A DNA stretch of 36,013 bases, from positions 1 through 36,013 of the IMG/VR virus record IMGVR_UViG_3300046011_005255, one strand, 5' to 3'. Position numbers and translations under genes: made by a program. Source of the DNA: a virus. Under the pieces are notes generated by a model, which saw only the letters and a list, made by a program, of their open reading frames with translations, had not been told where the DNA came from and ran no database searches. Positions 1 through 36,013 of this stretch are shown in pieces (the stretch's first letter is position 1; each line of letters begins with the position of its first letter).

Positions 1-1065
1 AGATGCAAAGTTATTGAGTTTCGTGACCGTTGCAATGTCTCCATTTTCAGCATACAAGTTTCCTTGGATATACTTAGATGTAGCATTAGTTGCCCCAGTA
101 TTAATTACATCTTCTAGGAATGCTCCACTTGCAAATAGTGATGCTTTAAAGTTTTCAGCTACAGCACCATTCTCATTAATATCTACAGCAAAGTTACCAG
201 CACCCAAACCTCTAATGGTAATTGAGTTTCCGCTAGTATCCCCATCAACAGTAGTTCCTGCATTGTAGCCTGCTCCGGGATATAAAGTCTCAACTAAGTA
301 AGTTAATCCGCTAGCAGTCAACGCATCAAATGTTGCACCATAAACAGTTATGGATGATACTCCAGCTCCAGATGCTCCGAAACTAGTTGATCCAGTAGAG
401 TGTCTAACAGGGAATAGAACCGCAGCCCCTGTCGTTCTTGCAGAAGAAGTCCAAGAAGTAACACTCAAAGAAGCTCCAGATCCTGCAAAAGACCCAACTA
501 AAGCTCCAGATAATCCTAATCCAGTATCTGAATTGTTATCAAAAACACCAACAGGGTCCGCATCTAAAGAACCACCTATTACTTTCTTTAATGCTCTAGC
601 TTGGCAAGCACCGGGATCTCCAGCAGTTAAAGTGCCTGATGGTATATTAAATTGTTTAGCAGAAGCAAATTGTTCTATACCAGCATTATTTTTTACTTGA
701 ATATCCAAGTAAATATTTTGTGTTAATCCATATTGATTACCAGAAACAATTACGGCTGGGCAAGCTCCAAAAGTAACTGCGGCAGAAGCTTCCACTGCTG
801 AAGTTGCTGCTGCTCTAACGAAATACATTGAGTTTGTTGTCTCCAGTATTTCTAATGAGCCTTCTAATCCTTGTCCATAAATGTCTTCACTTGGAGGACC
901 GAAAGTGTCTATTAATTGATTCTGGCTTGTTATTAATGTAGCTTCGTTTACTGGTCCTTTGGAGGCGAATCCAACAACACCAACTACGGAACTATTCAGA
1001 GATGGCGTGTACTCTGAAAGATCTTTTTCTATGACATATACACCGGGGCTAACAAAGTTTGGCAT
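1..1065 (-). CDS. 18: Tail sheath protein, gp18-like (3' end off the left edge)
   Basis: Contractile sheath subunit that polymerises around the tail tube. The frame is open from an ATG at 1065-1063 to base 1, giving 355 codons with no stop, so the C-terminal part lies outside the window. The start has a strong ribosome site (AGGAGA at 1076-1071, five bases upstream). The N-terminus reads MPNFVSPGVYVIEKDLSEYT, followed by GVVGFASKGPVNEAT and FVRAAA. This matches the tail sheath family N-terminus, which has a 'PGVYV.E.D' opening, a 'G..G....GP.N....I.S' strand and an 'R.....A' strand. T4 gp18 is about 659 residues, so roughly half is present. The part after residue 110 is Gly/Ser/Ala/Thr-rich, as in the variable outer domains of sheath proteins. 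The upstream small gene and gp15 support the assignment. Confidence 0.88.
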   Translation of the reverse strand, partial: MPNFVSPGVYVIEKDLSEYTPSLNSSVVGVVGFASKGPVNEATLITSQNQLIDTFGPPSEDIYGQGLEGSLEILETTNSMYFVRAAATSAVEASAAVTFGACPAVIVSGNQYGLTQNIYLDIQVKNNAGIEQFASAKQFNIPSGTLTAGDPGACQARALKKVIGGSLDADPVGVFDNNSDTGLGLSGALVGSFAGSGASLSVTSWTSSARTTGAAVLFPVRHSTGSTSFGASGAGVSSITVYGATFDALTASGLTYLVETLYPGAGYNAGTTVDGDTSGNSITIRGLGAGNFAVDINENGAVAENFKASLFASGAFLEDVINTGATNATSKYIQGNLYAENGDIATVTKLNNFAS

Positions 1066-1077
1066 AATTATCTCCTA

Positions 1078-1254
1078 TCAAGCGTTAACTATTTTGAGTA
1101 TTCTTTTTTTTGCTAAATTTAATACTTGTTCGGTGATGTAATGGTCAGGAACAACTACACCTTCTCCGGGTTTTAACCATCTTTCATCACAACCTTTTTC
1201 GGTTGAGAAGAATATGGTAAATGATTGCAAGCTTGTGTTTTTTACTAGTTTCAT
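1078..1254 (-). CDS. Small 58-residue protein preceding the tail sheath
   Basis: A short complete gene with ATG at 1254-1252 and TGA at 1080-1078. A strong ribosome site (AGGAGAG at 1267-1261) lies six bases before the start, and the gene fills almost all of the gap between gp15 and the sheath. The product begins MKLVKNTSLQSFTIFFSTEK, continues with RWLKPGEGVVVPDHYITEQV and ends KKRILKIVNA. It has no signal peptide or membrane segment. The PGE turn between short beta-like stretches and the Lys-rich C-terminus resemble the 74-residue protein encoded at 4584-4808. Function is unknown. Its place suggests a tail or head accessory protein made together with the sheath. Confidence 0.8.
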   Translation of the reverse strand: MKLVKNTSLQSFTIFFSTEKGCDERWLKPGEGVVVPDHYITEQVLNLAKKRILKIVNA

Positions 1255-1308
1255 AATTAACTCTCCTGATTATGTACTCTAATACAAATTATTTTTAGAA
1301 ATATTTTT

Positions 1309-2055
1309 TTAAAATTCTAAATTTAATCTTTCTATAGCTCCATTTGAGGTTAAAATAAACTTAGGATTATTTAAATATGTCGATACTGTTACTGTATAAC
1401 TTCTTTTTATTATCCTATCATCTTTATCTTCTGCTTGTAAATCTTGAGCAGTAGAACCATCCTCACCTAAATAAGCCTTTACTAAATTATGCCCGGGAAT
1501 ACTTAAATCAGCATCTGGATTAAATTTTAATCTAATTTGTTCTACTATTTGATCTAAGTCTGATTTATACTTACACCAAACATTAACATTGTAAGTTATT
1601 TCTACTGGAACTGGGGCTAAACTTAATATACGAATCGCTCTATTTTTTACAGGGTCATACTTAGTTTCATGTATTAATAAGGTTTTGTACCTAGATCTAG
1701 CACTATCTAAGGCTGATTTTTCTTGCGATACAGAAACTATGGGTAATATAATATTATTCTCTTGTTGTATTTTTGCTATGGCTCTTTCTGGATTTGCATA
1801 AATACATTTAACATTAACTATATTATTTTCATCATTGATGCAAACCAAGTCAGAGAAAAAGTTAATTATAGATCTTAATAATTCTTTGTATATTCCTGAT
1901 ATGGTCGATTCTTTTTTTGTTATTTTTAGTATCTCATTTCTAATATAAGATTCTCTAGTTAAATAACTATCACTTCTACTACTTAAAGAACCTATCTCAG
2001 TTTGTCCAAGTATAGATTCATTGCGTAAAATAATTTCAATTCCTGAAGTACTCAT
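1309..2055 (-). CDS. 15: Tail terminator / sheath stabiliser, gp15-like
   Basis: Probable tail completion protein that caps the tube and sheath and joins the tail to the neck. The product is 248 residues (T4 gp15 is about 272). The central part, with LPIVSVS, the DPVKNRAIRILSLAPVPVEI segment and then NVWCKYKSDLDQIVEQI, is the most diagnostic for this family: a strand-rich core with 'RA.RILS.APVPV.I.Y....W.KYK.D.DQI.EQI...F.PD'. Its ATG overlaps the gp14-like stop by four bases (ATGA), consistent with translational coupling. The neighbours gp14-like and gp13-like give the expected 13-14-15 order, although two extra basic genes interrupt it. Assignment rests on pattern recognition without an alignment. 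Confidence 0.75.
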   Translation of the reverse strand: MSTSGIEIILRNESILGQTEIGSLSSRSDSYLTRESYIRNEILKITKKESTISGIYKELLRSIINFFSDLVCINDENNIVNVKCIYANPERAIAKIQQENNIILPIVSVSQEKSALDSARSRYKTLLIHETKYDPVKNRAIRILSLAPVPVEITYNVNVWCKYKSDLDQIVEQIRLKFNPDADLSIPGHNLVKAYLGEDGSTAQDLQAEDKDDRIIKRSYTVTVSTYLNNPKFILTSNGAIERLNLEF

Positions 2056-2624
2056 TCGTGGCTGTAACCTCCTAATGGATCAGAAATTTTATTTAAAGGT
2101 GTATCAACTGTTTCAGTATTATCCCTTAGTAATTTAGCATTACAAACTAAGTGATAAACTCCATAAGCCTCAAAAGAATCTTCAACTACTTGGAAGATTT
2201 GATACTTTTGATTTTGGAACAAGGGTTTAATTACATCTCCGGGAATTACTGATCTACCTAATTTTCTTTCAATATAAGATTTATTAAAAGTAAATATTTG
2301 ATTACTGTTTAATTCTACACCAAAATTAGTTAAATTTTCATTAAGTGCTTCTGGTTCGTAATGGCCGTGAACTAGTATTGGAATCTTTGACAATGGTTTA
2401 TTTCTGGATTCCATATAAACAGGATCAAAATCAACTGATTGATTATACTTGTAGAAGTGCATTTTACTTCCACCTAATTTGATTAATTCATCATCTACTA
2501 AATTAAATAAGTTGGTATCTGGATTGTTTTGATCAAATAAACTTAACTCCGATTCTTCCGAGTCTATATCTGGAAGTTCTGGGAGTTTAGTAGTAATTTT
2601 AAAATTATCTTTTTTATTTGTCAT
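2052..2624 (-). CDS. 14: Neck protein, gp14-like
   Basis: Probable head-completion (neck) protein at the head-tail joint. The product is 190 residues, shorter than T4 gp14 (about 256). The first 50 residues are acidic and probably flexible. The conserved core follows: FDPVYMESRNKPLSKIP, a 'VHGHYEPEALNENLTNFGVE' segment, then FTFNKSYIERKLGRSVIPGD and FQVVEDSFEAYGVYHL. The 'D.VY.E....', 'yePe....L..fG' and 'GR...GD.I.' spacing is what I associate with gp14-type neck proteins. The gene starts three bases after the preceding basic gene and overlaps the gp15-like gene by four bases. Confidence 0.7.
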   Translation of the reverse strand: MTNKKDNFKITTKLPELPDIDSEESELSLFDQNNPDTNLFNLVDDELIKLGGSKMHFYKYNQSVDFDPVYMESRNKPLSKIPILVHGHYEPEALNENLTNFGVELNSNQIFTFNKSYIERKLGRSVIPGDVIKPLFQNQKYQIFQVVEDSFEAYGVYHLVCNAKLLRDNTETVDTPLNKISDPLGGYSHE

Positions 2625-2627
2625 TTA

Positions 2628-3215
2628 TTAACAATTCCACTTTCTTAATGCTTTATTTATTCTGCTGTTAGGATCGTTAGCAGTTTTACTAGAAGTTAAT
2701 CTTTTTTTCATTCCACCCATTCGAGCACAGAATGATTTCCTTCTCTTGGCAGACTTAGAACCTTTTTTTAATTTTGAAGGTTTTGTTGTCACAGCCATAG
2801 AAAGTTTTGATCCCGGATTAGCAGCACGGTAGGAAGCTATTCCTTTTTTATTTAATCCACCCTCTGGATTTTTTCCTTCGCTTCTTTGCCAAGCAGGTGT
2901 ACCTTCTATTAACTGCATAAAAAAGTTAGAATATATTTCAATTGAGTCATTCATTTTCTTTTTTCCCTTTGCAAAAGTTGCTACATTTGTTGGTTTAGGA
3001 CCTGTATTCCCCGCTGCTCTTTTTCTTTTTACTGCTGATTTTCTTTGACCTTTAGACATGGAATGTGCTTTTGCTAAAGGCACGCATTTAGGATACCCTT
3101 TACGCTTCTCCCCCTCTTGCCTTCCGCATGGCTTGAACCCGCCACCTTTTTTTGGTGCTCCAATGTCAACCCATTTTTCAGCAACCCATTTTCTCAAGTC
3201 TTCATTTATATTCAT
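2628..3215 (-). CDS. Basic Cys/Lys-rich protein, two small domains of unknown function
   Basis: A 195-residue, strongly basic protein with two separable parts. Residues 1-70 hold a motif seen in small virus-associated domains of unknown function (I associate it with DUF5872): WVDIGAPKKGGGFKPCGRQE, then GYPKCVPLAKA and a run of Lys/Arg ending KRKRAAGN. Residues 106-195 hold a second motif (I associate it with DUF6321): RSEGKNPEGGLNKKG, then PGSKLSMAV, RRKSFCARMGGMKKR and the C-terminal NKALRKWNC. Between them lies L102-I103-E104-G105, which fits a T4-type prohead protease site. The protein is encoded between gp13-like and gp14-like genes, overlapping its upstream neighbour by ATGA. A nucleic-acid-binding or packaged head protein is plausible from charge and position. 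Function is unknown and the domain names are from memory. Confidence 0.75.
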   Translation of the reverse strand: MNINEDLRKWVAEKWVDIGAPKKGGGFKPCGRQEGEKRKGYPKCVPLAKAHSMSKGQRKSAVKRKRAAGNTGPKPTNVATFAKGKKKMNDSIEIYSNFFMQLIEGTPAWQRSEGKNPEGGLNKKGIASYRAANPGSKLSMAVTTKPSKLKKGSKSAKRRKSFCARMGGMKKRLTSSKTANDPNSRINKALRKWNC

Positions 3216-3751
3216 TTTTTCTTACCCCCGGGTTTAACCTTCCCCGAGCAAACTGCTGAAGCGTACATGTTTGCGTATGCAGAAGGGTAAACATCAAACT
3301 TGCGTTTAGCAGCAGCCTTACCTTTAGCACAAAGTTTTTCTATTAGTTGAGTTCCGTAATATTCTGTTGATGAATCTTGTCTAGATTTCTTTTTTCCAAA
3401 AGGACCTTTAGGACCTAAAACAGGCCCACCTTCTTTTGGGGAGCGACTCGTTATTGGAGGTTTTGGTCTGGGCAAATCTTTTGGTTTTGGTTTTTCACCT
3501 TTTGGACCCATCGCAGCTTTTCTTACTTCTTTCCAAAATGGACTTACTTCATTTTCCTCATTTAGCAACTTCCCTGCTAACTCAACTGATTCTCTGGCTT
3601 TAGATAAAGCTATTGCTACAGCTTGCTTCTGAGCTTTCTTAGAGCTTGCAGGTTTGCTTGTACCAATAGTTCCTTTCTTCTTATATTTTTTCATCATCTC
3701 TTTGATGTTACTACTAACTACTTTTTTACTTGATCCTGATTTTAAAGGCAT
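3212..3751 (-). CDS. Basic Lys/Pro-rich protein of unknown function
   Basis: A 179-residue basic protein. Residues 1-55 begin MPLKSGSSKKVVSSNIKEMM, continue through a Lys-rich stretch and then KKAQKQAVAIALSKARES. This resembles a short domain of unknown function (I associate it with DUF6496) found in phages and large DNA viruses. Residues 72-125 are a Pro/Lys-rich linker with repeated GPKG and PKP. The C-terminus contains CAKGKAAAKRKF, then VYPSAYANMYASAVCSGKVK, a Cys-flanked motif recurring in environmental phage proteins. There is no membrane segment or signal peptide. It overlaps the next basic gene by ATGA, and the two were probably acquired or retained as a pair. The likely role is a DNA-binding or head-associated protein, but that is inference from charge and place only. 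Confidence 0.72.
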   Translation of the reverse strand: MPLKSGSSKKVVSSNIKEMMKKYKKKGTIGTSKPASSKKAQKQAVAIALSKARESVELAGKLLNEENEVSPFWKEVRKAAMGPKGEKPKPKDLPRPKPPITSRSPKEGGPVLGPKGPFGKKKSRQDSSTEYYGTQLIEKLCAKGKAAAKRKFDVYPSAYANMYASAVCSGKVKPGGKKK

Positions 3752-3754
3752 ATA

Positions 3755-4630
3755 TCACCATACTGTAAATGTTGGGGGTTCTTCGAATTCGCTACGAAGT
3801 TCTTCTTCCAAAGTTTGTTTTTCTTGTTGGCTTGCTTGTAACAAAGCAGTACCATTCAAATTAGCTCCTCCACCGGGAGATGGAATTGAGTTATACTTTC
3901 CTCTTATTTCCCCAAGTATACCTTTGGCTATTGCTAATGCATATTTTTGTATCCAATTTCTATACGCAGGGTGTATTGTGTTTGTATCAATTGCTCTAAA
4001 CTCTAAAATAACTTTTTCTCCATTTATTACTGGAGCAGGATATATTTGCAATAGATTACCGTTTATTAAATCAAATGCACCTTCTTGACCTAAAACTTTT
4101 TTTGCTAGTTCTAAGTGTGATTGCATCAAATAAAAATCTCCGATTCTAAAATCACCATAAATAAAATTATCTTGGAAATATTTTATAAAAAAATCAAATT
4201 CCAAATCATGTGTTGCTTGTTGTAGTGTTAGTAATGTTTTTCTATGAACAACATAAGTTAGATTATGTGCTATGTGTGGAGGAAGGATGTATTGATTTAT
4301 TCCAGCAGATGCCTCAAATGCTGCAAACTGCCTGTTCCAAAAAGGTGCATGGTAAGAAAACTTATTTATAGATTCTTCTATGGAACTTTTTAATTGAAAA
4401 GAACTTAACTCTACTCTTACAACAGGATGCCCTAATCTAGCTAAGATGTAATCTCTTATAGATAATTCAAATCTATTAAATTCAACACCATCTTGTAGAA
4501 GTCCTGTATTAAGTTCTTCAGTTTTTATTTCGCCATTGGTTATAGTATCTGTTAGTAACCTACCTCCATAGGTTCCAAAAGAATCACCGTAACCCAATAT
4601 CTTTGGCTTGGCTATCACTGGTGTTGACAT
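3755..4630 (-). CDS. 13: Neck protein, gp13-like
   Basis: Probable head-completion protein that binds the portal vertex and accepts the tail. The product is 291 residues (T4 gp13 is about 309). Diagnostic stretches are SIRDYILARLGHPVVRVELS near residues 56-75, followed by 'SIEESINKFSYH', and the helical AYRNWIQKYALAIAKGILGE with GKYNSIPSPGGGANLNGTAL near residue 230-260. The last is typical of gp13 and related connector proteins. The chosen ATG at 4630 lies inside the preceding 74-residue gene, a 47-base overlap in another frame. No other ATG occurs before the conserved core, so the overlap looks real. The C-terminus is acidic. Confidence 0.78.
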   Translation of the reverse strand: MSTPVIAKPKILGYGDSFGTYGGRLLTDTITNGEIKTEELNTGLLQDGVEFNRFELSIRDYILARLGHPVVRVELSSFQLKSSIEESINKFSYHAPFWNRQFAAFEASAGINQYILPPHIAHNLTYVVHRKTLLTLQQATHDLEFDFFIKYFQDNFIYGDFRIGDFYLMQSHLELAKKVLGQEGAFDLINGNLLQIYPAPVINGEKVILEFRAIDTNTIHPAYRNWIQKYALAIAKGILGEIRGKYNSIPSPGGGANLNGTALLQASQQEKQTLEEELRSEFEEPPTFTVW

Positions 4631-4808
4631 CTTCTACAACTCTTTTCTTTTTTAAGTCTATGTTTATTTTAGGCTCTAAAATTAATTCTATAAAAGGTGA
4701 ATCCACTTGATGAGAAGCTTCAAAAAATTCTCCCGGTCTAATTTCAACTATTTTATTATTTATACTTAATAATTGATTCCATTTACATTTAGATCTATAT
4801 TTAAACAT
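4584..4808 (-). CDS. Small 74-residue protein between capsid and neck genes
   Basis: The start used here is the ATG at 4808-4806 (product begins MFKYRSKCKWNQLLSINNKI), because a ribosome site AGGGAG sits four to five bases upstream. An ATG 39 bases further up (4847) would add residues coded by the terminator stem and is rejected. The product has a beta-rich middle with VEIRPGEFFEAS and PFIELILEPKI, then a Lys-rich stretch. The size and the PGE turn recall the 58-residue product at 1078-1254, so the two may be distant paralogues. It is the first gene after the capsid terminator and overlaps the gp13-like gene by 47 bases. Function unknown. Confidence 0.65.
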   Translation of the reverse strand: MFKYRSKCKWNQLLSINNKIVEIRPGEFFEASHQVDSPFIELILEPKINIDLKKKRVVEDVNTSDSQAKDIGLR

Positions 4809-4836
4809 AAAACTCCCTAATATATATAGGTAAGAA

Positions 4837-4872
4837 AAAAGAGGCAAGGAGTTTTATTTCCTTGCCTCTTTT
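4837..4872 (-). terminator. Rho-independent terminator after the major capsid gene
   Basis: A perfect 14-base inverted repeat: left arm 4837-4850 and right arm 4859-4872, with an 8-base loop. Read on the minus strand, the GC-containing stem (AAAAGAGGCAAGGA) is followed by a run of six T, giving a canonical intrinsic terminator 17 bases after the capsid stop. The A/T tracts on both sides could let it act in either direction. It would set capsid mRNA apart from the neck/tail genes downstream. Confidence 0.88.
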
Positions 4873-4888
4873 AATTTAGTTATTTAAA

Positions 4889-6523
4889 TCAGAGAGCATT
4901 ACCCCACTTCTTAGTTACCGCAACGAAGGGGTAAGTAAGGAAGTTGAGTGAGGGGCCTACGATTCTAATTACACGGTAGAATCTTGTGTTAGGCTCGATA
5001 GCAACCTTACCATAACGGGTGAGGATACCCTTTCTTGGTTGGAAGCTATCAGGATCAGTTACTGTTGGCAACTGTTGTAGTGGGATGTAAGGAGCATAGA
5101 TGTAACCAGCATCCATGGCGTTTGAACCCTTATAACCAACCATTATCTCGTCATCTGGGAACATTGGATCTACATAGAGATCGTAACGACCCATGAACTT
5201 GCCTCTAAATTGAATTGAGTTATTGGTGATATTGGTAGGACCATCTTCTCTAGCAATTCCACCTTCCAACTTAGCAGCACTCTCAAGTAATGATGCAACA
5301 ACAGGTGAAGTTAGCAACCAGCTACCGGGACCACGCATTGTAGTCTTGTAGATATCTTGAGCAGCAAAGTTAATTACTGCCAAGAGGTTTGCATAAACTT
5401 CTCCGAGGTGACGGGGATTAAGTGTGCCAGTGAAAGCACCAAAGTCTACTACAAAAACATTTCTGTTGCTTGGTAATGCACCAAACTGATTAGCTGTGGC
5501 CGTAGCATTCAATACAGGGAAATCATATGTAAACTGTCCGGGAACAAAAGTTCCTGTTGCACCAGTATCTTTGTTAGCAAGACCATCAAAAGTACCAAAG
5601 TTTAGATAGCTGCTATCCATATTTTGTAATGAAACACCACCTAGTCCAGAAGTTGCATCATTACGGTTAAATCCATAAGCAATCATACGCAAATCTTCGA
5701 TTAGCTCACGGTCTATTTCCAACTGTAGTTCTTTTGAAAGAAGATCAGTTAATTCTCTTTCAAGATCTAGGTTGTGGTAAGCCTTGAGGTCTTGTGATGC
5801 TTCAAGAGTCCACAATGCACGCATCTTACGAGTACGAGCAATGACAGCCTCTTGTTCAATGTGCATGGTTAGTTCAGGAATACCTGTACCATTTAGACGC
5901 TCACCTGCACTCATTACCCATCCGTAAGTTGCGGATGCATTTGGGAATGCAGCAATCTTGCCGCCCATTGTGCCTGAAGGAGCACCATTACCATAAATTG
6001 CTGAAAGTGAGTTTGTTTGTAACACATTTGATAGGTCGAAACCAGTTACAGCAACATCACCATCAAGGCCAGTGCCTGTTCCAGCAGTTGATCCTGTATA
6101 GAATGTACCAGCATCTGTACCAGAAGCTGAACCGATTGGGTTTGAGGTCAAACCACGGTAGGTCATGTTAAACTTGCTGTAAACAGTCTGAGCTTCATTT
6201 GTACCATACTTACGGCTGTGACCTAAGTAGAATACTTGGCTGACTGGAGCTTGCATTGGCTGAACGCCCACGAAGTTCTTAGCAATCAGCTCAGGGAACA
6301 CTCTTCTTACGAGTGGGAAAGCAAACTTAGCGAAGGTTCCTAGGTGACCAGTTGTGGTGGCTCCTGTTGAAATTTCTTCACGAAGTTTATCTTCTACTAT
6401 AGCTTTAGCTTGATTTTCTAGAAGTTGGGCTGTTACTCTACGGTCGTAGTCGTTATTAATGCCTTCAAGTACAGGCCCCCACTTCTGCGTTAATTTTTCA
6501 TCATGAATATACATTGAGTCCAT
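4889..6523 (-). CDS. 23: Major capsid protein, gp23-like
   Basis: Forms the hexamers of the head shell (HK97 fold). The product is 544 residues (T4 gp23 is 521). Recognisable parts are RRVTAQLLENQAKAI near residue 30, the segment FAFPLVRRVFPELIAKNFVG followed by VQPMQAPVSQVFYL (the 'LVRR..P.LIA....GVQPM..P...IF' signature of T4-type capsids), ARTRKMRALWTLEASQDLKA, and near the end EPNTRFYRVIRIVGPSLNFL. A ribosome site (AGGA) lies nine bases before the first ATG, and M4 is a less likely alternative. T4 gp23 loses an N-terminal propeptide to gp21. Here the only near-consensus site early in the protein is V18-L19-E20-G21, so the cleavage position is uncertain. The gene is 14 bases after the scaffold gene and followed by a strong terminator. 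Confidence 0.95.
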   Translation of the reverse strand: MDSMYIHDEKLTQKWGPVLEGINNDYDRRVTAQLLENQAKAIVEDKLREEISTGATTTGHLGTFAKFAFPLVRRVFPELIAKNFVGVQPMQAPVSQVFYLGHSRKYGTNEAQTVYSKFNMTYRGLTSNPIGSASGTDAGTFYTGSTAGTGTGLDGDVAVTGFDLSNVLQTNSLSAIYGNGAPSGTMGGKIAAFPNASATYGWVMSAGERLNGTGIPELTMHIEQEAVIARTRKMRALWTLEASQDLKAYHNLDLERELTDLLSKELQLEIDRELIEDLRMIAYGFNRNDATSGLGGVSLQNMDSSYLNFGTFDGLANKDTGATGTFVPGQFTYDFPVLNATATANQFGALPSNRNVFVVDFGAFTGTLNPRHLGEVYANLLAVINFAAQDIYKTTMRGPGSWLLTSPVVASLLESAAKLEGGIAREDGPTNITNNSIQFRGKFMGRYDLYVDPMFPDDEIMVGYKGSNAMDAGYIYAPYIPLQQLPTVTDPDSFQPRKGILTRYGKVAIEPNTRFYRVIRIVGPSLNFLTYPFVAVTKKWGNAL

Positions 6524-6537
6524 TTTTTAAATCCTAA

Positions 6538-7176
6538 TCAACGAGAAAAAGGCATTAATTTCATAGCCTCTGGGGATAAGAACGGGTTACCTACCTGTTC
6601 TCTAATAGAGACTGGTTTTTCTGATTCAGAAATAATTACAGCCTTCTCAGAAGAAACAAATTCTTCATCTCTAGAGGCTTCTAAATTTCTCACATTTTCA
6701 ACCAATCTCATTCTGTCCTTTTCAAGCTTTCTCGTCTTTTGCTCGGAAAGGTTTACTTTGCTAGATAGAACTTTAATTGTATTTTGTAATTTTTCATTCT
6801 CTAGAACTAGCTTGTTAATTTGCTCAGATAGAACATCAACTTCCTCTTGTAGTTCGGAGGATTGCTCTTTTATCTCATTAACAACGCTCTTTTCATCTTC
6901 TTCAGAAAGTTCTAGAGTCATCAAAGTTCTAACGGATTCAAATAGTTTTGCGTTTCTGAAAACTTCGTTTTCTTCTGCTAACTCAGTAATAGCTTGTTCC
7001 TTTAATTGATCTATTTTTGTTCTTAAGAAAGCATTAACTTTTGCTTCTAATAAACTAATTTTAGATTCAACTTGTTCATTTATTACTGAATCAACTAGGG
7101 TAAATATTTTTTCTACTGTGGATTCATCTAATCCTTCAGGTAAAATCTCTGCTATATTTGTTAACTTTTTATCCAT
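6538..7176 (-). CDS. 22: Prohead core scaffold protein, gp22-like
   Basis: Probable assembly scaffold, degraded by the prohead protease before DNA packaging. The product is 212 residues (T4 gp22 is about 269). It is highly charged, Glu/Lys-rich and mostly helical, with a long predicted coiled coil at about residues 95-175 containing repeated leucines (EQINKLVLENEKLQNTIKVL). The C-terminus ends NPFLSPEAMKLMPFSR, like gp22 proteins that finish with a short aromatic/basic tail contacting the shell. Two T4-type protease sites are visible: L12-P-E14-G15 and L42-L-E44-A45. The start has AGGAGC upstream. It sits directly between protease and capsid genes, the conserved 21-22-23 order. Confidence 0.85.
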   Translation of the reverse strand: MDKKLTNIAEILPEGLDESTVEKIFTLVDSVINEQVESKISLLEAKVNAFLRTKIDQLKEQAITELAEENEVFRNAKLFESVRTLMTLELSEEDEKSVVNEIKEQSSELQEEVDVLSEQINKLVLENEKLQNTIKVLSSKVNLSEQKTRKLEKDRMRLVENVRNLEASRDEEFVSSEKAVIISESEKPVSIREQVGNPFLSPEAMKLMPFSR

Positions 7177-7287
7177 GGAAAATGCTCCTAGCTTTAAATA
7201 GATACTATCTATGTTATAATTTTTTAATTTTTTTTAAAAAATGTATTAGTTAGTATTAACTCCGGTTTAATAAATACTTTTCAAATT
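7177..7287 (-). other. AT-rich gap between protease and scaffold genes, with a 15-base dyad
   Basis: A 111-base non-coding gap. It holds a perfect dyad ATAGATA-C-TATCTAT at 7198-7212, just upstream of the scaffold ribosome site. The minus strand also reads TTATAA immediately before the dyad (7213-7220 region), which could be part of a -10-like element. A long A/T tract covers 7220-7240. The gap interrupts an otherwise tightly packed operon, so a promoter or processing site for the abundantly needed scaffold and capsid mRNA is plausible. I cannot identify a T4-type late promoter consensus (TATAAATA) here. Confidence 0.4.
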
Positions 7288-8790
7288 TTAAAGTCTTCTT
7301 TTTAGACGGTTAACTAAGTTATTAAAGGCCCCACTTTCTGCTATTAATTTTCCTATACCTATGTAAGCCTTAGATGAAGTTTCCATTTTTGCCTTCATTG
7401 CAGCTTCTTTTTCGGCTTTCATGCGTGCGCGGTCTGCCTTCAATATGACAGCCAATTCATCTCTTGTACCTTGATCCTCTAATCCTGCCTGTCTAGATGA
7501 CAACCCTCTTCCCATTCCTGCTAATCCAGATGCTATTCGGGTTGCCTTAGCATCCATAGCATCTCTAGAGGCTCCTTTTATTTTTGGATTTTTTAACTTC
7601 CTGTTATAAGAGGCTCCTCTAGCGGCTCTAATCGTTGCTAACGCCCCCCCTAAAGTTCTTTGATTTCCACCCTTGTCAAAAGTTTCTTTAGGTGTTGGGG
7701 GTGCTTCTGGGGTAGGTGTTGGGGGTGCTTCTGGGGTAGGTGTTGGGGTAGGACGGGGAGTATCAAATATAGGTTTTCCTGCATATCCAGCGTCAAAACC
7801 TTTTTTAGCTGCACCATAAATACCTCCTAGACTCTGCCCTATTTTACCAAATAATCCGGGTTTTTTAGGTGCTACTGCTGTGGCTGCTGGTGCTGCTGCT
7901 GGTGCTCCAGCAGGAGGGTCTGCAAAAAATGCTTGCCCTGCACGCTTGACTCTACCTTTTAAGCTTTCAAAAGCTTCATCAATATTCTCATTTTCTTCAC
8001 TTAATTTTTTTTTTAAAAAAGCTAACTTTTGCATCTTTTTTAGATTTGTTTTAGCTTGCTTCTTGCCCTTACCTTTAATAGATTTTTTACCTTTTCTCTT
8101 TCTTAGCATAGCTAAATCAGAACCTTCAATTTGACCATCACGATCAACATCTAAGTTTTTTTGTTTACCAATCAGTTTTGCTTCATTATATTGTGAGTAA
8201 GCTTCATCAAATCTTGCTTTAAGAATCTTTACTAAATTAGATTCTTTTTCTAACTTTTGTTTAGATTCATTTATAAACTTAGATTTCTTTGATTCAGTTA
8301 ATTCTGGATAGGCTCCTCGTGTTGAAGGGTCAGCAACCAAATCAAATGTAATTAAATTAAAGTCTTCATTGACTATCTTCTTACCTTCTGAGTTTTCTGA
8401 TAAAGTCCCCATTCCTCTCGATGATATACCTATTTTTACACCACCATTAATTAAGGCTCTAGCAGTAAGACCAGCAGGAGTATTTAAAATTTCTGCTTCT
8501 CCAATAACCTCATTACCCTTCATTTCTAGCTTGGTTATTAGGTGTGATGCATTAGATAACTTAACAGTATCATTAGTAGGGTGGTCTAATTCTCCACAAA
8601 GTCTTCTGCCTTCAATCAAAGGTTGAAGTTTATCTAGTTGTTTATTTAAAACATTTTGGGGATAAATTCTACCATTGCTATTAGATTCTTCAGCCCTTTG
8701 GAATACCCCACGAACGCGCATGGTCTTCCCTTCAGAACCTTCGTTTATTATTTGTAATCTCTCAATTAAAAATACATCAGTTAATAGCAT
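7288..8790 (-). CDS. 21: Prohead protease, gp21-like, with long C-terminal extension
   Basis: Serine protease that matures the prohead. The protease domain is residues 1-165: the His region LCGELDHPTNDTVKLSN (H70), the Ser region KIGISSRGMG (S123/S124) and a FDLVADPSTRGAYPE segment (D150/D154). These match the H...SSRG...DP pattern of T4 gp21/U35-type proteases. T4 gp21 is about 212 residues. This one is 500. The extension holds a 12-residue EF-hand-like loop at 214-225 (DVDRDGQIEGSD) followed by LAMLRKRKGKK, a Lys-rich segment, an Ala/Pro-rich segment at 291-310, a Thr-Pro repeat at 346-368 and a basic, helical C-terminus. T4-type cleavage sites appear at E17/G18, E272/A273 and E485/S486, so self-processing is likely. 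GGAG lies nine bases before the start. Confidence 0.88.
   Translation of the reverse strand: MLLTDVFLIERLQIINEGSEGKTMRVRGVFQRAEESNSNGRIYPQNVLNKQLDKLQPLIEGRRLCGELDHPTNDTVKLSNASHLITKLEMKGNEVIGEAEILNTPAGLTARALINGGVKIGISSRGMGTLSENSEGKKIVNEDFNLITFDLVADPSTRGAYPELTESKKSKFINESKQKLEKESNLVKILKARFDEAYSQYNEAKLIGKQKNLDVDRDGQIEGSDLAMLRKRKGKKSIKGKGKKQAKTNLKKMQKLAFLKKKLSEENENIDEAFESLKGRVKRAGQAFFADPPAGAPAAAPAATAVAPKKPGLFGKIGQSLGGIYGAAKKGFDAGYAGKPIFDTPRPTPTPTPEAPPTPTPEAPPTPKETFDKGGNQRTLGGALATIRAARGASYNRKLKNPKIKGASRDAMDAKATRIASGLAGMGRGLSSRQAGLEDQGTRDELAVILKADRARMKAEKEAAMKAKMETSSKAYIGIGKLIAESGAFNNLVNRLKRRL
7691..7750. repeat. 24-base tandem repeat coding a Thr-Pro-rich linker
   Basis: Two identical 24-base units (7691-7714 and 7715-7738) and a partial third (7739-7750), each beginning GGTGTTGGGG on the plus strand. 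They encode an eight-residue TPTPEAPP-type repeat in the protease extension. The repeat is G/C-rich against an AT-rich background. Slippage at this site would change linker length in steps of eight residues without breaking the frame. Confidence 0.9.
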
Positions 8791-8791
8791 A

Positions 8792-9214
8792 TTATTTTAC
8801 TCCGAATTTCTTTTTCAAACTTCTACTTCCATATTTAGAAGCTAATTTTTTATTTCCTTCACCATATCTTAATTTTGTTCGTACAGAATGTTTTTTTATT
8901 GAATTAAAACTAGAATCAGGTGTGGAACTTCCGGGACTAAACCCTTTTGCGATTTTACCTCGACCACTCTTAGCACCCCATTTTCCCTTAGATACTACAT
9001 ATAATCTATTTGCAGCTTTAGTACTAAAAATGTCTCCATAATTAGCTTGGTCTAAAGCTTGTTTTATACTCCCATAAGTAGTAACTCTAGCTTTTGTTGG
9101 TAAGTGTTTTTCTTTTTTAGTACCTTCCCTAGATGTATAATAAGATCTACCCGCCTCTGATCCACGGGCTTCAAATATCATTTTTATTTCATCTAGAATT
9201 TCAACTAAATTCAT
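8792..9214 (-). CDS. Basic head protein with a capsid-targeting-like N-terminus
   Basis: A 140-residue protein. Its first 15 residues are hydrophobic and acidic (MNLVEILDEIKMIFE) and end in I13-F14-E15 before A16-R-G, which fits the T4 prohead protease consensus ([L/I]-x-E before A/G/S). The remainder is strongly basic, with GKWGAKSGRGKIAKG and the C-terminal KLASKYGSRSLKKKFGVK. T4 internal proteins, which are packed in the head and ejected with DNA, have this same plan: a short targeting peptide ending in x-E-A, then a small basic mature protein. The gene overlaps its upstream neighbour by ATGA and sits directly before the protease gene. The internal-protein role is inferred. A core or decoration protein is the alternative. 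Confidence 0.68.
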   Translation of the reverse strand: MNLVEILDEIKMIFEARGSEAGRSYYTSREGTKKEKHLPTKARVTTYGSIKQALDQANYGDIFSTKAANRLYVVSKGKWGAKSGRGKIAKGFSPGSSTPDSSFNSIKKHSVRTKLRYGEGNKKLASKYGSRSLKKKFGVK

Positions 9215-9663
9215 TTCTTACCTTTAAATTTCTTTAATTTTTGAGCAAAAATTAAAACAGCATCTGAAGATTTTTTATTTCTTCCAGATGGCTCTGCTAC
9301 TTTAGGTCCACTCATTGAACATCCACAACATCCACCAGTAGTCATTTCAAGAAGTTGTTTAACATCTTCTAATAAAGTAATTAATTTATCTGCTTTTTCT
9401 TCAGTTATTAAATTTACTTGTTGTTTGTTTTCTACTATGCTTTGTTTAGGTTTAATATCTGGTTTTTTTGTTTGTATTTTTTTTCCTAATACTTGGGACA
9501 TAAACTCTTCTGGAACTACCGTTTCAGAAATATCGAGTTGCTTTTCAACTTCAGGAGTTTTAGTTACAAACTTTTTAGCTTTTTGCGGAGTAGTCATTTC
9601 ATTCATTATCAACTGCTCCGCAAAAGAACCTATGCTAAATCCAGATTGTTTTAAAGTAGTCAT
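9211..9663 (-). CDS. Small head-cluster protein with a CCxC motif
   Basis: A 150-residue protein of unknown function. The N-terminal half is polar with EEFMSQVLGKKIQTKKPD around residues 52-69. A helical segment (TEEKADKLITLLEDVKQLLE, 87-106) is followed by TTGGCCGCSMSG at 108-119 with three close cysteines, and a Lys-rich C-terminus. The cysteine cluster could bind a metal or form disulphides, but there are too few other Cys/His residues to name a fold. It lies among head-core genes, after a stem-loop and before the basic internal-protein candidate (ATGA overlap). A core or portal-adjacent assembly role is likely from position only. Confidence 0.62.
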   Translation of the reverse strand: MTTLKQSGFSIGSFAEQLIMNEMTTPQKAKKFVTKTPEVEKQLDISETVVPEEFMSQVLGKKIQTKKPDIKPKQSIVENKQQVNLITEEKADKLITLLEDVKQLLEMTTGGCCGCSMSGPKVAEPSGRNKKSSDAVLIFAQKLKKFKGKK

Positions 9664-9686
9664 AGAATAATCTAAAAATTTATATA

Positions 9687-9713
9687 GCAGCCAAGTTTTT
9701 TATACTTGACTGC
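9687..9713 (-). terminator. Stem-loop between head-core genes, possible weak terminator
   Basis: Nine-base-pair stem with one G-T pair (arms 9687-9695 and 9705-9713) and a nine-base A/T loop, directly after the acidic core gene. On the minus strand it is followed by an A/T stretch with five T about ten bases downstream, instead of an immediate T run. It could be a weak terminator or an mRNA-stabilising hairpin that changes the ratio of the acidic protein to the genes beyond. Confidence 0.45.
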
Positions 9714-9720
9714 TTAAAAA

Positions 9721-10299
9721 TCAGCAAGACTTCTTGCCCTTCATAGGCATTTTCATTTTGCCTTTTGCAGGCTTCTTAGACATCTTAGCTTTTTTTCCGG
9801 CTGGGGTAGAGGATCCATATCCACCCATATCGCCTTCTTCAACTACATCATCAGACTCTTCTTCATCATACTCATCATCCGAAATCTCATCGTCTGAATC
9901 TTCTTCGGAATCCTCATCTAGCATCTCTTCTGATTCCAAAAGAACTTCGTTTACACATTCAGCTATGATTGATTCTAAATCTTCTTCACTTTCATTGATG
10001 CTGCTAAGACGATCTAAAACATTAGCTATTATATGTAAATGCTCTAGAACTCTTTCTTCATCTATGGCTTCAGGTAGGAGGGAAGTGCAAAGTGGGCAAA
10101 CATGAGTTTCCCCTTCTTCAACAACTTCTTGCTCTTCTGAATCTTGGATTTGCTCGTAACCTTGAGCATCAACAGCTTCTTTGAGGCTTTGTTGGCCCTT
10201 TTCAGCCTTGCCCTCATTTACATTTAGGCCAATTTTTCCCCAAGCGGCTGACTCAAGGAGCTTATTACGAAAATCATCATTTAAATTAATATGTTGCAT
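9721..10299 (-). CDS. Acidic prohead-core protein with possible zinc site
   Basis: A 192-residue protein with three parts. Residues 1-30 contain a T4-type protease site (L14-L15-E16 before S17) just before AAWGKIGLN. Residues 66-90 contain HVCPLC (C68, C71) and EHLHI (H87, H89), a C-x2-C-x15-H-x-H spacing that could hold zinc. Residues 103-157 are extremely Asp/Glu/Ser-rich, and the tail 165-192 is Lys/Met/Gly/Pro-rich, ending GKKSC. The acid-then-basic plan and place before the protease recall small T4 prohead core proteins (gp67/gp68 type), though it is longer. GGAG lies eight bases before the ATG. The core role is inferred and no zinc family is recognised. Confidence 0.65.
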   Translation of the reverse strand: MQHINLNDDFRNKLLESAAWGKIGLNVNEGKAEKGQQSLKEAVDAQGYEQIQDSEEQEVVEEGETHVCPLCTSLLPEAIDEERVLEHLHIIANVLDRLSSINESEEDLESIIAECVNEVLLESEEMLDEDSEEDSDDEISDDEYDEEESDDVVEEGDMGGYGSSTPAGKKAKMSKKPAKGKMKMPMKGKKSC

Positions 10300-10376
10300 G
10301 GCTTATCTCCATTAAAAAATGTAAGCTCTAAACTTATGTAGCATCCTTCTTTAAAATAATATAATTTTTTATTTTT
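10300..10376 (-). other. AT-rich gap before the head-core genes, possible promoter region
   Basis: A 77-base gap between the PAAR-like gene and the acidic core gene, at the switch from tail/baseplate genes to head genes. The minus strand reads through a very A/T-rich tract (TATATTATTTTAAAG-like) and then the ribosome site GGAG. There is no clear intrinsic terminator for the tail operon here. A promoter for the head-core cluster is a reasonable guess, but no consensus I trust is visible. Confidence 0.3.
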
Positions 10377-10679
10377 TTAGTATGCTTTTACATTTAACCC
10401 GTTATTGGTATATAAACTATCTGATTCAGAATGAGGTGAAGACCCATGCTCGGGTAATCCATCCTCTTCAACTACTATAGGAATATTATTAATAAATACT
10501 TTACTAATATTATTTGGATTTTTAATTATTGCAGGATAAGTAGCAGTCGGGTGAGGTTTAGTTTCATCCCCTTCAACTACAACTAACTTTTCACTTATAA
10601 AAACATTATTTTGATTTTGTACCAGTTGTTCAGCCCCACAGGTAGTTCGATCAGTTTGGACTATTAAAGAAAAAGGCAT
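10377..10679 (-). CDS. PAAR-like spike-tip protein
   Basis: Probable metal-pinned cone that sharpens the central tail spike (T4 gp5.4 / PAAR family). The product is 100 residues, the usual size. It has short strand repeats, NVFISEKLVVVEGDETKPHP and KVFINNIPIVVEEDGLPEHG, the 'V.vnG.pv...GD...H' pattern of PAAR proteins. Four residues could form the three-His one-Cys metal site known for these proteins: C14, H43, H78 and H83. There is no fused effector domain. It begins one base after the cysteine-rich gene, far from the gp5-like spike gene (31820-32902). Call is by motif, moderate to good. Confidence 0.72.
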   Translation of the reverse strand: MPFSLIVQTDRTTCGAEQLVQNQNNVFISEKLVVVEGDETKPHPTATYPAIIKNPNNISKVFINNIPIVVEEDGLPEHGSSPHSESDSLYTNNGLNVKAY

Positions 10680-10680
10680 A

Positions 10681-13600
10681 TTATTGTAATGGTTTTATTT
10701 GTTTAATTGCTGAAGTTAATATCTTAGCAGGCTCAGTTTGTGTTGGCGGTTCTATGTATTGACCACTATTCATTGATCTAAGCTGTGGGTAAGAATCTTC
10801 AGTTGCTGCTGCTCTTCTTTTTAATAAAGCAGTTTTATTTAAATAAGCATCCCCAGAGTATTTAGTAACTTCATATATTTGAATATTATCTACAGCACCA
10901 GATTTTATTCTTTCAAATATCGTCTTATTAGCTGGAGATGATATAAATTTATTAAAGTCTGTAAAAGGTAGTCTAGAGAAAACATCGAAGGTTGTTAAAC
11001 CTCTATCTAAAACATAATTAGAATTTAATTCACTTATAATTTCTTTAATTTTTCTTAGTGGTGTTTTTGGTCTAACTGTAGATTTATTTTCATCTTTATA
11101 ACCTGACCTAAAGAAAGTGCTACTTGGATCAAAAATAACTTTTCTTGCATCTAGCTCATATTCACCTATGACATTAGGATCAGGGTAAGTAGTCGTTAGA
11201 TCCACAAATTTTGTAGTCGTAATATTGGCATCATATTCGCTCTTGTCAATACTTAGTTCGTAAATTAATTCTCTAATATTAGTTCCGTTAGTTTGGAATT
11301 GAATAAGTTCTGATTGTATATCAAATGGATTATTCTCTTCCTTATTAGTTGGGAATAATAAAATATACCAAGGTAATTGCCGTACTAGTAATGGAACATT
11401 TTTATTTGTTTTTCTTGCATGTCCGTCAAATCGGATATCTTGTTGCTGTAAATAAATGTGACCAGATGACACTACATAATCAATAAAAACATCATCAGGG
11501 TGTACTGGGAACATGTAATGATTTGCTTTAAATTTTACATATTCATTAATAGCACTTAAATCTTGTTCAGTACTTATGGAGCAAAGATCATATCTGGCTT
11601 TTGTAGTATCAATATATTCAGTCGTTCTAATTGTTTCTACAGTCTCTGTTTTTAATTTTAAGAAATAAACATTTTCCCTTTCACCACTTAAAGAATAATT
11701 ATATTCTAAGTTAGATGTGTAAGGTGAGGATACTGTTAAAATTATAGAAGAATCACCATTCAATAATTCTAAAGCAATCATCTTATCTATATCACGAATT
11801 AAATAAGCATGATCCTTTTCTGTATCTAAATAAATTCTTCTTTGATTTACGCCAAGACCAACTTCAATATAATCTCCATCGGAAATTTTTAAATTTGCTC
11901 TACCAATTACAATATCATCATCATTAATATAATATTTTCTAGGTTGACCATCAACCTCTACTGTTAATGATTTTTCTAAATCACTTGCTAGAACTTTTAT
12001 CAGTGGAGTTATTTTAGCAGTTCTTCCTGTTGATTTAGTTTCATCTAGAGGAATTAAATTATTTTCTAAATATGCAAAAGCTTTTAAAGTATTTGCTACT
12101 TGATCTTGAGTTTTTTCAGGTACAATTGTTTTTGCAGTTCGATTCTCAGCTAACTTTCTATAATAAGAAATATCAAAAGTTTCTATGGTTCCATTAATTA
12201 ACTTCCTACGAATCACATCTAAGAAATAATCCTTACCTATTAAATTACCTAACTGATCCGTAATGTTTTCAAATATTCTTATTACACTTGGTTTTAAGCT
12301 TTTTTCTATATTATAAATTGTTAAATCCGAAGAGTAATAAGATCTCCAATCTTCAGATGTATTATTTTTATCTAAATAATAAGCAATAGATTCGTGAATT
12401 GTGTTAGAAAATAAATTAGTTAGTTTAAAATTATAAACAACTGCTTCGTTGTAGTCTGTAGTTGGGGGTACATAAACTGCAACTGCGGGGTCTAGATTAA
12501 CTACTCCAGCGCCAGCATTTTCTGGTAATTCATAGAATGGTCTAGTTCCAACATTTATATCAGCAGGGTTTTGATTTGAAGGATTATTATTTCCTGTAAA
12601 AATAACTTCACCGACAGTATCCGCGTCTGGTAATCTTTCATTAAAAATAGGTCCATTATCATCTGCCCCACCATCATCTAAAATTACAGGCTCTGTTTGA
12701 ATACCCGCTCCAACAGAAGTTGAATTTACAGGTCCATCATTATTACAATAATTTCTACATGATTGGAAAGTTAAATGATATTCTGGTCCTTGAGCTTGTG
12801 TAGGAGTTGCAATAGTGGATATACAAGCATTGTTTACACATTTAAAATAATTTCTAACTTGAGTAGGGTCTGAAATTATTCCACCCCCTGATTCTCTTTG
12901 AGAAAGACCTCCTAAAACCTGTCTAGATAATCTATCTACTTCAGCAGTATTAGATTGGCAACGCAATCGACACTCAGTTAAAGTTGTAAAATATCCTTGA
13001 GCTTGCGCGAAACTTAAAGTAGTAGTCATACCAGCACAAGTTCCAGTACTCTTATTACATTTAAAGAAAGTTGATATTGGGTCAGGTCTATCTCCAGCCG
13101 TGGATAAAGTATCACCTTCTTGTCTAGCTCTACAATCTGATTCACATTGTGCCAAACTTCCGTATGTCCCAGCAGTTTGGTTTTGTGGTACTGTTAATTG
13201 TCTACATTTACCATTGATTGTATTACAAGAATATCTTTGCACTAAAGGAACTGGTCCTCCAGTAGTTGAGGGTCCATCTATTGGTGTTGTTCTAGGTCTT
13301 GAACAAACGGCTTCACAAGCTTGTAAATTTTCAAATGCCCCGGGTGGTTTTGAAGTTGCTCGGCGCTCTACGCAGCCCCCAATTAAAATAGTCCCTCCTG
13401 TGGATGCGTTTTCTCTTATACATACATAATAAGTTTTTACTTGAGGAATTGGAGTTCCTCCAGTTTCGCCCAAAGGTCTAGGTTCTTCAGGACATACTGG
13501 TTCACCTAACTTTCTTTCACATGGTGAACCATCATTGGCAGCGCAATTACTATAAGGTGCAGAATTTACAACTAAACCTGCTGGTAAAACAGAAGCACAT

Positions 13601-14958
13601 TCAGGAAAAGTTCCATCAGGTCTTCTGTTTACCTGCGTTAATTTACATTCTCTATTGTAGATAATTGCACACCTACAACCTGCTCCGAATTGAGGGCAGG
13701 GAATAGTTCCTGTGGATGGAGTTTGAATACAAAATCTACAGGTTTTTGTTATAGTGGTAGTACCCCCAGTTTCACTTGGCCCGGGTCCGGGAGTTGCTGG
13801 TCCGGGTCCTGTTGGACCTCCGGGTGTGCTTGGTCCGGGACCGGGAGTTAAAGGACCAACTCGTTCCCTATCTCCACAATCTTCTTCTATTTCATCTCTA
13901 CATAATGCTTGGCATGTTGCTAAAGCATTAGGTTCACATCCATAGAATCCGGGTCCGGGTCCAGTAGTTGGCGGGTAAACACACCTACCTAAATCACGAT
14001 CAAATGTACCTTGTTGGATTGAATGTACGCGACATTCTCTATCTTGCCTTATCCTACATCTACATAATGGATTATTAGGGGGTGTACAAGGAAACCATCC
14101 AGTTGTTGGGTTGCCAGTATTTACACAATGATAACAAGTTCTTGGTGGACAAATTTGATCAGTAGGGCCTCTAGTAGAAGGTCCGGGTCCTGCGGGGCCG
14201 GGAGTTGATGGTCCGGGTCCTATTGGAACGGGAGTCGCAGGCCCAGTTGTTTCTCCGGGGCATATTGGAGGACCTATGACATCAGCACACCATGGAGCAT
14301 TACAGGCTTCAGTACTATTCAAAGAATAACCTAGTAATCTGTCTCCATTAGGGCATAATCCACCGAAGGTTATAGGGGGGCATTGTTCATTAATAGCAAC
14401 GGTGCCACCATTATATATTTGACAATTTGCTGATTGAAGTAATGGGCAAGTACATCCCGGTCCATATTGTGGGCAAGGAACCCGTTGCTCATTTTCCTCT
14501 TTTATACAACATAAATAATATAAGCAAGGTTGTTCTGGACAAACAATCTGTACCCCGTCTCTACAAACTGAAGCACAAGCAGGTTCCGATTGAAACTCAT
14601 TTACAGGGCAGTTAGTTGCCCCGGGCAAATCTGGAACCCAAGTTTCTTTTCTTTCACAAAATCTATCTGTAATTAATCTACATCGACATGGACCATTTGA
14701 TACTGGAGTGCCATCCCTTGCACAACTAAATCCTTCTGGATCAGTTGCAGGACGCTCTTTACATACCCAGCAAACTCTTAGAATTAATCTAGTTGGTGGT
14801 CTATCTCTAATAGGTCCCTTAGGTCCCCAAGGTTCACCATCCCGTCTTCTTCTCCTAGGATGCCTTTTAGGAGTGACTGGAGGCTCTCTATCTCTACGGT
14901 TTCCGGGTCCTTGACCGGGATAAAATTTACCGCATTCAAAGGATGGTGTTTCAGTCAC
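10681..14958 (-). CDS. Giant cysteine-rich virion protein with two types of Cys repeat
   Basis: A 1425-residue protein starting at GTG (14958), chosen because GGAG lies eight bases upstream; the nearby ATG meets a stop at once. Residues 1-56 are Pro/Arg-rich. About 61 cysteines fall in residues 1-740. Four copies of a module C-x2-C-x10-12-C-x6-11-C-x-C-x7-C occur near 63-101, 145-179 (variant), 275-309 and 407-438, separated by Pro-Gly linkers (such as GPGPSTPGPAGPGPSTRGPT at 247-266). Four copies of a second module ending C-x18-21-C-x3-C lie at 513-552, 578-609, 634-667 and 707-738, resembling half of a Kunitz-like domain. Residues 830-1425 are cysteine-poor (one Cys), strand-rich and unrecognised. 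Position among fibre genes and before the PAAR-like gene suggests an exposed baseplate or fibre component. Confidence 0.7.
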   Translation of the reverse strand: MTETPSFECGKFYPGQGPGNRRDREPPVTPKRHPRRRRRDGEPWGPKGPIRDRPPTRLILRVCWVCKERPATDPEGFSCARDGTPVSNGPCRCRLITDRFCERKETWVPDLPGATNCPVNEFQSEPACASVCRDGVQIVCPEQPCLYYLCCIKEENEQRVPCPQYGPGCTCPLLQSANCQIYNGGTVAINEQCPPITFGGLCPNGDRLLGYSLNSTEACNAPWCADVIGPPICPGETTGPATPVPIGPGPSTPGPAGPGPSTRGPTDQICPPRTCYHCVNTGNPTTGWFPCTPPNNPLCRCRIRQDRECRVHSIQQGTFDRDLGRCVYPPTTGPGPGFYGCEPNALATCQALCRDEIEEDCGDRERVGPLTPGPGPSTPGGPTGPGPATPGPGPSETGGTTTITKTCRFCIQTPSTGTIPCPQFGAGCRCAIIYNRECKLTQVNRRPDGTFPECASVLPAGLVVNSAPYSNCAANDGSPCERKLGEPVCPEEPRPLGETGGTPIPQVKTYYVCIRENASTGGTILIGGCVERRATSKPPGAFENLQACEAVCSRPRTTPIDGPSTTGGPVPLVQRYSCNTINGKCRQLTVPQNQTAGTYGSLAQCESDCRARQEGDTLSTAGDRPDPISTFFKCNKSTGTCAGMTTTLSFAQAQGYFTTLTECRLRCQSNTAEVDRLSRQVLGGLSQRESGGGIISDPTQVRNYFKCVNNACISTIATPTQAQGPEYHLTFQSCRNYCNNDGPVNSTSVGAGIQTEPVILDDGGADDNGPIFNERLPDADTVGEVIFTGNNNPSNQNPADINVGTRPFYELPENAGAGVVNLDPAVAVYVPPTTDYNEAVVYNFKLTNLFSNTIHESIAYYLDKNNTSEDWRSYYSSDLTIYNIEKSLKPSVIRIFENITDQLGNLIGKDYFLDVIRRKLINGTIETFDISYYRKLAENRTAKTIVPEKTQDQVANTLKAFAYLENNLIPLDETKSTGRTAKITPLIKVLASDLEKSLTVEVDGQPRKYYINDDDIVIGRANLKISDGDYIEVGLGVNQRRIYLDTEKDHAYLIRDIDKMIALELLNGDSSIILTVSSPYTSNLEYNYSLSGERENVYFLKLKTETVETIRTTEYIDTTKARYDLCSISTEQDLSAINEYVKFKANHYMFPVHPDDVFIDYVVSSGHIYLQQQDIRFDGHARKTNKNVPLLVRQLPWYILLFPTNKEENNPFDIQSELIQFQTNGTNIRELIYELSIDKSEYDANITTTKFVDLTTTYPDPNVIGEYELDARKVIFDPSSTFFRSGYKDENKSTVRPKTPLRKIKEIISELNSNYVLDRGLTTFDVFSRLPFTDFNKFISSPANKTIFERIKSGAVDNIQIYEVTKYSGDAYLNKTALLKRRAAATEDSYPQLRSMNSGQYIEPPTQTEPAKILTSAIKQIKPLQ

Positions 14959-14961
14959 TTA

Positions 14962-17523
14962 TCATGCTCCGTTAAGTGAAATTAATGGATTGGATGAATT
15001 TAAATTGGCATAGTGATATGATGCACTATTTTGAGATATACCAACCATTCTCCATTTAATTGTTGGGTATGTGCATTTTCCTACTTTAACATTTCCTAAA
15101 AATCCTGCGCCACATGTTGGTACGGCAGTTGGTTCAGAATACAATATATCTCTTACTGGAACAAGAAAAGATGCAAATCTTTGGCTGTCTCTATTTCTGT
15201 GAGGAAGTAAATCTTGTGTAACCCCTGTATTTTTCATATGATCTACTGTCACAAAGCCAACATAAATTGTAAACTCATTAAATCCTTTTTCAACCCAGAT
15301 TCCTGTATAACCAGCTAAATCTTGTGAATTTGGATTATTCAATCCAGATCCTCTATATGTTAACCCTATGCTATTTAAAAATTCTGCGTCAACATGATAA
15401 TCTAACATCCAAGAAGGTCTATTAAATAGAATTCTTTTTGAAATGTACATAAAATTAACTTTATGTTGACCCATTTCATTATCACCACTACCTGTTTGAG
15501 ATATTTCTGTATTTGTAAAATTATTTACTCTATTTGGAACTCCCCCTGCTAAAGTTGTTCCTGCTGAATTTACAGCATCTCTATAGCTTCCAGATTTTAT
15601 GAATAAATCTGCTCCATTTAAATTTGAAGGCGTTGCTTGGTGAGATATTACTGGAGTTATTCTATCGTTTGGGTAAACTCCTTTGTTTTCAAAATTACCG
15701 TCTAAACACCATCTAGAAATATCCCAGTCTGGGTAAGTTGGAAAATCTAAAAGACCAGTATCAAAATTACCATATCCATATCTTGATTGGATATAATTTC
15801 TAATATAAACATCCGAATCATTAGTAGGTTCATTATCGCTAGCAAACTTTTGCTTGTAATAATGGAACAATGCTCCCTCTGTTCCGTAATTTAACCCACC
15901 AAAAACATAACCTGTAGCTAAAAGTTTACCATTATTTAAATCTTGAACTTGCGTAGAAGTTTGTATTTCAGAAATTTTAGTGGTTACAAATTCTGTAACT
16001 CTCTTTAATTCTTTATCTAAAACACTCTTACCAACAACTGGATTAGCTAATGATATTTGTGGGACTGCTGCTGCTAATCCCGCTCTTTCATTATAAGTAA
16101 GTTCTGTTGTTCTTAGGAGAGGTCTAATATCAATGACATCTTCTTGTGCAATAACTCGGGTTCCTGCAATTTCTTGTGAGTCGCCATCAACAAAAATATA
16201 AGCAACAGGTAAAATTGATTGACCAACTAATTCGATTGCATTGTCTTCTAAATCTTGAGAAAGTAAAGGAGATAGATTTAACAAATCGTCTGGAGAAGGG
16301 AACGATCCTTTTACTGTAAAAGATTGTTCTGTTCCTGATGATTGTAAGAACCCAATATTATCTGCGGATTGGTCTGCAACACTCCCAAGGATCATTGGGT
16401 TTCCTCCTGAATCCAAAGCACTTTCAGGAGTATATTGTGCTGATGTTTTAGGTTGGAAGTTCATTCCTATTCCAGCACCACGAACAATGCCTAAAGTTGG
16501 AGAAGTTATTTGAGTAACAGTTCCATTTTGTAAAATAGAAACTCCAGAAGCATCTACTGGTTTTGAATAAATGAAAACCATGTCAATTCTGTGAGTTGCA
16601 TTTAAAAATTGCTTATCCCCATTTTCATCTGTATAAAAGAAATCTTGTTGTGAAAATGATGGAACTTCTATACTTAATTCTTCTGGAACATCAACTATGG
16701 CCGTTCTAGCAACACCTCTCCATCTCTTTATTAAATGGTTTTCTAGTGTTGGTAATTTTGCGAATCCTATGGCTAAACTAGTTGGGTGGTTAGTTGGAAG
16801 CACATAAAATCCATCTGTATTTACTGAATCCTTATACCATAATAAAACTTGAGAATATACAAAAGGTCCTAATAATCCAACTCCACCTATTCCAGCATAT
16901 TCTAATGCATCAGTTGTTAATCCTGCATAATCTGTTGGTGTATCAATATCCCTAGCAGCCCAAGTAAATGCTCTTTCAGCAAGACCATTCATGTGCAACG
17001 CACTTGAAGCAACTGTTTGTTTTAATTTATTTAAACTATTTATTACTAAGGTATTAAAATTATCATTAGTACTATTTAAATTATAAGTTTTATAGATTTC
17101 AGTATCTTGTAATTCTTGCCCAACTATTTTCAGCAAGTATTGTAAAGGTTCATTTCCAATGTCGTTAATTCTTGCAGAGTATCTTCCGGGTCTTACACGA
17201 ACTACTCTATCTCCTCCTGTTGCAAAAGGTCTTAATTCATCAATATCTTTTCTAGTTATCTCTAATGTTCCTGCTGTTGGTCGATCTATTGGACCTCTAT
17301 TATCTCCTCCATTGGTATTTGTAGATGGGGGGCCTCCTGTCTCTGGTCCAACTCTTCTCCCTCCACCTAATTTTCTCAATTGATCTCTTAGCCAAAGACA
17401 GTTTTCTTGAAGTTGTTTAATTGGTATGTTATCTACTTCAAAGTAATAAGGGTCGTTAGCTTTAAAATATCTTACAGGTTCCGTGAACCTGTATTGGCTA
17501 TCTGAGAATGTAAATTTTGCCAT
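14962..17523 (-). CDS. Baseplate-attached structural protein with docking motif
   Basis: An 853-residue protein. The N-terminus contains VRYFKANDPYYFEVDNIPIK followed by QLQENCLWLRDQL (residues 17-49), a motif shared with the 1170-residue fibre next to it and, from memory, common in structural proteins of marine T4-like phages. Residues 54-80 are a Gly/Pro-rich linker. The rest is strand-rich and enriched in Asn, Gly, Thr and aromatic residues, ending PTIKWRMVGISQNSASYHYA. No catalytic motif or named domain is recognised. It probably docks on the baseplate through its N-terminus and displays or links fibres. One base separates it from the upstream fibre gene. Confidence 0.68.
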   Translation of the reverse strand: MAKFTFSDSQYRFTEPVRYFKANDPYYFEVDNIPIKQLQENCLWLRDQLRKLGGGRRVGPETGGPPSTNTNGGDNRGPIDRPTAGTLEITRKDIDELRPFATGGDRVVRVRPGRYSARINDIGNEPLQYLLKIVGQELQDTEIYKTYNLNSTNDNFNTLVINSLNKLKQTVASSALHMNGLAERAFTWAARDIDTPTDYAGLTTDALEYAGIGGVGLLGPFVYSQVLLWYKDSVNTDGFYVLPTNHPTSLAIGFAKLPTLENHLIKRWRGVARTAIVDVPEELSIEVPSFSQQDFFYTDENGDKQFLNATHRIDMVFIYSKPVDASGVSILQNGTVTQITSPTLGIVRGAGIGMNFQPKTSAQYTPESALDSGGNPMILGSVADQSADNIGFLQSSGTEQSFTVKGSFPSPDDLLNLSPLLSQDLEDNAIELVGQSILPVAYIFVDGDSQEIAGTRVIAQEDVIDIRPLLRTTELTYNERAGLAAAVPQISLANPVVGKSVLDKELKRVTEFVTTKISEIQTSTQVQDLNNGKLLATGYVFGGLNYGTEGALFHYYKQKFASDNEPTNDSDVYIRNYIQSRYGYGNFDTGLLDFPTYPDWDISRWCLDGNFENKGVYPNDRITPVISHQATPSNLNGADLFIKSGSYRDAVNSAGTTLAGGVPNRVNNFTNTEISQTGSGDNEMGQHKVNFMYISKRILFNRPSWMLDYHVDAEFLNSIGLTYRGSGLNNPNSQDLAGYTGIWVEKGFNEFTIYVGFVTVDHMKNTGVTQDLLPHRNRDSQRFASFLVPVRDILYSEPTAVPTCGAGFLGNVKVGKCTYPTIKWRMVGISQNSASYHYANLNSSNPLISLNGA

Positions 17524-17524
17524 A

Positions 17525-20500
17525 TCAATTATCTCTCTTTAGATCAAAAACATTTGCAGATTTAAATCCGTATATGGTCGCTCCGGGATTAGATTCGCTA
17601 AACTCTTCATCAGTTCCAGCCTTATAAATTGTTACCCTCTTAGGTCTACCTCCCATACCTACAGAGCAATTTTTAGCATTAGCGAATAAATTTGCAGCAG
17701 ACTCATCTATAATTACTTGGCCCGGATCATCTTCTAAGAATTCTTTACAGTAGTAATATCCTGAGGGATATAATGAATCAGGAACTCCATCCCCATTAGA
17801 GTCATAACTTAACTTCAATAAATTGGGATGTATAGAACTTAATTCAGGACTCGTTGTAACTGCGGAAACCGCCGCTGACAAACCATAACCTTGTGCAAAT
17901 ATTTGATATACTGCTCCAAAGGTTGCACTAAAAGATCTACTATACTTATTAGTTCGATAATCCAAAGGACCATTTTCATAACCACTTAAATCATTAGCTA
18001 AATATTTGCATTCTGATTTTGGTGAGAAATATAATCTAAATACACCTTGGTTATTATACAAACTAGTTGAGCTACTGCCTAATTGTATTCCACTAACTGT
18101 AATACCTGATATCGGTATACCTGCTCTTTGAGCTAACGCAGAAGCTGTTGAAGCTGCTATATCAGTTCCAACAGGAAAGAACCTATCAAAGGGATCATTT
18201 ACTGAAACACCTGAAGTAGTTTTCCAAGCAGATGAAACAGAACTTCCACCAGCCCCAAATATATCTAAAACACTAAGGGATCCAAAATCAGGGGTGCCTG
18301 ATGGAGCACCATAAGTAACTGTTGCTGTTCCGGTGGTTGTTCCATTGGAGCTAGATACCCAATATGCTTGGGGTCCATGATATCCTGCATCTGCTGGATA
18401 AGTTCCACTTACAGAAACATGGGCAGCAGTTAATTTGGAACCATCAGCAATATTCCAAATCATCAATCTATCACAATCCGACCCGCTAGCATTGTAAAAA
18501 ATACCGTCTAATGGACTAGCATTTGGACCTTTTCCAAAATGCACATTATTTACATTTACAGTGCTATTACCTAAAGCTCTAACGCACATTCCACCTAAAG
18601 TTTTATCAAAATTAGCTAAATATCTTAAAGTATTAGTAGTTGCATCATTGCTAAAAGTTGGATTAACTGTTTCTGCATATCCGATAGTGTTTGTTGAATT
18701 TACTGTGACTGCATTAGAATCTATTGGATTTGGCAAGAATCTTATAGATCCATTACCTACATAAGCAGAAGTCTCTCCAAGATTATAATCAAAATCAGCT
18801 ATTGCAGAACCTATGGTTCCAGTCCAATAGTTTTTATAATTTCCTAAATCATGTAAATGAATAGTAGAATTTCTATTTGCAACTAAGCAAGCTCTTGTTG
18901 AATGCAAATCAACTGAAGTATGATTAGTGTTTGTACCAAGACTTAAAGTGCTAACAGCTAGTTCACCTGTCTCATTATCGACTGCTGGTCCAATATCAAT
19001 TACTGAATTATCTTCAGCTAGAATTGAAACTCCTGCTTGACCAACCACACATGGACCTGCTAAAGATATTTTTGAATTAGCCCCAGCATATAAAGTAGAC
19101 ATCTTAGCTTGTTTTTCAAAACTTCCAGAAGTTCCTAAAGCCATGATACAGTGGTTAGATGTACCATATAAGGAACCTAGAGAATTATTAGTGCAGTTTA
19201 AAACAGTGCCATAATGTGCTACATTTTCATCGTAATCAGTATTTTGGTTTAGAAGTTGGGCTTCTAAAAACTCACCTACTGAATTATGATCAATCTTAAT
19301 ACCGGGAAGTTTTTGGAAATAAGAACCATTAGAAATGAAAGATACTCCATGAGAATCTTTAAATAAAAGACCTCCTGTTCCTATCGTTGGTATATTATTA
19401 TATCTAGCATATTTAAATCTAGAGTTATTAGTAAGTACTAAATGCTGTCCATTAAGTTGGAAATCTACTGCTCTTCTAACACTACCGTAAGTAGTACCTA
19501 CTCCAGATTTAAAATAAGTTATAGTTGAATTTTTTGCTATTATTCCTTCGTTAGTATGCCTATCGACTGTCAATTCATTAACTAGAAGTTGAGAATTGTC
19601 TAAATCAAAGCCAACTTTATTTTGATAAACATCAACTAACCCATCTAAATCTAAAATTGAATTATAGGTTTTGAATCCAGCAATTGTATTATATTCAGCA
19701 GCAATTGTTGATTGGCTTTGATCATCTAATCCACTTTCAGATACGCCTCCAACCAATTTTGAATTTTCAACTAAGAATCCAATTGGGTTTCTGGAAGCGA
19801 TGAACATTAAATCAGATCCACTAGCTTGGTAATCTCTAGCTTGTGTAGAGGCTCCCCCAACTAATCCACTGAAAATTACTTCGCTATTAAAAACTTTGAA
19901 TCCACAAGATTTTTTAGTAGTTCTAACTGAAAGCGTACTAAGTTCATAATTTCTATAGGAGTAAGCACCTCTAGATAATATAACTTTAGAATTATTAAAG
20001 GAGAATCCAGATTCACTACATCTTACAGCAGTGCAATTCTCTAAAATAACATCGGAATTTAAAATCTCAATTCCATCTTTGGTTGCTGTAGTTAGGTTAA
20101 TATTTTTACCATCAACAAAGAAATTTCTTATGTATATTTTACCAGAGCAATTTTTAACAGAAATTTTAGAGAGGTTATTTCCATAGATTAAACCAAAAGC
20201 TGTATTTCCAGCACCTGTGGTTATTGCAGTTCTAGTAATTGCATTTAGAGGATAATTAGAGTATGCAGAAAAATCATAACCATTTGATACTGTTAAATCA
20301 GTTAAAGTTGTAGTTTCATATGCTCCCAAAGCAAATCTATTTGTTGATCCTCCGTATGGTGAAGAATCCCCTATGGCTACAGAAAGAGGAGCTTTTCTTT
20401 GAGTTACTTTTGGAAATAAAACTGAGTTAACTGCACTAAATCTAACATCATTATTTCCACTAAATACTGTAGAAGAAATATTAACACAAGAAGTTGAGTA

Positions 20501-21037
20501 TGGTTGTCCTGTACTTGAGAATAAGGTTGCACTAACATCTGCATCCCCGATAGCGGCTATGTAAGTATTATTAAACACAGTTCCAATTGTAACAATTGTT
20601 GCGGATGCATTATATGATTTTACATAATTTCTATTTATTATTTCAATAGATCCATTTTCAACTATTTGGAAATCATGTAATTCTAAAGCGCCTAAATCTC
20701 CGAAGTTTGCAACCTCTATTAAAACAGGGAATCTAATTACTCTAGGTAATGATGCTATAGCAGCACTTACTGTTGTATAAATATTTCTATTTTGAGCAAG
20801 TGTTAGTGCTGGAGTGTCTGCACTAACTGTAAGTGCTAATCCAGTAATGGCAGAAGTTGGATATCCAGCATACTCCCAAAGTTCATAAGTTCTTTCTTCT
20901 AGATCATATAAGGGTAAGTTGTCTTGTTCCCAGTTGTAAAAAGAACTAGTATCAAACTTACTAACATAAGGAGTCCAAGAATTATAAACTCTTAAACTTC
21001 CACTAGAAGTGTAAATATCATTTGAATTAAAAGCCAT
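17525..21037 (-). CDS. Tail fibre / spike with right-handed beta-helix
   Basis: An 1170-residue protein. Residues 31-58 (FDTSSFYNWEQDNLPLYDLE, then ERTYELWEY) are the same docking motif as in the 853-residue neighbour. From about residue 270 to 800 the chain has the irregular repeated pattern of a parallel beta-helix: ISVKNCSGKIYIRNFFV, IEILNSDVILENCTAVRCSE, GFSFNNSKVILSRGAYSYRN, VFNSEVIFSGL, VENSKLVGGVS and DLDNSQLLVNELTV, with short 'N-S-x-(V/L/I)' turns every 20-25 residues. Such folds in phages serve as receptor-binding or glycan-cleaving tailspikes. No catalytic pair is obvious. The C-terminus contains YDSNGDGVPDSLYPSG, a possible calcium-binding loop. Probable receptor-binding protein; the receptor is unknown. 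Confidence 0.72.
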   Translation of the reverse strand: MAFNSNDIYTSSGSLRVYNSWTPYVSKFDTSSFYNWEQDNLPLYDLEERTYELWEYAGYPTSAITGLALTVSADTPALTLAQNRNIYTTVSAAIASLPRVIRFPVLIEVANFGDLGALELHDFQIVENGSIEIINRNYVKSYNASATIVTIGTVFNNTYIAAIGDADVSATLFSSTGQPYSTSCVNISSTVFSGNNDVRFSAVNSVLFPKVTQRKAPLSVAIGDSSPYGGSTNRFALGAYETTTLTDLTVSNGYDFSAYSNYPLNAITRTAITTGAGNTAFGLIYGNNLSKISVKNCSGKIYIRNFFVDGKNINLTTATKDGIEILNSDVILENCTAVRCSESGFSFNNSKVILSRGAYSYRNYELSTLSVRTTKKSCGFKVFNSEVIFSGLVGGASTQARDYQASGSDLMFIASRNPIGFLVENSKLVGGVSESGLDDQSQSTIAAEYNTIAGFKTYNSILDLDGLVDVYQNKVGFDLDNSQLLVNELTVDRHTNEGIIAKNSTITYFKSGVGTTYGSVRRAVDFQLNGQHLVLTNNSRFKYARYNNIPTIGTGGLLFKDSHGVSFISNGSYFQKLPGIKIDHNSVGEFLEAQLLNQNTDYDENVAHYGTVLNCTNNSLGSLYGTSNHCIMALGTSGSFEKQAKMSTLYAGANSKISLAGPCVVGQAGVSILAEDNSVIDIGPAVDNETGELAVSTLSLGTNTNHTSVDLHSTRACLVANRNSTIHLHDLGNYKNYWTGTIGSAIADFDYNLGETSAYVGNGSIRFLPNPIDSNAVTVNSTNTIGYAETVNPTFSNDATTNTLRYLANFDKTLGGMCVRALGNSTVNVNNVHFGKGPNASPLDGIFYNASGSDCDRLMIWNIADGSKLTAAHVSVSGTYPADAGYHGPQAYWVSSSNGTTTGTATVTYGAPSGTPDFGSLSVLDIFGAGGSSVSSAWKTTSGVSVNDPFDRFFPVGTDIAASTASALAQRAGIPISGITVSGIQLGSSSTSLYNNQGVFRLYFSPKSECKYLANDLSGYENGPLDYRTNKYSRSFSATFGAVYQIFAQGYGLSAAVSAVTTSPELSSIHPNLLKLSYDSNGDGVPDSLYPSGYYYCKEFLEDDPGQVIIDESAANLFANAKNCSVGMGGRPKRVTIYKAGTDEEFSESNPGATIYGFKSANVFDLKRDN

Positions 21038-21038
21038 G

Positions 21039-21635
21039 TTAGAAGTTTATTGTCCATCTAAAAACAAGACTAAAATCTTCAGTCTTTAAAATATCACTAA
21101 AATATCTATAAGCAACTAACAAAGAAGCATCGGTTGCAGATCCTTGTGGATTTTTCATAAATAAACCAATCTCATTTAAAGGTTTATTGCTTCGTATAGT
21201 AGTTGAGTTTGCGGCATCTTCATCTAAAACTATTGTATACCGAACAGAGTTATCATTTATTCTCGTAACTTTACTTCTTGGTAGTTTAATAAAAAGTTTA
21301 TTAGATAAAATTGATCCATTAGCTAACTGATTAGAAGTAATTACACTTTGATCTGCATTAACTCCATATTCGGCTAAAGATGATAAAGGTCCTGATAATT
21401 GGAAAGTAGTGCTTGTTTCTAAACTAGAGTTACCAGAAACACCAAACTGCACTCTATCCAAATGAAAATCTGTAACTTTAGTTGAGCCTAATCCAGCAAA
21501 AAGATAAGCTAATCCAACACCCATGCCAGATACAATAATATTATGGTCATCAAAAATAAGTTCTTCTGAACCATCTTTAAATAACTTGCTGATAGTTAAG
21601 TGGCCGTTTATACCTAAATCTTCTATAAAATTCAT
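21039..21635 (-). CDS. Tail-associated structural protein, short paralogue
   Basis: A 198-residue protein of unknown function. Residues 11-45 begin GHLTISKLFKDGSEELIFDD and continue HNIIVSGMGVGLAYL, aligning by eye with the N-terminus of the 354-residue upstream product. The C-terminus ends KTEDFSLVFRWTINF, which also resembles the end of that product (WRIKFL). The middle is strand-rich, with DEDAANSTTIRSNKPLNEIG. The two genes overlap by ATGA, consistent with a tandem duplication. Placed between the giant wedge protein and the fibre genes, it is probably a baseplate-edge or fibre-adaptor protein. Confidence 0.62.
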   Translation of the reverse strand: MNFIEDLGINGHLTISKLFKDGSEELIFDDHNIIVSGMGVGLAYLFAGLGSTKVTDFHLDRVQFGVSGNSSLETSTTFQLSGPLSSLAEYGVNADQSVITSNQLANGSILSNKLFIKLPRSKVTRINDNSVRYTIVLDEDAANSTTIRSNKPLNEIGLFMKNPQGSATDASLLVAYRYFSDILKTEDFSLVFRWTINF

Positions 21636-22696
21636 AAGAATTTAATTCTCCAAACTATTTGCATAGCAGAAATACTAGAAAGTGAGTGTTGAACTATATT
21701 TTTAGTAAAAGTTTTTTTGCAGAATAATCTATATTTCCTAGGATTATTTAGCTGACTAAATGAATATGGAGGAAAATTACCTGCTTGAATTGATTTACTT
21801 AAATCAATCGTCCACATTCCAATATTATAAACTCCTCCATTAAAGTTTAAACAGATACAATCTGTTTGGGCTAATCTAGTTCCATAAACTAATTCTCCAG
21901 TGGAGCTAAAAGTTGATTGAGTACTTAACTGTAACCCACTACCATTTATAGAAGTAAAATTAATATTAGAATTGGCAGAAGGACTTATCATGTGAATAAA
22001 CCCACGATAATCAATTAATTGTCTACCATTGTAAGTTCCTGTAGCACCTAAAGCTGCTGAAGCAGCGACAGAACTTGGTACACCTGTTCCGGGATTAAGT
22101 TGATTGATAGAGGATATCAAGTAAGATGCACCAGTATTTGATGACATAGCATAACTACCCAATAAAACTGCTATGGGAGCGGATGCCCCAAACTGAGCAT
22201 ATAAAGGTCCTATTCCTGCAATATTTAAATGATGTCCTTGGTCTTCAATAACTACTCCAGCACTTGTAGTATAAGGTAGTTGTATTGTAATTCCCGACCA
22301 AGACCCAGAAGGGGAAGCAGATAATTCTAATTTAATATCTACAGGATTGGGTATCCTTGGAGATCCTGCTGTATATGGGGTATATGTAGAAGTAGCTAAT
22401 CCATCTTGTAATACTGTAAATGCTGTATTACTTAATCCACTTACAAGTAAAGGATAAGTTGTATCGTGTATATTTTTTGTATATGACGCTGAAGGAGCAC
22501 CGAAGGTTATTGCTTGGATGGTATAATTAGAAACATCTAAAAGTGCGCTACTTGAGGGGATACCTGACAACCCATCAAAAGCAGTTAATGCATCAACAAT
22601 AGTTTTCCCTGCACCATCTACAATCAAGTTATTTTCTTGATGTAAAAGGATTTGTTTATCATCTTCGATTAGGTAAATTTCTACTGTTCCACGCAT
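21632..22696 (-). CDS. Tail-associated structural protein, long paralogue
   Basis: A 354-residue protein of unknown function. It begins RGTVEIYLIEDDKQILLHQE and continues NNLIVDGAGKTIVDAL, a small beta-fold also found at the start of the 198-residue neighbour. The middle is rich in Ser, Gly, Ala and Tyr with alternating hydrophobic residues, and the end reads SLSSISAMQIVWRIKFL. Nothing suggests an enzyme. In T4 this position after gp7 is held by gp8 (about 334 residues), but I see no gp8-like sequence. The start overlaps the upstream stop by one base (TAATG). Confidence 0.6.
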   Translation of the reverse strand: MRGTVEIYLIEDDKQILLHQENNLIVDGAGKTIVDALTAFDGLSGIPSSSALLDVSNYTIQAITFGAPSASYTKNIHDTTYPLLVSGLSNTAFTVLQDGLATSTYTPYTAGSPRIPNPVDIKLELSASPSGSWSGITIQLPYTTSAGVVIEDQGHHLNIAGIGPLYAQFGASAPIAVLLGSYAMSSNTGASYLISSINQLNPGTGVPSSVAASAALGATGTYNGRQLIDYRGFIHMISPSANSNINFTSINGSGLQLSTQSTFSSTGELVYGTRLAQTDCICLNFNGGVYNIGMWTIDLSKSIQAGNFPPYSFSQLNNPRKYRLFCKKTFTKNIVQHSLSSISAMQIVWRIKFL

Positions 22697-25600
22697 TAGT
22701 TAACAATGTCCAAGCTAGTTATTTGTGAGCCTCCACCACCAGCTAAAGCTGCTAAATCTGGATGTATCTTATAATTTATTCTACTTCCACCACTTGTATC
22801 TAGTATTCCAGAAGAATTAAATGCGATTCTACTGGTGTATGGATCTTCTATTAAATCATTGAAGAATCTTAATATTGATCTTAATTGTTCTTTATCTGTA
22901 TAAAATCTAGCTTCCTCGACGAAAGGCACTAATGGAATAGAACTAGTCTCAATTCCATAATTGAGTTGGAATCCAGAATTCTGTTTTAAAGTTAAATCTT
23001 GTAAAGAGATAGTGCTAAGTAAAAGATATTTCGATGTATCTGGTTGATTTAATTTAAATATTTCAACATAGTAATTTATGTCCTGTCCATGAACTAAATT
23101 TCTAAGTTTGTAATAATGCTCTGGTACGGGTATTATTTGTAAGTATTCATAATTATTATAGATTGTATAATTTCTTGTATCAAAAGGAATATCGAAATTT
23201 TCTAAATAATTTTCTTTAAAATAATTAAAAATTGGACTAGGAGGTAATTCAGTTACCGTCTCATATTCCTGAACCTCATTACCTATGCATCTTTCTCTTA
23301 TATCAGATCTAAACTCCGGGTCATTAACAACTGAGAAAGTTCTAAAATTTTTAATGTGTGCTAGATCATTTAATAATATTCTTTGGGTTAAATTATCATA
23401 AACTATTAATTCCCACTTTTTTCTAGGTGTCCAACACCACATTAATTTATCTCCATTTTCGGCAGTTATAACATCAGTATGAATCCAAACACCTAAGGCA
23501 CCACCACCATAATTGGTAGAATTATCATTACCTATTTGAGCTTTAATATTTAAATTAAAATAGTGGTCTTTTATTAATGTGTTAGCTGTAGATCCGTATG
23601 CAGATAAATCAAATCTTAATCTAGGTAATCCGTTAATAGAATAACTCTTAATAAAAAGTTTATCTGCTAAAAATTGATCGTCATTTTGTTCAAACAATGA
23701 TTGATCCAATTTAATTAATTCAAACTTATTATTTCTAGATGCACCAGATGTTTGTACAAATTCAATACCGCTTAAGATATGTGGATTTCTGAACTCAGCA
23801 TTGCCAAATTGGCCTGAACTAAATATTCCTTCTAGAGGTACAATCATTGAGTTAATTGTACTAGCAATATAAGTTCCTGAAGCATAACCATTATTTACAG
23901 CACATGTCGTAAATACCCCTGAGCCTTCCCCGTATCCTATTGGTACAATTACATCCAAAGAAGATGCAATATAATTACCTTCTTGGGTTGTTACTGCTGA
24001 TCCTTCTACAGAAAAATTGGCATTGTATAATAATGGACCAAAAGTATGTGAGAAGATATTAGCTCCAGTTTCATCAATACTTGAAGGACCTAAACCGTGA
24101 TTAAAATATTTTTTATAGTCTTTAAATAGTAAGTGAATTCCTCTACCAAATTTAAAGTTTTCATAATCAGAATATGAATTTATCCCCATTACCCCGCTAT
24201 TAATATAATTGTTTGCTACGCTCAGTGCTTGATTTTTCCAATGTGAATCTTCATTGTATGAGGTGTTTGAAGATACAATAATCTCTGATCTTGCTAATGC
24301 TTCATTTTCTTTTATTGAATGCATTGCTCGATAAATATAGGGTATTTGACATCTATCCACATAGCGATCATGCCTGCTTCCGATCTCAATCATCTTTGCA
24401 TCTGAATCTAATTCAAATGCTCCTCTACAAGGATAGGTATTGCTGGTATCTATTCCAAAGAAAGTGTTATCTGATGATAAATTTTCACAAGGATCCCAAA
24501 CACCTGAAGGGTTTGTATAATCGTATACTGGGTAGAATGAGTTTGATGAAGCAACAAATCCTAATACGATGAATCCTTTAGAAGTTTCTAATGCAAATGC
24601 AGAGGATCCATCAAAAGAAATAGGTTGATTAAATCCTGTTCTATCGTAATATTTTTCTTGAGGAAGAACAAACTTATAATTTCTTCTTCGCAATGATTTT
24701 CTTGGAGTTGTATTCGTATAATTTGTAGAACTAACTAATAAATCATTGAGAGCATCTACTTCTTCTCGTTTAAATGTAGTTAATCCTTCAGGTGTTACAG
24801 TTCCTGTGAATATACCACGAATGTTTATTCCAGATGCTTCCCTACCAGCAAAGACACCGCTGACTAAAGAATACATTGTTTGTTGTTCTTTTAATTCTAT
24901 GGTATTAAAACTAGTTTCAGAGGTAGTGTAATCTTCTACAGGAGATGATGCATCAACTAGTAAAATAGGAATAGCATGTGCAGGCAAAAATTTGTTTAAT
25001 ACTTCTTTAGTTTGCGTCAAGGCATATTTGCTATCTCCAGTAATATCTCTCTTAGTAAAACTAAAATTAGTAGCACTATAGTTAATTAAAACATGAGAAG
25101 ATTTAGCATTCCATAAACTTTGAATATCAAAATCCATACCTTGCTGCATATCTAAAGCTTCAAAGTAATTAACTGGATTTTGCATTGCAGAGAAGAACAT
25201 TAAGAAATCATTTATAGCACCGTAAACATTACTTAGTTTATATGTGTTATTTCTTAAGTAATTTCCAAATGCATCTGTTAAGTTATCACCTACTCCTAAA
25301 CATCTTACTTTCTCTGTAAAGAAAGATATTAATGCTTCATCTAATTTACATTCTTTATAATATTTAATTTCTTCAAATGGCGGGATAGGGAAATTTCTAT
25401 AGTTTCTGTAATTAAAAACAAACTTAGAATCTCCAGTCGAAGACAAGTAAACTGGTTTTTCTATTTGTGGTATTTGAGACCCAGCTATATAAATTCCTTC
25501 TCCTTCAGGCCCAATTTGGAATGAATTATCATAAGCTAAACCTTGTTCATTTTGTTCTACTTTTAATGATCTGTAACTTCTTCTACTTTTATCTATTCGT

Positions 25601-27018
25601 AAATAATCTTTTGCTAAAGGATCAGTAATTAAAGTGTAAATGTCTATTGGTTCCCCTGTATCATTATCTAATTCTAAAAATCTATAAACAGGCCAAGGTT
25701 TTCCTTGATAAATAAAATTGTCTGGGAATTTATAATATGCTTCAAGCAGGATGTGGTCTACTACTGATTGGATGTTGTTAGTAAAGCTACTGGGATCATG
25801 ACCAAAAATACCTAATGATTCTGCTTTTTGTTTTGTCCAAACTTGCTGGTTCTTAAAATGAATTGAATCTGTAGCTAACATATACCATATCATGAATGGT
25901 ACATAAGATTCCCATAATTCAGTTAAAGTTCCTGAAGCATCAATTAATACATCACTAATTATTGAATTCAAAACAAATTGAATACCAACAGAAGTACCTT
26001 TTTTCTTGTAAGCTTCTGTTGCTGATCTTAGTTGTTGTCTCCACTTAGATGCATCAGGTCCTAACAGTTTCCACCCTATTAATTTAGCTAATTGCTCTAA
26101 GTACTCAGGCTCACAATTTTCTATATCGTACAATGATGCTAGTTTTTCAACATTGTTATTTATATCTGCCATCGAGTAGGATATGGCTTTTAAAAATTTT
26201 CTATGTGGACCCTTTGGTTTTAATTCATCTAACAATCCTAACCCATCAATATAATCTATAAAAGCATCTTTTACTTTAAAATCCTGCCTATCCATATATG
26301 CAGGAGAAAAAATTACTTCCAACATTGTTTCTAATTTATCTAATTGCTGCGTTCCACTAGTGTAAGTTCCTACACTTGATAAATAAGAAGTTGGGATGTA
26401 GCTAGAATAGTTATACCACAAATGTCTATTAAAACCTATTACACCATCTAAATCTTTAATATCTCTAGCAATGTACAATCCAGATAATTGAGATGTGACA
26501 TAGCTAGAAGGTTGGTAATTCCAAACTCCGCTAGAATTATTTAAGAAATAAATCCACCCTAAATTATCAATTAAATAATCATGAACAGCAGAAGCCGTTG
26601 CTCCAAATACACCGCTAGTGGTTGTTGCTAAAGTGGTTGCATTTGTTTTAATTTTTGGTTGTAATGTTGCTGATAAGAATTCTGTAAATTGTTCTTGAGT
26701 TTCAAAATCTTCAAAACTATACCCTAATGGGTATAAAATATCATCTTCAAAAGTTTGAGGAGTTATGTAGGTGAGTTCATTTTGTTTTATGAAAAATTGG
26801 CTAATTGAAGATATATCATTTCTACCTGAAACAGGTAAAATAGATGCCATGTTATTAGCTGCATTTATTTGTGTATTTATGATTTGGTCATCTTCTTGAA
26901 TGCCTACTCCACTTAATTCAATATCTTTAGCTTCATATATTTTAGGAGAAAGAATCTCTAAAACCTCTACGAAGTTTCTTTTTGAATATTGATTTGGACT
27001 AGGATTATAAGTATTCAT
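22696..27018 (-). CDS. 7: Giant baseplate wedge protein with a P2 gpI-like domain (gp7-like)
   Basis: A 1440-residue baseplate protein. Residues 225-360 (MLEVIFSPAYMDRQDFKVKD, LKPKGPHRKFLKAISYSMAD, LYDIENCEPEYLEQLAKLIG, then WRQQLRSATEAYKKKGTSVG) match the phage tail protein I family, which pairs with gp6/J-type and gp25/W-type proteins in the wedge. T4 gp7 is about 1032 residues and holds the equivalent place. The remaining 1000 residues are mixed and contain Asn/Tyr-rich beta regions. Residues around 1090-1230 (with GGALGVWIHTDVITAENGDK and WCWTPRKKWELIVYD) could be a carbohydrate-binding-like domain, which I cannot confirm. It overlaps gp6 by one base (TGATG). Confidence 0.75.
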   Translation of the reverse strand: MNTYNPSPNQYSKRNFVEVLEILSPKIYEAKDIELSGVGIQEDDQIINTQINAANNMASILPVSGRNDISSISQFFIKQNELTYITPQTFEDDILYPLGYSFEDFETQEQFTEFLSATLQPKIKTNATTLATTTSGVFGATASAVHDYLIDNLGWIYFLNNSSGVWNYQPSSYVTSQLSGLYIARDIKDLDGVIGFNRHLWYNYSSYIPTSYLSSVGTYTSGTQQLDKLETMLEVIFSPAYMDRQDFKVKDAFIDYIDGLGLLDELKPKGPHRKFLKAISYSMADINNNVEKLASLYDIENCEPEYLEQLAKLIGWKLLGPDASKWRQQLRSATEAYKKKGTSVGIQFVLNSIISDVLIDASGTLTELWESYVPFMIWYMLATDSIHFKNQQVWTKQKAESLGIFGHDPSSFTNNIQSVVDHILLEAYYKFPDNFIYQGKPWPVYRFLELDNDTGEPIDIYTLITDPLAKDYLRIDKSRRSYRSLKVEQNEQGLAYDNSFQIGPEGEGIYIAGSQIPQIEKPVYLSSTGDSKFVFNYRNYRNFPIPPFEEIKYYKECKLDEALISFFTEKVRCLGVGDNLTDAFGNYLRNNTYKLSNVYGAINDFLMFFSAMQNPVNYFEALDMQQGMDFDIQSLWNAKSSHVLINYSATNFSFTKRDITGDSKYALTQTKEVLNKFLPAHAIPILLVDASSPVEDYTTSETSFNTIELKEQQTMYSLVSGVFAGREASGINIRGIFTGTVTPEGLTTFKREEVDALNDLLVSSTNYTNTTPRKSLRRRNYKFVLPQEKYYDRTGFNQPISFDGSSAFALETSKGFIVLGFVASSNSFYPVYDYTNPSGVWDPCENLSSDNTFFGIDTSNTYPCRGAFELDSDAKMIEIGSRHDRYVDRCQIPYIYRAMHSIKENEALARSEIIVSSNTSYNEDSHWKNQALSVANNYINSGVMGINSYSDYENFKFGRGIHLLFKDYKKYFNHGLGPSSIDETGANIFSHTFGPLLYNANFSVEGSAVTTQEGNYIASSLDVIVPIGYGEGSGVFTTCAVNNGYASGTYIASTINSMIVPLEGIFSSGQFGNAEFRNPHILSGIEFVQTSGASRNNKFELIKLDQSLFEQNDDQFLADKLFIKSYSINGLPRLRFDLSAYGSTANTLIKDHYFNLNIKAQIGNDNSTNYGGGALGVWIHTDVITAENGDKLMWCWTPRKKWELIVYDNLTQRILLNDLAHIKNFRTFSVVNDPEFRSDIRERCIGNEVQEYETVTELPPSPIFNYFKENYLENFDIPFDTRNYTIYNNYEYLQIIPVPEHYYKLRNLVHGQDINYYVEIFKLNQPDTSKYLLLSTISLQDLTLKQNSGFQLNYGIETSSIPLVPFVEEARFYTDKEQLRSILRFFNDLIEDPYTSRIAFNSSGILDTSGGSRINYKIHPDLAALAGGGGSQITSLDIVN

Positions 27019-28592
27019 CAGTCTAAGTATTCAACTTTTATCAATAGATTATTAAGTTGTATTAATTCATTAAACTCAACTTTAATATTTTCCATAACAT
27101 TATCTATAGAAGCTATTCTTACTTCTTCTAGCTCAAAAATAACTCTACTTAAATCTGCAACAACTAAAGTTTCACCGAATTCTCTATTATCCACTGCCAT
27201 AAAATCAAGTATGGCATTTCTAACTTTACTCTTAACTATTTGTTCTTTAGGTTGTAATTTTCTATCAACTTTGACAGTAATAATTAAATCTAATGTTCTA
27301 ACTAATCCATCTACAACTACAATCTCATCAGTTACCATTTTCTTGGGTTGCAATGCAGTAATCAACTGTTGTTTAAATGTAGGACTAGCTTTTTGCACTT
27401 GTAAATTGTTTGCTTTTTCTAAAACATAAATATCAATTATATTTCCTGAACAATATGCTTTTCTAGTGACAGCAGAAGCTTTTCCTACTGTTCCATAATC
27501 ACTAATAAAAGTATTTGCAAAAACAGTGTAATCTTCTAAAGTTACGACCCTATCTTGTCTAGCAAAAGTTAAAGGACCGTATTTTTTAGCATGGAACACG
27601 GTTTCTGCATCTGCTCCCCCTGTGGCAGGTGTCGTATTTGTAACTACCCCAGTCCTATTAGCTTGTCCTATTATGTTTGAGTTTATGTAATTTGAAATTA
27701 TGTTTCCTCTACTACCACCACCAACTCTGTATGTCACAATATAAGAAGCATCATCAGGGGGTATTACACCTCTTATTCCGTTACCAAATACGACAGTTGC
27801 TTTATAATCATCATCATAAACTACTTGAAATATTTTTTGAGTAGTACTAGAAGCAAAGAAAATGTTTTCTACTTCTGTGTAAGCTCCTGAAGTCGTTGAG
27901 TCTCCAGTGTTAACATAAACATCTATTGACCCTTCAATGACTGGGCTTTCAGTTAAAGGTATTGTTTTTATTGATTCAGTTGCTGCAAACTCACCTTCAT
28001 CAGAAATCAAACTTCCTTCTTGAAGTACTATATTGGTCCAAGTTAGCCCAGCAGCCCCAACACTTTCAGCTTGGGATAGAGCTATTTGCCCAGTGGAATT
28101 TGCAGTGTCAACAACCCCATTGTTGGTTTTATATACAGTAAAAGCTAAACTAGCACCGTCTTCAGGGGATTTTACTGTTATTGTTCTATTTTCTATTGGT
28201 ATGACTGCATTTCCGGGAGTTCCATTAAATGTTATGGAAGCTTGTGCAGCAGATGATAGGGGACCTTTTAATCTTACTCCAATCAATTGAAATAACTTTT
28301 TAATTGAATTTCTATCTCTAGCAGTTGCTAAATAATTTTCATTAGCTAAAAAGTCTGCTTTCAAAGACATCACAGCCCCCATATAGGCAACTAATTCAAT
28401 CAACATCATTCCTAAATCAGATTCAACAAAATAATCATATTCTAATGGGTAAACTGCTTTTATATAATCAACTAGTGCATCCCTTAAAGATAAGAAATCA
28501 CTAGATGCATAATTAATTAAACTCGCCTTCTTATCGTCTGGAAAGACAACAAGTTTCATAAAATCTGATTGTGCTGTATTCTTAAATGTCAT
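27018..28592 (-). CDS. 6: Baseplate wedge protein, gp6-like (baseplate J family)
   Basis: A 524-residue wedge subunit that, with gp7 and gp25, forms the trifurcation unit closing the inner baseplate ring. The N-terminus has the J-family pattern SFLSLRDALVDYIKAVYP-like (FLSLRDALVDYIKAVYPLEY) and MMLIELVAYMGAVMSLKADF, followed by ANENYLATARDRNSIKKLFQ, the 'L.e..A......................R.sv..l....' signature. Later come VVFGNGIRGVIPPDDASYIV and YRVGGGSRGNI, also typical. T4 gp6 is about 660 residues. It overlaps gp25 by ATGA and the gp7-like gene by one base. Confidence 0.9.
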   Translation of the reverse strand: MTFKNTAQSDFMKLVVFPDDKKASLINYASSDFLSLRDALVDYIKAVYPLEYDYFVESDLGMMLIELVAYMGAVMSLKADFLANENYLATARDRNSIKKLFQLIGVRLKGPLSSAAQASITFNGTPGNAVIPIENRTITVKSPEDGASLAFTVYKTNNGVVDTANSTGQIALSQAESVGAAGLTWTNIVLQEGSLISDEGEFAATESIKTIPLTESPVIEGSIDVYVNTGDSTTSGAYTEVENIFFASSTTQKIFQVVYDDDYKATVVFGNGIRGVIPPDDASYIVTYRVGGGSRGNIISNYINSNIIGQANRTGVVTNTTPATGGADAETVFHAKKYGPLTFARQDRVVTLEDYTVFANTFISDYGTVGKASAVTRKAYCSGNIIDIYVLEKANNLQVQKASPTFKQQLITALQPKKMVTDEIVVVDGLVRTLDLIITVKVDRKLQPKEQIVKSKVRNAILDFMAVDNREFGETLVVADLSRVIFELEEVRIASIDNVMENIKVEFNELIQLNNLLIKVEYLD

Positions 28593-29053
28593 TGGACAAT
28601 AATTTCTATTTCAAATTGAGTCTGAGCTTCTTGGCTTAAAGCTAAAGATAAAATTATTTTTAATCCATGACTACCATCTAAATTAATTTTATCTAATTCA
28701 AAAACACCTATTTTTAATATTTTTACATCCCGAGTGTATCTAGTTATCGAATCTACTATCTCCTCTTTAATTTGATTGAATAATAAAGAGTTTAGTGGTT
28801 GGAATAAAAATTTCTTTAAAGAACACCCAAAAGATGGCAACATAACCCTTTCTCCTCTTTCAGTAAGTAGAAGTTGAGTTATAGAGGATTTTAAAGTTTC
28901 ATATCCAGAAGTTTTTTTAAAGTACCCGCCGTTTGCTGTATATTTACCTATTGGATAATTTAATCCAAAAAACTTCTCTTTAGCCCTAATGGTATCTCTT
29001 AGGACTAGTTGAGTGGTTGGACCGAAAACCCTAACTGTTTGATTATACGCCAT
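28589..29053 (-). CDS. 25: Baseplate wedge protein, gp25-like
   Basis: A 154-residue protein (T4 gp25 is 132) of the gp25/gpW family, the most conserved wedge piece in contractile systems and the sheath-attachment trigger. Key sequence: SSITQLLLTERGERVMLPSF followed by GCSLKKFLFQPLN, the 'I..iL.T..GER...P.fG..l....' signature, then IKEEIVDSITRYTRDVKILK, the usual following helix. The gene lies between the LamG protein and gp6, as expected. The ATG is one base after the upstream stop. Confidence 0.92.
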   Translation of the reverse strand: MAYNQTVRVFGPTTQLVLRDTIRAKEKFFGLNYPIGKYTANGGYFKKTSGYETLKSSITQLLLTERGERVMLPSFGCSLKKFLFQPLNSLLFNQIKEEIVDSITRYTRDVKILKIGVFELDKINLDGSHGLKIILSLALSQEAQTQFEIEIIVQ

Positions 29054-29054
29054 A

Positions 29055-31820
29055 TTAGGTTAAGATATTTTTAAAGTATACACTTTGAGCCTTATAATTT
29101 TTTAAGGCTTCATTACTATCTAGTGGTTTTGCGTAAAATTTTAAACTTCCTATGTGCCCACGCAAGCCACTAGTTATACCCCCTCTGTCACCTCCCATGA
29201 AGTTACCATTTAAATACATTCCATCAGTATACCCGCCTCCAACAATCCAAGGAGTATAGAAAGTATTTAATTTTGGTCCAGCTTTTAAACTTCTGGGACC
29301 GTCAACACTAGAAGTTTGGTATTCAAAACTATTTCTCTTCTTAAAAGAGGGGAGGTCTGGAGTTCCATATTTCTGAACTCCAAAAACCTCACTAACAGCA
29401 GAAGTAGCCATTAATTCTCCATCACAATACATTTTAATTGTGTCTGTTTTTGGATCACATGAAATATTAACTAATACAAATGTTGACGATGCTTGCCCAA
29501 AACTCTTGCCATTGACTGTTGTTGAACAATCAACTTTCATCTTGTAGAAACTTTCAGTTTCATTGCAGTTAGCCTTGTTTATCCAAGAACAAGAACTCGC
29601 ATCTTTTGATTGTGTTGGTGCTATGAAGAAGCTTAAAGAGTTTTGAGGATTATTATCGGAATTATTGTTACTATACCCTAAACCTTCTTTGGTGATTCTC
29701 CTATCCCTAGTGAATCCAATTACAACTCCTTTGGTATAGGAATCTCCATCACTGATAGGTAGGAAATCTAGATCTCTAGGATTACCTAGTTCGTCTAAGG
29801 GGGGACTTGAACCCTCTTTTAGTCCAACATTCTCATTTGCCAATAGAACTTTTGTCAATGAAGATGCTGTAGCACTTAGCCACCCGGTGCCAGCATTTAA
29901 TAGATTTGGAACATGAACCCAACATTCAAAAGTAAATCCATCTGGATTATACATATATTCTCTATATTCTCTCGTATCTGGTAATCTAAGATATGATCCT
30001 AAACCAGAAGCCAATGTTGGGCTGCTCGATTTATTTTTTGTTATTCCTTCTAAGTAAGGAATAGATAATCCCGAGAAATAAACTGAGCTTGCAAAATTAC
30101 TAACTAATTGCAAATTATTATATTTGTTATTAGTCACAGTATTCGTCATAAAAAATTCATTTGACGATGGTTGAACAACTTTAGGCTGCAATAAATTATA
30201 AATTGCAAACAATTTATCCGTTACAACGATATCTGTCAAAGATAGCATCGTACTAGAAGAAGGATCTATATTTTCGTAAATGATAGATCCTATCCCTATT
30301 TCAGGCACAGTTAAATTGATATTTGGAGCCTCTGTGCGTTTTATAGGACTTGAAGTAAATCTAGCCTGTATGGGTAATATAATCCCTTCCAAATCCCCTT
30401 GAGTAAACATCAACCTTCTTTGCTTATCAAATTCTATTGCAAAATCATAATCATTCAAGTATGAAAAATCATTAATAGGGATTTGTCCGGGCTGGAATAT
30501 TTTGGGGGATTCTACTTTGGACTCAAAAACATTGGGTGCTTTTACAGCAATCTCAATTTGTTTTTTACGCTTTCTAATTTTAAAATTATGATAAGATAAT
30601 TCAGAAGCCAAGCTTAGTCTCATGTTTTTTGAAACTGAACTTTCCCCGTTTAAAGCAATTTCATCTGTTAATGCAGAAGATAAATCATAAACTTGTTTAT
30701 CTCTTTGCTGTATTAAATTTTGTAAGAAATGATCTTGTTCATAGTAATTTAATAAAGTTCTACTTTCATCAATCTTATCTGGATCGAATAAAGTATCTTT
30801 ATAATCTTGATATTGTTGGAAAGTTATTGCAGTTCCTTTGCCTCCTATGTTTGGATCAAAATTATATTTCCATCTATCCCCATCAGGGATCACATCTGGG
30901 TTTATACTTAATAAAATCGGATCTAGTCCACCTTTTTGCGAATCATAATACAAACCATCTTTTGTTAGTAAGAAATAACCCCTAGTGCTTATTGGTGGTC
31001 CAAACTCCAATCTAAATATATCTTCTTCTGCTTCTATTTCAGTTCCCGCCCCTGTTCCAATTTGGGGTCTTCTCCCACCTTGTATTAATTCATCTACAGG
31101 CACTCTTTCAAAAGTTGTACCATCTAAAAATTGATCAAATTCTGTTGAGTCTGAAAACTTAGGTTCTAATGTGGGATCTAAACTTCTTTCATATACTATC
31201 TCATTAGTTGTAGCTATGAAAGAATCACATTTATTCATGAAATCTATTGCATTTTGATATCTAACTTTATCCAATGCATATTTTTTTTCTTCTAATTCAA
31301 CCACTTGTGCTGGCGACAACAACTGCTTTTGATTAGCTGAATTACCAGATTGGAACTTTTGCAATTGCTCAAACTTATCAAAACATTCCTCGATCAGTGC
31401 AAATTGATTAGATATACTTTGGAAATTTGCGTACAACTGTGCTCCAAATTGAGAGGCATACGCAAAAGCTTGTAAAGCTCCTGATAAATTTTTTAGAACT
31501 TGTAAAGTATCATTATCTAATTTATCTCTGGTTGAATCTGATCTAAACTTTAATCTACCAGTTTCAGTATCAAATTCTATGATGCCTGTATCAAGCATTA
31601 TTTTTTTAACTATCTCTTTGGTAACTGAATCTGCAAGATCTCTAGCATCCTTAACTTGACCAGTAACATCTGCCAATATGCTAGTTGGTAAAATAGATAA
31701 AGCTTCTTTACCTAAATCAAGTAAACAGTTTGGAATTCCAAAACTAGCTCCGAGTGCTTCAAATGCACCTCCACCTTGGTTCTGTACTCTTAAAAATGTT
31801 TCTAAATCAAATGAAGCCAT
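29055..31820 (-). CDS. Baseplate-region structural protein with C-terminal LamG-like lectin domain
   Basis: A 921-residue protein. Residues 1-210 are largely helical with long heptad-like stretches (ALIEECFDKFEQLQKFQ, VVELEEKKYALDKVRYQNAI). Residues 611-905 look like a concanavalin A/LamG domain: GFTFECWVHVPN, KGVVIGFTRDRR, LSFFIAPTQ, FVLVNISCDPKTDTIKMYCD with GELMATS, PWIVGGGY and the closing GLRGHIGSLKFYAKPLDSNE. LamG folds commonly bind glycans, so a role in contact with host surface sugars or in baseplate decoration is possible. T4 has no counterpart between gp5 and gp25. It overlaps the gp5-like gene by one base (TAATG). Domain call by eye. Confidence 0.75.
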   Translation of the reverse strand: MASFDLETFLRVQNQGGGAFEALGASFGIPNCLLDLGKEALSILPTSILADVTGQVKDARDLADSVTKEIVKKIMLDTGIIEFDTETGRLKFRSDSTRDKLDNDTLQVLKNLSGALQAFAYASQFGAQLYANFQSISNQFALIEECFDKFEQLQKFQSGNSANQKQLLSPAQVVELEEKKYALDKVRYQNAIDFMNKCDSFIATTNEIVYERSLDPTLEPKFSDSTEFDQFLDGTTFERVPVDELIQGGRRPQIGTGAGTEIEAEEDIFRLEFGPPISTRGYFLLTKDGLYYDSQKGGLDPILLSINPDVIPDGDRWKYNFDPNIGGKGTAITFQQYQDYKDTLFDPDKIDESRTLLNYYEQDHFLQNLIQQRDKQVYDLSSALTDEIALNGESSVSKNMRLSLASELSYHNFKIRKRKKQIEIAVKAPNVFESKVESPKIFQPGQIPINDFSYLNDYDFAIEFDKQRRLMFTQGDLEGIILPIQARFTSSPIKRTEAPNINLTVPEIGIGSIIYENIDPSSSTMLSLTDIVVTDKLFAIYNLLQPKVVQPSSNEFFMTNTVTNNKYNNLQLVSNFASSVYFSGLSIPYLEGITKNKSSSPTLASGLGSYLRLPDTREYREYMYNPDGFTFECWVHVPNLLNAGTGWLSATASSLTKVLLANENVGLKEGSSPPLDELGNPRDLDFLPISDGDSYTKGVVIGFTRDRRITKEGLGYSNNNSDNNPQNSLSFFIAPTQSKDASSCSWINKANCNETESFYKMKVDCSTTVNGKSFGQASSTFVLVNISCDPKTDTIKMYCDGELMATSAVSEVFGVQKYGTPDLPSFKKRNSFEYQTSSVDGPRSLKAGPKLNTFYTPWIVGGGYTDGMYLNGNFMGGDRGGITSGLRGHIGSLKFYAKPLDSNEALKNYKAQSVYFKNILT

Positions 31821-32902
31821 TAGTACGCATACACTCCTTCGTAATCACTTTCAGTAGTTCCTATCTGAGGTGAAATTGGTGAGGCTCTATTAGAATTTAA
31901 ATGAATCTGAGAGCCATCTAAATTTACATTGCTAGATGCTTTTAGTTCTATCCCTGCTCCAGCATTAACACTAAAACTTCCTCCACAATTCAAGTTAATG
32001 TTTTGATCTGCATTTATATCTAGATCTCCATTGGTAGTTATCTCAATTTTACCTGATGAAGATATCCTAACTACTGAATTATTTGAGGTAGTTTTTATTT
32101 GGACTATTTGTTCGTCAGCATTTGAATTAGTGCATTCTATATGAATTTTTCCTATTTGCTCTGACCTAGCAAATAAATTAATATCTTTATTATACGATTC
32201 TAGATTGATATTACCATATCTATTGCTGTTTGGCTCCTTGTACGCACCAGAAGACCTGTTACACAATTTGATCTCTCTACCATCATTGACGACTACCAAA
32301 TAGTCTCCATGACGAACAAAGTGTTCTTGGTTGGTGTGGGCTACGCTTTTTATTTCTCTTCCAGCGTCAACAACATTTGATTCAGAAGTAATAGTTATCC
32401 CATCTCCATGATCATTTTTCATAAAGATAGATGCTATTAGTGGGCTATCTATGAATCCAAGTAGTTTACCCGTAAACGAGGTTAGTGCTATTTTTAAATT
32501 AAAATACTCTGGATTATATTCATCAGATAAGACTATTTTATTTCCTTTAGAATCTTTCCAAAATGTTCGCTGAGGGATTCCCCTAGCTTTATACAATTGG
32601 GAATCTAAATTCTCTACAGGATCCTCTAACTCTTTTTTTAATTCATCATTCTCTGAACTTAAATTTTTAGGGGGTTCTAAGAAAGATCCCAAGTAGTAAA
32701 AGAACTCGTCATCATTAGGTCTTACCACTACAATCTTTTGTCCGGGGCTAGGTATTGCTACGAATCCCCCATGCCCTGCACCCAAAAAAGGTGATACATA
32801 AATAATTTCTTTTTCTTCATTACCTAAAGAATTAATATGTGCAAAAAATCTAATACCATCAGAAATCTGCTCTGTTCGTGTTACTTCAGCTATTGAAATC
32901 AT
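31820..32902 (-). CDS. 5: Central spike protein, gp5/VgrG-like, without lysozyme domain
   Basis: A 360-residue spike that pierces the cell envelope. Residues 1-77 form an OB-fold like gp5/VgrG (GFVAIPSPGQKIVVVRPND with the following FFYYLGSF). Residues 230-340 are the triple-stranded beta-helix needle with alternating short repeats: KIEITTNGDLDINADQNINL, SFSVNAGAGIELKASSNVNL and DGSQIHLNS. T4 gp5 (575 residues) has a lysozyme domain between these parts. Here the middle (about 80-225) has no lysozyme signature and is too short, so peptidoglycan cleavage must come from elsewhere, or not be needed. It overlaps both neighbours (ATGA upstream, TAATG downstream). Confidence 0.87.
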   Translation of the reverse strand: MISIAEVTRTEQISDGIRFFAHINSLGNEEKEIIYVSPFLGAGHGGFVAIPSPGQKIVVVRPNDDEFFYYLGSFLEPPKNLSSENDELKKELEDPVENLDSQLYKARGIPQRTFWKDSKGNKIVLSDEYNPEYFNLKIALTSFTGKLLGFIDSPLIASIFMKNDHGDGITITSESNVVDAGREIKSVAHTNQEHFVRHGDYLVVVNDGREIKLCNRSSGAYKEPNSNRYGNINLESYNKDINLFARSEQIGKIHIECTNSNADEQIVQIKTTSNNSVVRISSSGKIEITTNGDLDINADQNINLNCGGSFSVNAGAGIELKASSNVNLDGSQIHLNSNRASPISPQIGTTESDYEGVYAY

Positions 32903-35412
32903 GCGGATTCTTCCTTTTGGTTCTTATTATTTTCTTTTAATAGGGCCTTTTGATTCCTAACCAATGTAAATTCTGATTTTATTTCTCCAGAATCCATTAT
33001 ATGTTTTGCTCCAATTACATTATAAATACCGCTAATAAAAGTAAAGAATGGATCGTTTTCATATGAAGGATTGCTATTTAATAGTTTACCACTCTGAGCA
33101 AATAGTAGTACAGGAGAGTGAATATGCCCTATGTTACTTATATGAAAAAATGGTAAAGTTTCTAAAACCAAGATAAGTGATTTTCTGTATAATTGATTTG
33201 CCATATCTGACATTATTATAGCTGGATTTTTTGGGCTAAAAGCATCAACTATAATAGTTTGTCTGTTTTTTGATATCATTCCACCTTCTGCTAAAGCCAA
33301 ACAATTTTTAGCAATTGTTATAGGATCTCCTTTTAGTTCGTCAGGAATACCATTAGCAGTTAAAATCTCAGATACTTCTTTTATTAATATTTCTTTATTT
33401 ATAATTTCAGAAGATTTCAATCTGTTTTGAATATAACCAATAATAGCTTCTTCAGATAAAAAAGTATTTAAAGTATACTCATCACTGTAAATTCCTGCTA
33501 ACTTAGTTGTAGCTGTTTTAAATAATTCTTTTTGAAATCCAGTTTTTAATTCAACTAAGTAAGAAGGATTCAAATCAATTTTTAAATTTAAAACATTTGC
33601 ATTTTGTGTATTGTATTTAAATACTTGATATCTATTTAACTTCTTACCCTGCTTAGAAATATCTTTTGTATCTGTATAAGCAAAAATATCTGGGGGTTCT
33701 GAGTTTGGACCATAAGGAGGATTTTCATCATCTGGATACATTACTTCATAAATTTTATTATGGTAATCGGCTGTAAAAAATACTTTATCTTTAGGGTGGA
33801 ATACTTGAATAGGTGATTTTACATACTCAGAATCATTTTGCCCTTTTAGAATTATATCTATCGTAACTCCAGTTAAATCACTTTTATCTGATGGAATAAC
33901 TTCACCAGAATAAAGATATTTTTGAATCATGTTAGGGTCACCAACAACAACTACGGATTCATTAAAAGTTGATGGGAATCTAAACGCGGGATCCTGTTTA
34001 TCAAAATATTCTTTAAAAACTTTTAATATTTTTGAATTGGTTTCTTGATATAATGCTAATTGATTTATTTTATATGAATTATTATTTCTATTTATTTCAT
34101 CTATTAATTTAGTTAAAAGCTCGTAGTGATCTACAGTATTATTATTTTGAACTACTGTATCTAATGTTGTATAAAAGTTATTATCTTTAAAAAAAGATTT
34201 TAGTCTGGAATCTCTATCTTTGTGTTTTTCTGGATCGGTCAACCAAGAAATTTCTTTTGCATCCAAAGTTTGATCTTTTGTAAAATCCTGTTTTAATGGA
34301 TCATTTGTTCCAGCATAAATAACTTGACTCATTTGGGATAAATAAGATAAGGCATCACTCAATGCCTGTCTAAAGCGCAAAGCTATTCTTAATTTAATAT
34401 CATTTACATTTTTAAATTTTTCATTAGAAGAATTTTTTGAAGCCTCTAAAGCTTCAACGAAACCTTCAGAACTTGCTAATAAATAGTTTAAATTAGGTAA
34501 TAAAACAATTACATTATCATTACCAGTCACTTTAGCAACATAATTTGCAATACAATCAGTTACCAAGGCATGAAAATCAACCATCTTAACAAAGTTAGAT
34601 ACTGAGGAAAGTTTATCTCCTTGTTTATCGCCTAACTTAGATCCTATTGAAGATTTTATTTCAGCTATAGAATTCGATTGTTTTGTTGCCAATAAGTAAG
34701 GATCATAAAATGATTCGCTTTTACCTTCAATAAATTCATTAAACTTTATTGGTTTAGATGCTCCTGTAATTTGGCGTTTCATGCCTTGCATATCGACTGC
34801 ATTTTTTGTATTTTTAAATTTTTTGATAGTTTCTTGACCAAATCCAGCAGGGCTTGCGGCAAATGTACAACTAATTTTTTTAAATTCAGAAGTCTCTATA
34901 TCTGCTTTTAACAAAATACAAGAAAACGGTCCAGCCCAATATCTCGGATTTGTTCCTACACCATAAGCAATGTAATAATTTCTTGTAGTATTTTGACTAA
35001 CATATTGTTTTATAGAATCTAAGTACAACTCTCTTCGTACTTTACTTTCTAGTTTTTGAGAATCACTAATACTTATTGGAGTTCCACTACTGTCTATGAG
35101 AGAAAAGGGTACATTTTCTGGGTATGATGTAGTGCCAATCATTCTTCTTTCAAATTCGTTGCTAGGATCAATAAGATCAATCTGAATTTGATATCCTCCA
35201 TTACCCCCAGCACCAAAAGTGTGTTCTAATTTTAAAAAATTTGGATTAGCATAATTTTCAAATAGCAAAAAATCGTCTTTGTCTCCAGAATACTCTTTTA
35301 TTTTTTGTATAATATCAGTAGTAGCTAGTGAGTTAGGATCCAAAAAGATTTTATCAATTGCATCTTTATTGAATCCTATAAAAAGAAATGGCGTTGGTAT
35401 AAAAGTTTTCAT
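32899..35412 (-). CDS. Baseplate hub protein (gp27/gpD-like role)
   Basis: An 837-residue protein placed between gp53 and the spike gene, where a hub is expected. The N-terminus contains EHTFGAGGNGGYQIQIDLID followed by PSNEFERRMIG, the 'L.l.DP...FE' opening of tail hub proteins. The C-terminus contains LVLETLPFFHISNIGHIHSP and PFFTFISGIYNVIGAKHIMD, then SGEIKSEFTLVRN, like the final domain of hub proteins that grips the spike. Long helical Lys/Asn-rich parts lie between. T4 gp27 is only about 391 residues, so this is either an expanded hub or a hub fused to an unknown middle domain. I see no peptidase or lysozyme motif. Function follows from position and end motifs. Confidence 0.65.
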   Translation of the reverse strand: MKTFIPTPFLFIGFNKDAIDKIFLDPNSLATTDIIQKIKEYSGDKDDFLLFENYANPNFLKLEHTFGAGGNGGYQIQIDLIDPSNEFERRMIGTTSYPENVPFSLIDSSGTPISISDSQKLESKVRRELYLDSIKQYVSQNTTRNYYIAYGVGTNPRYWAGPFSCILLKADIETSEFKKISCTFAASPAGFGQETIKKFKNTKNAVDMQGMKRQITGASKPIKFNEFIEGKSESFYDPYLLATKQSNSIAEIKSSIGSKLGDKQGDKLSSVSNFVKMVDFHALVTDCIANYVAKVTGNDNVIVLLPNLNYLLASSEGFVEALEASKNSSNEKFKNVNDIKLRIALRFRQALSDALSYLSQMSQVIYAGTNDPLKQDFTKDQTLDAKEISWLTDPEKHKDRDSRLKSFFKDNNFYTTLDTVVQNNNTVDHYELLTKLIDEINRNNNSYKINQLALYQETNSKILKVFKEYFDKQDPAFRFPSTFNESVVVVGDPNMIQKYLYSGEVIPSDKSDLTGVTIDIILKGQNDSEYVKSPIQVFHPKDKVFFTADYHNKIYEVMYPDDENPPYGPNSEPPDIFAYTDTKDISKQGKKLNRYQVFKYNTQNANVLNLKIDLNPSYLVELKTGFQKELFKTATTKLAGIYSDEYTLNTFLSEEAIIGYIQNRLKSSEIINKEILIKEVSEILTANGIPDELKGDPITIAKNCLALAEGGMISKNRQTIIVDAFSPKNPAIIMSDMANQLYRKSLILVLETLPFFHISNIGHIHSPVLLFAQSGKLLNSNPSYENDPFFTFISGIYNVIGAKHIMDSGEIKSEFTLVRNQKALLKENNKNQKEESA

Positions 35413-35717
35413 TTTATTTTTGGTAATATAATTCTTTTCATCTCACTTAATTCTTCAAATGGATCCTTAATATTATTAACAAACAATATTAACCACCAAT
35501 TTGATGGATTGCCATAATAATCATTAGCTATTAAATCTGGTCTTTGTTTAAGTCCTGCTGGTAAAAATGCTACTTCATATTTATAAGCAGTTTTAATATT
35601 TTGAATAATAGTATCAAACTTATTAGAGTGTAATATTGTAGTTACTGCTTTTCCTCTGTGCCTATAAGTTTTTTTATCTAAACTATAAGGTCCATTTGAA
35701 TTTTGAAAATTACTCAT
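35409..35717 (-). CDS. 53: Baseplate wedge protein, gp53-like
   Basis: A 102-residue protein of the gp53/LysM-like family that clamps adjacent wedges. The signature is KQRPDLIANDYYGNPSNWWL followed by ILFVNNIKDPFEEL, the 'RPD.I....YG....WW.I...N...DP.......G..L.iP' pattern. The end RIILPKI fits as well. T4 gp53 is 196 residues, so this is the short form. It overlaps both neighbours by ATGA. Confidence 0.87.
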   Translation of the reverse strand: MSNFQNSNGPYSLDKKTYRHRGKAVTTILHSNKFDTIIQNIKTAYKYEVAFLPAGLKQRPDLIANDYYGNPSNWWLILFVNNIKDPFEELSEMKRIILPKIK

Positions 35718-36013
35718 TTTAATTTACCTGAGTCTAAACTATGGTTGTCATCAAAAATGACTGCTTCAAAACCTGCTAAATTATCTCGTTTTATTGGTGT
35801 ATATTTTTCAAACGATCCAAAATCACCAGTTCTAAACTCTTCTAAATTTAATTTAAAATCAATGTAGTGAGGCATTAAAGTATCTAAATCATAAATATGA
35901 TCTTGATGTGAAACTGCATAATCTTGAACTATGCAAGGAATATCTTGATATAAAACTCCATGACTAAACCGCACTATTGGGGGACCCAAGATTGGATTTC
36001 TAGAATTAGTGAT
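35714..36013 (-). CDS. Tail-tube cap/initiator protein, gp48/54-like (5' end off the right edge)
   Basis: The frame is open from the right edge (base 36013) to the stop at 35714. Only the last 99 codons are present. A TTG at 35989 could be read as a start, but the upstream codons (ITNSRNPI) continue the conserved sequence, so the gene almost certainly begins outside. Key sequence: ILGPPIVRFSHGVLYQDIPC, IVQDYAVSHQ, LMPHYIDFKLNLEEF, matching the 'PP.VR......y..iP......I........l....P....i.l.l.E' pattern of T4 gp48-type tube-initiation proteins and related LysM-bearing proteins of simpler tails. Placement before gp53 fits. Which of gp48 or gp54 it matches is not decidable from the fragment. Confidence 0.62.
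   Translation of the reverse strand: MTNSRNPILGPPIVRFSHGVLYQDIPCIVQDYAVSHQDHIYDLDTLMPHYIDFKLNLEEFRTGDFGSFEKYTPIKRDNLAGFEAVIFDDNHSLDSGKLK

Follow-up and report, generated by a model that had tools for sequence, protein, structure and literature searches.

Head-core operon and prohead protease

The window analyzed here is a 36-kb IMG/VR virus record (36,013 nucleotides). The genes of its head block all lie on the minus strand, in the order acidic protein, 150-aa protein, basic protein, protease, scaffold and capsid protein (Table 1), and make up the head-core operon of an uncultured marine T4-like phage. Viral contigs were scanned three times for homologues, with protease, scaffold and basic-protein queries, which gave 33 to 48 clusters per family at less than 90% identity. 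By tblastn the basic, scaffold and acidic proteins had no match in cultured phages, and the scaffold had none in GTDB genomes, which therefore gave no clue to the host.

The protease is a T4-gp21-type S77 prohead protease, which supports the T4-type protease assumed in the first-pass annotation of this DNA. Its N-terminal domain matches PF03420 (E 1.7e-25) and scores 90-93 bits with the S77 profile, against a curated cut-off of 27. The T4 gp21 structure 5jbl was the sole PDB relative found by sequence (E 1.6e-22) and also matched in fold, far ahead of any other structure (Foldseek E about 1e-12, TM 0.73-0.77 by target). H70 (within GELDHP) and S123/S124 (within GISSR) are invariant in 25 sequences, and from knowledge of the S77 family we take these to be the catalytic residues. 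A long basic tail follows the domain in most relatives of the protease and is absent from T4 gp21, which has 212 residues.

Table 1. Positions of head-core features and candidate protease sites in the window
Feature	Position	Strand	Remark
Acidic core protein, N-terminal 16 residues, ending L-L-E16, then S17	10252..10299	-	gene 9721-10299
150-aa protein between acidic and basic genes	9211..9663	-	without conserved site
Basic protein, N-terminal 15 residues, ending I-F-E15, then A16	9170..9214	-	gene 8792-9214
S77 prohead protease domain, residues 1-200	8191..8790	-	gene 7288-8790; PF03420
Protease, N-terminal 17 residues, ending I-N-E17, then G18	8740..8790	-	probable self-activation site
Protease C-terminal tail, residues 201-500; long, basic, low-complexity	7288..8190	-	K+R 20%, D+E 10%
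Possible second tail site I-D-E272/A273	7972..7983	-	motif match only
Module copy KAYIGIGKLIAE485/S, near protease end	7321..7368	-	PSSM 21.4 bits (threshold 12.4)
Scaffold L-P-E14/G15, site of the first-pass annotation	7132..7143	-	judged not a dedicated protease site
Scaffold L-L-E44/A45, better candidate	7042..7053	-	E in 30/32 clusters
Scaffold L-F-E80/S81, better candidate	6934..6945	-	E in 32/32 clusters
Capsid V18-L19-E20/G21, near match of the first-pass annotation	6461..6472	-	probably not the maturation cut
Capsid L47-R48-E49/E50, expected maturation site	6374..6385	-	position equivalent of T4 LTE65/A
Linker EIYSNFFMQLIE104/G joining two basic domains, possibly cut	2901..2942	-	gene 2628-3215

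Candidate N-terminal protease sites in the core proteins

The first-pass annotation had located the T4-type consensus, [L/I]-x-E before A, G or S, at residues 14-17 of four neighbouring proteins, and the translations agree exactly: L14-L15-E16/S17 in the acidic protein, I13-F14-E15/A16 in the basic protein, I15-N16-E17/G18 in the protease and L12-P13-E14/G15 in the scaffold. The near match that it described in the capsid protein, V18-L19-E20/G21, is also present as stated. Its estimate that each protein had at most a few percent chance of such a match, so that four together were unlikely to be random, is borne out by the background frequencies. Of 682 non-head genes on 16 related contigs, 12 (1.8%) show the pattern [LI]xE[AGS] with its E at 14-17, and shuffling of residues 2-41 of the four proteins produced it in 1.7-2.3% of cases each (product 1.5e-7). 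Among the 26 window genes of at least 80 aa only these four match at E14-17, all of them in the head-core block, and the same four genes only match at E9-20; the probability of at least 4 of 26 is 0.001, with the clustering of the four genes left out. As a control, nine known gp21 substrates of T4 were tested, and 8 of the 9 have a match at E5-24 compared with 17 of 254 other genes. The control includes gp23 E18, which is not the actual cut position of gp23, and since this residue matches though uncut, a motif match alone is not proof and the rule is informative only. Conservation alone was also dropped as a criterion, because capsid E20 and E36 hardly vary either; we relied instead on sites kept between variable flanks and on searches with masked columns.

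Comparison of homologues, proposed earlier as a check, supported the sites of the basic protein, the acidic protein and the protease. In the basic protein E15 is Glu in 35 of 36 clusters and is the sole strongly conserved residue of its neighbourhood, with 12 different residues accepted at P2 and 15 at P4. Most relatives lack a 3-residue insertion that the window sequence has upstream, and the site persists all the same. Position is less strict than had been claimed: most relatives of the basic protein have the E at residue 12, outside the proposed range of 14-17. In the AF2 model the first 19 residues are of low confidence, the leader is predicted, again with low confidence, to be helical and the folded part starts at about residue 44. 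Identity with T4 gp68 was considered for this protein; no sequence similarity to gp68 was found (hhalign probability 0.1%), and identification by fold was rejected, as the model, itself of low confidence, has no significant BFVD match.

In the acidic protein, E16 is Glu in 39 of 41 clusters and P3 is Leu in 40 of 41. The flanking residues D8, R11, A18 and W20 are also conserved, W20 in 100% and past the cut, and because conservation of the segment thus extends beyond the cut, E16 is not singled out by it. Codons at the conserved Glu residues are a mixture of GAA and GAG (22 and 17 at acidic E16), indicating that the constraint acts on the amino acid. The 150-aa protein encoded between these two genes has Q in 15, E in 13 and other residues in 12 of 40 clusters at the P1 column; a cut site was rejected here since the column is not conserved, making this protein a core-block neighbour without an N-terminal site. 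The leaders of the basic and acidic proteins fit the form of the T4 capsid-targeting sequence (CTS; a short hydrophobic/aromatic N-terminal peptide ending [I/L]-x-E/A) loosely. By sequence conservation and by analogy with T4, the N-terminal site in these two proteins most likely marks a short removable leader, which probably also sorts both of them into the core.

The protease site is conserved throughout, with Glu at E17, L/I at P3 and G/S/A at P1' in 37 of 37 clusters each and a variable P2. In the AF2 model residues 2-8 and 10-16 form beta strands, directly followed by E17. The X-ray structure of T4 gp21 is reported to have its catalytic centre blocked by the N-terminus, a sign that the enzyme cuts nine residues off itself (PMC9958956), and the site has been indicated as LIE9 (PMC9026906). 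Based on the strand structure and this precedent, we read E17 as probably a self-activation site rather than a targeting tag.

The scaffold and capsid sites fared less well. At scaffold position 14, within a conserved block, 25 of the 32 clusters with a residue there have Glu and 7 have Asp, and Asp at P1 blocks processing of the T4 IPIII tag (PMC9026906); given the Asp, E14 was rejected as a shared cut site. Of the two better candidates (Table 1), E80 lies opposite T4 gp22 LFE115/S in a weak profile alignment. The match of the scaffold to gp22 is itself weak (hhalign E 0.0045 but probability 7.7%, 127 columns); its position next to gp23 fits gp22. Capsid E20 sits at the same place as T4 gp23 LLE18/G, a Glu that is missing from cyanophage gp23, and T4 gp23 loses 65 residues by a cut after LTE65 (PMC9958956). 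We rejected E20 as a cut because its T4 counterpart is not the maturation cut and because E49 fits: E49 is Glu in 43 of 44 clusters, with L/I/M at P3 in 42 of 44, a variable P2 and mostly A or D at P1'. It is thus E49, and not E20, that is the expected cut site judging from the alignment. The putative substrate pattern, L/I at P3 and E at P1, is conserved in the basic and acidic proteins, at the protease N-terminus and at capsid E49.

A repeated module in protease tails and basic proteins

A longer motif, Y-x-x-[IM]-G-x-x-[LIM]-A-E/[ASMG], which we refer to as the module, recurs in the protease tails, usually in 1-2 copies. Its looser form, Y/W-x-x-[IM]-[GA]-x-x-[LIM]-x-E/[AGSM], has 31 matches in the 37 protease cluster representatives (shuffle mean 0.056); 13 of the 37 are without any copy. 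Relatives of the protease often bear a copy near residues 255-300, and in several proteases the first copy lacks an E in register (HWHRIAEM types), with an earlier I-A-E present. A PSSM was trained on protease-tail copies only (30 copies), with a threshold of 12.4 bits set at 0.1% of shuffled sequences; the E485 copy of the window was among these, so that its score is not independent. When 1034 genes on 17 contigs were scanned, 35 matches exceeded the threshold, and almost every one fell in the protease, in the gene that follows it or in the gene after gp13. The exceptions are two small genes near terminase/portal genes on one contig and two borderline scores, and the module is therefore nearly restricted to the head cluster.

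Among the distinct complete genes that come first after gp13, 42 of 53 carry the module; it lies anywhere from residue 16 to 438 of proteins that are 80-527 residues long and have a K+R content of 17-28%. When the module was masked, one pair alone (a gene after gp13 and a protease tail) showed other similarity; the module is common to proteins that are otherwise dissimilar. Its Glu is not a product of the search, since with the P1 column masked E is still present in 78 of 86 sites, and with P3, P1 and P1' masked the protease rule fits 87/91, 80/91 and 78/90 copies, respectively. Since the protease tail shares the module with basic proteins of no other relation, the idea of one shared signal is strengthened.

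LxE sites also often open the genes that follow the protease. The protease is short in L009 and L028, where a separate following gene bears its own N-terminal LxE (ISE/A and LLE/V), as the gene after a short protease often does (also L016, ISE/G). Small genes after some longer proteases start with LxE too (L047, L090 IAE/A); the genes after the protease in L044 and L053 fit the N-terminal pattern less well. The module of L047 is N-terminal, MNNTYKNIGLIIAE/A (module example, MNNTYKNIGLIIAEA), and the small genes of L047 and L090 fit the T4 CTS form well; many module copies stand inside the protein, an arrangement that T4 does not have.

Genes after gp13 in the subclade of the window itself have a looser LIE/G linker in place of the canonical module. 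Gene 2628-3215 of the window encodes a phrog_23735-like domain (residues 6-83) and a DUF6321 domain (residues 114-193), on the latter of which a literature search found no paper, and the possible cut linker lies between them. Relatives have SYINTFLLIME/A (L009), SYINIFMSITE/A (L044) and AYVSLIYSLFE/G (L028) at the same place, keeping the Y and the LxE/[AG]-type end, and a fourth near relative, L008, has VSE/G there.

A model for targeting and cleavage in the prohead

The conservation pattern, together with T4 precedent, leads us to infer cleavage of the core proteins, targeting by their leaders and packaging of the basic proteins. In the proposed sequence of events the protease would first free itself by cutting after its own E17 and, once activated, would cut after [L/I/M]-x-E in several core proteins, like T4 gp21, and in the capsid protein at E49. 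The N-terminal cuts would release leaders that may have held the proteins in the core. In relatives, leader plus site may have become a module that was reused in the protease tail and in the variable basic proteins after gp13; these would enter the core through the module and be detached or released once it is cut. We consider it quite likely, from sequence and by analogy with T4, that a gp21-type protease cuts the core set and that the leader or module has been reused in tails and basic proteins. The fast-changing basic proteins with the module are probably packaged internal proteins and good candidates for cargo. Whether the signal goes further, being a reusable module that may stand N-terminally, internally or C-terminally in a polyprotein-like scheme, with basic proteins and the protease tail loaded as precursors and cut in the head by the maturation protease, we regard as an even question. 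The single targeting and cleavage signal put forward by the first-pass annotation survives in part: the basic, acidic and protease sites are conserved, while scaffold E14 and capsid E20 fall away and the protease site is likely one of activation.

A different reading is that these are ordinary gp21-type degradation or activation sites with no sorting role, the module being merely a good substrate helix. T4 gp67 (LIE6/A), gp68 (IPE21/A) and gp21 (LIE9) match N-terminally too, and the T4 core proteins are degraded, with a proven tag in the internal proteins only (PMC9958956). The module is, however, stricter than the protease rule, with Y/W at -9, I/M at -6 and G/A at -5 besides LxE, and it recurs across proteins without other similarity, so that we think this reading rather unlikely, if a serious one. 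Less probable still, to the point of being doubtful, is a structural reading in which the conserved N-terminal helices and the module serve assembly, as coiled or amphipathic helices that contact the scaffold or the capsid, with LxE/A incidental to the helix. Conservation on both sides of the Glu in the acidic N-terminus and in the N-terminal block of the scaffold would fit such contacts, as would the low-confidence helix of the basic leader, whereas the strong local conservation of basic E15 alone with a free P2, the persistence of the module Glu in searches with P1 masked and the agreement of P3 and P1' with the protease rule speak against this reading. Chance matches of a short motif in glutamate-rich helical N-termini, of which T4 gp23 E18 and scaffold E14 are false or doubtful examples, are a very improbable explanation of the whole given the background, the shuffles and conservation in three families, an explanation that is for the most part refuted at the basic and protease sites but stays a reasonable one at scaffold E14 and capsid E20.

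If the module is a targeting-plus-cleavage tag, as the preferred reading of a shared and reused signal would have it, it could serve to find proteins that are packaged, and perhaps injected, by marine T4-like phages not in culture, a group whose virion cargo is barely characterised. It would also provide a direct test of how far the T4 tag principle reaches beyond the T4 internal proteins.

Comparison with known systems

The system resembles that of T4 gp21 in the profile and fold of the protease, the [L/I]-x-E rule, the N-terminal site of the protease and the capsid propeptide site, and, as in T4, the core genes lie directly upstream of the protease in the window. Unlike gp21, the protease of the window carries a basic extension of about 300 residues, with internal sites. 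The tag of T4 IPII/IPIII is MKTYQEFIAE/A in the T4 record, and its properties have been described (PMC9026906). Like this CTS, the module has aromatic and hydrophobic residues followed by I-A-E/A, with highly variable basic cargo behind; it differs in being longer (Y at -9, G/A at -5), in its frequent internal or near-C-terminal position, in occurring twice in some cases and in being present in the protease's own tail as well. The IPII/IPIII tag is reported as not conserved in other core proteins (PMC9958956), and being reported for internal proteins only it makes T4 no direct precedent for a core-wide tag. A search of the literature on capsid targeting in cyanophage found nothing beyond the T4 review.

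In phiKZ/SPN3US (gp175, gp245), many head proteins are cut after x-x-E by a diverged gp21, and 13 of 14 mapped cuts in SPN3US remove N-terminal propeptides (PMC10052503). Head proteolysis after Glu would be common to these phages and ours. A C-terminal propeptide is present in their protease; A or S occupies P3 there, in contrast to our sites, and the sections consulted describe no repeated module.

The cyanomyovirus gene cluster T4-GC119, with a C-terminal DUF6321, has the same domains as window gene 2628-3215. In cultured cyanomyoviruses it consists of small domains strung together by linkers, often ending xE/GAAW before DUF6321. It differs in lying near gp15/gp16/gp17 and in its linker sequence (SWRDD type, two genomes), and its cutting is putative. 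Linkers of the SWRDD type were found three times among the GC119 linkers of ACG-2014f and also in P-SSM2, in two adjacent genes. In the few genomes compared, the xE/GAAW linkers suggest a wider theme. As a concept, polyvalent proteins (PMC5512222) come closest to multi-domain chains that a protease sets free, and we draw the link by analogy only: these too carry several domains per phage chain, are delivered with the DNA and are released by a peptidase, but theirs is an embedded peptidase domain, whereas in our phage a repeated linker would be the target of the head protease.

Sequence features of the protease tail and neighbouring proteins

The post-gp13 protein of one phage contig, L039, is 95% identical over 40 residues to the protease tail of another phage, L042. 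This common stretch suggests sequence exchange between the post-gp13 gene and the protease tail. Away from the protease, by about 50 kb, the candidate targeting/cleavage module is found in two neighbouring small genes of contig L165 (YKRLGFVIAE and YKRIGFVLAE), upstream of terminase-like and portal-like genes.

Directly C-terminal of the S77 domain, the tail of the window protease carries an EF-hand/dockerin-like loop, LDVDRDGQIEGSDL, which matches Dockerin_1 (Pfam) below the cut-off; the corresponding loops of its relatives are DLNKDGEITKADVL and LDTDGDGKIEASDL. A calcium-binding loop here would be unusual for a prohead protease. Among the prohead proteins, the CPLC motif of the acidic protein and the GCCGCSM stretch of the 150-aa protein may bind metal or form disulfides. 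A second, tandem copy of the acidic protein, in contig L007, has L-I-T at the site in place of LxE. The PAAR-like protein encoded directly upstream of the head-core block matches phrog_281, and PF05488 below the cut-off.

Coordinates of the features
Feature	Source	Position	Strand
Loop (residues 214-227)	window	8110-8150	-
150-aa protein	window	9211-9663	
Acidic protein	window	9721-10299	
PAAR-like protein	window	10377-10679	
Protein with T4-GC119 domains	window	2628-3215	
Post-gp13 gene	L039	5497-6936	
Second acidic-protein copy	L007	4703-5137	
Module gene pair	L165 (G003)	863-1469	

In cultured cyanophages (L219-L222, L214) the T4-GC119 proteins, whose domains are shared by the window gene 2628-3215, consist of several small basic domains in a row, the C-terminal one being DUF6321, and their linkers often have an xE/GAAW end; the S-B43 annotation for the T4-GC119 protein is 'structural protein'.
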